This document shows, in pieces, positions 1 through 54,679 of a stretch of 54,679 nucleotides of DNA (position 1 is the stretch's first letter; every line of letters starts with the position of its first letter). The stretch is from Sedimenticola sp. (GTDB lineage Bacteria; Pseudomonadota; Gammaproteobacteria; Chromatiales; Chromatiaceae): contig JALSJZ010000114.1 in NCBI GenBank assembly GCA_026989135.1, positions 1 to 54,679 of the forward strand. The letters are read 5' to 3'. The position numbers were made by a program, and so were the translations under genes. The notes beneath the pieces are model-generated. The model did not search any database. It saw only the letters and a list, made by a program, of their open reading frames with translations, and was not told the DNA's origin.

Positions 1-659
<659 letters not shown>

Positions 660-704
660 TCAAGGCTAACGATTAAATACTAATACAATGCCCCGGAATA
701 TCAA

Positions 705-732
705 TTGAATCACGGAGTTTGCGGGGTATACT
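705..732 (+). promoter_or_regulatory. Putative sigma-70 promoter of the stress protein gene
   Basis: TTGAAT at 705-710 and TATACT at 727-732 are separated by 16 bases, close to the sigma-70 consensus, and lie about 50 bases upstream of the universal stress protein start. Pattern match only. Confidence 0.45.
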
Positions 733-781
733 TAATCTTTATTTTTCCACCGCTGACAGCGGTATTGCAGGAGAGTCAAGA

Positions 782-1225
782 ATGGAAGGTTACCGCAATA
801 TTCTATGCGCAACTGATTTTTCTCCATGCAGCGAGACTGCGCTCAAGCGCGCATCAAGTCTGGCCAAAACCTACAATGCCCAGCTGACCCTGCTGCATGT
901 GGTGGAGCATTTTCCAGAGGATCGCTCGAATGAGGAGATTGCCCCGGAATACACCGACCCGGCTCATTACCGCATGAGTCGCGCGCGCGAGCAATTGGCC
1001 GCGCAGGCTGCGCGTTTGGGTGATGCCGATATTGCCCAGGAGGTGCTGGTCAGCGAACATGCCGCCAAGTATGGGATCGCCCGCTTCGCCGGGGAGCAGC
1101 AGATAGATCTGATCGTGGTGGCCTGTCATGGCTGGCATGGTATAGATGCCTTGCTGGGTTCTACTGCGAATGGTGTATTGCATAAGGCATCCTGTGACGT
1201 ACTGGCGGTGTATGCCACCAAATGA
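782..1225 (+). CDS. Universal stress protein, UspA family
   Basis: A 147-residue single-domain UspA-type protein. It opens with the first-strand motif YRNILCATDFS and ends with ACHGWHGIDALLGSTANGVL, the C-terminal nucleotide-loop region with a short G-x-x-G to GST spacing, then LAVYATK. Such cytoplasmic alpha/beta proteins dimerise and help survival under starvation, redox or energy stress. The ATG at 782 is chosen over one at 719 because AGGAG (about 769-773) lies 8 bases upstream and the domain begins at once after it. It precedes hppA on the same strand with a 45-base gap, so co-transcription with the pyrophosphatase, an energy-stress enzyme, is plausible. Confidence 0.93.
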   Translation: MEGYRNILCATDFSPCSETALKRASSLAKTYNAQLTLLHVVEHFPEDRSNEEIAPEYTDPAHYRMSRAREQLAAQAARLGDADIAQEVLVSEHAAKYGIARFAGEQQIDLIVVACHGWHGIDALLGSTANGVLHKASCDVLAVYATK

Positions 1226-1270
1226 GCCGTATCAAGACGCCTGCGCTCCAAATAGTCTGAGTTCAACGCT

Positions 1271-3271
1271 ATGGAAGCCACATGGGCTCCTCCACTTTTC
1301 GGCCTTGCGGGATTGGTGATTGCCTGGCTGCTCTTCCTGTCGATCCGGCGGCAGCCGGTAGGGCACAGCAAGGCTAGCGAGATAGCCGAGGCCATCCATT
1401 CAGGGGCCATGGTCTTCATGCGCCAGGAGTACGCCTATCTGGCGCTGTTTGTGGCGGCGGTGTTTGCCGTACTCTTCCTCTTACTCGGCTGGCAGACGGC
1501 GCTGGCGTTTCTGTTGGGTGCCCTCTGCTCAGCTTCAGCGGGTTTCATCGGCATCTTTACGGCGACAAGGGCCAATCTGCGCACGGCCCTTGCCGCACAT
1601 GATCGAGGCGCCTCGGCGGCGCTGGCAGTAGCATTCGCCAGTGGATCTGTGATGGGTATCGCCGTCGCCTCTCTGGGGCTGCTGGGGCTGGGTCTGCTCT
1701 ACCTCATGCTGGGTGCTGATCCAGTGTCTTTACGGGTGTTGAATGGCTTCGGCATGGGTGCCTCCTCAGTGGCGCTGTTCGCGCGTGTCGGCGGTGGTAT
1801 CTACACCAAGACCGCTGATGTCGGCGCTGATCTGGTGGGGAAGATCGAAGAGGGTATCCCTGAGGATGATCCACGTAACCCCGGCGTCATCGCCGACAAT
1901 GTGGGCGATAACGTGGGCGATGTGGCGGGTATGGGGGCCGATATTTTCGAGTCCTATTGTGGCGCCATCATCGCCGGTATCGCGATCGCCTCCACCATGG
2001 GCGTGGTGGCTGCCGATGCATTGGGTGGTCGGTCGGCGCTGCTGTTTCTCCCGTTGGCTCTCTCATCCGGTGGGCTGCTGGCCTCTCTCCTGGGCATTGT
2101 AATAGTGCGCCTGCTCAGCCGCAGCTCCCCCGAAGTGGCGCTGCGGCTGGGGCTGATCAGCGCCAGTGCGCTCTCTGTCGCAGCGGCCTGGCTGCTGGTC
2201 GGCTGGCTCTCAATCGACACTGCCCTCTGGTGGGCGGCGGTGGCAGGAACTGTCGGCGGAATCATCATCGGGCTGGCCACCGAGTTCTTCACCAATGGTG
2301 CCCCTGTGCGCCGCATCGCGCGTGCCGGCAAAACAGGCCCGGCCACGGTTATCATCACCGGTCTGGCTGTCGGGATGCAGTCGATGACCGTGCCGCTGCT
2401 CACTCTGGGTGCCATCATCTACATAGCGACTCAATTGGCCGGGCTTTACGGTGTGGCGCTGGCGGCGGTGAGCATGCTCTCCACTGTGGGTATGGTTATG
2501 GCTGTCGATGCCTATGGCCCGGTAGCTGATAATGCCGGTGGTATCGCGGAGATGGCCGGGCTGGGTGAAGAGACGCGAGCCATCACGGATACCCTGGACG
2601 AGCTGGGCAACACCACGGCCGCCATCGGCAAGGGTTTCGCCATTGGCGCGGCTACGCTTACCGCACTGGCGATGATCAGCGCCTATGTGCAGACAGTCGG
2701 CCTGCACATCCCGGACTTTGATCTGCACATCACAGAGCCGCAGGTGCTGATCGGGCTGTTCGTCGGTGGGCTGCTGCCGTTCCTGTTCAGCGCCATGACC
2801 ATGACCGCCGTCGGCGAGGCCGCCTCGGAGGTGGTGGAGGAGATTCGACGCCAGTTCCGCGACATCCCGGGTCTGCGCGAGGGCCGGGCGAAACCCGACA
2901 ATGCGCGCTGTATGACCATCGCGACCAATGCGGCTCTGAGACGCATGGTGGGTCCGGGTCTGATGGCCGTCATCGTGCCACCAGTGGTCGGGTTTGGTAT
3001 CGGGGCGCATGCGCTGGGTGGAATGCTGGGCGGTGCGCTGCTGAGCGGTGTGCTGCTCGCCCTGCTGATGGCCAATGCGGGCGGTGCCTGGGACAATGCC
3101 AAGAAATATGTGGAAAAAGGCCATCTGGGCGGTAAGGGGTCTCCCGTGCACAATGCCTGCATTGTGGGTGACACGGTTGGTGATCCTTTTAAAGACACAT
3201 CGGGGCCGTCGCTCAATATCCTGATCAAACTGATGGCAATTGTCAGCCTGGTGATGGCGCCCTATCTGTAG
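1271..3271 (+). CDS. hppA: Membrane-bound ion-pumping pyrophosphatase
   Basis: A 666-residue polytopic protein, normal size for bacterial V-PPases. It hydrolyses pyrophosphate and pumps H+ or Na+ out of the cytoplasm. The pyrophosphate/Mg site is intact: [55 protein letters not shown], and near the C-terminus [14 protein letters not shown] and [17 protein letters not shown]. The diagnostic stretch reads [14 protein letters not shown], with Ala and Gly where K+-independent enzymes carry Lys and Thr, so this belongs to the K+-dependent class, which contains Na+, H+ and dual pumps. The Glu in FESY is placed as in K+-dependent enzymes. In autotrophs it may recover energy from biosynthetic PPi. 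The start has only a weak ribosome site. Confidence 0.97.
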
Positions 3272-3333
3272 CGCCTTAGTCGCCCTCGTTACGGCTCAAC
3301 TGATTAAAAACAACCATGTTAGAGGAGAGGCGT

Positions 3334-3522
3334 ATGATCCATCTGGAACTGAATGATGAGGAGCGAGAGGTTCTCGCTACAACGCTGGAAAGCTATCTGT
3401 CGAATCTGCGCTATGAGATTTCCGGTGCCGATAGCTCAAAGCCTTCGTTTAGCACGGGCAGAGTGATTTCTCTGTTGTGCAGCCGTGACGCAAAGACCTG
3501 CATGCTCTCTTCCTCACCATGA
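3334..3522 (+). CDS. Small conserved hypothetical protein, probably 3'-truncated
   Basis: The N-terminal 33 residues (MIHLELNDEEREVLATTLES, then YLSNLRYEI) look like a family of small helical bacterial proteins of about 70-80 residues. AGAGGAGAGG at 3321-3330 is a strong ribosome site just before the ATG. From about codon 30 the frame runs into DNA that also encodes the C-terminus of the convergent beta-CASP nuclease, so the last ~30 residues (SSKPSFSTGR onward) are antisense sequence with no family resemblance. A deletion has probably removed the natural 3' end and the intergenic region. The function of the family is not known to me. Confidence 0.5.
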   Translation: MIHLELNDEEREVLATTLESYLSNLRYEISGADSSKPSFSTGRVISLLCSRDAKTCMLSSSP

Positions 3523-4820
3523 ACCAGGAAGGTGCGCTTGACCCCGGATATTTTATTATGCCAGGCGAGCAGCTCCGCCTGACCGGCATGGGCGGAGAAG
3601 CCGTTGATGGTGTGGATGGCTGCACGCACCGGGATCTCTTCGCCGAAGATGCGCACCCGTTTGGCACCATCGACGATGCGCCGCGCCAGGGTGCCTCTTG
3701 CTGCATAGCCGGGGAATATGATGCTGGAGTCCCGTCGCCAGAGGTTGTGCTTCAGATGATGGCGTACCCGGCCGCCGGTACACATGCCCGAACCCGCCAT
3801 GATGACGGCACCGCCGTTGATCTGATTGAGAGCCATGGACTCTGCAGTCTCGCGGGTGAAGTGCAGACCCGGTAGCTGGAAGGGATCCCTCCCCTCTCTG
3901 AACAGCTCGGCCGTTTCAGCGTTGTAGCAGTCGATGTGTCGCTCAAATATCCGGGTGGCGGAGATCGCCATGGGTGAGTCGAGAAACAGCTGCATCGAAC
4001 CGGGCAGGCGGCCTGTGGCTACGCCCTGGCTCAGGAAGTAGAGGATCTCCTGGGCGCGCTCCAGGGCAAAGGTGGGGATGATCACATTGCCGCCACGCTG
4101 GAAGGTCTCGCTGATGGCGGTATAGAGTTCATCGACCGAGGGTTGCAGTGCCTTGTGGTCGCGGTCGCCGTAGGTGGTCTCCATTACCACGATGTCGGCT
4201 TGTGCCGGCGTCACGGGGTCACGCAACAGGGGGCGGCGGTCGTTGCCGATGTCGCCAGAGAAGAGGATGCTGCGCTGTGCTCCAGCCTCTTCCAGTTGCA
4301 GCAGGATGCTGGCCGAACCCAGGATATGGCCGGCATCCAGGAAGGTAACCTGGATGCCGGGTGCCAATGACAGCGGTTCGTCATATTTCACGACACGGCC
4401 GAAATGATCCAGGCAGTTCAGCGCATCCAGCACGCTGTAGAGGGGCTCCACAGTGGCATGACGTTTGCCTCGCCGCTTCGCCTTGCGGGTGCGGTAGCTC
4501 GCCTCCTCCTCTTGCAGATGGGCCGCGTCCAGCAGGATCAACCGTGTCAGCTCCCGGCTGGCGGCGGTGGTTACGACCTCGCCGCAAAAGCCGCGGCTGG
4601 CAAGCAGCGGCAGCCGTCCACAGTGATCCAGGTGGGCGTGGGTCAGCAGTACGAAATCAATATCCGCCGGTTCAAAGCCGAATGACCCGGCATTCTCTTC
4701 ATCCAGCTCACGCCCGCCCTGATAGAGGCCGCAGTCGATGAGGATACGCTGGTCGTTGCATTCGATCAGATGACAGGAGCCGGTTACACCCCGGTCTGCG
4801 CCGTGAAAAGAGAGTCTCAT
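3411..4820 (-). CDS. Metallo-beta-lactamase/beta-CASP nuclease
   Basis: A 469-residue protein of the beta-CASP RNA-processing nuclease type (CPSF-73/YSH1-like, cytoplasmic). Zinc motifs appear in order: HAHLDHCGRLP (motif 2, near residue 60), DAGHILGSASI (motif 3), FSGDIGNDRRP (motif 4), then beta-CASP motifs ETTYGD, SGMCTGGRVRHHL and INGFSAHAGQAEL, and a terminal VHGEEESMQVFA. All ligands appear present, so activity on RNA ends is expected; the substrate is unknown. Its start is 3 bases after the Do-like protease stop, so the two are co-transcribed. Its 3' end overlaps the convergent small ORF, and its last residues (SAPEIS) may come from a deletion junction. Confidence 0.93.
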   Translation of the reverse strand: MRLSFHGADRGVTGSCHLIECNDQRILIDCGLYQGGRELDEENAGSFGFEPADIDFVLLTHAHLDHCGRLPLLASRGFCGEVVTTAASRELTRLILLDAAHLQEEEASYRTRKAKRRGKRHATVEPLYSVLDALNCLDHFGRVVKYDEPLSLAPGIQVTFLDAGHILGSASILLQLEEAGAQRSILFSGDIGNDRRPLLRDPVTPAQADIVVMETTYGDRDHKALQPSVDELYTAISETFQRGGNVIIPTFALERAQEILYFLSQGVATGRLPGSMQLFLDSPMAISATRIFERHIDCYNAETAELFREGRDPFQLPGLHFTRETAESMALNQINGGAVIMAGSGMCTGGRVRHHLKHNLWRRDSSIIFPGYAARGTLARRIVDGAKRVRIFGEEIPVRAAIHTINGFSAHAGQAELLAWHNKISGVKRTFLVHGEEESMQVFASRLHNREITLPVLNEGFELSAPEIS

Positions 4821-4823
4821 GGG

Positions 4824-6323
4824 TTACTCCACTTTGAGTGCTACGAAACGGGAATAACGGCCTTCCCTGATCAACAGCAGTATGGCATCACCTTTTGGAC
4901 TCTTTGCCACGGCTTGCAGGAACTCCTTGGCATTGCGGACGGCTGTGCGGTTTACCTCCTGGATTATTGTGCCGGGGCGGATGCCGGCCATGGCGGCTAC
5001 CGATCCCTGTTTGACCTGAGTGACGACCACCCCCTTGTTATCCTCAAGGTCAAATTGCCGGGCCAGATCGGGTGTCAGGGTCTGAACGGCAAGCCCCAGT
5101 TTCTCCAGGGTCTGGGGTGCGCTGCTGCTGGCCTGCTGCTCCCCTTCCGGCAGTTTGCCGATGGTGACGCTCAGTGTCTGCTGAACCCCCTTGCGCAGTA
5201 TGGTGATCGGTTTGCTGGAGCCGGGTGCGTTAAGAGCCACGCGGTTGCGGAATGGACCAACCCTCTCCACGGGTTTACCATCGAACCTGATAATCACGTC
5301 ACCCTGTTTCAGTCCTGCTTTTTCGGCGGGTGAGTTTTTGGAGACCTCAGCGATCAGCACACCCTTATGGAGATCCAGCCCAAAGGATTTGGCCAGATCG
5401 GGGGTGAGATCCTGGATGATGATACCGAGATAGCCGCGGGTAACGCTGCCGCTCTCGACCAGTTGCTGCTTGATGCTCTTGATCATGTTGATGGGGATGG
5501 CAAAGCCGATGCCCATGTAGCCGCCACTGCGGCTGAAGATGGCGGTGTTCATGCCTACGACCTGGCCATCCAGATCTACCAGCGGGCCACCAGAGTTGCC
5601 GGGGTTGATGGCGGCATCGGTCTGGATGAAGTTTTCGTAATCTGCCAGGCCGACACTGCTGCGCCCCTTGGCGCTGACCACGCCAACGGTCAGGGTGTGC
5701 GAGAGACCAAAGGGGTTGCCAATAGCGACCACCCACTCACCCACTTCAAGGGCATCGGAATCACCCAGGGTCAGCACCGGCAGTCCTTTGGCGTCGATCT
5801 TGATCAGAGCCACGTCTGAGTGTGGATCGGTGCCGATGGTTTTGGCTGTGAACTCACGACCATCCTGAAGTTTGACTGTGATCTTGTCAGCATCGCCCAC
5901 TACGTGGTTGTTGGTCAGGATGTAGCCGTCGGTGGATACGATAAAGCCTGATCCCTGCCCCATGGTATGCCGCCGTGGTGGTGTCTGATGGGGCTGCCCC
6001 TGCTGTCCTGGGAAAGAGGGGCCAAAGAAGCGGCGGAAAAACTCTTCGTCGAAGGGGCTGTTGCCACCGAAGGGTGATGAGAACTCCATCGCTGGCGAGT
6101 TTTGCGTGGCCACCTCCACCTGGATGAATACCACCGCCGGTGAGACCTTTTTGGCGACTGAGGCAAAGGCCTTGCCGGTCTGGCGCAGACTGTCGATGCC
6201 ACTCTCCTGGGCTTGCAGGGGCTGGATGAAGATGGCCAGAACCAGCAGAGATATGACAATCTGGATGACTGTTGTAACGCTGGTTCTGAGTCGGGATTTA
6301 CAAGGATGTGCTGTACTGTGCAT
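4824..6323 (-). CDS. degP: Periplasmic Do-like serine protease with two PDZ domains
   Basis: 499 residues. An N-terminal hydrophobic segment (about residues 17-36) ending PLQAQ is a signal peptide. The trypsin-like domain has the catalytic triad His140 (TNNHVVGDAD), Asp170 (HSDVALIKID) and Ser244 (NPGNSGGPLVD). PDZ1 lies at about 285-380 and PDZ2 at about 400-495. This is the DegP/MucD architecture: periplasmic quality control of unfolded and outer-membrane proteins. AGGAGAG precedes the ATG at 6323. It lies downstream of the P-type ATPase gene and directly upstream of the beta-CASP gene. The symbol denotes the family; MucD is an equally fair name. Confidence 0.95.
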   Translation of the reverse strand: MHSTAHPCKSRLRTSVTTVIQIVISLLVLAIFIQPLQAQESGIDSLRQTGKAFASVAKKVSPAVVFIQVEVATQNSPAMEFSSPFGGNSPFDEEFFRRFFGPSFPGQQGQPHQTPPRRHTMGQGSGFIVSTDGYILTNNHVVGDADKITVKLQDGREFTAKTIGTDPHSDVALIKIDAKGLPVLTLGDSDALEVGEWVVAIGNPFGLSHTLTVGVVSAKGRSSVGLADYENFIQTDAAINPGNSGGPLVDLDGQVVGMNTAIFSRSGGYMGIGFAIPINMIKSIKQQLVESGSVTRGYLGIIIQDLTPDLAKSFGLDLHKGVLIAEVSKNSPAEKAGLKQGDVIIRFDGKPVERVGPFRNRVALNAPGSSKPITILRKGVQQTLSVTIGKLPEGEQQASSSAPQTLEKLGLAVQTLTPDLARQFDLEDNKGVVVTQVKQGSVAAMAGIRPGTIIQEVNRTAVRNAKEFLQAVAKSPKGDAILLLIREGRYSRFVALKVE

Positions 6324-6401
6324 TGGTACTCTCCTTTTGGTTAAGTCGCAGGTGCGTCAGTTGTATAAAAATCAGTGCTGCTGGATCGAAAACTTTCAGC
6401 C

Positions 6402-9005
6402 TCAGGCCAACAGCCCTTTGCTGCGCAGCAGCTTGTAGGTTCCCATTTTTATGGCATCGTTGATCACGAACCAGACCAGGGCATAGCCCCAGATCCACAG
6501 CGCATACTCCCAGCTGATGGCGGTTATAAAGAGGCCGTAGACGGCGATCAGCGTGCCCAGAATCTCGGTGCCAAAGGTGGCGCCAAACAGCAGCGGTGAG
6601 GGCCAGGGTCGTTGCCAGAACCACCCTTCGGCGCGGGTGATATAGAGTGTGCTGTGCCCTGCCACCAGCAGCTTTAAAAACAGCAGTGTCTGTATGACAT
6701 CTTCAGGGAGCCCCTGTTCCTGCAGGATGAAGAAGAGCAGGAAGGAGGAGATCACGCCCGCGATGCCGAGTACGCTGGAGACGGTGAGCAGCTCCTGCAT
6801 CTTCCACTGTACCGGCTTGCGATCCACCCGCGTGTTGTCATAGGCGATGGCCAGGATCGGGATGTCGTTGAGCAGCGCCAGCAGGATGATCATCAGCGCA
6901 GTGATCGGGTAGAAGTCGAACACCACAATGGAGAGGGTCATGAAGAGGATGATGCGGATGGTCTCGGCAATGCGGAAGGTGGCATAGCTCTTCATGCGTT
7001 CAAAGGTGATGCGTGCCTGTTTGATCGCATCGTTGATTACCCCGAGTCCGGGCGCGGTGAGGATGATGTCTGCGGCTGCCCGTGCTGCATCGGTGGCACC
7101 AGAGACGGCGATACCGCAGTCGGCCTTCTTCAGCGCCGGGGCATCGTTGACGCCGTCGCCGGTCATGCCGATGATGTGTCCCGCCTTTTGCAGCGTATCC
7201 ACGATGCGGTATTTATCCTCAGGCACCACCTCGGCGAAGATGTCCACCTCTGTGATCATCTCCACGATGGCCGATTCGTGGGTGTGAATAAACTCCCGAT
7301 CCAGCAGACGAGTGTCGTAGGTGGCCTGCACCATCTCCATCACATCATCGGCAAAATGCTGCGCCTCACGCTGGGAGACCTCACCCTTGAGGCGCCGGTA
7401 GATGGCCGCAGCCAGCGCCGAGGTCAGGGTCAGCATCTCCTGACTGCCACTGCCGGAAAGCTGTCGGGAGCGGATGCTCTCCTGCTCCAGATCCAGCAGG
7501 CGACCGATCTCTTTGGCGATGGCCAGGTTATCCCCGGTGACCATCTTGACCTGTACGCCGTAGTCGATCATCTCGGCAATAACGGCTTTTGAGTCATCGC
7601 GTGGCGGATCATAAAGCGGGAGCAGGCCGATCAGTTCCAGTGGCGCATCCCCTCTTTTGCGCCCCACCGCCAGTGTGCGGTAGCCTTTGGAGGCCAGCAG
7701 ATCCACGGTGGTGCTCAGATTTTGGGCGGCATCGTCGCTGAGTTCGGCCATCTCCATGAGCACCTGTGCCGCCCCTTTGACCGCCAGAAAGGAGTCACCT
7801 TTGTATTCAACCACCGCCTCGGTGCATTTACGCACCGGGTCAAAGGGGACAAAGCTCTTTTGGGTGTAGGCCTGCCAGTTCAGATCCGGCAGCTTCTCAT
7901 CCAGGTAGTGGAAGATGGGCAGCTCGATAGGGTCGTTGTTCTCCAGCTTCGATGCCAGCGCGGCGGTGAGAAACAGCTCCCGCTCATTGAAACCGTCCAG
8001 CACCACCGGGTCAGTGACCTTCATCTCGTTTTTGGTCAGGGTGCCGGTCTTGTCCGAGCAGAAGATGTCGACCCCGGCCAGCTCCTCGATGGCGGTGAGG
8101 CGTGAGACGATGGCCTGACGCCGGGCCAGATTGATCGCCCCCACAGCCATGGTCACGGAGAGCACCGCCGGCAGTGCCACCGGAATGGCTGCCACGGTCA
8201 GCACCAGCGCAAAGCGGGCGATCTCCATCAGCGGCTCATGGCGGAAGAGGGAGACCATGATGATCAGCAGCACCAGGGCGATGGTGATCAGGATCAGGAA
8301 ATTGCCGATCTGGATCACCATCTTCTGGAAGTGGCTGCGCTCCTCCAGGCTGGCCTTGGCCACCAGCGATACCACGCTGGAAAAGTTGGTCTGCATGCCG
8401 GTGTTGACCACCACCGCCAGCATCTCCCCCTGCTTGACGATGGTGTTGGCGTAGGCCACCTCGCCACTCTTCTTGCTGGTGGGCAGGGACTCGCCGGTGA
8501 GGGCCGCCTGGTCGATCAGCAGGTAGTCGCCGCTGAGCAGCTGGAGATCAGCGGGTACGATATCGCCGATCCTGAGCCTGATGATGTCACCGGGTACCAG
8601 TTCGCGGGCGGGAATGGTCTGGAACAGACCTTCGCGCAGTACAATAACCTCGTTGGCCAGATGCTGCTTCAGCGCCTTCAGCGCATTCAGGGCGCGGTGT
8701 TCCTGGAAGAAATCCAGGCCGGCGTTTACCAGCAGCATCACCAGGATGATGAAGAAGTCTTCCCACTTCTGTACCAGGGCCGAGAGCAGAGCGGCAACCT
8801 CGATCATCCACGGGATCGGCCCCCAGAAGCGGCGGAAGATGCGATGCCAGAGCGGCTCCTCCTTCTCTTTGATCTCGTTGTAGCCATGCTGTTCGAGGCG
8901 CTTGCGAACCTCTGCTTCGCTCAACCCCCGTTCGGTATCGCTGCGTAGCGAGCCAATCGTTTCATCAATGGGCTGCCGGGCATAGTCATCGGTTGTCTTT
9001 TTCAT
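6402..9005 (-). CDS. P3A-type plasma-membrane H+-transporting ATPase
   Basis: 867 residues with the full P-type layout: actuator motif TGES (170-173), phosphorylation site CSDKTGTLTKN (Asp318), hinge GMTGDGVNDAPALKKADCG. The TM4 sequence PVALPAVLSVTMAVGA is the H+-ATPase (P3A) type seen in fungi, plants and some prokaryotes, not the PEGL or CPC type. The ALLND sequence in TM6 has the Asp that corresponds to the proton-carrying Asp of plant pumps. Predicted role: ATP-driven proton export for pH homeostasis. AAGGAAG precedes the ATG. In most bacteria F-ATPase does this work, so a P3A pump beside a K+-dependent pyrophosphatase suggests life with pH or energy stress. Confidence 0.95.
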   Translation of the reverse strand: MKKTTDDYARQPIDETIGSLRSDTERGLSEAEVRKRLEQHGYNEIKEKEEPLWHRIFRRFWGPIPWMIEVAALLSALVQKWEDFFIILVMLLVNAGLDFFQEHRALNALKALKQHLANEVIVLREGLFQTIPARELVPGDIIRLRIGDIVPADLQLLSGDYLLIDQAALTGESLPTSKKSGEVAYANTIVKQGEMLAVVVNTGMQTNFSSVVSLVAKASLEERSHFQKMVIQIGNFLILITIALVLLIIMVSLFRHEPLMEIARFALVLTVAAIPVALPAVLSVTMAVGAINLARRQAIVSRLTAIEELAGVDIFCSDKTGTLTKNEMKVTDPVVLDGFNERELFLTAALASKLENNDPIELPIFHYLDEKLPDLNWQAYTQKSFVPFDPVRKCTEAVVEYKGDSFLAVKGAAQVLMEMAELSDDAAQNLSTTVDLLASKGYRTLAVGRKRGDAPLELIGLLPLYDPPRDDSKAVIAEMIDYGVQVKMVTGDNLAIAKEIGRLLDLEQESIRSRQLSGSGSQEMLTLTSALAAAIYRRLKGEVSQREAQHFADDVMEMVQATYDTRLLDREFIHTHESAIVEMITEVDIFAEVVPEDKYRIVDTLQKAGHIIGMTGDGVNDAPALKKADCGIAVSGATDAARAAADIILTAPGLGVINDAIKQARITFERMKSYATFRIAETIRIILFMTLSIVVFDFYPITALMIILLALLNDIPILAIAYDNTRVDRKPVQWKMQELLTVSSVLGIAGVISSFLLFFILQEQGLPEDVIQTLLFLKLLVAGHSTLYITRAEGWFWQRPWPSPLLFGATFGTEILGTLIAVYGLFITAISWEYALWIWGYALVWFVINDAIKMGTYKLLRSKGLLA

Positions 9006-9135
9006 GGGTCTTCCTTAGTGCAATCCGGTATCCGCCTTATCTGAAACAGGGGCGAGCATGTGGCGGTGGTAATCACCCTTCTCATCCTCTCTCTCATACT
9101 TGGTTGTTGGCCAATGAAATACCCAGAACATCCTT

Positions 9136-10428
9136 TTATCTGGTTCTTGGCTTGACCTCTCTTTTGGTTATTTTTTGCAGGGTAATCTCTGTTGTTGCTG
9201 CGATGATGACAAAACCAATAAGGATTACGACCACCTGGTCTGATGCCTGGCTGACGTAGATCAGTGCAAGTATCATGGCCAGCAGGCTCAGTATTGCAGC
9301 AACAGAGACGGCCCAGCGTGATGCGCCGGTCTTAGCGATGATCTTTAGATGCCCGATATGGGTGACTGCATGGATGAACAGAATGGAGATAGAGCCGATG
9401 GCGGCAATCTCGGTCAGGTCAAACAGTAGTGACAGGATGATGATCAGAATGCCGCTAATGACCAATCCCTCCCGGCTGTGTGCGATGGGTTCCCCAAATA
9501 TGCTGGGCAGCTCGCCATCTTTGGCCAGCTGATAGGTCACATTGGTTACCGCATAGAGATTGGCATTGATGGCCGATGCGGTCGCTATTAATGCAGTGAT
9601 GGCCACAACGGTGAAACCTGTCTGCCCAAAGATGGGCAGTGCGGCCTCAGCCAATGCAAAATCTTTGGCTGCAATGACCTTTTCGGTTGGCAGGTTACCA
9701 AAGACCGCAAAAGCTATCGCCACATACAGCACCATGACCAATACAATGGCGGTCATGATGGCTCTTGGCAGGGTCTTGGCGGGGTCCGGCATATCCTCGG
9801 CGGTGTTGGTGATTACCCGGAACCCTTCAAATGCAAAAAAAGTGATCGCGAGGCTAAAGAGTATGTCACTGCCGGGCGGGTAGTGATCTGGGGAGAGCAG
9901 TGCTGGATTCAGGTAGCTGATCCCTGCGATGGAGAGGATGCTGAGTACAATGAATTTAATCGCAACCGTTAACCGCTCCCAAATGGCCACATCCTTTACC
10001 CCCTTGAGATTGATCAGAACAAACAGGATGACAATGCCAATTGAAAAGAGATGGTGCCACAGATGTGAGACGCCATCCGGCATAAAGGTCACAGCATAAT
10101 TGCCAAAGGCTTTGGCAATGAGCGTTAAGGAGACGATGGCGGAAAAGAAGAGCATGATGCTCATGGTGCCGGTAAAAAAACCGATGCCATAGGCCTGTGT
10201 CAGGTACTCGACGATACCGCCTGCGGAGGGAAACCTGGCACCCAGTTTTCCCAATGAGTAACCGCTAAATAGCGCGATGATCCCGCCAATGATGAATGAG
10301 ATGTAGACGGCACTGCCAGAGATGGCGCTGGCTTCGCCAAGCAGTGCAAAGATTCCGGCACCCACCATTGCGCCAATCCCCATCGAGACGGCCGACCAGA
10401 AACCTATCGGTTTTTTTGATTTGTGCAT
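9136..10428 (-). CDS. APC-superfamily amino acid permease
   Basis: A 430-residue protein with about 12 hydrophobic segments and the APC signature GIGAMVGAGIFALLGEAS at the start of TM1. FFAFEGFRVITNTAEDMPDP in TM6 and the following loop is typical of the group. It probably imports an amino acid or related amine with H+ or Na+; the substrate cannot be read from the sequence. It is 130 bases upstream of the H+-ATPase on the same strand, so the pump could energise it. The ribosome site before the ATG is weak. Confidence 0.9.
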   Translation of the reverse strand: MHKSKKPIGFWSAVSMGIGAMVGAGIFALLGEASAISGSAVYISFIIGGIIALFSGYSLGKLGARFPSAGGIVEYLTQAYGIGFFTGTMSIMLFFSAIVSLTLIAKAFGNYAVTFMPDGVSHLWHHLFSIGIVILFVLINLKGVKDVAIWERLTVAIKFIVLSILSIAGISYLNPALLSPDHYPPGSDILFSLAITFFAFEGFRVITNTAEDMPDPAKTLPRAIMTAIVLVMVLYVAIAFAVFGNLPTEKVIAAKDFALAEAALPIFGQTGFTVVAITALIATASAINANLYAVTNVTYQLAKDGELPSIFGEPIAHSREGLVISGILIIILSLLFDLTEIAAIGSISILFIHAVTHIGHLKIIAKTGASRWAVSVAAILSLLAMILALIYVSQASDQVVVILIGFVIIAATTEITLQKITKREVKPRTR

Positions 10429-10806
10429 GGTTTTTATTGGCTCAAACGCTAGTAAAAACTATGTACTTTAGTGCACCAAAAGTGGGTGCTCTAGGCGAGG
10501 CTTTAGCTGCTACGCATTTAAAGTTAGACACAGAGACCACGGAGAACACAGAGTGGTTTTTATGTGTATAAAGCAAATCCTCTGCGTTCTCTGTGGTCTC
10601 TGTGTCGAAAAGAGTTAAATTTAATGTCGGTTTCTGTAGATTAATAGCCATCATTCATAAGTGATGATGCACAACACTAAGCGACCTTCAGTCTATAGTC
10701 GTTGAGTGGCTGCCTTCAGGCGTTGGTGGTCTTCGCCAGTGCTGCCTGGGTTCTCTATGCCATATCCTTAGATACTAGAGCAATATTGGAACTGTTGCTG
10801 CGCTGC
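10429..10806. other. Non-coding gap with a palindromic repeat
   Basis: 378 bases between pgl and the APC permease, both on the minus strand. Apart from the imperfect palindrome at 10527-10606 I see no gene. Short ORFs here are made by the palindrome arms and have no ribosome sites. It should contain the APC permease promoter at its left-facing end and possibly the 3' end of the gnd-zwf-pgl transcript. Confidence 0.6.
10527..10606. repeat. Imperfect palindrome with 27-bp arms
   Basis: The left arm (10527-10553, starting GACACAGAGACCACGG) and the right arm (10580-10606, ending GGTCTCTGTGTC) match at 25 of 27 positions, with a 26-base loop. The ACAGAGACCACGGAGAACAC-type motif is of the kind scattered between genes in many bacterial genomes as REP- or MITE-like elements. 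As RNA it would form a very stable hairpin on either strand, so it may also act as an mRNA-stabilising or terminating structure. Confidence 0.75.
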
Positions 10807-11493
10807 CTATAGTCCTGATTCCAGGCTTGCAGCGTCGATAAGAACCTCACTGCTGCCCATGGGCTGAATCTGGCTGATGGGCAGGGGCTCCCCTCTGCGC
10901 CATGCCGCCACGGCCTGCTGCTTTCCGCTACCTGTGATCAGATAGAGCAGGTGGCGGCAGTTGCCCAGGCTGGCTGCGCTGAGGCTGATCCGCTCCGGCG
11001 GCGGTTTGGGGGCATCATGGACTGCAACCACCGCTGAGTCTGCGGGGTGGTGATGACCCGGAAAGAGGCTGGCAGTGTGGCCATCTTCGCCCATGCCCAG
11101 CAGAACCAGATCGAAGGGGAGGGCGCTGCGGATGAGCTGGCCGTAGTTTTTGGCCCCCTGCTCCGGGCCGAGCTCGGCGGGTATGGGGTGGATCTGTGAT
11201 GGCGGGATATCGACCCGGCCGGTCCAGGCCTGCTCTGCCATCTGGCTGTTGCGTCCGGGGTGTGTGTTGGGCAGGCAGCGTTCGTCGCCGAAGTAGAGAT
11301 GCCAGTGGGGCCAGTCGGCCTGCGTCCCGGCCAGCAGCCGGTAGGTGCGTTCTGGGGTGGTGCCACCGGCGAGCACCAGCCGGAATTGGCCGCGTACAGC
11401 AATCGCCTCACGGGCTATCTTCAAGATGCGCTGGCAGGCGGCCTGGGCGACAGCTTCGGCGTTATCAAACTGAACCCAGAGCGGCTTGTTCAT
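10807..11493 (-). CDS. pgl: 6-phosphogluconolactonase
   Basis: 228 residues, DevB/NagB-like. Converts 6-phosphogluconolactone to 6-phosphogluconate in the cytosol. Visible motifs: [15 protein letters not shown] (phosphate binding), YFGDERCLP and [16 protein letters not shown] (catalytic region). The ATG at 11493 is preferred over one three codons upstream because it forms an ATGA overlap with the zwf stop (11490-11493), typical of translational coupling. It is the last gene of gnd-zwf-pgl, so all three enzymes of the oxidative pentose phosphate route are made together. Confidence 0.95.
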
Positions 11494-12980
11494 TGCTGGC
11501 ACTCAGGTTCCAGACAGTGGCGCCAGTGGTGTTCCTCCTTTTCAAACAGGCGGCGGCTCTCTTGTGGCCCCCAGCTGCCAGCAGGGTAGCTGTGGATGAA
11601 CTCCCGTTCCATGGCCCAGGTGCGGATTATCGGATCCACCACCTGCCAGGCCTGCTCCACCTCGTCGTAACGCAGGAATAGCGAGCGGTCGCCGGTGATG
11701 ATGTCCAGCAGCAGCCCCTCGTAGGCATCGGTGCTCTCCTCATCTCTCCCGCACAGGCTGGCGTCGAGGCTGGTCTGGCGGGTCTGCATCTCCAGCCCCG
11801 GCTCCTTCACCGTCATCTCGATACGCAGCGCATCGCCGGGTTGAATGCCGAGCAGTACCCAGTTCTGCTGCATGCGCTGTATGGCGGTGTCGCGGAAGAG
11901 CTGCTGCGGTGGTCGTTTGAAACAGATGCCGATCAGGGAACGCCCCTGCGCCATGCGTTTGCCGGTGCGCAGATAGAAGGGGACATCACGCCAGCGCCAG
12001 TTGTCGATATAGAGTTTGAGGGCGGCGTAGGTCTCGGTGACGCTGTCGGGTGGAATCCGCTCCTCCTGCAGATAACTTTTGACCGGCTTTCCGTCCAGCT
12101 GCCCTTCGGTGTATTGGGCGCGGAAGGCGTGGGCGTGTACTGCATTGCGGGGGATGGGGCGGATCGATTTGAGTACCTTGACCTTCTCGTCGCGCAGATC
12201 CTCTGCACTCATGGAGACGGGTGGCTCCATGGCGACCAGCGTCAGCAGTTGCAGCAGGTGGCTCTGGATCATGTCGCGCATGGCACCGACCCCGTCGTAG
12301 AAGGCGGCACGGTCGCCCACGCCGAGCTGTTCCGAATGGGTGATCTGGATATGGTCGATGTAGTTGCGGTTCCACAGCGGCTCCAGCAGCAGGTTGGCGA
12401 AACGAAAGACCAGCACGTTGCGCACCGTTCCCTTCCCCAGGTAGTGGTCGATGCGGAACAGCTGCTCCTCCCGCAGGTGTTTGCTGATGAGGTGCTGTAG
12501 CGCCCGTGCGCTCTCCAGGTCGTAGCCGAAGGGTTTTTCGATCACCACCCGCTTCCAGCCATGGCTCTCCCGCAGTAACCCGACGCTGCTGAGCTGCTCT
12601 ATCACGCTGCCGAAATCGGCGGGGCGGATGGCCATGTAGAAGGCGATGTTGGCGGGGAAGGCGCTCCGATCCTCCAGCAGTGAACTCAGGCGCGGGTAGA
12701 TCTCTGGATCGGTCAGATCCCCCCTGAAATAGCGCAGTCGCCCGGTGAAGCGTTTGAATACGGCCTCATCCAGCCCCCCTCGGGCCTTTTGACTGATCCA
12801 GTTATGCACCTCGCTGATGAACTGGTCACGATCCTGGATGCTGCGCCCCAGAGCCAGGATGATGGTCTCTTTCGGCAGCTTGCCCACCGCCTCCAGGTGA
12901 TAGAGGGCGGGCATCAGCTTGATGCGTGAGAGGTTGCCGGTGGCGCCGAAGATAACGTAGGTGCAGGCGGTGTCGGTCAT
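11490..12980 (-). CDS. zwf: Glucose-6-phosphate 1-dehydrogenase
   Basis: 496 residues from the ATG at 12980. Oxidises glucose-6-phosphate to the lactone with NADP+. N-terminal dinucleotide motif [17 protein letters not shown]; substrate/catalytic motif [14 protein letters not shown]; conserved [10 protein letters not shown] and EKPFG. The open frame extends 40 codons upstream, but that stretch lies inside gnd and is low-complexity (many Ser/Thr/Ala). The chosen ATG sits 4 bases after the gnd stop with AAGGG upstream. It is coupled to pgl downstream. In an autotroph this route would supply NADPH from stored sugar and needs redox control; no regulatory site is visible. Confidence 0.96.
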
Positions 12981-12984
12981 GGCG

Positions 12985-14460
<1,476 letters not shown>

Positions 14461-14508
14461 ATTTCTCTCCTAAATCTGGTTGGCAGTCACTGTAGATGCA
14501 GACAGAGG

Positions 14509-15624
14509 TTAATACATCCGGTTGCGGAACAGCCAGCCGGCAAAAGCCAGGGAGGCCACCCCGATGATGGCCATCGGCCAGTACTGGTTCAGCAGCAGGG
14601 CATAACTATCCCCCTCCAGTGTGACCCCGCGTACGACCACCAGGAAATAGCGCAGCGGGTTGAGATAGGTGAGCCACTGCACCAGCTGTGGCATGTTGGC
14701 GATGGGGGTGGAGAAGCCGGAGAGAATGACCGACGGCACCAGAAACAGAAAGGCACCGAGCACCGCCTGCTGCTGGGTGGCCGCAATGGCCGATATCATC
14801 AGCCCGATGCCCACCGCAGAGAGCAGAAACAGCACAATACCCAGGTAGAGTGCGCCAACAGAGCCACGCAGGGGGATCTCGAAAAAGAGCACCATCAACA
14901 CAATGATCAGCGTTGCCTGCAACAGCCCAATAACGATGCCGGGGATGGCCTTGCCGATGAGGATCTCCGTTGGTCGCAGAGGGGTCACCAGCAGCTGGTC
15001 AAAGGTGCCTGCCTCCCGTTCACGGGCCACTGAGAGCGCCGTCACCAGCAGGGTGACCACCAGCGTCAGCAGGCCAACAATGCCGGGTATGATGAACCAG
15101 CGCGATTGCAGGTTTTCGTTATACCAGGCGCGGGTTTGCAGGCTAACCAGTGGGCCGCTTCTGCCCTGCGACTCCAGCCAGCTGAGGTTGTAGTCCAGCA
15201 GAATGGTGCGCAGATAGTTCATGGCAATCATCGCTGTATTGGAGTTGCGCCCATCCAGAATGGCCTGCAGTGGCGCGGTACGCCCCTGCATCAGATCGGC
15301 GCTGAAATTCTGCCCGATGTGCAGTACCAGCAACACCTCTTTGTTGTCGATAAGGGGGGCAACCTCACTGTCATGGGAGATGGTGGTGATAACCTGAAAA
15401 TTGGGTGAGCCATCAATGCGGCTGACCAGTTCGCGCGCTGCAACACCGCGATCCTCATCAAAGATGGCTACCGGCACATTGTTGAGATCATAGGTGGCGG
15501 CAAAACCGAATATCAGCAGCTGGGCGATGGGCGGGCCGATGATGACCATGCGGCTGCGTTTGTCCCGCAGCAGCGCCAGAAACTCCTTGATGGCAAGCGC
15601 CAGAATATATCTGAAACAGGTCAC
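14509..15624 (-). CDS. ybhR: ABC-2 type transporter permease, YbhR-like
   Basis: 371 residues with the ABC-2 plan: one TM helix near residues 25-45, a large periplasmic loop to about 175, then five TM helices with the motif REREAGTFDQLLVTPLRPTEIL in the coupling region. It should form the membrane pore with the preceding permease, powered by the fused ATPase. Gene order and lengths (MFP 344, ATPase 581, permeases 374 and 371) match E. coli ybhGFSR. That system has been linked to drug export and cation/H+ exchange; the substrate here is unknown. It starts 3 bases after its partner permease. Confidence 0.9.
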   Translation of the reverse strand: MTCFRYILALAIKEFLALLRDKRSRMVIIGPPIAQLLIFGFAATYDLNNVPVAIFDEDRGVAARELVSRIDGSPNFQVITTISHDSEVAPLIDNKEVLLVLHIGQNFSADLMQGRTAPLQAILDGRNSNTAMIAMNYLRTILLDYNLSWLESQGRSGPLVSLQTRAWYNENLQSRWFIIPGIVGLLTLVVTLLVTALSVAREREAGTFDQLLVTPLRPTEILIGKAIPGIVIGLLQATLIIVLMVLFFEIPLRGSVGALYLGIVLFLLSAVGIGLMISAIAATQQQAVLGAFLFLVPSVILSGFSTPIANMPQLVQWLTYLNPLRYFLVVVRGVTLEGDSYALLLNQYWPMAIIGVASLAFAGWLFRNRMY

Positions 15625-15627
15625 TCT

Positions 15628-16752
15628 CTACTCCAGGTGCTTGTGGGACTTTCGCCACACCAGGGTGAAGAAGAACAGCAGCATGAGCAGCAGCGCACCC
15701 ATGTTGCTCAGCACCACCGGCCAGACATCCCCGGCCAGAAACAGGGTCTGCAGGATGGCCACGAAGTAGCGGGCCGGAACCAGATGGGTGATGAGCTGCA
15801 CCCACTCCGGCATGGAGTTGATGTCGAACAGGAAACCGGAGAGGATGAATGCAGGCAGAAAGGTGACGATAATCGCCAGCTGTCCGGCCACGAACTGGTT
15901 TTTGGAGACGATGGAGATCAGCATGCCAATCGCCAGCGCCACCAGCATGAAAAGCGCAGAGCTGGCCATCAGCAGCCACAAGGAGCCGCGCAGAGGCACG
16001 TCGAACTGCCAGACCGCCAGTGCCACGCTGAACAGCATGCCCGCCATGCCCAATGCAAAATAGGGGATCAGCTTGCCCGCCAGCAGCTCTCCGATGCGCA
16101 GTGGCGTTACCATCAGCGCCTCCATGGTGCCGCGCTCCCACTCCCGCGCTACCACCAGGGCGGTGAGCAGAGAGCCGATCATGGTCATGATGATGGCGAT
16201 CAACCCCGGCACCAGAAACAGGCGGCTGGAGAGTGCGGCATTGAACCAGACCCGCTGCTCCAGGCTCACCGGTACGGGGAGCGAATGGCCACGGCTTTCG
16301 GCATAGCGGCTCAGCCAGGCCAGCCAGGTGCCCTGGATATAGCCCTGGGTGATGTTGGCCTGGTTGGAGTCGACCCCGTTGATGATCACGCCGATGGGCG
16401 CCTCTTGACCCGCCAGCAGGTTGGAGGAGAAGTTGCTGCGCATCCAGAGGATGCCGTCGATACGACGTTCGTTCAGCATCTGCTGGGCGCTCTGGATGCT
16501 GTCGAAGTGGTATGGCCGAAAAAACTCGGAGCGTTCAAAGGCTCCGGCCAGTGATTGGGTTGCGCTGTCCGGCTGTTCGATGACGATGCCGACCGGAATC
16601 AGCTTGGCATCCAGTGAGACGCCGTAGCCGAACAGGAACAGCAGCACCACCGGCAGCACGAAGGCGATGGAGATGCTCGATGGATCACGCAGGATCTGTA
16701 GGCTCTCCTTGCGGATCATCCCCAGCAGACGCATGCGGGATGATCGTCTCAT
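15628..16752 (-). CDS. ybhS: ABC-2 type transporter permease, YbhS-like
   Basis: 374 residues. Same fold as its neighbour: an N-terminal TM (FVLPVVLLFLFGYGVSLD), a periplasmic domain of about 130 residues, then the coupling motif REWERGTMEALMVTPLRIGE and five TM helices. The start overlaps the ATPase stop by 4 bases (ATGA, 16749-16752), so the subunits are translationally coupled. It is paralogous to, but clearly diverged from, the next permease, consistent with a heterodimeric pore. Confidence 0.9.
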   Translation of the reverse strand: MRRSSRMRLLGMIRKESLQILRDPSSISIAFVLPVVLLFLFGYGVSLDAKLIPVGIVIEQPDSATQSLAGAFERSEFFRPYHFDSIQSAQQMLNERRIDGILWMRSNFSSNLLAGQEAPIGVIINGVDSNQANITQGYIQGTWLAWLSRYAESRGHSLPVPVSLEQRVWFNAALSSRLFLVPGLIAIIMTMIGSLLTALVVAREWERGTMEALMVTPLRIGELLAGKLIPYFALGMAGMLFSVALAVWQFDVPLRGSLWLLMASSALFMLVALAIGMLISIVSKNQFVAGQLAIIVTFLPAFILSGFLFDINSMPEWVQLITHLVPARYFVAILQTLFLAGDVWPVVLSNMGALLLMLLFFFTLVWRKSHKHLE

Positions 16753-18494
16753 GCTGTCGCCTGCTGCGCCTGCCGCTGCTCGATGAGCTGGATGAAGGCA
16801 TCCTCCATGGTCGGATCGGGGTTCTCTGGGGTGCGCGCGCTGGTCTTCATCGCCAGTGGTGTCCCCTCGGTCAGCACCTCGCCCTCGGCCATGATCACCA
16901 GCCGGTCACAGTAGTTGGCCTCCTCCATGAAGTGGGTGGTGACCAGCACCGTGACACCGGCTTCTGCCAGGGCGTTGGTGCGGGCCCAGAACTCACGCCG
17001 GGCCAGGGGGTCGACACCGGAGGTGGGTTCATCGAGAAACAGGATCTCCGGTTCATGCATCAGTGCCGCAGCAAAAGAGAGGCGCTGTTTGTAACCCAGT
17101 GGCAGATCGCCGGCATTGGCATCGCGGAACGGCTCCAGCTCGAAGGTGGTCAGCGCCCACTCCAGGCGTGCCTTCTGCTGCTTGCCCCGCAGGCCATAGA
17201 CGCCCGAGAAGAAGCGCAGGTTCTGTATCACAGAGAGGCTGGTATAGAGTGAGAACTTCTGCGCCATATAACCGATGCGCCCACGTGCGCTGGCGGCTGC
17301 CTGGCGCAGGTCATGACCGGCCACTGCCAACTCACCACTGCTGGCGGGCAGCAACCCGCAGAGCATGCGAAAGGTGGTGGATTTGCCGGCACCATTGGCC
17401 CCCAGCAGGCCAAAGATCTCCCCCCGACGCACGCTGAAACTGATGTTGTTCACGGCGATAAAGTCGCCAAAGCGGCGTTGCAGCTTGTGCACCCGGATCA
17501 CTTCGTCATCTGTATTGGCCGTAACCTTTTTTTGCAGTGAAAGTGCCATGCCGCCCAGATCGCGCCGCCTCTTCAGGCGGGCGATAAAGGCATCTTCAAA
17601 GCGTGGCTCCACTGCTGTGAGCTGGAGATTTTGCTGCTCCGGCAACAGTGCTTCGGGCTCTGGTTTGCTGGGGCTCTCCATCACCAGACGCACCGCCTCG
17701 CCCTCGATCAGGGCATCCAGTACGCCGGGCGCCCGGCTCAGCTGCTCTTGCAGGCGACGGTGAGAGCAGCCGGCAGCACTGGCCTGAAAGATGCGGCCGC
17801 TAACCGGGCGGCTGAACTCCGCAGGGGTTCCCTGTCCCAGCAGCTTTCCCTGATGCATCAGGATCACCTCATCACAGCGCTCCGCCTCATCCAGGTAGGC
17901 GGTGGAGAGCAGTACGCTCATCCCCACCTCTTGCACCTGGTGATAGACGATCTGCCAGAGTTCGCGCCGGGAGAGTGGATCGACGCCGACAGTGGGTTCA
18001 TCCAGCAGCAGCAGCCGGGGTGAGCGCACCAGTGTGCAGGCCAGCCCCAGCTTCTGTTTCATGCCGCCTGAGAGTTGCCCGGCCAGCCGCTGGGTGAATG
18101 GGCTCAGGCCGGTCATCTGCATCAGCTCCTGAAAGCGGGTCGCACGCTGTGCCACCGGCACGCCCTGTAGATCGGCGTAGAGTTCAAGGTTCTCCTGCAC
18201 GCTCAGATCCTCGTAGAGGCCAAAGCGCTGCGGCATGTAGCCGATGCTGGACTGAACCTCCAGCGGCCGGGTGAGGGCATCTATCCCCAGCACCTGGATT
18301 GCCCCCTTATCCGGTAGCAGCAGTCCGGCGACAAGGCGCATCAATGTGGTCTTGCCCGCTCCGTCAGGGCCGATCAGGCCCGTCACCCGGCCTGGCTGAA
18401 GGGTCAGATCAATGCTGTCCAGTGCGGTTATTTTTCGTCCGGCACTGCGGAAGGTCTTGCTGACTGCAGAGAGGGTGGTTGGGTTGCCGCTCAC
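16749..18494 (-). CDS. ybhF: ABC transporter ATPase with two fused nucleotide-binding domains, YbhF-like
   Basis: 581 residues with two ABC domains. NBD1 (about 5-235): Walker A GPDGAGKTT, signature LSGGMKQ, Walker B LLLLDEPTVGVD. NBD2 (about 310-545): Walker A GANGAGKST, signature replaced by LPLGYKQR, Walker B ILFLDEPTSGVD. The LPLG variant in the second half is usual in this fused family, so both sites are probably competent. A linker of about 75 residues separates the halves. It energises the two adjacent ABC-2 permeases. It starts 2 bases after the membrane fusion protein gene and ends in a 4-base overlap with the permease. Confidence 0.94.
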   Translation of the reverse strand: MSGNPTTLSAVSKTFRSAGRKITALDSIDLTLQPGRVTGLIGPDGAGKTTLMRLVAGLLLPDKGAIQVLGIDALTRPLEVQSSIGYMPQRFGLYEDLSVQENLELYADLQGVPVAQRATRFQELMQMTGLSPFTQRLAGQLSGGMKQKLGLACTLVRSPRLLLLDEPTVGVDPLSRRELWQIVYHQVQEVGMSVLLSTAYLDEAERCDEVILMHQGKLLGQGTPAEFSRPVSGRIFQASAAGCSHRRLQEQLSRAPGVLDALIEGEAVRLVMESPSKPEPEALLPEQQNLQLTAVEPRFEDAFIARLKRRRDLGGMALSLQKKVTANTDDEVIRVHKLQRRFGDFIAVNNISFSVRRGEIFGLLGANGAGKSTTFRMLCGLLPASSGELAVAGHDLRQAAASARGRIGYMAQKFSLYTSLSVIQNLRFFSGVYGLRGKQQKARLEWALTTFELEPFRDANAGDLPLGYKQRLSFAAALMHEPEILFLDEPTSGVDPLARREFWARTNALAEAGVTVLVTTHFMEEANYCDRLVIMAEGEVLTEGTPLAMKTSARTPENPDPTMEDAFIQLIEQRQAQQATA

Positions 18495-18496
18495 GG

Positions 18497-19531
18497 CTAT
18501 TGTCCGCAGTGGTTGCTGGTCGGTTCTGCTGAGGGGGAGGGCTGGTTCAGGGGGATGGTGACAGTGACGGGCATTCCCAGGCGCAGCTCATCCTGTGGGT
18601 TACAGGCGAAAACTCTGACCGAATAGACCAGCCGGGTGCGCAGTTCCGGGGTCTGGACATTCTTGGGGGTGAACTCCGCGGTGGGCGAGATGAATCCCAC
18701 CCATCCCTCATAGCGCTTGCCGGGGTAGCTGTCGGTATGAATAGTGGCCTTTGCACCCAGGGTGATCTGGCCCAGTGCCGGTTCTGGCAGATAGGCCCGC
18801 ACCCAGACCGGATCGACCAGGGCGAGTGTGAGTACCGGAGTCTGGGGTGAGGCCATGTCGCCCGGCTCCAGGATGCGGTCGCGCACAATAGCGTTGGCTG
18901 GTGCAATCAGGGAGGTGTCAGCCAGCTGCACTCGGGCCAGGGTCAGTGCCGCCTGCCGCGCATGGAGCTGGGCGCGGGCCTGGGCGATCTCCTCTTTTCG
19001 TGGCCCGGCCAGTGCCAGATCGAGTGCGGCTCTGGTCGCCTTTACCTGGGCTGCTGCAACGCTTGCGGCTGCCTTTGCCTCCTCCACCTCTTCCGGCGAT
19101 GCCAGTTTCTGCTCGCTCAGTCTGTGCCGCCGCTCATAGGTATCCTCTGCTGCCTGAGCCTTTGCTACAGCCGCCTCCAAGTCAGCCCGCACCTTGCGGA
19201 TCTCTTCAGGCCGACTGCCAGCCTCCAGCGTTGCCAGTACCTGCTGCTGTGCGGCAACCATTGCTTCAGTCTCCTCCATCAGCGCCTGCAGGCGCTCTGT
19301 ATGCAGCCGGGCCAGGACCTCCCCCTTCTTTACTCTGTCCCCCTCCTGCACCCGAATCTCTTCAATGCGTTCACTGCCATTGAATGCAAGCCTCACCTCC
19401 CGGATATCGACATTGCCATACAGGGTCAGTGGGACTCCGGCTTCAGCGCCATCTTTTATCTGTAGCCACCAGTAGATGCCTGCACTGGCAGCGAGCAAAA
19501 ATGGAAGCAGTAGAAGGTTTTTTCTGTTCAT
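18497..19531 (-). CDS. ybhG: HlyD-family membrane fusion (periplasmic adaptor) protein, YbhG-like
   Basis: 344 residues. One N-terminal TM/signal anchor (LLLLPFLLAASAGIYWWLQI), a biotinyl-lipoyl-like half motif (VQEGDRVKKGEVLARL), a long Ala/Glu/Gln-rich coiled-coil hairpin (about 85-205), the second lipoyl half (IAPANAIVRDRILEPGDMAS), and a beta-barrel domain. It bridges the inner-membrane ABC pore to an outer-membrane channel, presumably TolC-like and encoded elsewhere. AAGGAAAAAG precedes the ATG. First gene of the four-gene efflux operon; no TetR-type regulator adjoins it, unlike E. coli. Confidence 0.93.
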   Translation of the reverse strand: MNRKNLLLLPFLLAASAGIYWWLQIKDGAEAGVPLTLYGNVDIREVRLAFNGSERIEEIRVQEGDRVKKGEVLARLHTERLQALMEETEAMVAAQQQVLATLEAGSRPEEIRKVRADLEAAVAKAQAAEDTYERRHRLSEQKLASPEEVEEAKAAASVAAAQVKATRAALDLALAGPRKEEIAQARAQLHARQAALTLARVQLADTSLIAPANAIVRDRILEPGDMASPQTPVLTLALVDPVWVRAYLPEPALGQITLGAKATIHTDSYPGKRYEGWVGFISPTAEFTPKNVQTPELRTRLVYSVRVFACNPQDELRLGMPVTVTIPLNQPSPSAEPTSNHCGQ

Positions 19532-19625
19532 GCTCTTTTTCCTTGGATGCCATGCAGGTTACCGCCCAACCCCTGCCGTTTGGGATAAGCCGCTGTTTAC
19601 TGCTGATCAAGTGATTTTCTGTGAA

Positions 19626-19674
19626 TTGATCCACACGCCTTGTGGACTATTATAGAAGGTTAAAAAATTTAACC
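19626..19674 (+). promoter_or_regulatory. Putative promoter with inverted-repeat operator
   Basis: TTGATC (19626-19631) and TATTAT (19648-19653), spaced 16, form a promoter candidate. Inside the spacer lies CCACA-N5-TGTGG (19631-19645). At the expected start of transcription lies a second inverted repeat, GGTTAAA-AAA-TTTAACC (19658-19674). Either could bind a dimeric regulator. Pattern evidence only. Confidence 0.4.
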
Positions 19675-19708
19675 CGTTCCGTTAGTTAGAATGAAATGCT
19701 ATATTTAT

Positions 19709-19739
19709 CCGTAAGTTTTACGGATTGGAGAATATCTCC
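19709..19739 (+). promoter_or_regulatory. Leader hairpins, one covering the ribosome site
   Basis: CCGTAA-GTT-TTACGG (19709-19723) is a perfect 6-bp hairpin. Immediately after it GGAGA-ATA-TCTCC (19727-19739) pairs the GGAG ribosome site with bases just before the ATG at 19741. Together they suggest that translation of the small exported protein can be masked, though both stems are short. Confidence 0.35.
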
Positions 19740-19740
19740 C

Positions 19741-20019
19741 ATGAAACACATTGCACTGCTGGTTCTGATTACTGCCCTGTTTACCATGCCGCCGCTGGCG
19801 GTTGCTGACACGCTGCTGTTGGATGTCATTGCGGAGACTTCTGATAGTATGCCTCACCCTGGCCGTGGTCAAACCATGGAGCAGGTATACAATAAATTCG
19901 GGCAGGCCCGGCAGGAGCTTCCCGCTATTGGCAAGCCTCCCATTACCCGCTGGGTATACGAGAAGTTTACCGTTTACTTTGAGTATGATCGTGTTATCAA
20001 GACGGTAATCCATCGCTAA
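19741..20019 (+). CDS. Small conserved exported protein
   Basis: 92 residues. MKHIALLVLITALFTMPPLA is a Sec signal peptide, with cleavage likely after AVA (before DTLLLD). The mature ~70-residue part has RGQTMEQVYNKFGQ, GKPPITRWVYEKFTVYFEYD and a VIKTVIHR end. I recall proteins of this pattern in gammaproteobacteria without known function; the MEQV...FG start recalls SmpA/OmlA-like folds, which is speculative. The ATG at 19741 is chosen over an in-frame one at 19696 because it gives a proper signal peptide. It is followed 25 bases later by the FMN-barrel gene. Confidence 0.8.
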   Translation: MKHIALLVLITALFTMPPLAVADTLLLDVIAETSDSMPHPGRGQTMEQVYNKFGQARQELPAIGKPPITRWVYEKFTVYFEYDRVIKTVIHR

Positions 20020-20044
20020 TCATAACCTGAGGAAATAGAGAGAC

Positions 20045-20590
20045 GTGGGCAAGACATACCCGGAAATCAGCAACAAACACCAAGCGTTTATTCAGGCGCA
20101 GCAGATGTTTTTTGTCGCCACCGCACCCAAAGGCGGCCACCTGAATCTCTCCCCGAAAGGGCTGGAGAGTCTGCACATCATCAACAGCAACCGGGTGCTA
20201 TGGCTGAACTACACCGGCAGCAGCAATGAGACGGCCGCCCACCTGCGGGAAGATGATCGCATGACCATCATGTTCTGTGCCTTTGAGGGTGACCCTAAAA
20301 TCCTGCGCCTTTATGGCCATGCTCGCACCATTCACCCCCGTGATGATGACTGGGAGACGCTGCTGCGCCATTTTCCTGATACGGCAGGCGCGCGCCAGCT
20401 GATCGAGATGGATGTTGAGCTGGTGCACACCTCATGTGGCTTTGGCGTACCCCTCTACAGCTACACAGGGCAGCGCGATACCCTGACCCGCTGGATAGAG
20501 AAAAAGGGCGAAGAGGGGATTACCCAATATTGGACAGATAGAAATGTCCAGAGCCTGGATGGTAAGCCCACCGGCATATTTGAAGATTAG
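20045..20590 (+). CDS. Pyridoxamine 5'-phosphate oxidase-family (FMN split barrel) protein
   Basis: 181 residues. Begins at GTG (20045) after GAGGAAATAGAGAG. Features of the split-barrel flavin fold: HQAFIQAQQMFFVATA, GHLNLSPKG, LWLNYTGSSNETAAHL, DRMTIMFCAFEGDPKILRLYG. This subfamily is not PdxH; members bind FMN or a related flavin cofactor and their substrates are generally unknown. Its stop overlaps the convergent aminotransferase stop by 4 bases (20587-20590), so transcripts from the two strands meet here with no visible terminator. Confidence 0.88.
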   Translation: MGKTYPEISNKHQAFIQAQQMFFVATAPKGGHLNLSPKGLESLHIINSNRVLWLNYTGSSNETAAHLREDDRMTIMFCAFEGDPKILRLYGHARTIHPRDDDWETLLRHFPDTAGARQLIEMDVELVHTSCGFGVPLYSYTGQRDTLTRWIEKKGEEGITQYWTDRNVQSLDGKPTGIFED

Positions 20591-21708
20591 ACCCTGGCTA
20601 CCTGCTCACAGACATAGGCCACCTGCTCTCTGCTGAGATCCGGGAATATCGGCAGCGACAGCGTCTCGTAGCAGAGCCCATCAACGACTGGAAGATCCCC
20701 CGCTTTGTAACCCAGCTCTGCATATACCGCTTGCAGATGCAGAGGCAGCGGGTAGCACTGGCTGTTGCCGATCCTGCAGCCATTGAGCTGCTCGCGCAGT
20801 GCATCACGTCGCGGATGGCGGATGGTGTAGAGGTTATAGGCATGGCGGCCATTTACGGCATGCTGAGGCGTCACCAGATCCAGCCCTGAGAGCATTTCGT
20901 CATACCAGGATGCGACCTGTCGGCGGGCAGCAACTGCGCCCTCTATGTCACGCAGTTTGATGCGCAACAGGGCCGCCTGAATCTCATCCAGACGGCTGTT
21001 GTAACCGGCCTCGACATGAATGAAGGGCTGGGTTGCGCCGTGGTTTCGCAGCTGTAGCAGACGCGCCTTGACCTCATCACTGCTGGTGGTGATCAACCCG
21101 CCATCGCCATAACAGCCCAAAACCTTGGTGGGATAAAAACTGAAGCAGCCGCAATCACTCATGCTGCCGGCGCGCTGGCCATTGTGCTCTGCACCGAAGG
21201 CCTGGGCGGCATCTTCAATGATATGCAGGCCATGATCCTTTGCAATGGCATTCAGGCGGGTCATATCTGCAGGGTTGCCAAAGAGATGCACCGGCAGGAT
21301 GGCGCGGGTTCTGTCTGTAATGCAGCTCTCTACGCTGGTTGGATCAATATTAAAGCTGCCGATCTCTACATCCGCAAACACCGGGGTTGCACCCACCAGC
21401 GAGACCGCTTCGGCCGTGGCAAAAAAGGTGAAGGGGGTGGTGATCACCTCATCCCCTGGGCCAATGCCAAGTGCACGCAGTGACAGCACCAGCGCATCGG
21501 TGCCGCTGGCTACCGCAATCGCATGTTTTGCACCAACGTAGGCGGCGGCCTCCGCTTCAAAGGCATGCACATTGGGGCCAAGGATGAAGGCGCCACTGGC
21601 ACCTGCACCGTCGATGGCCTGCATCCATTCATCGCGCAGTGCCTGATATTCTTTCTGTAGACTTAGATAGGGTACGCCCTGTGGGGCTTGCTCTTGTGGT
21701 TTGCTCAT
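20587..21708 (-). CDS. DegT/DnrJ/EryC1-family sugar aminotransferase, GnnB-like
   Basis: 373 residues. PLP-dependent transaminase: VASGTDALVLSLRALGIGPG, DEVITTPFTFFATAEA, IEDAAQAFGA, and the PLP lysine in SFYPTKVLGCYGDGG. Such enzymes aminate nucleotide-linked keto sugars. The ATG at 21708 overlaps the oxidoreductase stop (ATGA), and the 57 codons upstream of it lie inside that gene, so they are not part of the protein. A Gfo/Idh dehydrogenase followed by this transaminase is the arrangement of gnnA-gnnB, which turns UDP-GlcNAc into UDP-GlcNAc3N for amide-linked lipid A. A role in O-antigen sugar synthesis is the alternative. Confidence 0.9.
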   Translation of the reverse strand: MSKPQEQAPQGVPYLSLQKEYQALRDEWMQAIDGAGASGAFILGPNVHAFEAEAAAYVGAKHAIAVASGTDALVLSLRALGIGPGDEVITTPFTFFATAEAVSLVGATPVFADVEIGSFNIDPTSVESCITDRTRAILPVHLFGNPADMTRLNAIAKDHGLHIIEDAAQAFGAEHNGQRAGSMSDCGCFSFYPTKVLGCYGDGGLITTSSDEVKARLLQLRNHGATQPFIHVEAGYNSRLDEIQAALLRIKLRDIEGAVAARRQVASWYDEMLSGLDLVTPQHAVNGRHAYNLYTIRHPRRDALREQLNGCRIGNSQCYPLPLHLQAVYAELGYKAGDLPVVDGLCYETLSLPIFPDLSREQVAYVCEQVARV

Positions 21709-22640
21709 TGGCCTATGATCTCCTTCACTTTCAGTGCGACCGCTAAGGCCTCCAGCCCGACACGGCCATCGACCAGGGGCTTTTGCCCGCTGTTGATGCA
21801 GTCGATGAAGGCGGCAAGTTCGGTGTCCAGCGGTTTGATGGGGTCTATATCCACTTTTTCGACGATGATCTCGGGCCACTCCGAGCCAGGGGTGGATTTG
21901 GGGTATGCGGTTTCGATGCGTTGTTCGATGAAGTCGAGTGACTGGTAGAGGTTCTCTTCAAACACCCGGATGCGGCGCAGCTTCTTCTCTGATACGCGGC
22001 TGGCGATGACGTTGGCCACTGCGCCATTGGCAAACTCAAGCCGGGCATTGGCGATGTCGATATGGCTGGTCAGCACCCGGGTGCCGGCTGCTGCGATGGA
22101 GGTGATCTCTGAATTGACCAGTGACAGTATGATGTCGATGTCGTGGATCATCAGATCAGAGACTACATCGACATCGGTTGCTCGTGCCACAAACTCCCCC
22201 ATGCGGTGAGCCTCGATAAAGCGTGGTCTGGAGATGCGATCTGCCAGCGCCATGACACCGGCGTTGAATCGTTCCAGATGGCCGATCTGCAAGAGCGCCC
22301 CCCGCTCTTCCGCCAGCTGTACGATTTCGCGCCCCTCGTCACAGCTGGTGGCAATGGGCTTTTCCAGCAGCATGTGGATACCCTGTTCCAGAAACGGGCG
22401 GGCTACTTCGAGGTGGGCCGTGGTAGGCACTACGATGCTGACGGCATCTATCTTTCCGAGGAGCTGCTGGCTGCTGCTGTAGGCTTCGCAGTTACACTCT
22501 GCGGCAACCTTTGCTGCGGTTTCTGCGTTGCTGTCAACAATGCCAATCAGTTCTACATTGGCCATACGGGAGTAGATCAGCGCGTGGAACCGGCCAAGAT
22601 AGCCAACGCCAACGACCCCGACACGGGTTTTGTTTACCAT
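21705..22640 (-). CDS. Gfo/Idh/MocA-family oxidoreductase, GnnA-like
   Basis: 311 residues. N-terminal Rossmann motif GVVGVGYLGRFHALIYSRM, catalytic EKPIA (Lys of the family), and GHLERFN and HDIDIILSLV in the C-terminal substrate domain. The GVGYLGRFHA...Y start and the LMIHDIDI stretch are what I associate with GnnA-type UDP-GlcNAc 3-dehydrogenases. It would oxidise C3 of the UDP-sugar with NAD+, giving the ketone for the coupled aminotransferase. A free-standing sugar dehydrogenase of another pathway cannot be excluded. It is 110 bases downstream of the AlgW/DegS-type gene on the same strand. Confidence 0.88.
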   Translation of the reverse strand: MVNKTRVGVVGVGYLGRFHALIYSRMANVELIGIVDSNAETAAKVAAECNCEAYSSSQQLLGKIDAVSIVVPTTAHLEVARPFLEQGIHMLLEKPIATSCDEGREIVQLAEERGALLQIGHLERFNAGVMALADRISRPRFIEAHRMGEFVARATDVDVVSDLMIHDIDIILSLVNSEITSIAAAGTRVLTSHIDIANARLEFANGAVANVIASRVSEKKLRRIRVFEENLYQSLDFIEQRIETAYPKSTPGSEWPEIIVEKVDIDPIKPLDTELAAFIDCINSGQKPLVDGRVGLEALAVALKVKEIIGQ

Positions 22641-22669
22641 AAAGGTGGATCCTGAATTTTTCTGGGCAT

Positions 22670-22693
22670 CCCCAAGGCCTGGGAGGCTTGGGG
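22670..22693. other. Hairpin between algW/degS-type and gnnA-like genes
   Basis: CCCCAAGGCCT and AGGCTTGGGG can pair with a 3-base loop and one bulge. No U-run follows on the minus strand, so it is not a classical terminator; it may be an mRNA processing or stabilising structure. Confidence 0.35.
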
Positions 22694-22750
22694 GTGTGAT
22701 GAAGTTAGTGGGCGGATTCTACCATAACAGGGCAGGGTGGCTCGATAGCT

Positions 22751-23935
22751 TTAACGCCGGGTTCGGGGTGGACGTTCTGCAATCAGAGCCCTGAGTTTTA
22801 GTCGGTGCCGTCCTCGCCAGCCATCAATGGTGACAACAGATCCCGGCGGTTGCATGGCGATGGCGTTCAGGATGTCGTGGGAGTTATCAAACGCCATATT
22901 ATTGATCTGTGTAATGATGTCGCCAGGCACAATGCCTGCCATATTGGCCGGGCCTCGCTCCAATACACCTGAGATCAGGACACCTTTTACCTGAGGCAGG
23001 TTAAACGACTCTGCCAGTTCTGGCGTAATATCCTGCACCATAATGCCCAGCCACCCCCTTATCACCCGCCCGTGTACCAGCAGTTGCTGCATAATGCCCT
23101 GAGCCAGTGAGACGGGGATGGCAAAGCCAATCCCCTGAGAGCCGCCGGTTTTGGAGAAGATGACTGTATTGATGCCCAGCAGGTGCCCGTAGGCATTGAT
23201 CAGCGCGCCTCCGGAGTTGCCTGGATTGATGGCTGCATCGGTCTGAATGAAATCCTCAAAGGTGTTGATGCCCAGCTGATTGCGCCCAGTGGCGCTGATA
23301 ATGCCCATGGTTACGGTTTGGCCGACGCCAAAGGGGTTGCCTATGGCCAGCGCGACATCGCCTACCCTGATCTCTTCTGCCCTGCCCAGCTCTATGGCAG
23401 GAAGATTTTCTGTGTGGGCAAAAAGTACGGCCAGATCGGTATCCGGATCGGTGCCCACGACGGCTGCTGAGATATTTCGTCCGTCATGCAGCACCAATTG
23501 AATCTCACTGGCACCCTCTATTACATGGTGATTGGTCAGAATGTAACCGCGTGCATCCATAATCACGCCGGAACCGAGGCTGGTCTCCCGTCGTTGGTGT
23601 GGCTTGGCGACTTGTGGATCATTAAAGAAGGAGCGGAAGGCCGGGTCATTGAATGCGGGGTTAAGCGGCTCGGTAATCAGTTTGGTGGTGAATATGTTGA
23701 CCACAGAAGGTGCTGCTTTTTCGACGGCGGTTGAGTATGATGCTGGCCCATTCGTTATTGTCAGGGGGCTGGCTGGGGGGGGAGGCTGCGGTATTGCAGC
23801 AACAGGAGCTGATGGCTGAGGTGCCTGTTGAGGGCTGTCCAGGAGTGCTGGTTGCAGCATCAGTACGACAAAAGCCACAGCAAGGCCGGCCGTGATTGAT
23901 GTCAGAGCAAAAGAAAAGAGCTTTCGTAATTCCAT
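22751..23935 (-). CDS. algW: Membrane-anchored periplasmic serine protease, DegS/AlgW type
   Basis: 394 residues. One N-terminal TM anchor (about 8-30), a Pro-rich linker (33-58), a trypsin-like domain with His137 (ILTNHHVIEG), Asp167 (PDTDLAVL) and Ser241 (NPGNSGGALI), and a single C-terminal PDZ domain (about 290-385). One PDZ plus an anchor distinguishes DegS/AlgW from the two-PDZ Do protease at 4824-6323. Family role: the PDZ senses misfolded outer-membrane proteins and the protease starts cleavage of an anti-sigma factor (RseA/MucA). The neighbourhood (divergent nif3, then petABC and sspAB) is a known gammaproteobacterial arrangement. Confidence 0.93.
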   Translation of the reverse strand: MELRKLFSFALTSITAGLAVAFVVLMLQPALLDSPQQAPQPSAPVAAIPQPPPPASPLTITNGPASYSTAVEKAAPSVVNIFTTKLITEPLNPAFNDPAFRSFFNDPQVAKPHQRRETSLGSGVIMDARGYILTNHHVIEGASEIQLVLHDGRNISAAVVGTDPDTDLAVLFAHTENLPAIELGRAEEIRVGDVALAIGNPFGVGQTVTMGIISATGRNQLGINTFEDFIQTDAAINPGNSGGALINAYGHLLGINTVIFSKTGGSQGIGFAIPVSLAQGIMQQLLVHGRVIRGWLGIMVQDITPELAESFNLPQVKGVLISGVLERGPANMAGIVPGDIITQINNMAFDNSHDILNAIAMQPPGSVVTIDGWRGRHRLKLRALIAERPPRTRR

Positions 23936-23995
23936 GGGGAGGCATAATCTATCAATCCAGAGAGAAAAACCAGCCGCAGTCCGAGGTCGTGTCCC

Positions 23996-24745
23996 ATGAT
24001 TGAATTAAAAGATTTGGAAGCCTATTGCAATGGGCTGCTGGAGATAGAACGTTTTCAGGATTACTGCCCCAATGGGTTGCAGGTTGATGCGGGAAGGGTT
24101 GAGATAGAGAGGGTAGTCACCGGCGTTACGGCCTGTCAGGCGCTGATTGATGCCGCAATTGAAGCCGAAGCGGATCTGCTATTGGTGCACCACGGCTATT
24201 TCTGGAAGGGGGAGCCGGAACCACTGACGGGCATCAAGGGGCGTCGAATCAGAACCTTGATGCAGGCCGGGATCAATCTGTTGGCCTATCATCTGCCGCT
24301 GGATGCGCACCCGCAACTTGGCAATAATGCGCAACTGGCAGAGCGGTTGGGGTTTTCAGCTGCCACTCCAATAAAAGATGGCCTGATATGGCAAGCCAGC
24401 CTACAGCAGCCATTGACTGCTGATGAACTTGGCGCGCGTATTGCGCAAGCCCTTGACCGGCAGCCGCTACACATCCCGGCTGGAGACGGGCCGTTACAGC
24501 GTGTTGGATGGTGTAGTGGGGCCGCGCAGGATGCTATTGAGCAGGCGGCAGAGTTGAAGCTGGATGCCTTTATTACGGGGGAGTTGTCAGAGCGCACAGT
24601 GCATCTGGCGCGTGAGCTGGGTATCCACTTTTATGCTGCTGGACACCATGCCACTGAGCGATATGGCATCCAGGCCTTGGGGGCACATTTGGCAGAATGC
24701 CACGCACTGGAACAGCAGTTTATCGATATTCCTAATCCGGCTTGA
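23996..24745 (+). CDS. Nif3-like dinuclear metal-centre protein
   Basis: 249 residues, the size of E. coli YbgI. Metal-binding segments are present: LLLVHHGYFWKGE, AYHLPLDAHPQLGNN and AAGHHATERYGI near the C-terminus, with ITGELSERT. The family forms a hexameric toroid with a two-metal centre; it is often annotated as GTP cyclohydrolase 1 type 2 homologue, but its physiological role is unresolved. It is divergent from the AlgW/DegS-type gene (60-base gap) and 151 bases upstream of petA. Confidence 0.93.
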   Translation: MIELKDLEAYCNGLLEIERFQDYCPNGLQVDAGRVEIERVVTGVTACQALIDAAIEAEADLLLVHHGYFWKGEPEPLTGIKGRRIRTLMQAGINLLAYHLPLDAHPQLGNNAQLAERLGFSAATPIKDGLIWQASLQQPLTADELGARIAQALDRQPLHIPAGDGPLQRVGWCSGAAQDAIEQAAELKLDAFITGELSERTVHLARELGIHFYAAGHHATERYGIQALGAHLAECHALEQQFIDIPNPA

Positions 24746-24770
24746 CCTGATTGGCCGCTTGTAACAAAAT
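24742..24770 (+). promoter_or_regulatory. Putative petABC promoter
   Basis: TTGACC (24742-24747) and CAAAAT (24765-24770) with a 17-base spacer lie at the nif3 stop and about 130 bases before petA. The -35 is good and the -10 weak. Confidence 0.3.
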
Positions 24771-24896
24771 ACCCCATTAATTTGCTTGGTGAATGCAGAG
24801 CTGCATTGCCGCAATAAGAAAAGCAAGTGGGTCGACAGAGCCACTAAAATTCAGCATCCCAGATCTATCCAGATTTATCTTCCGGGAGTAAACAGT

Positions 24897-25490
24897 ATGA
24901 GCGCAGCAGGCGTGGATCTAAAAAAACGAAGGTTCCTTACCGCCGCAACGAGTGCCGTTGCAGGTGTTGGAGCCGTCTTTGTAGCCGTCCCTTTCCTGGG
25001 TTCCTGGGCTCCTAGCGCTAGAGCTAGGGCAGCAGGCGCACCAGCAGAGGCCGATATCAGCAAACTTGAACCCGGTCAGAAGATAAACGTCAAATGGCGC
25101 GGCAAGCCGGTATGGATTGTGCGCCGCACCGAGCAGACTGTGGCTGACCTGTCAAAATTGACCGATCAATTGGCTGACCCTGCTTCGGACGTGCCGCAGC
25201 AGCCAGAGTATTGCAAGAACGAGTACCGTTCACGCAAGCCTGAATATCTGGTTGCGGTAGGCATCTGTACACACCTGGGTTGTTCGCCAACCTTCCGCCC
25301 TGAGATGGCACCAGACGATTTAGGGGCAGATTGGTTGGGGGGCTTCTACTGCCCTTGCCATGGTTCCCGATTTGACCTGGCTGCCCGCGTCTATAGTGGC
25401 TTTCCGGCACCTACGAACCTGGTCATACCGCCGTATTACTACATCTCTGATAGCGTGATCCTGATCGGTGAAGATGGAGGAGCAGCATAA
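24897..25490 (+). CDS. petA: Ubiquinol-cytochrome c reductase Rieske iron-sulfur subunit
   Basis: 197 residues. The N-terminal KKRRFLTAATSAVAGVGAVF is a twin-arginine-like signal/TM anchor (here KKRRF). The 2Fe-2S ligands lie in CTHLGC and CPCHGS. With cytochromes b and c1 it makes the bc1 complex that passes electrons from quinol to cytochrome c. The ATG at 24897 has GGGAG 8 bases upstream; an in-frame upstream start at 24786 would spoil the signal. It overlaps petB by 1 base (TAATG). Confidence 0.97.
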   Translation: MSAAGVDLKKRRFLTAATSAVAGVGAVFVAVPFLGSWAPSARARAAGAPAEADISKLEPGQKINVKWRGKPVWIVRRTEQTVADLSKLTDQLADPASDVPQQPEYCKNEYRSRKPEYLVAVGICTHLGCSPTFRPEMAPDDLGADWLGGFYCPCHGSRFDLAARVYSGFPAPTNLVIPPYYYISDSVILIGEDGGAA

Positions 25491-26704
25491 TGAGTTTTAT
25501 AAACTGGGTTGACGAGCGCTTTCCTGCGACCAAGGTGTGGAATGAGCACCTGGCAGAATACTACGCGCCAAAAAACTTTAATTTCTGGTATTTCTTTGGC
25601 TCGCTGGCCATATTGATGCTGGTAAACCAGATCTTGACCGGCGTCTGGCTGGCGATGAGCTATAAACCGGATGCTGAGCTGGCCTTTGGCTCTGTTGAAT
25701 TCATCATGCGTGATGTGGAGTGGGGCTGGCTGATTCGTTATATGCACTCGACCGGGGCATCGGCCTTCTTCATCGTGGTCTATCTGCATATGTTCCGTGG
25801 CATCATGTATGGCTCTTACAGAGGGCCGCGCGAGCTGCTATGGATCATCGGCATGATCATCTATGTTGCCATGATGGCAACGGCTTTCATGGGCTACCTG
25901 CTGCCTTGGGGTCAGATGTCCTTCTGGGGCGCACAGGTGATTGTGAATCTGTTCAGTGCGGTACCCTTTATAGGTGAAGAGCTGGGCATCTTTATTCGTG
26001 GTGATTTTGTTATCTCGGATGCCACGCTGAACCGTTTCTTCGCGCTGCACTTCCTACTGCCGTTTGTGCTGGTTGGGCTGGTGTTCGTGCATATCGTTGC
26101 ACTGCATAAGGTGGGATCGAACAATCCGGATGGCATCGAGATCAAGGAAAACAAGGATGAGAACGGCATCCCGCGTGATGGTATCCCCTTCCACCCGTAC
26201 TACAGTGTCAAGGATATTGTGGGCGTGATGGGATTCCTGATCCTCTTCTCCATGGTGCTCTTTTTTGCCCCGGAGATGGGCGGCTACTTCATTGAGGCAC
26301 CAAACTTTGAACCGGCCAACCCGCTGAAGACACCGGATCACATCGCGCCAGTCTGGTACTTCACCCCCTACTACGCCATCTTGCGTGCGGTTCCCTCTAT
26401 CATGGGATCAGCCTTTCCTGGCGTGTTGGCCATGGGTGCTGCGATTGTCTGCTTCTTCTTCCTGCCTTGGCTGGATAGAAGCCCTGTTAAGTCCATGCGC
26501 TACAAAGGCCCCATTCAGAGAGCGGCACTGGGCATGTTCGTCATCGTGTTCATTATTCTGGGTGTTTTGGGTGTTTTACCATCAACCCCAGCGTTAACGC
26601 TGCTGGCACAGGTCTGTACCGTGCTCTATTTTGCCTACTTCTTGCTGATGCCCTGGTACAGCAAAATTGATTCAACAAAACCTGTTCCAGAGAGGTTGAC
26701 CTAA
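25490..26704 (+). CDS. petB: Cytochrome b of the bc1 complex
   Basis: 404 residues, eight TM helices. Haem-ligand helices include RYMHSTGASAFFIVVYLHMF and the second pair around FFALHFLLPFVLVGLVFVHI. The Qo-site motif reads PVWY (in APVWYFTPYYAILRAVP) rather than mitochondrial PEWY; to my knowledge PVWY is usual in beta- and gammaproteobacteria, so it supports the lineage and is not a defect. The start overlaps the petA stop and the stop overlaps the petC start, each by 1 base, so the three subunits are coupled. Confidence 0.97.
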   Translation: MSFINWVDERFPATKVWNEHLAEYYAPKNFNFWYFFGSLAILMLVNQILTGVWLAMSYKPDAELAFGSVEFIMRDVEWGWLIRYMHSTGASAFFIVVYLHMFRGIMYGSYRGPRELLWIIGMIIYVAMMATAFMGYLLPWGQMSFWGAQVIVNLFSAVPFIGEELGIFIRGDFVISDATLNRFFALHFLLPFVLVGLVFVHIVALHKVGSNNPDGIEIKENKDENGIPRDGIPFHPYYSVKDIVGVMGFLILFSMVLFFAPEMGGYFIEAPNFEPANPLKTPDHIAPVWYFTPYYAILRAVPSIMGSAFPGVLAMGAAIVCFFFLPWLDRSPVKSMRYKGPIQRAALGMFVIVFIILGVLGVLPSTPALTLLAQVCTVLYFAYFLLMPWYSKIDSTKPVPERLT

Positions 26705-27432
26705 TGAAAAAGCTGATCATTGCATTGATGTTGTTTGCGACGCCTATGCTCAGCATGGGGGCGGCCAGTCCTGTTCCCCTGGATGATGCAGACGTTGACT
26801 TGAGTGACAAAGAGTCACTACAGCGTGGCTTTAAGTATTTTGTTAACTACTGTCTGAGCTGCCACTCCGCCAAATACCAGCGTTTTGAACGCACTGCTAA
26901 TGACCTGGGTCTGACGTTTGAAGATGTTAAGCAGAATCTGATGTTTACCGCAGATAAAATCGGCTCAACCATGGATATCGCGATGACGGATAAAGATGCC
27001 AATATCTTCTTTGGCGTGACGCCTCCCGACCTGAGTCTTACTACACGCTCGCGTGGTCCGGATTGGGTTTACACCTATATGCGCAGCTTCTACCTGGATG
27101 ACTCCAAGCCCATGGGCATCAACAATACCGTCTTCCCTGACGTGGGCATGCCACATGCATTGTGGGAGCTACAGGGTTGGCAGGAGGCGCGCTTTAAAAA
27201 GAGTGAGAATGGCCAGATGAAGTTCGAGAAGTTTGAGCTGGTCAAGGCCGGTAGCATGACGCCCGAAGAGTATGATGCGGCCATGCGTGATCTGGTCAAC
27301 TTCATGACCTACCTGGGCGATCCTTCCCAGATGGAGCGCAAGGCTCTGGGCGTGAAGGTCATTCTCTTCCTGCTGGTTCTGTTTGTATTGTCTTACCTGC
27401 TGAAGAAGGAGTATTGGAAGGATATCCACTAA
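26704..27432 (+). CDS. petC: Cytochrome c1 of the bc1 complex
   Basis: 242 residues. Signal peptide (MKKLIIALMLFATPMLSMG, cleavage near GAA), haem c motif CLSCH in NYCLSCHSAKYQRF, a candidate axial Met in DVGMPHALW, and a C-terminal TM anchor (VILFLLVLFVLSYLL) with basic tail. Last gene of petABC, followed after 24 bases by a strong terminator. Confidence 0.97.
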   Translation: MKKLIIALMLFATPMLSMGAASPVPLDDADVDLSDKESLQRGFKYFVNYCLSCHSAKYQRFERTANDLGLTFEDVKQNLMFTADKIGSTMDIAMTDKDANIFFGVTPPDLSLTTRSRGPDWVYTYMRSFYLDDSKPMGINNTVFPDVGMPHALWELQGWQEARFKKSENGQMKFEKFELVKAGSMTPEEYDAAMRDLVNFMTYLGDPSQMERKALGVKVILFLLVLFVLSYLLKKEYWKDIH

Positions 27433-27456
27433 GCAAAACACAGCAGTAAAAAAACA

Positions 27457-27502
27457 GGGGTGCTCAGTTTTCATGTATACTGAGCACCCCTTTTTTATTT
27501 TT
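27457..27502. terminator. Rho-independent terminator after petC
   Basis: Perfect 12-bp stem GGGGTGCTCAGT / ACTGAGCACCCC (27457-27468 and 27479-27490), a 10-base loop, then TTTTTTATTTTT. A run of seven A on the other side would also make it work on the minus strand. It separates petABC from sspA, so sspA needs its own promoter or read-through. Confidence 0.93.
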
Positions 27503-27549
27503 AGGAACCCTGTTGGGTTTCTAATTTGAGACACGCTGGAGTGGCTTAA

Positions 27550-28173
27550 ATGGCCGTAGTTTCTAATAAACGTCCCGTAATGACTCTCTACTCAGATCCT
27601 GTGAGTGCATACAGTCATCGTGTTCGAGTGGTACTTGCAGAAAAAAATATCGCGGTTGATATTATTGATGTCGACCCGCTGAATCTCTCTGATGATGTTA
27701 TGGATCTCAACCCCTATGGCACCCTGCCAACCCTGGTTGACCGTGACCTGACGCTGTATGAATCACGTATCATTATGGAGTATCTTGATGAACGCTTCCC
27801 TCATCCGCCCCTGTTGCCGGTAGACCCTGTCTCGCGCGCCTCTGCGCGCCTCTATATGCACCGGGTGGACAGTGACTGGTACACAAAAATGAACCGAATA
27901 CTGGTTGGCGGGGCAAAGGCAACAGCTGCACGCAAAGAGCTGAAAGAGAGTCTGATAGCTGCCGCCCCCATCTTTACGGCAAAACCATTTTTTATGAGTG
28001 ACGACCTGACGCTGGCGGATTGCAGCATTGCCCCGCTATTATGGCGCTTGCCTGGGTTTGGCATTGAATTGCCTGCCCAGGCCGAACCCGTGCTGGATTA
28101 CGCGCAGCGCATGTTCGATCGGGAGGCATTCAAGGAGAGCCTGTCCGAAGCCGAGCGGGAGATGCGACTCTGA
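27550..28173 (+). CDS. sspA: Stringent starvation protein A
   Basis: 207 residues, glutathione S-transferase fold without the catalytic residue. Thioredoxin-like N-terminal domain (MTLYSDPVSAYSHRVRVVLA, NPYGTLPTLVDRDLTLYES) and helical C-terminal domain. SspA binds RNA polymerase and alters transcription in stationary phase and under acid stress. GGAG precedes the ATG. Position after petABC and before sspB is the standard gammaproteobacterial order. Its stop overlaps the proposed sspB start. Confidence 0.95.
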   Translation: MAVVSNKRPVMTLYSDPVSAYSHRVRVVLAEKNIAVDIIDVDPLNLSDDVMDLNPYGTLPTLVDRDLTLYESRIIMEYLDERFPHPPLLPVDPVSRASARLYMHRVDSDWYTKMNRILVGGAKATAARKELKESLIAAAPIFTAKPFFMSDDLTLADCSIAPLLWRLPGFGIELPAQAEPVLDYAQRMFDREAFKESLSEAEREMRL

Positions 28174-28565
28174 TCTCCAATCGCCCCTATCTGGTTCGTG
28201 CGCTGTTTGAGTGGCTGGTGGATTGTGGTCTCACACCCTATCTGCTAGTGGATGCAGCGGGCGATGGGGTGGTTGTGCCGGAGCGGCATATAAAGGATGG
28301 GCGTATTGTGCTCAATATCAACCCCGGTGCGGTCAAGGATCTTCAGCTTGGAAATGAGCTGATCTCTTTCAGTGCGCGCTTTGACGGGGCGCCAAGGGCA
28401 GTGCGGATTCCCCCGCAGGCCGTGCTGGGCATCTATGCCAAGGAGGATGGGCGGGGCATGCTGTTTCCCGATGAGTCTGGAGGTGACAGCGATGGCTCAG
28501 CCGATGAACCCAACCCGCCTAAACCACCCTCTAATGATCGCCCCGGCCTGAAGCTGGTGAAATAG
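28170..28565 (+). CDS. sspB: ClpXP adaptor protein SspB, probable CTG start
   Basis: 131 residues from 28170. SspB delivers ssrA-tagged peptides to ClpXP. The N-terminus SNRPYLVRALFEWLVDCGLT matches SspB proteins, which begin a residue or two before SNRPYL or SSRPYL. The only codons there are CTG (28170) and ATC (28173); the next in-frame candidate is GTG at 28218, which would delete the conserved first helix. CTG overlaps the sspA stop (CTGA) and has GGGAG 8 bases upstream, just like an ATGA junction with one base changed. The C-terminus has an acidic linker (DESGGDSDGSADEP) and the ClpX-binding tail RPGLKLVK. Confidence 0.9.
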   Translation: MISNRPYLVRALFEWLVDCGLTPYLLVDAAGDGVVVPERHIKDGRIVLNINPGAVKDLQLGNELISFSARFDGAPRAVRIPPQAVLGIYAKEDGRGMLFPDESGGDSDGSADEPNPPKPPSNDRPGLKLVK

Positions 28566-28578
28566 AGGGGCATCTGCA

Positions 28579-28739
28579 GAGGTGCTTACAAAACCCCTGA
28601 GACAGCCCCTGGCGGCGTTAAAAATCGGCTCAAAATGCTCATTTATTGCGTGTAAACTCCGCTTTTTCGCAAATTTTTGCCTCGCTTAAAGCGCCTTCTT
28701 TTGGTGCCAGGAACAGTCTCAGGAGTTTTGCAAGCACCT
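28579..28739. repeat. MITE-like element, copy 1
   Basis: 161 bp. Matches the copy at 35992-36152 with equal length and about 13 differences over the 159-bp core (hand count, about 92% identity). The ends are inverted repeats: AGGTGCTTACAAAACCCCTG and its mate at the right end match at 22 of 24 positions. Flanks CTGCA (28574-28578) and CTGTA (28740-28744) look like a 5-bp target duplication with one change. No ORF of note inside. It lies between sspB and the shared terminator. Confidence 0.85.
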
Positions 28740-28752
28740 CTGTAGAAAAGAG

Positions 28753-28788
28753 ATAGCCGGACAGCACTTACTGTCCGGCTATTTTTTT
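28753..28788. terminator. Bidirectional terminator between sspB and the EF-G gene
   Basis: Perfect 12-bp stem ATAGCCGGACAG / CTGTCCGGCTAT (28753-28764 and 28771-28782), a 6-base loop, then seven T on the plus strand. Read on the minus strand the stem is followed by CTCTTTTCT and lies 13 bases after the EF-G stop, so it probably serves both convergent transcripts. Confidence 0.92.
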
Positions 28789-28794
28789 GGCGCT

Positions 28795-30879
28795 CTACTT
28801 CTTTTCGTTACGTTCTTGAACCTCTTTAATTACCTCTTCAGCCACATTCTTCGGGCATGGCAGATAGTGTGAGAACTCCATGGAGAACTGCCCACGGCCT
28901 GAGGTCATGGTGCGCAGGTCACCGATGTAACCAAACATCTCACTCAGTGGCACATCGGCCTTGATACGCACTGAGGTTACGCCGGCCTCCTGAGATTTAA
29001 TCATGCCACGGCGGCGGTTGAGGTCGCCAATCACATCACCGACGTGATCCTCAGGGGTAAACACATCCACCTTCATGATGGGTTCAATCAGCTGCGGGCC
29101 AGCCTTTGGAATGGTCTGACGATAGGCACCTTTGGCGGCGATCTCAAAGGCGATCGCAGAGGAGTCAACGGCATGGTAGGAACCATCTGTCAGGGTGACT
29201 TTTAAGTCAAGACAGGGGAAGCCTGCCAGTACGCCCTGCTCCAGGCTCTTTCTGAAGCCCTTCTCTACAGCCGGCCAGAACTCTCTGGGCACGTTGCCGC
29301 CGGTAACGACAGATTCAAATACATAACCGCTGCCGGTCTCGCCTGGCTCGATGATGTAGTCGATTTTACCAAACTGACCGGAGCCACCAGACTGTTTCTT
29401 GTGGGTGTAGCTGTCTTCTACCCGCTTGGTGATGGTTTCACGGTAGGCCACCTGTGGCTTGCCGACCTCGACTTCAACGCCGTGGGTGCGTTTGAGGATG
29501 TCGATCTTGATATCGAGGTGCAGTTCGCCCATACCCTTAAGGATGGTTTCGCCGCTCTCTTCATCGGTTTCAACGCGGAATGAGGGATCCTCTTGCACCA
29601 TCTTGTTGAGTGCGACGCCCATCTTCTCGGAGCCGCCTTTGTCCTTTGGCGCGATGGCGACAGAGATTACGGGATCAGGGAAGACCATAGGCTCCAGGGT
29701 TGCCGGGTGCTTGGGGTCGCACAGGGTGTGGCCGGTGCGAACATTCTTCATGCCCAGCACGGCAACGATGTCGCCCGCCTGTGCTGAGTTCAGCTCGATA
29801 CGCTCATCAGCATGCATCTCGACGATGCGGCCAATGCGCTCGGTTTTGCCGGTAAAGCTGTTGAGTACGGTGCTGCCCTTGCCCAGTGAGCCGGAATAGA
29901 TACGGATAAAGGTCAGCGCGCCGTAGCGGTCATCCATGATTTTGAAAGCCAGTGCACGCAGTGGCTTGTCCGGATCGACGATTGCAAATTCGCCGGTCTC
30001 ATTGCCTTCGGGGTCAACCTCAGGCTGAGGCTTGACCTCGGTTGGAGAGGGCAGGTAATCAACAACCGCATTCAGTATCAGCTGCACGCCTTTGTTCTTG
30101 AAGGCGGAGCCACAGTAGGTGGGGAAGAAGTCCAATGCGATGGTGCCCTTGCGGATGCAGGCCTTGAGGGTATCTATATCCGGCTCTTCGCCGTCCAGAT
30201 ATTTCTCCATGGCCTCATCATCCTGCTCGAGAGCGGTCTCGACCAGCTGTTCGCGCCAGCTCTCAACATCGTCCACCATGTCGGCGGGCACATTCTGGAT
30301 CTCATACTTCAGTGGGTCACCGGAGTCATCCCACACCCAGGCCTTGCGGGTGAGCAGGTCGACAACACCGACGAAATCATCCTCGGTGCCGATGGGCAGG
30401 GTCATGACCAGCGGATTGGCACCCAGCACATCTTCCACCTGTTTGGTAACGCGGTAGAAATCAGCACCCAGGCGATCCAGCTTGTTGACGAAGATGATGC
30501 GGGCAACCTCGGATTCGTTGGCATAGCGCCAGTTGGTCTCTGACTGAGGTTCCACACCGCCGGAGCCGCAGAATACGCCAACACCGCCATCCAGCACTTT
30601 CAGGGAGCGGTAGACCTCGATGGTGAAGTCAACGTGCCCTGGGGTATCAATGATATTCAGACGGTGGCCATCCCACTCGCAAGATGTTGCAGCAGACTGA
30701 ATGGTGATGCCGCGCTCCTGCTCTTGATCCATGAAGTCAGTGGTGGCGGCGCCATCATGCACCTCACCAATCTTGTGAATCTTACCGGTTAGTTTCAGGA
30801 TTCGCTCGGTGGTGGTGGTTTTACCTGCATCCACATGAGCGAAGATGCCGATATTTCGGTAGTGGGATAGATCTGTCAT
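28795..30879 (-). CDS. Elongation factor G-like GTPase (stand-alone, type II-like)
   Basis: 694 residues with all five EF-G domains. G1 [11 protein letters not shown]2 with the switch [22 protein letters not shown]3 DTPGHVDF, G4 NKLDR; domain IV has the SGGSGQFG loop. It is not in a str operon with rpsL, rpsG and tuf, and reads ATTDFM where canonical EF-G usually has ATMDWM, both typical of second copies (FusA2/EF-G2-type). It may specialise in translocation or ribosome recycling. Whether the genome has another fusA cannot be seen here. The ribosome site is weak. Confidence 0.92.
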
Positions 30880-31097
30880 AGTTGTACTCTAGTGTTAGGC
30901 AAAAAAATCTGGCAGCCATCCTTGAGTGCTCTTGAGAGGGCTGGTTAGCTCCCATTCACACAGATCTCACTCATTTCAACCTGACAGACGCGAAGGCGGA
31001 TGGCCTGCGGCTTGGATGATAAAAATTAGTCAGATGCTTGTGGCTTAGCAAAACCCGGCATTATAGTCAAAAACCCTGGCGGTGGAAATCACTATCG

Positions 31098-31122
31098 GGC
31101 GGAAAATCTATCTTTTTCCGCC
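31098..31122. other. Hairpin spanning the rhlE stop codon
   Basis: GGCGGAAAA (31098-31106) and TTTTCCGCC (31114-31122) form a perfect 9-bp stem with a 7-base loop that contains the TAG stop of the helicase gene. No U-run follows on the minus strand. It may protect the mRNA 3' end or slow read-through into the EF-G gene. Confidence 0.4.
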
Positions 31123-32520
31123 TAAGAGTGATGGCCGCTCGTTTCTTTGGCTGGAAGCCGTGCGTTGTTGATGGGCGGCAGCCTGGGGCTTGCCTTTCCT
31201 TCCTGTGCCCTCTTTTGGGTTGTTGCCAGTGCTGCTGGCTGCTGCCCCTTTGGCTCCTGAGGGTTTCCGGCTGGGCTTGCGCTGCGCATGCGAGGTGTTG
31301 GCGCTGTTCCCGTGCGCGCGCCGTCCCCTGTCATGGCGCAAGTTGCCCCCTTGTCGCTTGCTGCCAATGGGTTCGGCCTGGATGGTTGGGTCAGGTTCAT
31401 AGCCTGGCACGGTAACCTTGGGTATCTCACGTTTGATCAGCCGTTCAATATCCCGCAACAGTTTGAGTTCATCGACGCAGACCAGTGAGATGGCCTCACC
31501 TTCGTTGCCGGCGCGGCCGGTGCGGCCGATGCGGTGGACATAATCCTCAGGCACATTGGGCAGCTCAAAATTGACGACATGGGGCAGCTGGTCAATATCT
31601 AGCCCACGCGCTGCAATATCGGTAGCTACCAATATTCGCACTTCACCCTGTTTGAAATTTGCCAGGGCTCGTGTGCGTGCGCCCTGGCTTTTGTTGCCAT
31701 GAATGGCGGCTGCACTCAGGCCGTCGCGCTCCAGCTGCTGAGCCAGTTTGTTGGCGCCATGCTTGGTGCGGGTAAATACCAGAACCTGCCTCCAATCCTG
31801 GGAGCCAATCAGAAATGAGAGCAGTTCACGTTTGCGCTTTCGATCTACGGGATGAACCGTCTGGTCAATACTGTCAGCCGCCATGTTGCGTCGTGCCACC
31901 TCAATATGTACCGGCTTGTTCAGCAGGCTGTCGGCCAGCTTTTTGATATCGCCGGAGAATGTGGCAGAGAAGAGCAGGTTTTGGCGATTCTTTGGCAGCA
32001 GTGCCAATATCTTGCGAATATCGCGGATGAAGCCCATATCCAGCATGCGATCCGCTTCATCCAGTACCAGGATCTCAATCTTGGAGAGATCCACGGTCTT
32101 TTGGGAGAGGTGATCCAGCAGCCGCCCTGGTGTTGCCACCAGAATATCAACACCGTGGCGTAGCTTCTCGATTTGGGGGTTGATCTTCACGCCGCCAAAA
32201 ATTACGGCGGAGCGCAGAGGCAGATGCTGACCGTAGTCGCTGACGCTTGCGCCCACTTGTGCTGCAAGCTCGCGGGTTGGGGTCAGTACAAGGGCGCGCA
32301 CCGGGCGGCGGCCGTTTATCTGCCGCTCGCCCAGGCGTTGCAGCAGCGGCAGGGTGAATCCGGCGGTTTTTCCTGTGCCGGTCTGGGCTCCTGCCATTAC
32401 ATCCTTCCCTTCAAGGATGGTAGGGATGGCCTGGCGTTGAACCGGTGTTGGTTCGGTATAGCCCTGCTCGGCCACGGCGCGGCATAGTTCGGCTGACAGG
32501 CCGAGTGAATCAAATGACAT
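31108..32520 (-). CDS. rhlE: DEAD-box RNA helicase, RhlE type
   Basis: 470 residues. Q motif ([14 protein letters not shown]), AQTGTGKT (I), PTRELA (Ia), [12 protein letters not shown] (II), SATFS (III), and [10 protein letters not shown] (VI) in order. The C-terminal ~95 residues are basic, low-complexity (Arg, Gly, Ser, Gln) and probably bind RNA. The group acts in ribosome assembly and RNA turnover, often in the cold. The ATG at 32520 begins MSFDSLGLS, the usual RhlE start, with AGGAG upstream; an in-frame ATG at 32637 would add 39 unrelated residues. It lies 228 bases upstream of the EF-G gene on the same strand. Confidence 0.94.
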
Positions 32521-32802
32521 ACGGATAGAGCTCCTGGATATTAAAGACCCAAAGCAACCCGTTTGGGTTGGTCTCTGTAACTGATTTAAAGTGGAGAGAT
32601 GGTTACGATGGGAGGCGGCGCTATAGATTTGCACCACCTGAATTATTTAAAGCCGTTAACTATAGCATAACCTGAGCAGGGTTTCAGAAAAGCGATTCAC
32701 GTTGCTATTCAGCCCGCAATTACTTACTATTTTTTGCTATTCAATTTAGAGATGGCCGCTGATGGCACTGCTTGCCAGCTGCTAAAAGCAGGGCAAAAAA
32801 AA
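32521..32802. other. Non-coding region between rhlE and the hairpin/mini-ORF
   Basis: Holds the rhlE promoter and leader on the minus strand. TTGCTATTCA occurs at about 32702 and TTGCTATTCAAT at about 32735, a short direct repeat that could hold tandem regulator or promoter elements. I see no gene. Confidence 0.4.
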
Positions 32803-32825
32803 GGGACTCCGGGGGATGGAGTCCC
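32795..32825 (-). terminator. Hairpin with U-run, minus strand
   Basis: GGGACTCC (32803-32810) pairs with GGAGTCCC (32818-32825) across a 7-base loop. On the minus strand the stem is followed by eight T (32802-32795), a terminator shape. No minus-strand gene ends here, so it may end a short antisense or regulatory RNA that starts in the cbbR leader, or protect rhlE from read-through. On the plus strand it would be a leader hairpin upstream of the mini-ORF. Confidence 0.5.
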
Positions 32826-32859
32826 AAAAAAGCTGAAGTAAATTAAGGAGGATTACTTC

Positions 32860-32937
32860 ATGCGGGGGAAACAGCAAATAGTGAATCTGTTCAATCCATT
32901 ATTTGCGTTCACGGGAAGCAATATAACGAAACGCTGA
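32860..32937 (+). CDS. Possible 25-codon leader peptide upstream of the LysR gene
   Basis: A short frame, MRGKQQIVNLFNPLFAFTGS then NITKR, preceded by a perfect AAGGAGG (32845-32851) at 8-base spacing, by far the best ribosome site in the neighbourhood. The LysR gene that starts 55 bases later has none. This contrast suggests a translated leader or an ancestral gene start. No known peptide family is recognised; the frame is short enough to be chance. Confidence 0.35.
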   Translation: MRGKQQIVNLFNPLFAFTGSNITKR

Positions 32938-32981
32938 TATAAATAAAACTAAAATATATCAATAATTACCATATACAATAA

Positions 32982-32991
32982 TTAATATTAA
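32982..32991. promoter_or_regulatory. Palindrome directly before the LysR start
   Basis: TTAATATTAA is a perfect 10-bp palindrome ending one base before the ATG at 32993, in a very AT-rich 60-base stretch. LysR-type regulators commonly control their own promoters, so it could be part of an operator; the sequence is simple and may be chance. Confidence 0.25.
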
Positions 32992-32992
32992 A

Positions 32993-33901
32993 ATGAAGTT
33001 CACACTCCGACAACTGAAGGTGTTTACCTCTGTAGCCAAACACTCAAGCTATACGCGTGCTGCGGAAGAGCTGTTTCTCAGTCAGCCTGCGGTTTCCATC
33101 CAGGTTAAACAGCTGGAGGGGCATATCGGCATGCCGCTGTTTGAGCAGATTGGCAAGAAGATCCATCTTACCCAGGCAGGCAGAGAGGTGCAGCACTACA
33201 GCCATGCCACCTTTCAGCAGCTCAAAGAGATGGAGGATGTACTGGAGGCCATGCAGGGGCTTAGCGGTGGGCGCCTGGATATTGCTGTGGCCAGTACCAT
33301 CAACTATTTTGCGCCCAAGTTGCTGGCGGCCTTCAGTCATCACCACCCCGATATTGACCTCACGCTGGAGGTGACCAATAGAGAGATGTTGAAAAAAAGA
33401 TTGCTGGGCAACGAAAGGGATATCATTCTTATGGGCCAGCCGCCGGCCAAGATGGATCTGGAAGCCACACCCTTTATGGAAAACCCTCTTGTTGTTATTG
33501 CCCCGCCAGACCATCCGCTGGCTAAAGAGCGGCAGATCCCTCTACAGCGGCTGGCTAAAGAGACCTTCCTCATCCGTGAGCCTGGTTCCGGTACGCGCCT
33601 GGCCATGGAACGTTTCTTTCAAGACAGGAAGATACGTTACAAGACGGGCATGGCAATGAGTCAGAATACGGCCATCAAGCAGGCAGTCCGTGCAGGCATG
33701 GGGCTGGCAGTGGTCTCCAGACACACCATCGAGCTTGAGGTTGAGACGGGGCGGTTGCAGGTGCTGGATGTGGAGGAGTTCCCTATCATGCGCACCTGGC
33801 ATATCGTCTATCCTCGTGGCAAACGGCTCTCTCCTGCCGCCCAGGCTTTCCATGATTTCGTGCTAAGCGATAATTTATCTGCGCTGTCCGGATTGAGTTA
33901 G
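32993..33901 (+). CDS. LysR-family regulator, CbbR-like
   Basis: 302 residues. N-terminal helix-turn-helix (FTSVAKHSSYTRAAEELFLS, then QPAVSIQVKQLE) and a periplasmic-binding-like effector domain. The start MKFTLRQLKVF, with LSQPAVSIQVKQLE and GLSGGRLDIAVASTINYF, is what I know from CbbR-type regulators of Calvin-cycle genes in autotrophic proteobacteria. CbbR senses metabolites such as RuBP, NADPH or ATP. No cbb gene lies in this window; the target could be elsewhere or could be neighbouring ion/carbon transport genes. No Shine-Dalgarno precedes the ATG, so expression may rely on upstream translation or be weak. Confidence 0.9.
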   Translation: MKFTLRQLKVFTSVAKHSSYTRAAEELFLSQPAVSIQVKQLEGHIGMPLFEQIGKKIHLTQAGREVQHYSHATFQQLKEMEDVLEAMQGLSGGRLDIAVASTINYFAPKLLAAFSHHHPDIDLTLEVTNREMLKKRLLGNERDIILMGQPPAKMDLEATPFMENPLVVIAPPDHPLAKERQIPLQRLAKETFLIREPGSGTRLAMERFFQDRKIRYKTGMAMSQNTAIKQAVRAGMGLAVVSRHTIELEVETGRLQVLDVEEFPIMRTWHIVYPRGKRLSPAAQAFHDFVLSDNLSALSGLS

Positions 33902-34001
33902 CCAGAAAAAGAACACCTCTCCTCATGTTTAGATGGCGCAAAAGTGGTTTAAATGGGGTAGACTGCGGCGTTTCGCTTGGCCAAATGTGATTTGATTTCC
34001 G

Positions 34002-35915
34002 ATGTCCCGTTGCAACGAAACCGATACAGCCACACCTTTGACAGACTACCCGCTGCTCGCGCAGGTCAATACACCAGCTGATGTGCAGCAGCTTGACGAA
34101 GCCATGCTGGCTCAGCTTGCTGATGAGCTGCGCCGTTTTCTGGTGGAGACAATATCCCAAACTGGCGGACATTTAGCGGCCGGGCTGGGGGTGGTGGATC
34201 TCACAATTGCCATGCACCACGTCTTTAACACCCCGGAAGACCGCTTTGTATGGGATGTCGGACACCAGGCCTATCCACACAAGATATTGACTGGGCGGCG
34301 GGACAGGATGCATACGCTGCGCCAAAAGAACGGGATATCCGGTTTTCCCCGTCGTTGCGAAAGTCTGCATGATGCCTTTGGGGCTGGTCACTCAAGCACA
34401 TCTATCAGCGCCGGGCTGGGTATGGCCGCTGCCGCGAAGCAGAAAGGTGACGAGCGGCAGATCATCGCTGTGATTGGTGATGGAGCTATGGGTGGCGGCA
34501 TGGCCTTTGAGGCGATGAATCACGCGGGCGCGCTGGATCTTGATCTGCTGGTCATCCTCAATGACAACGAGATGTCCATCTCCAAGCCTGTGGGTGCAGT
34601 CAGCAACCACCTGGCGCGGCTGCTATCAGGGAAATTTTACACCCGGGTACGCGAAGGCGGCATAAATGCCCTCAAACACATGCCCGGCATCACCGAGCTC
34701 ATGGAGCGTGCAGAGGAGCACATGAAGGGGATGGTGATGCCCTCCACCCTGTTTGAAGAGCTGGGGTTTAACTACATCGGCCCTATCGACGGCCATGATC
34801 TGCCTACACTGGTCACCACGCTGCGCAACATGAAGGCGATGAGCGGCCCACGTCTGCTGCACGTTGTTACAAAAAAAGGCCAGGGCTACGAACCCGCAGA
34901 AGAGGATCCCTGCGTCTACCACGGTGTCACCCCATTCAACCCCTCTACCGGAGAGATGGCGAAGAAAAAGGGCGGTCAGACCTATACCCAGGTCTTTGGC
35001 AGCTGGCTGTGTGAGACCGCTGAAAAAGATGACCGGCTGGTGGCAGTCACCCCGGCCATGTGCGAGGGCTCTGGCATGGTCAGCTTCTCACGGCGGTTCC
35101 CGGAGCGTTTTTTTGATGTTGGCATTGCCGAGCAGCATGCCATGACCTTTGCGGCCGGCATGGCCTGTGAAGGGCTGAAACCTGTGGTAGCCATCTACTC
35201 CACCTTTCTACAGCGTGGTTATGATCAGTTGGCGCACGATATTTCACTGCAAAATCTGGATGTAACGCTGGCGGTCGACCGTGCTGGCCTGGTAGGCCCG
35301 GATGGCGCTACACATGCTGGCAGCTTCGATCTAAGCTATGTCCGCACTCTGCCCAATATGGTTATTCTGGCACCGTCTGATGAAAATGAGTGCCACCAGA
35401 TGCTGCAGACAGCCTACGAATATGAAGGCCCGGCTATGGTTCGCTATCCCCGTGGCAGCGGCTCTGGTGTGACGATTAAAGAGCCATGTGTAACCCTCCC
35501 TCTGGGCAGAGGGGAGCTGCGTCGACAGGGTCAGCGGGTTGCGATACTTGCATTTGGCAGCATGCTGACCCCTGCGCTGAAGGTTGGTGAAGAGCTGGAT
35601 CTTACGGTTGCCAATATGCGCTTTGTAAAACCACTGGATGAGGCGCTCATCCTGCAGCTGGCAGAGCAGCATGAGCTGCTGGTTACGGTGGAAGAGAATA
35701 TGATTCAAGGTGGTGCAGGCTCCGCAGTCAATGAGCTGTTGGCTCAGAATCACAAGGTGATCCACATCATTAACCTGGGGCTGCCGGACTACTATATTGA
35801 ACATGCACAGCCCGCAGAACAGCTACAACGATGCGGCCTGGATGCCGATGGCATCCGCAGATCCATATTGGAAGTAGTTGGTGAGGAGGCGGAACAGGGC
35901 GTCCGGTCTGCTTAA
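34002..35915 (+). CDS. dxs: 1-deoxy-D-xylulose-5-phosphate synthase
   Basis: 637 residues. First step of the MEP isoprenoid pathway, joining pyruvate and glyceraldehyde-3-phosphate. ThDP site: [14 protein letters not shown] (from about 158) with LNDNEMSIS (about 186-194). Other motifs: [43 protein letters not shown] (catalytic Glu), and [13 protein letters not shown]. Full length with an N-terminal extension of about 15 residues before the conserved part; the ATG at 34002 has a weak ribosome site. It feeds quinone and undecaprenyl synthesis. Downstream comes MITE copy 2. Confidence 0.96.
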
Positions 35916-36305
35916 GAACGCCCGTGAAATAACCACCTGCTCTGCTCCTTCTACCTTTGCTTCATTGGCTTCTTTATTTGGAGTCTCCACAGGGGTGCTT
36001 GCAAAACTTCTGAGACAGCCCCTGGCGGCGTTAAAAACTGGCTCAAAATGCTCATTTACTATGTGTAAACTCCGCTTTTTCGCCAATTCTTGCCTCGCTT
36101 AAAGCGCCTTCTTTTGGTGCCAGAAGCAGTTTCAGGAGTTTTGCAAGCACCTCCACAAGCTCCCCGGCTTCTACTGGCACTGAGTCAACTGATCTGATAA
36201 CTTATGCCGCCAGCTATGACGCGTTGCCATAAATATTGGTTATGGCCGAGAAGTTTATCCGCCTGCATGGTATAAACCGGCTGGCCTTTTTCTCTGCTGA
36301 ACTGG
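35916..36305. other. Intergenic region between dxs and the antiporter operon
   Basis: 390 bases. About 75 bases of plain sequence, then MITE copy 2 (35992-36152), then about 150 bases that should contain the promoter of the antiporter operon. No convincing -35/-10 pair, terminator or gene was found; short frames here have no ribosome site. Confidence 0.5.
35992..36152. repeat. MITE-like element, copy 2
   Basis: 161 bp, same length and orientation as the copy at 28579-28739. Ends GGTGCTTGCAAAAC and GTTTTGCAAGCACC are perfect inverted repeats over 14 bp and match at 21 of 24 over the longer stretch. It is flanked by a perfect 5-bp direct repeat, CCACA (35987-35991 and 36153-36157), which supports transposition into this spot. 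It has no transposase and needs a related full element to move. Confidence 0.87.
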
Positions 36306-36800
36306 ATGCACGGTATTCTCAAGATGAAATCTTACAGCTTTGCCGCACTACTGTTTCTGTTCTGGGTCTTTTTGTCAGGGCATCTCACGCCCCTGTTGCT
36401 TGGGTTTGGGGTGGTATCTGTCGCACTGGCAGTTTTCCTGTCGAAGCGGATGAATGTTATTGATCATGAAAGCTACCCCCTGCACCTCTCATCACAGCTC
36501 CCGGCTTTTTTTGTTTATATCTTTAAAGAGATCATAAAGGCGAATATTGATGTTGTTAAACGGATCCTTCAGTGGCAGGGCAGCACTATCAGCCCACAGC
36601 TGGTAGATATCCCCGTACAGCAGACATCCGACCTGGGGCGCGTGATCTATGCCAATGCCATTACCCTGACGCCAGGTACGGTAAGTATTGAGCTGTCCCA
36701 AGAGACCATAACGATTCACGCGTTAACCGAGGAGGCAGCTCAAGAACTTGCTGCGGGAAACATGGCCAAAGAAGTTTCTAACCGGGTTCTTGTCGAATAA
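36306..36800 (+). CDS. mnhE: Mrp-type Na+/H+ antiporter subunit E
   Basis: 164 residues. Two N-terminal TM helices (FAALLFLFWVFLSGHL and LLGFGVVSVALAVFL), one more near FFVYIFKEIIKANIDVV, then a soluble tail with the family motif YANAITLTPGTVSIEL. Subunit of the Mrp/Mnh multisubunit antiporter in the cytoplasmic membrane. An ATG at 36324 (MKSYSF) is an equally good start. First gene of a ten-gene operon; each following junction overlaps or nearly so, which shows one transcript and coupled translation. Confidence 0.93.
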   Translation: MHGILKMKSYSFAALLFLFWVFLSGHLTPLLLGFGVVSVALAVFLSKRMNVIDHESYPLHLSSQLPAFFVYIFKEIIKANIDVVKRILQWQGSTISPQLVDIPVQQTSDLGRVIYANAITLTPGTVSIELSQETITIHALTEEAAQELAAGNMAKEVSNRVLVE

Positions 36801-37084
36801 TGTTTATTGCAGTCTCAGTGGCGATTCTCATCACCATGGGGTTGGCGCTTGCGCGAGCTCTTACGGGGCCTACAACCTATGACCGGATTGCTGCGGTTAA
36901 TATGTTTGGCACCAAAACCGTGCTGCTGATTGCGGTTTTGGCATTCTTGTCAGGCAGCACGGATCTGCTGGATATTGCGCTGGTCTACGCGCTGATCAAT
37001 TTTATAGGCGTTGTAGCGGCGCTGAAGCTGGTTACCCAGAAAAATTTTCACTCCTCGGAAGAGAATAGGAGAGAAGTAGAATGA
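36800..37084 (+). CDS. mnhF: Mrp-type Na+/H+ antiporter subunit F
   Basis: 94 residues, three TM helices. Family motifs ALTGPTTYDRIAAVNMFGTK and DIALVYALINFIG. The start overlaps the mnhE stop by 1 base (TAATG) and the stop overlaps mnhG. A small integral part of the Mrp complex, needed for its assembly in studied systems. Confidence 0.94.
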   Translation: MFIAVSVAILITMGLALARALTGPTTYDRIAAVNMFGTKTVLLIAVLAFLSGSTDLLDIALVYALINFIGVVAALKLVTQKNFHSSEENRREVE

Positions 37085-37401
37085 TGATCGACATTCTTAG
37101 CTGGGTTTGCCTCTTTGCAGGTGGCCTGCTGGGCATTATTGGTGGCATTGGTATTCACCGCTTTCCTGACTTTTATAGCCGTCTGCATGCCGCAGGGATA
37201 ACCGATACCCTCTGCGCCATGTTGATTTTATTTGGCCTTGGGTTGCAAGCGGGTTTTACCCTCGCAGCCTTCAAACTGGCGTTGATCTTTGTGTTTCTCT
37301 TTTTTACCAGCCCAACCGCCTCACACGCATTGGCAAATGCGGCGCTGCACAGCGGCCTGAAGCCAAAGCTGGATATGGATGGTCGCGGGGTCAGATCGTG
37401 A
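37081..37401 (+). CDS. mnhG: Mrp-type Na+/H+ antiporter subunit G
   Basis: 106 residues, three TM helices. Characteristic GGLLGIIGGIGIHRFPDFYS with RLHAAGITDTL and FFTSPTASHALANAA. Overlaps mnhF by 4 bases (ATGA, 37081-37084) and the next gene by 4 (GTGA, 37398-37401). Confidence 0.95.
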   Translation: MMIDILSWVCLFAGGLLGIIGGIGIHRFPDFYSRLHAAGITDTLCAMLILFGLGLQAGFTLAAFKLALIFVFLFFTSPTASHALANAALHSGLKPKLDMDGRGVRS

Positions 37402-38000
37402 TTGATATTCTTATCAATGTCACCTTGCTGGCCTTTCTGGCGATCACCTCAGTGGCCATTTTGCGCATGACAAACCTGTTTGCCATCGTCATGCTGTATG
37501 GAATCTTCAGCCTTCTGTCTGCGGGGCTGTTTGTTGTAATGGATGCACCAGATGTGGCATTTACTGAGGCCGCAGTGGGCGCGGGAATCTCTACGGTGTT
37601 GATGCTGGCTACACTGGCTTTGACAAGAAGCCGGAAGAGAGGCCATGAGGGCGATTATGAGGAGAAGCCCTCGCGCGCCCACCGTCCATGGCTGCCGCTG
37701 GCGGTAGTGGGCATAACCGGCACCGCGCTGGTTTATGGCACCTGGGATATCCCAGGTTTTGGCGACCCTAATGCGCCTGCGCAGACGCATGTTGCGCGCT
37801 ATTACATTGAAAATACCATGTCAGACACTGGAGTCCCAAATATGGTGACCGCTGTGCTGGCGAGTTATCGCGGGTTCGATACACTGGGAGAGGTCGCGGT
37901 TGTCTTTACCGCAGGGGTCGCTGTTTTGCTGCTGATCGGTGGAAGGCGTCCAAAATCCGGCGCCAAGGTGAAGAGTGAGGGGGGAGAGGATGAAGCCTAA
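37398..38000 (+). CDS. DUF4040-type antiporter subunit (MrpA C-terminal/MbhD-like)
   Basis: 200 residues, GTG start inside the mnhG stop. The first ~85 residues (VAILRMTNLFAIVMLYGIFS, DAPDVAFTEAAVGAGISTVL) are the DUF4040 domain found near the C-terminus of long MrpA. A linker and one TM follow (LPLAVVGITGTALVYGTW), then VLASYRGFDTLGEVAVVFTA, the MbhE/MrpB-N-like part. So the C-terminal domains of MrpA are here a separate protein, placed just before mnhB as they are at the end of fused MrpA. Confidence 0.88.
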   Translation: MIDILINVTLLAFLAITSVAILRMTNLFAIVMLYGIFSLLSAGLFVVMDAPDVAFTEAAVGAGISTVLMLATLALTRSRKRGHEGDYEEKPSRAHRPWLPLAVVGITGTALVYGTWDIPGFGDPNAPAQTHVARYYIENTMSDTGVPNMVTAVLASYRGFDTLGEVAVVFTAGVAVLLLIGGRRPKSGAKVKSEGGEDEA

Positions 38001-38409
38001 CCTTATTCTGCATGTTGTCTCAAAATTTCTTATTCCACTGATTATTGTCTTTGCACTCTATGTTCAGTTTCATGGTGATTTCGGGCCTGGTGGAGGTTTC
38101 CAGGCCGGGGTGATCTTTAGCGCCGCCATCATACTCTACGCCCTGGTGTTTGGGCTCGATGCGGCAGAGAAGATCATCCCCTCTCATGTGCTGCGTATTT
38201 TGGCCAGCTTTGGTCTGCTGCTCTATGCGGGTGTTGGTGTGGTTACACTGCTGTTAGGCGCCAATTATCTGGATTACAGCGTCCTGGGCAGCACCCAGAT
38301 TGCAGGGCAACACCTGGGTATTTTGCTGGTAGAGCTGGGGGTAGGCATTACAGTTGCTGCCGTCATGCTGATTCTCTATTTTGCCTTCGCAGGCAGAGGC
38401 AGAACCTGA
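37990..38409 (+). CDS. mnhB: Mrp-type Na+/H+ antiporter subunit B
   Basis: 139 residues, four TM helices. Motifs ALYVQFHGDFGPGGGFQAG and VELGVGITVAAVMLILYF. The ATG at 37990 is chosen over one at 37975 because a G-rich ribosome site (GGGGAGAGG) lies directly before it. Overlaps the DUF4040 gene by 11 bases and mnhC by 1 (TGATG). Confidence 0.93.
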   Translation: MKPNLILHVVSKFLIPLIIVFALYVQFHGDFGPGGGFQAGVIFSAAIILYALVFGLDAAEKIIPSHVLRILASFGLLLYAGVGVVTLLLGANYLDYSVLGSTQIAGQHLGILLVELGVGITVAAVMLILYFAFAGRGRT

Positions 38410-38765
38410 TGGATTTCTTTATTGACCATTACAACTACTGGGTAGTGATTTTCTTAATGATGGTGGGTCTCTACACCGTGATAAGTCGCGGTAATCTCAT
38501 AAAAAAAATCATTGGCCTGAATATTTTTCAGGTCTCTGTCTTTTTTCTCTACATCAGTGTCGGCACGGTGGAGGGGGGGGCTGCACCGATTCTTACCGAT
38601 GGCATTGAGCTCTACTCAAACCCGCTGCCGCATGTGCTGATTCTCACTGCCATCGTGGTGGGTGTGGCGATGACTGCGCTGGCGCTGGCGCTGGTGGTGC
38701 GTATTAAAGAGTCCTACGGCACCATTGAAGAAGATGAAATTCACGAGCTGGATCATTCGCTGTAA
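38409..38765 (+). CDS. mnhC: Mrp-type Na+/H+ antiporter subunit C (NuoK-like)
   Basis: 118 residues, three TM helices, homologous to NuoK of complex I. Motifs NLIKKIIGLNIFQVSVFFLY and NPLPHVLILTAIVVGVA. The conserved acidic residue pattern of MrpC/NuoK lies in TM2/3. Overlaps both neighbours by 1 base. Confidence 0.95.
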   Translation: MDFFIDHYNYWVVIFLMMVGLYTVISRGNLIKKIIGLNIFQVSVFFLYISVGTVEGGAAPILTDGIELYSNPLPHVLILTAIVVGVAMTALALALVVRIKESYGTIEEDEIHELDHSL

Positions 38766-40240
38766 TGGAAAATAATATTAGCCTACTGTTGGTTGCAGTA
38801 CCGCTTATTGCCGCCCCTGTCGTAGCTGTTTTGCCCCGTGGTCGACTCCCATGGGCGGTCACTCTGGTGGTCACCTTTCTCTGTGCACTGTTTGCCAGCA
38901 TGCAGCTGTACGGGGTGCTCAGTGGCGGTCTGATCAGTTATGAGCTGGGCGGATGGGCGCCACCCTGGGGGATCGAATACCGCATTGATGCCGTCAATGC
39001 CTTTGTGGCACTGATTGTTGCAGGTATTGCGGCGGTTACGCTGCCCTATGCCCTGCTCAGCGTAGAGCAGGAGATCCCGGAAGAGCAGATCCCGCTGTTC
39101 TATAGCGCCATGCTGCTCTGCCTGACCGGCCTGCTGGGGATTACGCAGACCGGCGATATTTTTAATGTCTTTGTCTTCTTAGAGATATCATCACTCTCCT
39201 CGTATGCGCTGATCAGCCTGGGGAGAAAGCGGCAGGCGCTCACCTCTGCCTACCAATATCTGATTATGGGCACGGTTGGTGCCACCTTTTTCCTGATCGG
39301 TGTCGGGCTGATCTATTCACAAACCGGCACCTTGAATATGCAGGATCTGGCAGTGCGCCTGCCCGAGGTAGCTCACTTTAAAACCGTCAATACCGGCTTT
39401 GCCTTCATCATGATCGGTATCGCACTGAAGCTGGCACTGTTTCCATTGCATCTTTGGCTGCCCAATGCCTACACCTATGCCCCCTCAGTGGTAACGGTCT
39501 TCCTTGCCGCAACAGCGACCAAGGTTGCTCTTTATGTGATGTTGCGGGTGCTCTTCACCATTTTCCCGGATAGCTTTTTGTTGGCAGCACATGCCAGAGA
39601 ACTCTTTATCGTAGCGGGTATTGCCAGCATTATCATCGCGTCGGTCTACGCCATCTATCAGGAGGATGTCAAGCGGTTGCTGGCCTACTCCAGTGTGGCA
39701 CAGATTGGCTATATGGCGATGGGGATCGGGTTTGCATCTGCCACAGGTGTTACCGCTGCACTGATCCATCTTTTCAATCACTCGTTGATGAAAGGTGCTC
39801 TGTTCATGGCCGTTGGCGCCATTATCTATCGTATCGGTGCCTGCCGCATGAGAGATATTCATGGGTTGGGCAGGGCGATGCCATGGACCTTTGGCGCCAT
39901 TGTGATTGGCGGCTTGAGCCTCATCGGCGTGCCTGGCACGGCCGGATTTATCAGCAAATGGTATCTGGTAGCGGCGGCACTGGAACAGGAGGCCTGGATA
40001 TCTGTCGCAGTCATTCTGTTTGGCTCTCTGCTGGCAGTGGTCTATGTGGGCAAATTGATAGAGGCACTCTATTTCAAGCCCGTTACAGAGTCCGGTAAAT
40101 CTGTGACCGAGGCACCGCTGATGCTGTTGGCACCTACTTGGGTGCTGGTATTTGCCAATATCTATTTTGGTCTGGATACGGAGTTAACAGTGGGTGTTGC
40201 TGAAAAAGCGGCGGCCATTCTGGGGGTTGTGAACCCATGA
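38765..40240 (+). CDS. mnhD: Antiporter-like subunit 1, MrpD (NuoM/N-like)
   Basis: 491 residues, about 14 TM helices. Channel residues are intact: Glu140 (FVFLEISSLSSY, TM5), Lys222 (ALKLALFPLHLWLPNAY, TM7), Lys253 (ATATKVALYV, TM8) and Lys398 (GFISKWYLV, TM12), which match the essential Glu/Lys set of MrpD. It should carry protons, Na+ or both. It follows mnhC by a 1-base overlap and overlaps the next antiporter-like gene by 4 bases (ATGA, 40237-40240). Confidence 0.95.
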   Translation: MENNISLLLVAVPLIAAPVVAVLPRGRLPWAVTLVVTFLCALFASMQLYGVLSGGLISYELGGWAPPWGIEYRIDAVNAFVALIVAGIAAVTLPYALLSVEQEIPEEQIPLFYSAMLLCLTGLLGITQTGDIFNVFVFLEISSLSSYALISLGRKRQALTSAYQYLIMGTVGATFFLIGVGLIYSQTGTLNMQDLAVRLPEVAHFKTVNTGFAFIMIGIALKLALFPLHLWLPNAYTYAPSVVTVFLAATATKVALYVMLRVLFTIFPDSFLLAAHARELFIVAGIASIIIASVYAIYQEDVKRLLAYSSVAQIGYMAMGIGFASATGVTAALIHLFNHSLMKGALFMAVGAIIYRIGACRMRDIHGLGRAMPWTFGAIVIGGLSLIGVPGTAGFISKWYLVAAALEQEAWISVAVILFGSLLAVVYVGKLIEALYFKPVTESGKSVTEAPLMLLAPTWVLVFANIYFGLDTELTVGVAEKAAAILGVVNP

Positions 40241-41703
40241 GTGCAGAAACATTACTGCTGACCATTCTGCTGCTGCCTTTGGTCGGGGCTGTCGGTATCA
40301 TTGCCGCCCGGCATAACCCAAATATCAGAGAGGGGGTCACGCTGGTAACCGCCTCGCTCATCGCCATCCTGGTGCTGATCATGGCCTGCCGCTTCCTGGA
40401 TGGAGAGGCGTTCGCCTATACCGTGATGGAGCCTCTGCCCGGAGTCGCTATCGCCTTTGAGGTTGAGGCGCTGGGGATGCTGTTTGCGCTGATTGCGGGG
40501 CTATTGTGGGTGGTTACCTCTATCTACTCCATCGGCTACATGCGCAGCAATAATGAGCAGAATCAGACGCGGTTTTTTGCTGCATTTGCGGTCTCTATCG
40601 CTGCCACGATGGGCATTGCATTCTCTGCCAATCTGTTTACGCTGTTTCTCTTCTATGAGCTGTTGACGCTTGCCACCTATCCGCTGGTTGCCCATGCGGG
40701 CACCCCCGAGGCAAAGCGCGGCGGAAGGGTCTACCTCGGTATTTTGCTGGGGACATCCATTGGCTTCTTCCTGCTTGCAATCATGGTTACATGGGTGCTT
40801 ACCGGCAGTGTCGATTTTCAGGAGGGTGGCATCCTGGCGGGTCACATTGACCCGGCGTGGGCGGGTCTGCTCTATGCGTTCTTTCTGTTTGGTATCGGCA
40901 AGGCTGCGCTGATGCCCTTCCACCGCTGGCTGCCCGCAGCGATGGTGGCTCCTACCCCGGTGAGTGCGCTGCTGCACGCCGTGGCGGTGGTCAAGGCGGG
41001 TGTCTTCACCCTGCTCAAGGTGACCATCTATATCTTTGGCGGTGACTTTATCCTCTCCAATGATGTGACGGGTGGCCTGATCTGGGTGGCGGCAGCCACC
41101 ATACTGATTGCATCGCTGATTGCGATGACCAAAGATAACCTCAAGGCACGGCTTGCCTACTCTACAGTCAGTCAGCTGAGCTATATTGCACTGGGAGCGA
41201 TGCTGGCGAGCAAGACGGGTCTGATTGGTGCCTCGATGCATATTGCGATGCATGCCTTTGCAAAAATCACCCTCTTTTTTGCCGCCGGTGCCATCTATGT
41301 TGCCGCCCATAAAAAACTGGTCAGTGAGCTGAACGGGCTGGGTCGGGCGATGCCCATCACCTTTGCGGCGTTCTTTATTGGTACCTTGAGTATTATCGGG
41401 TTGCCACCGTTTGGCGGCATGTGGAGCAAGTGGTATCTCGGATTGGGTGCGGTCGAGACCGCGCAGCTGTTGTTACTTGCGGTGTTGATGATCAGCTCGC
41501 TGCTCAATATTATCTATCTGCTGCCTATCCCTATTCGCGCCTTTTTCAGCAAACCTGATAGCGGCGAACACTATACGCAGATAGCGGAAGCGCCAAAACC
41601 GATGCTGCTGGCGATGATTATCACCTCAACGGCCTGTGTGGTGCTGTTTTTCTACCCGGATACCTTCTACCAACTGGCAAGCCTGGCGGCTGGAGGCTCT
41701 TGA
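40237..41703 (+). CDS. Antiporter-like subunit 2 (NuoL/MrpA N-terminal-like)
   Basis: 488 residues, about 14 TM helices. TM5 Glu141 (FLFYELLTLATYPL), TM7 Lys222 (GKAALMPFHRWLPAAM), the His247-containing LLHAVAVVKAGVF with Lys253, and the TM12 Lys in GGMWSKWYLG. The stretch VAPTPVSALLHAVAVVKAGV is the NuoL/MrpA form, which differs from subunit 1 (APSVVTVFLAATATK). I read it as the N-terminal half of a split MrpA, with the C-terminal domains at 37398-38000. Whether it lacks the extra MrpA helices is inferred from length. Confidence 0.92.
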   Translation: MSAETLLLTILLLPLVGAVGIIAARHNPNIREGVTLVTASLIAILVLIMACRFLDGEAFAYTVMEPLPGVAIAFEVEALGMLFALIAGLLWVVTSIYSIGYMRSNNEQNQTRFFAAFAVSIAATMGIAFSANLFTLFLFYELLTLATYPLVAHAGTPEAKRGGRVYLGILLGTSIGFFLLAIMVTWVLTGSVDFQEGGILAGHIDPAWAGLLYAFFLFGIGKAALMPFHRWLPAAMVAPTPVSALLHAVAVVKAGVFTLLKVTIYIFGGDFILSNDVTGGLIWVAAATILIASLIAMTKDNLKARLAYSTVSQLSYIALGAMLASKTGLIGASMHIAMHAFAKITLFFAAGAIYVAAHKKLVSELNGLGRAMPITFAAFFIGTLSIIGLPPFGGMWSKWYLGLGAVETAQLLLLAVLMISSLLNIIYLLPIPIRAFFSKPDSGEHYTQIAEAPKPMLLAMIITSTACVVLFFYPDTFYQLASLAAGGS

Positions 41704-41704
41704 T

Positions 41705-41959
41705 ATGTCAGATGAAAACGAGAAAACATATCTCTTTGACAAGCCCGAAAATGTCGAGCGTCTGCTGAAGTGGTTTTATGGGGCCTGCATTCTGCTGGTG
41801 GTTGCTGATTTTGTTTTTCATCGCCACATTGGCTTTGGCTGGGAGGAGATCCCGGCTTTTTATGCCATTTATGGCTTCGTCGCTTGCGTGGTGTTGCTCA
41901 TCATCGCAAAGAAGATGCGCAAGATTGTGATGCGTAAGGAAAATTACTACGATGAGTGA
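41705..41959 (+). CDS. Small two-TM protein of the antiporter operon
   Basis: 84 residues. A charged N-terminus (MSDENEKTYLFDKPENVERL), two TM helices (WFYGACILLVVADFVF and AFYAIYGFVACVVLLIIAKK) and a basic tail. No known subunit is recognised. It starts 1 base after the previous stop and overlaps the next gene by 8 bases, so it belongs to the complex's operon and may be an assembly or stalk-like subunit. An in-frame ATG at 41636 lies inside the previous gene and is rejected. Confidence 0.85.
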   Translation: MSDENEKTYLFDKPENVERLLKWFYGACILLVVADFVFHRHIGFGWEEIPAFYAIYGFVACVVLLIIAKKMRKIVMRKENYYDE

Positions 41960-43646
41960 GTTGCCTCCCTTCGTTCTCTATTTTATTGCAGCACTGCTGG
42001 TAGCCGTCACCCGCGGCACTGTACGTCAGGTTATATTGCTGGCAACACCGCTCATCGCGGGTTTGCATCTGTGGTTTAACATTGATGCCGGGGTTATCGT
42101 CACTCACTCCATCATGAGTTATGAGTTGACTGCCATGCGGGCGGATAAACTGGGCCTGCTGTTTGCTTACCTGTTCTGTATCGCCAGCTTTATAGCGAGC
42201 ATATTCTCTCTCCATCTAAAAGATACAAAACAGCATGTCGCCGGGGTGATGTATGCGGGCAGTGCCGTGGGGGCGGTGCTTGCAGGCGATCTGATCACTC
42301 TGTTTATCTTTTGGGAGCTGTTGGCGGTAAGTTCGGTGTTTCTTATCTGGGCGCGCAGCAGTGAGCGGGCGTTCAAGGCCGGTATGCGTTATCTGGTCTT
42401 TCAGGTGCTGTCGGGGTTGTTGCTGCTGGCCGGTGCATTGGTCTATTACCACGATACCGGCTCGCTGGCATTTGACCACATTGGTCTGGATATGGGTGTC
42501 GCCGGTTGGTTGATCTTTATCGCTTTTGGTATTAAAGCTGCGTTCCCTTTTCTGCACGGCTGGCTTATCGATGGTTATCCTGAGGCGACCGTTACCGGCA
42601 TGGTATTTCTCACTGCCTTCTCCACCAAGGTTGCAGTCTATGCCCTGGCACGCGGATTTGCGGGTGAAGAGATTCTGGTCTATATCGGTGTCACCATGGC
42701 CTGCTTTCCGCTTTTTTATGCGGCGATTGAGAATGACCTGCGTAAGGTGCTTGCCTACTGCCTGATCAATCAGATGGGTTTTATGGTGACCGGCATAGGC
42801 ATTGGTACTGCCCTGGCGCTAAATGGTGTGGTTGCACATGCCTTTAGTCATGTGATCTATAAAGGATTGCTGTTTATGACTGTGGGTGCGGTGCTCTATC
42901 GGGCTGGTAGCATCAATGGTTCAGACCTTGGTGGGCTATACAAGTCCATGCCGAAAACCACCGTACTCGGCATAGTCGGGGCGCTTGCTATTGCATTCCC
43001 GCTGTTTAGCGGCTTTATCAGTAAGTCAATGGTGATGAGTGCGCTGATGTATGGGGATTACGGTTATCTGTGGCTGCTGATGCTGTTTGCCTCAGCCGGT
43101 GTGTTTCACCTTGCGGGGATCAAGGTTCCCTATTTTGCATTTTTCGCGCAAGATTCGGGCATTCGCACTGAAGAGGCACCCAGGAATATGCTGGTTGCCA
43201 TGAGCCTCGCTGCGGCGCTCTGTCTCTTTATCGGCATGCAGCCGCAATATCTCTATGCACTGCTGCCCTGGGAGGCGGAGTACTGGCCGTACGATGTCAC
43301 GCATGTTCTGGCTCAATTGCAGCTGCTCTTTTTCTCTGCGCTGGCCTTTGTCTGGTTGAATAAAAAGGGACTCTACCCGCTTGGGTTGCCCTCCGTGAAT
43401 CTGGATATGGAGTGGTTTTACCGCAAGCTGTTGCCTGTGGGCGTGCGACGGGCAGTGCTCTTTTTGCGCAGCGCAAAAGAGTCTGCCCTGACCGCAGTAA
43501 CAGTGCCTATGCAGGGTATTCAATCTGTCTTCTCTCAATCGTCAGTTGCCAAATACTATCTCTCGGAGAGCTGGCCTACCGGAAGCATGGTGTTCTGGAT
43601 CTCGATCATTCTTGCCGCCTATCTGCTGCTGGGCATCTTTGGGTAG
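41952..43646 (+). CDS. Antiporter-like subunit 3 (NuoM/MrpD-like, extended)
   Basis: 564 residues. Core of about 14 TM helices with TM5 Glu122 (LFIFWELLAVSSVF), TM7 Lys195 (FGIKAAFPFLHGWL), TM8 Lys226 (FSTKVAVYALARG) and a TM12 Lys (SGFISKSMVMSAL), so its ion path looks complete. After the core come about 100 residues with NLDMEWFYRKLLP, a segment often seen at the ends of MrpD/NuoL-like proteins in other operons, and a last TM (VFWISIILAAYLLLGIF). It is a third full channel unit in the locus. Last gene of the operon. Confidence 0.93.
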   Translation: MSELPPFVLYFIAALLVAVTRGTVRQVILLATPLIAGLHLWFNIDAGVIVTHSIMSYELTAMRADKLGLLFAYLFCIASFIASIFSLHLKDTKQHVAGVMYAGSAVGAVLAGDLITLFIFWELLAVSSVFLIWARSSERAFKAGMRYLVFQVLSGLLLLAGALVYYHDTGSLAFDHIGLDMGVAGWLIFIAFGIKAAFPFLHGWLIDGYPEATVTGMVFLTAFSTKVAVYALARGFAGEEILVYIGVTMACFPLFYAAIENDLRKVLAYCLINQMGFMVTGIGIGTALALNGVVAHAFSHVIYKGLLFMTVGAVLYRAGSINGSDLGGLYKSMPKTTVLGIVGALAIAFPLFSGFISKSMVMSALMYGDYGYLWLLMLFASAGVFHLAGIKVPYFAFFAQDSGIRTEEAPRNMLVAMSLAAALCLFIGMQPQYLYALLPWEAEYWPYDVTHVLAQLQLLFFSALAFVWLNKKGLYPLGLPSVNLDMEWFYRKLLPVGVRRAVLFLRSAKESALTAVTVPMQGIQSVFSQSSVAKYYLSESWPTGSMVFWISIILAAYLLLGIFG

Positions 43647-43727
43647 GCAATCTTAAGCGATTCTTGCTGTTGCCTTCGTAGAGCCAAAGGGCAGCGGCAG
43701 CTCAGCGAAGGTGACTCCAGTCGCCCT

Positions 43728-43758
43728 GCTAACGATTCAGGTTAGCGCCTTATTCCTT
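43728..43758 (+). terminator. Weak terminator-like hairpin after the antiporter operon
   Basis: GCTAAC (43728-43733) and GTTAGC (43741-43746) with a 7-base loop, then CCTTATTCCTTTTT. A 6-bp stem and interrupted T-run make it weak, so read-through into the SulP gene is possible. Confidence 0.35.
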
Positions 43759-43865
43759 TTTCGCATAAGCAGTCCGTATACCTAGATCTGCGTGTTATAT
43801 TAGAATAGCGGCTCCGCTATGCATTGCGCATAAATTGATTCTGGACGCCTGGCGAAAAAATAAAA

Positions 43866-45611
43866 ATGCACAAAGCCCCCCTCCCTTCGATCTGGCATCG
43901 CCTGTTTCCCTTCCTCTCCTGGGTGGGGGAGCTGCGGCAGACTGAGGTTCTGCGCGCAGACATCCTTGCCGGGATCACGGTTGCCCTGGTGCTTATTCCT
44001 CAATCTATGGCGTATGCGCAGCTTGCAGGGCTGCCGCCACACATGGGGCTTTACGCTGCTCTGTGGCCGACGGTTATCGCTGCGCTGTTTGGCTCTTCGC
44101 GGCAGCTCTCCACCGGGCCGGTAGCTGTCGTCTCACTGATGACCGCTACGGCACTGGAGCCTTTGGCCAGCATGGGCAGCGAAGGGTTTCTTGCCTATGC
44201 GGTGCTGCTTGCGCTGCTCGTCGGCCTGTTCCAGTTGGCTCTGGGCTTTTTACGTATGGGGGTGCTGGTCGATCTGCTCTCTCATCCTGTGGTGTTGGGC
44301 TTTACCAATGCGGCCGCCCTGATCATTGCCAGCTCGCAGCTTGGCAAGATATTTGGGGTCAATATTGCCAATGAAGATCAACATTATGAGACGGTGTGGA
44401 ATACCCTGGTTGCTGCGCTCATGCATACGCATGGCTTGACACTGCTGATGGCGCTGCTGGCCTTTGCCATTATCTTTGGCCTGATGAGATATGCGCCCAA
44501 GGTGCCTGCGATTGTAACCGCCGTTGCAGTAACCACCATGATATCGGCATCAACCGGATACATGGAGGCAGGCGGGCAGGTTGTAGGTGCTATTCCGGCA
44601 GGGCTGCCGGCATTGGTACTCCCGACATTCAACTGGGAAATCATCAGCCAGCTGCTCTCCTCTGCGGTGGTGATTGCCCTGATTGGCTTTATGGAGGCCA
44701 TATCCATCTCCAAGGCGATAGCGACCAGCACCCGGCAGCGGCTGGATGCAAACCAGCAGCTCATCGGCGAAGGCCTTGGAAATATTGCCTCCGGGCTCTC
44801 CTCCGGCTATCCGGTATCCGGCTCCTTCTCTCGTTCAGCTGTTAATATGAATGTGGGGGCCGTGACCGGTTTCTCTTCCATCGTCACCGGCCTTGTGGTG
44901 GCGATTGCACTGCTCTGGTTTACACCCGGTCTGTATCATCTGCCGCAAGCTACCCTGGCGGTTGTGATTGTGGTGGCGGTCGTTCGGCTGATCAAGATAG
45001 GCCCCTTCTTTCATATCTGGAAGGTGCATCGCCATGACGGGATTGTGGCGCTGGTGACCTTTGTCCTGACGCTGTTGCTGGCACCGCATCTGGATTACGG
45101 CATCATGGCCGGTGTTGGGCTCTCGCTGGTTCTGTTTCTCTACCGCACCATGCGCCCACGCTTCTCTATCCTGTCGCGTTATGTCGATGGCACCCTGCGT
45201 GATGTGGAGATCTATGATCTGCCGACCAGTGAACAGATCGCAATTATTCGTTATGATGGTGCCCTCTATTTTGCCAATGCAGGCTTCTTTGAAGATCAGG
45301 TTCTGGCCGTTGAGGCGGCAAATCCCAAGCTGCGTTTTATCATCATCGATGGCGGCGGTATCACCCAGATCGATGCCACGGGTGAAGAGACGCTCTATCA
45401 CCTGATCAGAAGGCTGCGTGATGCGGGTATTGAGGTGTTGATGGCGCGCTCAAAAAAGCAGATTATTGATACGCTGAGATATAATGAGGGGCTGATGGAG
45501 TCTCTGGGAGAGGAGCGTATCTTCCCCCGTATCAAATTTGCGCTGGATTATGCCTGGAAAAAACTGGGCGATAGCTACGATAACGCCAACTGTCCATTGC
45601 GGCGAAAATAG
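43866..45611 (+). CDS. SulP-family anion permease with STAS domain
   Basis: 581 residues. N-terminal SulP signature ILAGITVALVLIPQSMAYAQ with LAGLPPHMGLYAAL, about 12-14 TM helices, NIASGLSSGYPVSGSFSRSA in the core, and a C-terminal cytoplasmic STAS domain (about 440-560). Members carry sulfate, bicarbonate (cyanobacterial BicA) or dicarboxylates, some with Na+ and some with H+; the ion cannot be decided from sequence. The gene follows the Mrp-like operon by 219 bases on the same strand, so a Na+-driven bicarbonate symporter fed by the antiporter is my favoured reading. Weak ribosome site. Confidence 0.94.
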   Translation: MHKAPLPSIWHRLFPFLSWVGELRQTEVLRADILAGITVALVLIPQSMAYAQLAGLPPHMGLYAALWPTVIAALFGSSRQLSTGPVAVVSLMTATALEPLASMGSEGFLAYAVLLALLVGLFQLALGFLRMGVLVDLLSHPVVLGFTNAAALIIASSQLGKIFGVNIANEDQHYETVWNTLVAALMHTHGLTLLMALLAFAIIFGLMRYAPKVPAIVTAVAVTTMISASTGYMEAGGQVVGAIPAGLPALVLPTFNWEIISQLLSSAVVIALIGFMEAISISKAIATSTRQRLDANQQLIGEGLGNIASGLSSGYPVSGSFSRSAVNMNVGAVTGFSSIVTGLVVAIALLWFTPGLYHLPQATLAVVIVVAVVRLIKIGPFFHIWKVHRHDGIVALVTFVLTLLLAPHLDYGIMAGVGLSLVLFLYRTMRPRFSILSRYVDGTLRDVEIYDLPTSEQIAIIRYDGALYFANAGFFEDQVLAVEAANPKLRFIIIDGGGITQIDATGEETLYHLIRRLRDAGIEVLMARSKKQIIDTLRYNEGLMESLGEERIFPRIKFALDYAWKKLGDSYDNANCPLRRK

Positions 45612-45751
45612 GTCTGGGCGCTGGGCCGACAAATGTGTAAAGTTTTGATGAAATCCTGTACTATTCGGCACCCCTGCAGCCTGCTCTCTGGGCTGCGCAG
45701 GTGCAATTGCTGCCTTCGATTTAGTTACTGTAAGCCTTTCTACTCTATGCC

Positions 45752-46939
45752 ATGAACTCTATAGACGCCAAAGCGGCACGAATCAAACCCTTTAGCTCGA
45801 CCCCGCGTACCTTGATGGGGCCTGGGCCATCTGAACTTCATCCCCGTGTGCTGACAGCCATGGCGCAGCCGACGATCGGCCATCTGGATCCGGTCTTTAT
45901 TGATCTGATGGATGAGATCAAGGTGCTGTTGCAATATGCCTTTCAGACAGAAAATGCGGCAACCTTTCCGCTCTCGGCTCCTGGGTCGGCGGGTATGGAG
46001 GCCTGCTTTGCCAATCTGGTGGAGCCGGGTGACCAGGTCATTGTCTGCCAGAACGGTCTGTTTGGCGGCCGCATGAAGGAGAATGTGGAGCGCTGTGGCG
46101 GCATACCGATTATGGTGGAGGATGAGTGGGGTTCGGCGGTTGATCCGGAAAAGGTAGAGGCGGCACTGAGTACCCATCCTGAGACAAAGATCCTCGCCTT
46201 TGTGCATGCCGAGACCTCTACCGGGGTCGAGTCTGATGCAAGAACCCTGGCCGATCTGGCCATTCAGCACGGTTGTCTGACACTGGTCGATACTGTCACT
46301 TCACTGGGCGGGTCGCCCGTTCTGGTGGATGAGTGGGAGCTTGATGCGGTCTATTCCGGTTCGCAGAAGTGCCTCTCCTGCGCGCCGGGCCTCTCCCCCA
46401 TCACCTTTAGTGAACGTGCCTTGGAGAAGGTTAAAAATCGCCGTAGTAAGGTGCAGAGCTGGTTTATGGATCTGAACCTGATGATGGGCTATTGGGGCAA
46501 GGGCAGGCGCAGGGCCTACCACCACACCGCGCCGGTCAATGCGCTGTTTGGCCTGCATGAGGCGCTGCTGATGCTGAGGGAGGAGGGGCTGGAGAATGCC
46601 TGGGATCGCCATCTGCGTCACCATCTTGTGCTGCGGGACGGTTTGGCATCGCTGGGTATCGAGTTTCTGGTGCGCAAGGATTGGCGTCTTCCGCAGTTGA
46701 ATGTCGTGCGTGTGCCCGAGGCGCTGAATGATGCTTCGGTACGAGCCGATCTATTAAAATATTACAATCTGGAGATTGGCGCAGGCCTGGGGCCATTGCA
46801 AGGAGATGTCTGGCGTATTGGCCTGATGGGTTACAGCAGCCGCCCGGAGAATGTCCTGCTCTGCGTGGGTGCGCTGGAGTCGTTGCTGAAGACCTGTAGC
46901 GCCCTTGCCACTGTGCATAAAACACTGGAGAACAGATAG
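45752..46939 (+). CDS. Class V aminotransferase (alanine/serine-glyoxylate type)
   Basis: 395 residues, PLP-dependent. LMGPGPSELHPRVL, LSAPGSAGMEACFANLV, VHAETSTGVESDA, LVDTVTSLGGSPV and the PLP lysine in YSGSQKCLSCAPGLSP. The family transfers an amino group from alanine or serine to glyoxylate to make glycine, the detoxification step of RuBisCO's oxygenase product. The exact donor is not decided. It is 0 bases from rhdA, so co-transcribed with rhdA and psd. Confidence 0.93.
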   Translation: MNSIDAKAARIKPFSSTPRTLMGPGPSELHPRVLTAMAQPTIGHLDPVFIDLMDEIKVLLQYAFQTENAATFPLSAPGSAGMEACFANLVEPGDQVIVCQNGLFGGRMKENVERCGGIPIMVEDEWGSAVDPEKVEAALSTHPETKILAFVHAETSTGVESDARTLADLAIQHGCLTLVDTVTSLGGSPVLVDEWELDAVYSGSQKCLSCAPGLSPITFSERALEKVKNRRSKVQSWFMDLNLMMGYWGKGRRRAYHHTAPVNALFGLHEALLMLREEGLENAWDRHLRHHLVLRDGLASLGIEFLVRKDWRLPQLNVVRVPEALNDASVRADLLKYYNLEIGAGLGPLQGDVWRIGLMGYSSRPENVLLCVGALESLLKTCSALATVHKTLENR

Positions 46940-47755
46940 ATGTCCGCGCTTGATCTGCCTTTGATCGTTGAAGTCGATGAGTTGGCCGGGTTGCTGGGTA
47001 GTGAGGGCCTGCTGCTGGTCGATCTCTGCCAGGCTCCTACCTATAAGCAGTACCATATTCCGGGTGCTGTGCATATTGAATATGGACAGATCATTGCAGC
47101 CAGGCCGCCCGTGCATGGTCTGGTGCCTGAGTGTGCAGATTTAGAACAGCTTTTTGGCGCTATCGGTATCAGTAATGAGACCCATGTGGTGGCCTATGAT
47201 GATGAAGGTGGAGGTAAGGCGGCGCGCCTGCTGTGGACGCTGGAGATCATGGGGCATCAGCGGATGTCGATGTTGAACGGTGGGCTCTATGCCTGGGCGA
47301 ATGATGGTCATCAGCTGGATGCCGGGGTGGTAGAGGCCATCCCCGCCACCTTTGTCGGCCACTACTCGGCACGACCCATTGCCGAGACGGACTATATCTT
47401 GCAGCATCTGCAGGATGATGATGTCGTGCTGATCGATGCCCGCAGCAGGGATGAGTATATTGGACGCCAGGTGATGGCCAGTCGTGGTGGGCATATTCCG
47501 GGCGCAAAGCATTGGGATTGGCAGGAGATCATGGATCCACTCAACAACCAGCGTTTCAAAGGCCGGGGTGAGCTGGAGCAGGCGCTGGCCGAACGCGGCA
47601 TCACACCCAGCAAGCAGGTGATCACCTATTGCCAGACAAACCACCGCTCATCGCTCACCTATATTGCGCTTAAATCCCTGGGATATACGCAGGTGAAAAG
47701 CTATCCTGGCTCCTGGTCTGATTGGGGCAATAGAGACGATACCCCGGTTGAGTGA
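46940..47755 (+). CDS. rhdA: Thiosulfate:cyanide sulfurtransferase (rhodanese, RhdA type)
   Basis: 271 residues, the same length as Azotobacter RhdA. Two rhodanese domains; the C-terminal one has the active cysteine in TYCQTNHRSSL, close to the RhdA loop CQTHHRS and unlike the CRKGVT or CGSGVT loops of other groups. It transfers sulfane sulfur from thiosulfate to a thiophilic acceptor. GGAG precedes the ATG. rhdA next to psd is a conserved pairing in Pseudomonas and relatives. Overlaps psd by 1 base. Confidence 0.93.
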   Translation: MSALDLPLIVEVDELAGLLGSEGLLLVDLCQAPTYKQYHIPGAVHIEYGQIIAARPPVHGLVPECADLEQLFGAIGISNETHVVAYDDEGGGKAARLLWTLEIMGHQRMSMLNGGLYAWANDGHQLDAGVVEAIPATFVGHYSARPIAETDYILQHLQDDDVVLIDARSRDEYIGRQVMASRGGHIPGAKHWDWQEIMDPLNNQRFKGRGELEQALAERGITPSKQVITYCQTNHRSSLTYIALKSLGYTQVKSYPGSWSDWGNRDDTPVE

Positions 47756-48642
47756 TGGCGCATAATTCTGATGTAAATCTGACCGATAAGCTGTTTGCGC
47801 TGCTGCTTTATCTGTTGCCGCATCATCTGCTATCCCAGCTGGTCTACTGGCTCACCCGCTGTGAATGGGTTCCCTTAAAAAACACCCTGATCCGCCAGGC
47901 CATCAAGCTGTATCGTATTGATATGACGATTGCCGCTGAGCCTGACCCGGCGGCTTACCACTGCTTCAATGCCTTCTTTACCCGCCCACTGCGTGCCGAT
48001 GCGCGGCCTTTTGCAGCGGGTGATAACTCAGTATTGAGCCCGGTAGATGGTGCCGTCAGTCAATCTGGCCAGATTGTTGATGGGCGCATCTTTCAGGCCA
48101 AAGGGATAGAGTATTCGCTGGAGGAGCTGGTGGGGGGGGAGAGCGCACTGGTAGAGGCATTTAATGGTGGCAGCTTCGCTACCATCTACCTCTCACCACG
48201 GGATTATCACCGCATACACATCCCGTTGGCAGGGCGGCTGACCAGGATGCTGCACATACCTGGACGTTTGTTCAGTGTCAGCCCATCGACCACCCGAACA
48301 GTGCCACGACTGTTTAGCCGCAATGAGCGTGTAGTCAATCTGTTTGAAACGGATGCAGGGCCAATGGCTGTTATCATGGTTGGCGCTATCTTTGTGGCAA
48401 GCATCGATACCGTCTGGGCGGGGACGGTTGCGCCACGCTCCCGCAGTGTAAGACGCTGGAGTTATGAGGGTGGCAGCAGCATAGAGCCAATCACCTTTGA
48501 ACGCGGTGCAGAGATTGGCCGGTTCAATATGGGTTCAACGGTGGTGCTGCTGTTTGGGAAAGATGCGGTTGAATGGTCTGCTGCAATGGAGCCGGGTGCG
48601 GTGCTTGAAATGGGGCAGGCGATAGGCAGTATCGGCGGTTGA
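47755..48642 (+). CDS. psd: Phosphatidylserine decarboxylase proenzyme
   Basis: 295 residues. Makes phosphatidylethanolamine in the inner membrane. Conserved SPVDGAVSQSGQI, YLSPRDYHRIHIP (catalytic His), NERVVNLFET and the self-cleavage site FNMGSTVVLLFG. Most enzymes read LGST; here it is MGST, with the essential Gly-Ser kept, so pyruvoyl formation should occur. The ATG at 47755 (TGATG with the rhdA stop) is preferred to a GTG one codon upstream. Its end faces the pilE gene with 4 bases between. Confidence 0.95.
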   Translation: MAHNSDVNLTDKLFALLLYLLPHHLLSQLVYWLTRCEWVPLKNTLIRQAIKLYRIDMTIAAEPDPAAYHCFNAFFTRPLRADARPFAAGDNSVLSPVDGAVSQSGQIVDGRIFQAKGIEYSLEELVGGESALVEAFNGGSFATIYLSPRDYHRIHIPLAGRLTRMLHIPGRLFSVSPSTTRTVPRLFSRNERVVNLFETDAGPMAVIMVGAIFVASIDTVWAGTVAPRSRSVRRWSYEGGSSIEPITFERGAEIGRFNMGSTVVLLFGKDAVEWSAAMEPGAVLEMGQAIGSIGG

Positions 48643-48644
48643 GT

Positions 48645-48668
48645 GGCTACCAGCATTGGCTGGTAGCC
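48645..48668. other. Perfect hairpin at the convergent psd/pilE ends
   Basis: GGCTACCAGC-ATTG-GCTGGTAGCC is a perfect 10-bp inverted repeat. It includes the pilE stop (minus) and starts 3 bases after the psd stop (plus). Neither strand has a T-run after it, so it is not a classical intrinsic terminator but could limit convergent read-through. Confidence 0.6.
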
Positions 48669-49072
48669 GTTGCCCCATTGGATGATGTTTTTTCACCACT
48701 CTGGTTCATCGACATGGCTTTGCATGCGGTATCATCTGCTTGCGTTCCGGTGGCTTCAGCGGTGATGGTAAAGGTTGAGGCATCGTCGGAGATGGACAGT
48801 GAGAGTGTGTAATAACCTTCGTTTGATTTCCCAGCCTTTAGTGCAGAGTTGATGGACAGATCGGCCAAGGTGCTGGTATAGACCTTGTTTTTTGTATAGT
48901 AGCGCTCTTCAGCCATGGCCACTTCGAGCACTGCACTCTTTCCATCGACACGCCGTGTCTGCAGAACCTGATTCCTATAGGAGGGGTAGGCGATTGCAGC
49001 CAGGATCGAGAGAATCACCACCACTATCATCAGCTCAAGCAGTGTGAACCCGTTGTGCAATGTTCTGCTCAT
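48647..49072 (-). CDS. pilE: Type IV minor pilin, PilE-like
   Basis: 141 residues. Short leader then G|FTLLELMIVVVILSILAAI, the type IV prepilin peptidase site with Glu5 after cleavage. AYPSYRNQVLQTRRVDGKSA follows, typical of PilE-class minor pilins. The two Cys near the end (DDTACKAM and SQCW) should form the D-loop disulfide. ATG at 49072; a GTG one codon upstream is possible. In Pseudomonas-type clusters PilE with PilVWX and PilY1 primes pilus assembly. Last gene of the minor pilin cluster here. Confidence 0.92.
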   Translation of the reverse strand: MSRTLHNGFTLLELMIVVVILSILAAIAYPSYRNQVLQTRRVDGKSAVLEVAMAEERYYTKNKVYTSTLADLSINSALKAGKSNEGYYTLSLSISDDASTFTITAEATGTQADDTACKAMSMNQSGEKTSSNGATATSQCW

Positions 49073-49080
49073 CACAATCT

Positions 49081-49437
49081 TTATTTTCGACGAATCTTTA
49101 CAATATAAGGGACTGATGGCAGCTTTGGATTAGGTGCCGTCTCAAATGTCACCATCTCTCCATATCGGATGGCCGAAAGCAGCCCGAGCCTGGTTGATGA
49201 GCCAATGACCCTGTAATCGGCATGTAGTTGATATGCAAAATCGTTGATCCATACTCTTCCTGTCGCTTGGTCATGGCCAAAAAATGGGCCTGTTGATGGC
49301 CTTTGGAGGGGTTCACCTGCCTCAGCACGATAGGTTGATTCAACTGAGGCATCTCCTGCATGCAGCTGAGTTGTTGCTATAAACAGAGTGATGACAAGTG
49401 ATGCCATGCAGGTTGCTTTACGGGATTGACTGTTCAT
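49081..49437 (-). CDS. Small exported protein between pilY1 and pilE, PilY2-like
   Basis: 118 residues. Signal peptide (MASLVITLFIATTQLHAGD) and a mature part with RVWINDFAYQLHADYRVIG and GEMVTFETAPNPKL. Position, size and the strand pattern (INDxxYxLxxDxRV) recall PilY2 of Pseudomonas, which helps PilY1-related pilus function. Homology is not certain by eye. It lies 8 bases upstream of pilE. Confidence 0.7.
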   Translation of the reverse strand: MNSQSRKATCMASLVITLFIATTQLHAGDASVESTYRAEAGEPLQRPSTGPFFGHDQATGRVWINDFAYQLHADYRVIGSSTRLGLLSAIRYGEMVTFETAPNPKLPSVPYIVKIRRK

Positions 49438-49460
49438 CTCTCTATCAATATGCCTGAAGG

Positions 49461-52400
49461 TTATTGGAAATTATAGTGCGACCAGGATGAGCGCGCCTTT
49501 GAGTGGAGTGTCCCCTGAATGTCGATCTGGTCGATGGTTTTACTGCCGTCGGCTGACTCGTTATCCTTGGGCAGGAGTATGGTGCCGGAATTTCCAGACC
49601 CGGTTTGAATAATGCTGGGTTGCCAATATAGATCTCCCGATCTAAGCCCAGATACGTTGACTAAAGTGTCGCCTGCCATATCTGACTCATTGAACAGGCC
49701 ATCACTGTTGATGTCGAGTGCTGTAAACCTGGGTGCACCACCGCTGTTTGAATCCAGCACCATGAGCCAGCTGCCGCCTCCGATGCCGCAGAGATTTTGT
49801 TCGGGTATTATTGTGGTAAAGATTACCAATGAACCAAAGATGACCGGGTTGACGATAATGCGCTCTTTTGAGGTGTTAAAATCAATATACCAGCCCCGCG
49901 TCTCGTTTGAATAGATGACGGGCTTGCTGGTCATGGTGCGTATGTTATAGGCGATCTTATCAATGGCAATCTCCTGCTCTGTGATCTCTTGCTCTACAAG
50001 ATCGGATTGGCCATTAGTAACCTTGCTGCCATTGTCCCAGATGCCATAAAAACTTTGGGTAGTTGTATTATCAATGTCTGTCTTGTTGATGTACTGGCCC
50101 GTCCCAAAGAAGAGCATGGTGTTGGGTGCAGTGCTTGACCCTCGTTGGTGCGGGTGGAGGGTGACTGCGGGGCGAGTGGTGATGGGCTGCCCATCTTTGG
50201 TTTTAAATAATCGCTTCTTTTTCCATTTGCCTGGGTTTTTGCTGGAGAGGTCGAATACCCAGAGGTTGCCGGCCAGGTCGCCAGCATAGGCTCTGTCTGC
50301 TATGCCGTCTCCATTCAGGTCAACAACGGCAGGTGCTGACAGCCCGTTGCATTTGCTCTCTTCATCACTGCAGCTGTCGTTTTTAATGGAGCCTTTGTGA
50401 GTGCTTATTGATTTGATAAGTTTTCCATTAGACAGATTAACAATGAACAGTCGGGCTTTGCCATCGCCATCTGGGCCGTTATCATATCCGTTGCCAAAAA
50501 TGGCGGCCCATTTTCCATTGTTCAGTTTTGCCAATGTGGGTTGACCAAAGGTGTACCCCAGGTTTTCATCAGTAAATTCCCAGAGCACCTTGGTTGCTGC
50601 GGTGCTTTGATCAGCAAGCGCCTTTGGCGAGGTGACATCAAGTGCAAACAGTGCCTTGCCGCCTCCCCGTAGCCCGCTCACGAGAAGAGTTCGCCAGTCA
50701 TCCTTGATAAAAACGTTGCCAATGGCCGGTGTCTGATCGGCATAGTAGCGATGGGTATAGCCTGGGTCGGCAAGCCAGTGCAGCCCTGCATCTGTGGCAT
50801 CCGAGAAGAGCGCCTTTGGAAGATAGACAAAAACCTCTTCCCCCGTATTTGCGTTAAAACCGTGCAGGCCACCACCGTTTGTGCCGACATAGATCATGGG
50901 GTCGCGCTGACTTACATAGGATGTACTGTCTTCGTCGTCGGCAGCTATGCTTGTTGCCCATTGGCGGTAGGAGTTCCCCTCCTCTATGGAGTCAGGATAG
51001 CTGGCAGGGTTGGGTCTGCCGACATAGACGGGCGCAGAGTGGACGATGTCGGCAAGCAGCTTGCCATTGCGTGGGCGGAAATTGTAGCTGCCGTTATTGC
51101 CTTCATGCTCAGAGCTGCCGCGCAGATAGTTCACCAATGCCTCTCCAAATGCCTTGGTTTCAGAGGTGTTACTGGTGTCAACGTCGGGTGGGAGGTTGCT
51201 GAGCAGATCGGCTACTTGGTCAGAATCCAGGTCGCTCGGGTCTGGATCCTGGTAATCATTGGGGAAGCTAAAGGGTACGCCCTTCTCTCCATTGAATGTG
51301 ATCACCACGCGGGGCTTATCTTCACGCTCTAAAAGCTGTTGGCTTGCGCTCCATACGGGGTCATTGTTCACCCCGGTTGTGGTGAGTTCGTAGGCGAAGA
51401 GCTCGCCAGACCAATCCTCTGGATCAAACTCTGCCTGATAGATGTAGCCACCGGCTCGCATATTGGTTGAGCTGACGGTGACGGCAGCAGCGGCGGGCGT
51501 AGCGGTACGAGTGGCAATGTCAGACATTGCTGCTTTTAGTTTGGTTATAAGTTCTAGTGGTCTGCGTGCACTTAAAAATTGACCACGGCCATTCCATGCG
51601 GCATGCAGCATGTCGTCAATAGTAGTAGGTTCATTTGCTGCAGGTTCAGGCCAGCCGGTGCCTGGGCCGTTGTAGTCTGAGTTGCTACAGATCTCTGGCC
51701 ATCCTTGTGATTCAACTGACTCCTCACGGTTGCCTGGGTAGCAGGGGGTTGAGCCAATAATGGGGATGTTGCCGCTTAGGCCAAAGGCAACGGTATATGT
51801 AACTAGGTGTTGTGCCGGGTTGTCATCCTTGCTGCCAGCAGGGAATATGGATGTTGCTGGAACCTTATCGGGAAGTGAGGAGAGGTCATTCTTGTAGTAA
51901 TACATGGCAATATCGGCCAGGGTGGAACCAGGGTAGCCATCCTCATCGGCCAGGGTCATGTCTGGGTAGCCATCTGCATAGGATTGACCATCATAAGGGT
52001 TATCACTATCTGCATCTGCATCACCAATGTCTGGGGGGGGGCCATTCCAGTATCCATCAGAGAGCACTATCACAAAATTGTGCTGACATTCACCCCCTTC
52101 ACTTGCACTCAATATAGGTGATCCATTGGTGAGTCCAAAACCAAAAAGAGATTCTCCGATACTAAGGTTTTCTGCATCGCTGTTGCCGCCCTCAAAATAA
52201 CGCCCAACATTGGCTAATGCTTTTCGCAGAGGTGTGGCTCCTGTTGGGAAGATGCGAAATAGATTGCGTAATAATGTATTCTTATTATCTGTGGTACTCA
52301 TATCCGCAACTTCAGTGCCAAACTGGATGTTTGAGAGTTGCTCATCTGGTTGAGTATTGAGGTTAATTACAGCCATGCCAATCCGCTCTTTAGATTCAGA

Positions 52401-53084
52401 TATAATCCTAGACAGAGCGCCTTTCATAACATACTCTCTTGAGCGATAGTAGCTGAACCAGTTTGCAAAGTTTTGCTGGCTCTCCTCATCCATGCCTGTA
52501 ACAAATATCCTGTCACTGTCTTCAAGCTGGCACTCGCCCTCATCATATCTGCCATTGGCGTTTGTATCTTCCCAGGGATAGTAGTATGCACCCTTGCCAT
52601 TTGGCCCCATCTCTGTTGCCAGATTGCATGACCCAAGGATGGAGGGCTTCCCGTTTCCAGCGGTACAGACGTCGTAACCCGTGTTCTGGTAAGGTTTTAT
52701 TTGTGCGCTACTTACTGCCGCGTCGACGTATGGATTGCCGTTTTGATCTTCTCCTAACCATGGCGTATAGGTTTCTGAAGGGTTGAACATCAAAGTGTTG
52801 TAGCCCGGGCATAGCCTTAGCTTGATGTCATCGTTGCTTGGTGTAAAATCCAGGAAGCAGAGGTTAGCAATACACTCTTCAGCTTTATAGTGCACAATCT
52901 CTGAATTCATTGAGGCTGAATTATCCAGCAGCAGCATGATGTTGGGTTGCACACGTTGCTGCAGGAAGAGTGGTGTTTGGGATGGTTCTGAATAGGATGA
53001 GAGAGGCGCTAACAGCATCGTTATGCCAACAATGGCAATGAACAGCTGGGTGCTTTTTGCAAACAGGGCATTCAGAATGTGCAT
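49461..53084 (-). CDS. pilY1: Type IV pilus tip adhesin PilY1
   Basis: 1,207 residues. Signal peptide (about 1-33). N-terminal von Willebrand A-like part with MIDAS motif LLLDNSASMNS and the later SDGYWNGPPPD and DADADSDNPYDG loops. The C-terminal half is the PilY1 beta-propeller (Neisseria PilC domain), with MIYVGTNGGGLHGFNANTGE, GLRGGGKALFALD and the calcium loop DLNGDGIADRAYAGDLAGN. PilY1 sits at the pilus tip, binds Ca2+, and controls extension/retraction and surface sensing. Codon and base composition are somewhat more AT-rich than the metabolic genes. The start has no clear ribosome site. Confidence 0.95.
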   Translation of the reverse strand: MHILNALFAKSTQLFIAIVGITMLLAPLSSYSEPSQTPLFLQQRVQPNIMLLLDNSASMNSEIVHYKAEECIANLCFLDFTPSNDDIKLRLCPGYNTLMFNPSETYTPWLGEDQNGNPYVDAAVSSAQIKPYQNTGYDVCTAGNGKPSILGSCNLATEMGPNGKGAYYYPWEDTNANGRYDEGECQLEDSDRIFVTGMDEESQQNFANWFSYYRSREYVMKGALSRIISESKERIGMAVINLNTQPDEQLSNIQFGTEVADMSTTDNKNTLLRNLFRIFPTGATPLRKALANVGRYFEGGNSDAENLSIGESLFGFGLTNGSPILSASEGGECQHNFVIVLSDGYWNGPPPDIGDADADSDNPYDGQSYADGYPDMTLADEDGYPGSTLADIAMYYYKNDLSSLPDKVPATSIFPAGSKDDNPAQHLVTYTVAFGLSGNIPIIGSTPCYPGNREESVESQGWPEICSNSDYNGPGTGWPEPAANEPTTIDDMLHAAWNGRGQFLSARRPLELITKLKAAMSDIATRTATPAAAAVTVSSTNMRAGGYIYQAEFDPEDWSGELFAYELTTTGVNNDPVWSASQQLLEREDKPRVVITFNGEKGVPFSFPNDYQDPDPSDLDSDQVADLLSNLPPDVDTSNTSETKAFGEALVNYLRGSSEHEGNNGSYNFRPRNGKLLADIVHSAPVYVGRPNPASYPDSIEEGNSYRQWATSIAADDEDSTSYVSQRDPMIYVGTNGGGLHGFNANTGEEVFVYLPKALFSDATDAGLHWLADPGYTHRYYADQTPAIGNVFIKDDWRTLLVSGLRGGGKALFALDVTSPKALADQSTAATKVLWEFTDENLGYTFGQPTLAKLNNGKWAAIFGNGYDNGPDGDGKARLFIVNLSNGKLIKSISTHKGSIKNDSCSDEESKCNGLSAPAVVDLNGDGIADRAYAGDLAGNLWVFDLSSKNPGKWKKKRLFKTKDGQPITTRPAVTLHPHQRGSSTAPNTMLFFGTGQYINKTDIDNTTTQSFYGIWDNGSKVTNGQSDLVEQEITEQEIAIDKIAYNIRTMTSKPVIYSNETRGWYIDFNTSKERIIVNPVIFGSLVIFTTIIPEQNLCGIGGGSWLMVLDSNSGGAPRFTALDINSDGLFNESDMAGDTLVNVSGLRSGDLYWQPSIIQTGSGNSGTILLPKDNESADGSKTIDQIDIQGTLHSKARSSWSHYNFQ

Positions 53085-53118
53085 GTTTTTTTACTCGTTA
53101 AGTTTGAATTCTGAATAG

Positions 53119-53817
53119 TTAAAGTTGCAGTTGGAAGTGGCTTTGCAGTGCATATCGGGTTGTTTTCTCTCTGCCCCAGCCAATGGCGGTTATTCTAAAG
53201 GCATACATTCGGGTATCGGTGGATGACTCCCCCATGACGATACTGGGGGAGGGACCCAGGCCACGACCAATGTACTCAATGATAAGGCGGGGTTGCTGGC
53301 TTACCAGATCTTCGTCAATAGCAGGCAGCCCGGTATCACCAAGCGTTATGTAGCCTTTTGGCAGTGTTTCACAGATGCTGGAGTCAGTGCACCAATGATC
53401 TTCATCGGTGGCAGTGAAGCTGCAGTCTTTCGGGGCTTTTCCCTGGCAGGGGGTGGAGATGCCTGGTGCCGCCTGCGTAGAGTAGAGCCCCTTTATTGGT
53501 GCAGTGCCTGAGCCGCCAAACCAGTCTTTTTCTGGGTCGTAACTGGTATCACTCTTGGGTATAAACTGGACAGCCCCGGCAGTCACTTCGGCAGTTAGCC
53601 AGTTTTCGGCAGTGCGCAAGGCTGTTTCGGCGGATTGCATGGCGGTGTAGGATTCATGAAAATTCCCTGACATGCGCTCCTCCAGCAGGGAATTCTCTAC
53701 GCCAGATATACCCAGCAGGGTCATCACCAGCAACAGAAGCATGGCGACAACCAGGGCAGCTCCGCGTTGCGTACGGCGGCCTGCTGGAGTGGGTCGTTGT
53801 GTTGAGTGGTGGTTCAT
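53119..53817 (-). CDS. pilX: Type IV pilus assembly protein PilX
   Basis: 232 residues. The start RRTQRGAALVVAMLLLLVMT, with LLGISGVENSLLEERMSGN, is the PilX signature: a class III-like leader with G|AALV and a TM helix. NSLLEERMSGNFHESYTAMQ and AETALRTAENWL are conserved. Minor pilin of the priming complex with PilW and PilY1. Overlaps pilW by 4 bases (ATGA, 53814-53817) and precedes pilY1 by 34 bases. Confidence 0.93.
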   Translation of the reverse strand: MNHHSTQRPTPAGRRTQRGAALVVAMLLLLVMTLLGISGVENSLLEERMSGNFHESYTAMQSAETALRTAENWLTAEVTAGAVQFIPKSDTSYDPEKDWFGGSGTAPIKGLYSTQAAPGISTPCQGKAPKDCSFTATDEDHWCTDSSICETLPKGYITLGDTGLPAIDEDLVSQQPRLIIEYIGRGLGPSPSIVMGESSTDTRMYAFRITAIGWGREKTTRYALQSHFQLQL

Positions 53818-54679
53818 AGGTCAGCAAGCCGGTTGCGTAGCTTTACAACAAATTCAATTGTTTCCGTGAAATCCGAGCCATCATCTTCCGCTTTTGGAAC
53901 AGGTTTGCCCGAGCTGATGCGCAATGTGATGCGGAGGCTGGCAATGCGGTTTTCCAATTCGCCCTCCACGCTGCTCCAGTCAACGTAACGGTCTGATGTG
54001 CCATCGGGTGGGTTGGTAATGTCGATGCCGTAGCTGACCTGAAAATCCTCAACCCCCGAGAGGATCTCCTGGCGGGTGCCGCCAAGCCGTGTTGCATAGA
54101 GTGAGCTTATGGTTGTGTCATCGTCATCTGTATCTGTCTCCTGATCCTGGGTTTTTCTCTCCAGCTCGTAGGTGACGGCATCCATTTTTATCGCTGTGGC
54201 AGAGGAGTAGTGTGCGCTGCCAAAGTAGTGCGTGCTCTCTGTTGCGATGTTGTATACGCCATCATCGGGGCTTCCGGTGGCATGCTCCAGTTTCCCCTCG
54301 GCTTTGCTGGTGAGCATGAAGGCGGCAATCGTGCTGCAATCACTGACGGTGATGATGTCACCAATTTTAAGCTCATCATAGGCAGGGTGTGCACTGTCGA
54401 CTACCACAGCGTCGTCTTCTGGTGTCATTGGGGCGATGACGGGCAGGCTGTATTCGGGCAGTGCGTATCGTATAGTGAGGGTGTCAGCGCCATCGTCACC
54501 GCCTTCTGTGCCGGTGACGGCATGGCTGAAGTTGTAGAGCCCCCCGGGATCGTCGTCTCTTCTAACCGTGCTCTTGATCTGGCTTACGCCGTTCTGAGCG
54601 GAAGGTGCGCAGCCGTAAAAGCCGGCTGGTGAGATCTCTTTGACCATGCGGCTGACGATATAGCGTATGTTCTCCTGAA
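53814..54679 (-). CDS. pilW: Type IV pilus assembly protein PilW, C-terminal part
   Basis: The frame is open to the window end and continues upstream of the ATG at 54647 with QENIRYIVSRMVKEISPAGF, the classical PilW sequence just after the pilin helix. So 53814-54679 holds about 287 C-terminal residues and the leader and first helix lie beyond the window. GCAPSAQNG and a final SLRITLRISSGKP...VVKLRNRL region are typical. PilW is a minor pilin that connects PilY1 to the pilus tip. Confidence 0.9.
   Translation of the reverse strand, partial: QENIRYIVSRMVKEISPAGFYGCAPSAQNGVSQIKSTVRRDDDPGGLYNFSHAVTGTEGGDDGADTLTIRYALPEYSLPVIAPMTPEDDAVVVDSAHPAYDELKIGDIITVSDCSTIAAFMLTSKAEGKLEHATGSPDDGVYNIATESTHYFGSAHYSSATAIKMDAVTYELERKTQDQETDTDDDDTTISSLYATRLGGTRQEILSGVEDFQVSYGIDITNPPDGTSDRYVDWSSVEGELENRIASLRITLRISSGKPVPKAEDDGSDFTETIEFVVKLRNRLADL

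Follow-up and report, generated by a model that had tools for sequence, protein, structure and literature searches.

Mrp-type (CPA3) antiporters of groups 1–3 are composed of subunits MrpA to MrpG, two of which are antiporter subunits, in the excerpted account of PMC5703873. Residues of their cation path include Asp35/38 of MrpF and a His pair of MrpC (extract of PMC7419157), and Glu687/Glu780 of MrpA and the PGGGF stretch of MrpB (extract of PMC9568556). The Na+/H+ antiporter NhaD, by comparison, is encoded by one gene and belongs to an unrelated protein superfamily (PF03600). Within the SulP/SLC26 family of anion transporters, BicA is a Na+/HCO3− symporter, and the plant vacuolar protein AtSULTR4;1 is given as an H+/sulfate symporter in the extract of PMC8298490. 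Another SulP, SulP-CS of T. pelophila, has been expressed in an E. coli laboratory strain devoid of carbonic anhydrase (PMC12628692).

The window, that is, the whole stretch of 54,679 nucleotides of Sedimenticola sp. analyzed here, carries a SulP gene preceded by an operon related to Mrp. Gene identities were assigned from the list of open reading frames and from Pfam and NCBIfam profile searches, which upheld the initial annotation of the region 36306–45611 as a ten-gene operon with SulP 219 bases downstream. The genes are the following:

32993..33901, + strand: LysR regulator, left flank (CbbR model NF045990, 271 bits, cut-off 450)
34002..35915, + strand: DXS (1-deoxy-D-xylulose-5-phosphate synthase), left flank (PF13292, 412 bits)
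36306..36800, + strand: MrpE/MnhE-like subunit (PF01899, 103 bits)
36800..37084, + strand: MrpF-like subunit (PF04066, 60 bits); Asp28 kept, canonical Asp35/38 is Asn34
37081..37401, + strand: MrpG-like subunit, MnhG (PF03334, 88 bits; TIGR01300, 81 bits, cut-off 63)
37398..38000, + strand: MbhD+MbhE fusion, DUF4040 (PF13244, PF20501; NF009159, 210 bits, cut-off 141)
37975..38409, + strand: MrpB-like subunit, MnhB, with PGGGF stretch (PF04039, 102 bits; NF009162, 187 bits, cut-off 120)
38409..38765, + strand: MrpC/NuoK-like subunit (PF00420, 79 bits)
38765..40240, + strand: D1, MrpD-like antiporter subunit (PF00361, Proton_antipo_M, 221 bits)
40237..41703, + strand: D2, antiporter subunit, a clade of its own in the tree (PF00361, Proton_antipo_M, 177 bits)
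41705..41959, + strand: 84-aa membrane protein (conserved open reading frame)
41952..43646, + strand: D3, antiporter subunit (Proton_antipo_M; NF009310, 656 bits, cut-off 564)
43866..45611, + strand: SulP (SLC26/SULTR-type) anion transporter with STAS domain (PF00916, 336 bits; PF01740)

The operon thus consists of E, F, G, the MbhD-MbhE fusion, B, C, three antiporter subunits and the 84-aa protein, and contains homologs of all of MrpA–G, with MrpA as split parts. The MbhD+MbhE fusion is the counterpart of the MrpA C-terminal domain and carries Glu57, Asp161, and Glu165 (from conservation in 91 sequences). Compared with groups 1–3 as excerpted in PMC5703873, the key Glu and Lys residues and the PGGGF of MrpB are kept, but MrpA is divided into this DE protein and a separate antiporter subunit, there are three antiporter subunits instead of two and an extra 84-aa protein, the MrpF Asp is Asn, the MrpC His pair is not found, and the gene order is different. 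A single long MrpA (about 800–1000 aa) is absent, as the initial annotation had recognized; neither it nor a second, full canonical Mrp was seen among the seven PF00361 matches of the whole genome, whose open frames span 475–663 aa (one, on contig C71, is partial and has pyrD, and no DabA, among its scanned neighbors).

The TM5 Glu and the TM7, TM8, and TM12 Lys reported earlier are indeed present in all three antiporter subunits of the window. Among relatives, they hold in 108/108 D1 and 113/113 D2 sequences; in D3, the TM5 Glu holds in 122 and the TM8 and TM12 Lys in all of 123 sequences, and the TM7 Lys in only 103, with Asn in 20 (some genomes are counted twice in these sets, under two locus ids). 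MrpF retains Asp28 in 76/76 and Asn34 in 75/76 relatives, and MrpC has Gln41 in 101/102; the canonical MrpC His pair was not found in the aligned stretch examined, its positions and those of MrpF Asp35/38 being assigned by eye. Counterparts of MrpA Glu687/Glu780 and of the MrpB PGGGF are present, matched by motif and conservation rather than by structure. With Asn in place of MrpF Asp35/38 and no His pair found in MrpC, the argument by analogy for Na+ specificity is weakened.

The best solved relative of D1 is 6u8y_H (258 bits), and D1 groups with canonical MrpD (SH-aLRT 89) in a subunit tree that has long branches and in which the rows canonMrp_L072_491 and _565 are D2 and D3 of locus L072. 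D2 has 6hum_F as its best solved relative (135 bits), with NdhF/NuoL as nearest chains, and D3, whose C-terminal extension ends in one extra hydrophobic segment (hydropathy and tree), is nearest to 6u8y_X. The structures 6u8y and 6cfw, which we take to be the MBS and MBH membrane modules of Thermococcales, share with the operon a separate MbhD/MbhE-type subunit, whereas the ten genes include no redox or hydrogenase gene and add the third antiporter subunit, D2. The 84-aa protein reached no family cut-off in Pfam and NCBIfam searches, yet has a tblastn match in 78 of 80 genome-contig loci, the remaining two (L093 and L096) beginning at D3. Judging from these sequence comparisons, the ten genes probably encode a three-channel Mrp-type cation/proton antiporter, which most likely moves Na+ out and H+ in and resembles the membrane arm of complex I without its redox part. 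Our literature search returned no description of a ten-gene, three-channel Mrp with an 84-aa protein.

This operon is found widely. Of 92 loci long enough to judge, from Gamma- and Alphaproteobacteria, Gemmatimonadota, and other groups, 89 have its gene order, and many of them belong to heterotrophic genera. A SulP ortholog adjoins it in only 4 of the 43 family carriers (of 44) whose surroundings were read, several of these being cut by contig ends, and in relatives the operon is found in many other places. An operon–SulP linkage as a general rule is thus rejected, and the conserved neighborhood that the initial annotation had staked its proposal on is largely missing in relatives. Adjacency of an antiporter and SulP may reflect only shared regulation or a permissive site.

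A different pattern emerges from the slot upstream of sulP. In the order LysR–DXS–x–SulP, x is nhaD in three sampled genomes of the genus (G086, G178, and G076), and G000, the genome of the window, has the Mrp operon there; the LysR flank was seen in five g13 genomes as well as in three of the genus. In two other members of the genus, G051 (whose contig begins inside D1) and G043, the operon also lies directly before SulP, with AGT, rhodanese, and PSD genes after it as in G000; upstream of the operon, G043 carries the gene of an AcrB-type pump in place of DXS, and the stretch read there includes neither LysR nor DXS. The SulP-adjacent nhaD (product named by NF038006, 647 bits, cut-off 80) is missing in G000, G043, and G051, which keep only a 71–72% paralog, whereas the other three genomes of the genus have both. 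Two features mark the gap between D3 and SulP in the window:

43746..43766, − strand: nhaD relic, ATG and next codons (first 18 bases identical to the intact nhaD of G086)
43767..43811, no strand: conserved divergent nhaD–sulP intergenic DNA, aligned in six sampled genomes of the genus

The relic frame reads MRKRNKALT and then stops, reaching 43737, and among the loci compared this stretch matches only SulP-upstream DNA at E-values up to 1. Because the D3–SulP gap still holds the first codons of nhaD, the Mrp-type operon evidently displaced nhaD in an ancestor of the window's genome. An empty-site comparison of the G076 operon with G000 was uninformative because the flank is not contiguous in G000. 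The alternation of NhaD and Mrp beside SulP recurs, in three lineages in all: between common FAD-oxidase/LppC and DXS flanks, nhaD is present in g13 (6/6 genomes) and the Mrp operon in G087, whose genome has no NhaD match; and within another genus, next to a common ThiG/methyltransferase/oxidoreductase flank, G412 has nhaD and G296 the operon. Neither G087 nor G296 has an nhaD relic.

The operon occupies the position next to SulP that NhaD has in sister genomes. We favor, with a probability of about 0.6, a scenario in which an interchangeable Na+/H+ antiporter upstream of sulP serves a SULTR-type SulP. The gene content, the replacement of the single-gene nhaD by the three-channel Mrp-type operon in an ancestor (from the relic), and the recurrence of the alternation are shown; the slot would serve SulP in that the antiporter compensates for shifts in Na+ and/or H+ caused by SulP anion transport; and bicarbonate entering via SulP might supply anaplerotic carboxylases in this organism and the Calvin cycle in its relatives, the ion specificity, direction, and coupling of the pair being what we infer. 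That a ten-gene antiporter replaced nhaD, of which the first codons remain, points to a working pair of antiporter and anion transporter in this marine bacterium, for which the relic and the repeated alternation of two unrelated antiporters constitute strong comparative evidence. In epithelia, an SLC26 anion transporter is paired with a Na+/H+ exchanger, and the NhaD/Mrp–SulP pair is a possible modular bacterial counterpart. The linkage advanced in the initial annotation accordingly survives as an association beyond chance (three alternations, the relic, and DIC-uptake neighbors in relatives), not as a general adjacency.

The SulP protein passes TIGR00815 (440 bits, cut-off 380), and its best solved relative is AtSULTR4;1 (318 bits), all eight compared site residues of which, as given in the extract of PMC8298490 (Gln112, Tyr116, Ala153, Glu347, Ser390, Phe391, Ser392, and Arg393), are conserved in it and in 90/90 aligned members of its clade. 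Unlike that plant vacuolar protein, it lies in a genomic context of Na+/H+ antiport and inorganic carbon. With BicA, it shares the family, an acidic TM8 residue (Glu for Asp), and Gly300, but the Na+ and HCO3− ligands Thr69, Asp258, Thr262, Ala301, and Thr302 are replaced by Val, Glu, Ile, Ser, and Phe and are lacking in 90/90 clade members. The BicA model NF050096 gives 135 bits against a cut-off of 880, which is strict because none of 274 gammaproteobacterial and 14 control genomes passes it. The BicA type initially assigned is thus not borne out, SulP grouping with sulfate carriers by its residues and, with long-branch warnings, in the tree. Because the AtSULTR4;1 site is present and the five BicA ligands are absent, it is doubtful that SulP couples directly to Na+.

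Bicarbonate is our preferred substrate because some operons of relatives combine SulP orthologs with DabAB; sulfate follows closely in likelihood, since the binding site is identical to the one in an H+/sulfate symporter. In many relatives, SulP lies beside DabAB, a CO2/bicarbonate system, or a weakly matched LCIB-like gene. Among 60 family orthologs, some in stretches cut by contig ends, 22 have DabA/DabB in the stretch read, 17 have no searched partner, and one more has only a NuoL/M/N-like trio; none of the 16 scanned proteins of the window locus is DabA. The LCIB-like carbonic anhydrase label is weak because the PF18599 scores are below threshold (24, 17.6, and 17.7 bits vs. 25) and a solved-structure search gave no relative.

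In a less likely alternative, SulP would carry sulfate coupled to H+, either for assimilation or for efflux, and the adjacent antiporter would only buffer cytoplasmic pH and Na+. The conserved site and the AtSULTR4;1 relationship agree with this, as does dsrA over its cut-off in 11 of 20 family genomes searched, but the DabAB and LCIB-like neighbors point to inorganic carbon, and efflux lacks an obvious source because dsrA, alone searched, reaches its cut-off in 0/6 genus genomes. Only tentatively do we extend the paired NhaD/Mrp–SulP reading to an inorganic-carbon role, in which either interchangeable antiporter would be matched to a SULTR-type SulP that moves inorganic carbon; the pair would have been kept in lineages without RuBisCO, having lost it, to supply heterotrophic metabolism with bicarbonate, and in autotrophic relatives the partner of this SulP would more often be DabAB or an LCIB-like carbonic anhydrase. 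A beta-carbonic anhydrase is encoded in the window's genome and in 6/6 genomes of the genus; bicarbonate import is therefore not obviously needed, and carbonic anhydrase loss is rejected as a reason for SulP.

Less probable still, the site upstream of sulP would be a neutral one, close to a strong promoter, into which antiporter genes moved without any functional tie to SulP. The many other locations of the operon would fit, as would the 23 of 30 class-level SulP orthologs without any searched partner in the DNA read (some stretches end with the contig), but the alternation always involves NhaD and the Mrp operon, and of seven genera (counted by hand) with both genes in one genome, two have them adjacent, for which a simple model gives a chance probability of 8e-5 to 2e-4.

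RuBisCO (PF00016), present in 175 of 195 genomes of the family, is absent from all six sampled genomes of the genus, which contradicts the autotrophy initially supposed and the proposed association with cbb genes. The gene at 32993 encodes a LysR regulator that resembles CbbR below the NF045990 cut-off; the one at 45752 is a class-V aminotransferase, whose glyoxylate label is not secured because no NCBIfam cut-off was reached. The initial proposal, in which a Na+ gradient made by the operon powers BicA-like Na+/HCO3− symport for carbon fixation in an autotroph, is very unlikely. The extract of PMC13249358 credits cyanobacterial Mrp and NhaS with sustaining BicA/SbtA, and at loci L090 and L117 the operon has NhaD, an LCIB-like gene, and a BicA-like gene alongside, but residues, model score, and tree all set this SulP apart from BicA, the six sampled genomes of its genus lack RuBisCO, and genomes with RuBisCO are not enriched for the operon (present in 9 of 20 family genomes without RuBisCO and 35 of 175 with it). 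The alternation of NhaD and Mrp provides a candidate partner for this SulP clade, which is uncharacterised and has members in DabAB operons of the genus that includes Ca. Thiodiazotropha.

ORF calls, together with Pfam and NCBIfam models, confirmed the positions that the initial annotation had assigned to the ten genes of the three-channel Mrp-type antiporter operon and to the SulP gene, which follows D3 after 219 bases. The gene order is given below; D1, D2 and D3 are the three Proton_antipo_M proteins of the window.

Genes of the operon in the window, with NCBI curated model matches and nearest solved chains
E: below every cut-off among the models compared
F: below every cut-off among the models compared
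G: TIGR01300, 81 bits (cut-off 63)
DE, an MbhD+MbhE (DUF4040) fusion: NF009159, 210 bits (cut-off 141)
B: NF009162, 187 bits (cut-off 120)
C: NF005621, 142 bits (cut-off 126)
D1: below every cut-off among the models compared; nearest chain 6u8y_H
D2: below every cut-off among the models compared; nearest chain 6hum_F
84-aa ORF, 41705-41959: below the cut-off of every Pfam and NCBIfam family
D3: NF009310, 656 bits (cut-off 564); nearest chain 6u8y_X

Because five subunits exceed NCBI curated cut-offs, such proteins are already known to annotators. We take the three chains to be MbsH (6u8y_H), NdhF1 (6hum_F) and MbsH' (6u8y_X). The parts of the literature searched contained no description of this ten-gene operon type. 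Mrp groups 1–3 have other gene orders in the consulted sections of the Ito review (PMC5703873), and in the consulted sections of the Ehrlichia paper the Mrp-type subunits under test, a DUF4040 protein among them, are spread over several places of the Ehrlichia genome.

The TM5 Glu and the TM7, TM8 and TM12 Lys are kept in every D1 (108/108) and D2 (113/113); in D3, the Glu is kept in 122 of 123 sequences, the TM8 and TM12 Lys in all 123, and the TM7 Lys in 103, with Asn replacing it in 20. Glu57, Asp161 and Glu165 of DE (conservation 0.99, 1.00 and 1.00 in 91 sequences) would, by motif, be the counterparts of the loading and exit acids of Bacillus Mrp, Glu687 and Glu780 of MrpA (excerpt of PMC9568556). 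The PGGGF of MrpB is found in the window's B. Unlike canonical Mrp, the window's MrpF has Asn34 in place of Asp35/38, as in 75/76 sequences, and in the examined stretch of MrpC the His pair described in an excerpt of PMC7419157 could not be seen, Gln41 being kept in 101/102. A quick subunit tree, unsure because of long branches, groups D1 with canonical MrpD (SH-aLRT 89) and D3 with MrpA-N/NuoL (SH-aLRT 86), leaving D2 alone; it suggests that the MrpA-N counterpart is D3 and not D2, the opposite of the initial labelling of D2 as NuoL/MrpA-like. The 84-aa membrane protein has seven invariant residues (C28, G57, F58, R72, R77, Y81 and Y82; 38 aligned sequences).

The ten-gene operon is widespread. 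D3 was matched at E <1e-80 in 44 of the 195 genomes sampled from the window's family, and the genome_contigs scan returned at least 80 named loci with D3. The best 80 listed, of which 78 also match the 84-aa protein, include Shewanella, Kangiella, Alteromonas, Ferrimonas, Microbulbifer, Rhodobacteraceae, Gemmatimonadota, a Campylobacterales and a Desulfocapsaceae bacterium; many of these taxa are heterotrophs. Among 123 loci compared (some genomes counted twice, under two locus ids), 92 extend 6.5 kb or more upstream of D3; all but three of them, 89 in number, show the full order E-F-G-DE-B-C-D1-D2-small-D3 on a single strand. The exceptions are L074 and L076, with the 84-aa protein undetected, and L163 (Proteobacteria UBA2383), a reduced or broken version in which D2, the 84-aa gene and D3 stand alone, the other genes being absent from the 8 kb upstream. 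L051 (G172:C214) and L072 (G162:C144) each have another Mrp operon, canonical in appearance, which adjoins the three-channel one and runs in the opposite direction.

All six sampled genomes of g1, the window's genus, have the SulP ortholog (81-100% identity), and either nhaD or the Mrp operon occupies the slot beside it. Genomes G086, G178 and G076 read LysR-DXS-nhaD (divergent)-SulP, the identity of this NhaD being secure (NF038006, 647 bits, cut-off 80), and the window's genome, G000, reads LysR-DXS-Mrp operon-SulP. In G051 and G043 the operon directly precedes SulP, followed by AGT-rhodanese-PSD as in G000; the G051 contig starts within D1, and the left flank of G043 differs, since the ORF upstream of its operon encodes a pump of AcrB type (PF00873, 964 bits) and LysR and DXS are both absent from the 17 kb read. 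In G000, G043 and G051 the sole NhaD is a 71-72% paralog that stands apart from SulP (in G051 by ~23 kb of the same contig); the nhaD-slot genomes have both this paralog and the SulP-adjacent copy. G076 carries the operon elsewhere (C14, L042), in a chromosomal place unlike the window's, where a gene for a beta-carbonic anhydrase (14299-14775) lies ~5 kb away. The G043 D3 (L063) is 67-68% identical to that of the window, its E to D2 83-94% and its 84-aa protein 59%; recombination may have replaced the D3 end of this operon.

The residual sequence indicates that nhaD once stood in the window's slot and was later displaced, because the D3-SulP gap aligns with the sisters' nhaD-sulP intergenic DNA (65 bases, 81.5%, E 6e-13) and keeps the nhaD start: its minus strand reads ATGCGAAAAAGGAATAAG, which is exactly how G086 nhaD begins (18 bases), and the relic frame continues to MRKRNKALT before a stop. 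The stretch also occurs in G051 and, altered, in G043; at E up to 1 among the fetched loci, it matches solely SulP-upstream DNA, of genus g1 and of G107 (35 bases).

Two further alternations were found. All six sampled genomes of genus g13 read nhaD-SulP-FAD oxidase-LppC, with LysR-DXS to the left in all five whose stretch reaches there, and G087 reads DXS-DUF945-Mrp operon-SulP-FAD oxidase-LppC; the D3 of G087 shares only 44% identity with that of the window, and its genome gave no match to NhaD. The other alternation is in genus g158, which belongs to another family: the order is oxidoreductase-SulP-outer membrane efflux gene-nhaD-LCIB-like in G412 and Mrp operon-efflux gene-SulP-oxidoreductase in G296; both have a Methyltransf_4 gene and ThiG on the far side, and their SulPs are sisters in the SulP tree (support 100). 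Neither G087 nor G296 showed an nhaD relic. In G325 the operon likewise precedes SulP, with one small ORF in between. At L103 and in G067 the operon directly adjoins NhaD, the two matches in G067 being separated by 28 bases.

Neighbours of SulP among 60 family orthologs (at least 53% identity, nearly full length, surroundings read) and 30 class-level orthologs (at least 50% identity)
Family, Mrp operon: 4/60 (genera g1, g32)
Family, NhaD: 10/60 (g1, g13, g40)
Family, DabA/DabB: 22/60 (g4, g48, g55)
Family, LCIB-like: 6/60, one also with DabA/DabB (g11, g21, g55)
Family, BicA-like: 1/60
Family, NuoL/M/N-like trio only: 1/60
Family, none of the searched partners: 17/60, some cut by contig ends
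Class, Mrp operon: 2/30
Class, NhaD within 5 kb: 3/30, that of G228 only a 259-aa ORF
Class, BicA-like without Mrp operon or NhaD: 2/30, one merely 31% identical
Class, none of the searched partners: 23/30

One partnerless family ortholog (G027) has weak antiporter-subunit matches nearby, and in g4 (L206) SulP lies ~60 bases before DabB on the same strand. Operon and SulP are adjacent in two of the seven genera holding both (counted by hand), for which a simple chance model gives 8e-5 to 2e-4. RuBisCO-less genomes harbour 8 of 14 SulPs with NhaD or Mrp versus 3 of 27 with Dab or LCIB-like partners, a tie that is no more than suggestive, the genomes being related.

RuBisCO (PF00016) was found in 175 of the 195 family genomes and in none of the six sampled from g1, at odds with the autotroph initially assumed; dsrA reached the cut-off in 11 of 20 family genomes searched and in none of those six. 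Judged by these two markers, genus g1 would therefore be a heterotrophic branch within a family of mostly sulfur oxidisers. An enrichment of the operon with RuBisCO was rejected, carriers being commoner among RuBisCO-less genomes (9/20 versus 35/175; Fisher 0.02, genomes not independent).

The BicA-type SulP of the initial annotation did not hold up either: the protein scores 135 bits with the BicA model (cut-off 880) and 440 with the SulP model (cut-off 380). When 116 SulPs were aligned, all 90 members of the window clade proved to keep the eight compared site residues of AtSULTR4;1 (from an excerpt of PMC8298490), including the TM8 Glu; they share Gly300 with BicA and lack five BicA ligands (from an excerpt of PMC13249358). 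The SulP tree, with long-branch warnings, agrees on a SULTR-like identity. A second SulP gene seems split over the contig ends of G000:C69 and G000:C87 by an assembly break.

NhaD and Mrp both move Na+ out in exchange for H+, and DabAB converts CO2 to bicarbonate. The antiporter would balance the Na+ or H+ moved by SulP. SulP itself is more probably coupled to H+ than a direct Na+ symporter, since it shares the TM8 Glu of SULTR4;1, which is H+-coupled, and lacks the Na+ ligands of BicA. Bicarbonate is tentatively favoured as substrate (probability about 0.4), in which case antiporter-delivered H+ would offset the alkali load of import. Sulfate, a somewhat less probable substrate, would, if moved with H+, make the antiporter a pH and Na+ regulator; another anion is less probable still. 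SulPs do differ in function, since the carboxysome-linked SulP of T. pelophila rescued carbonic-anhydrase-less E. coli and its other SulP failed (excerpt of PMC12628692). The parts of the open literature searched contained no report of SulP pairing with NhaD, Mrp or DabA. Two genome_contigs loci, L117 and L090, hold within ~20 kb the three-channel operon (~4.2-11.7 kb), NhaD, a BicA-like SulP, an LCIB-like protein, a DASS/TrkA-like transporter and a second SulP, a possible inorganic-carbon island.
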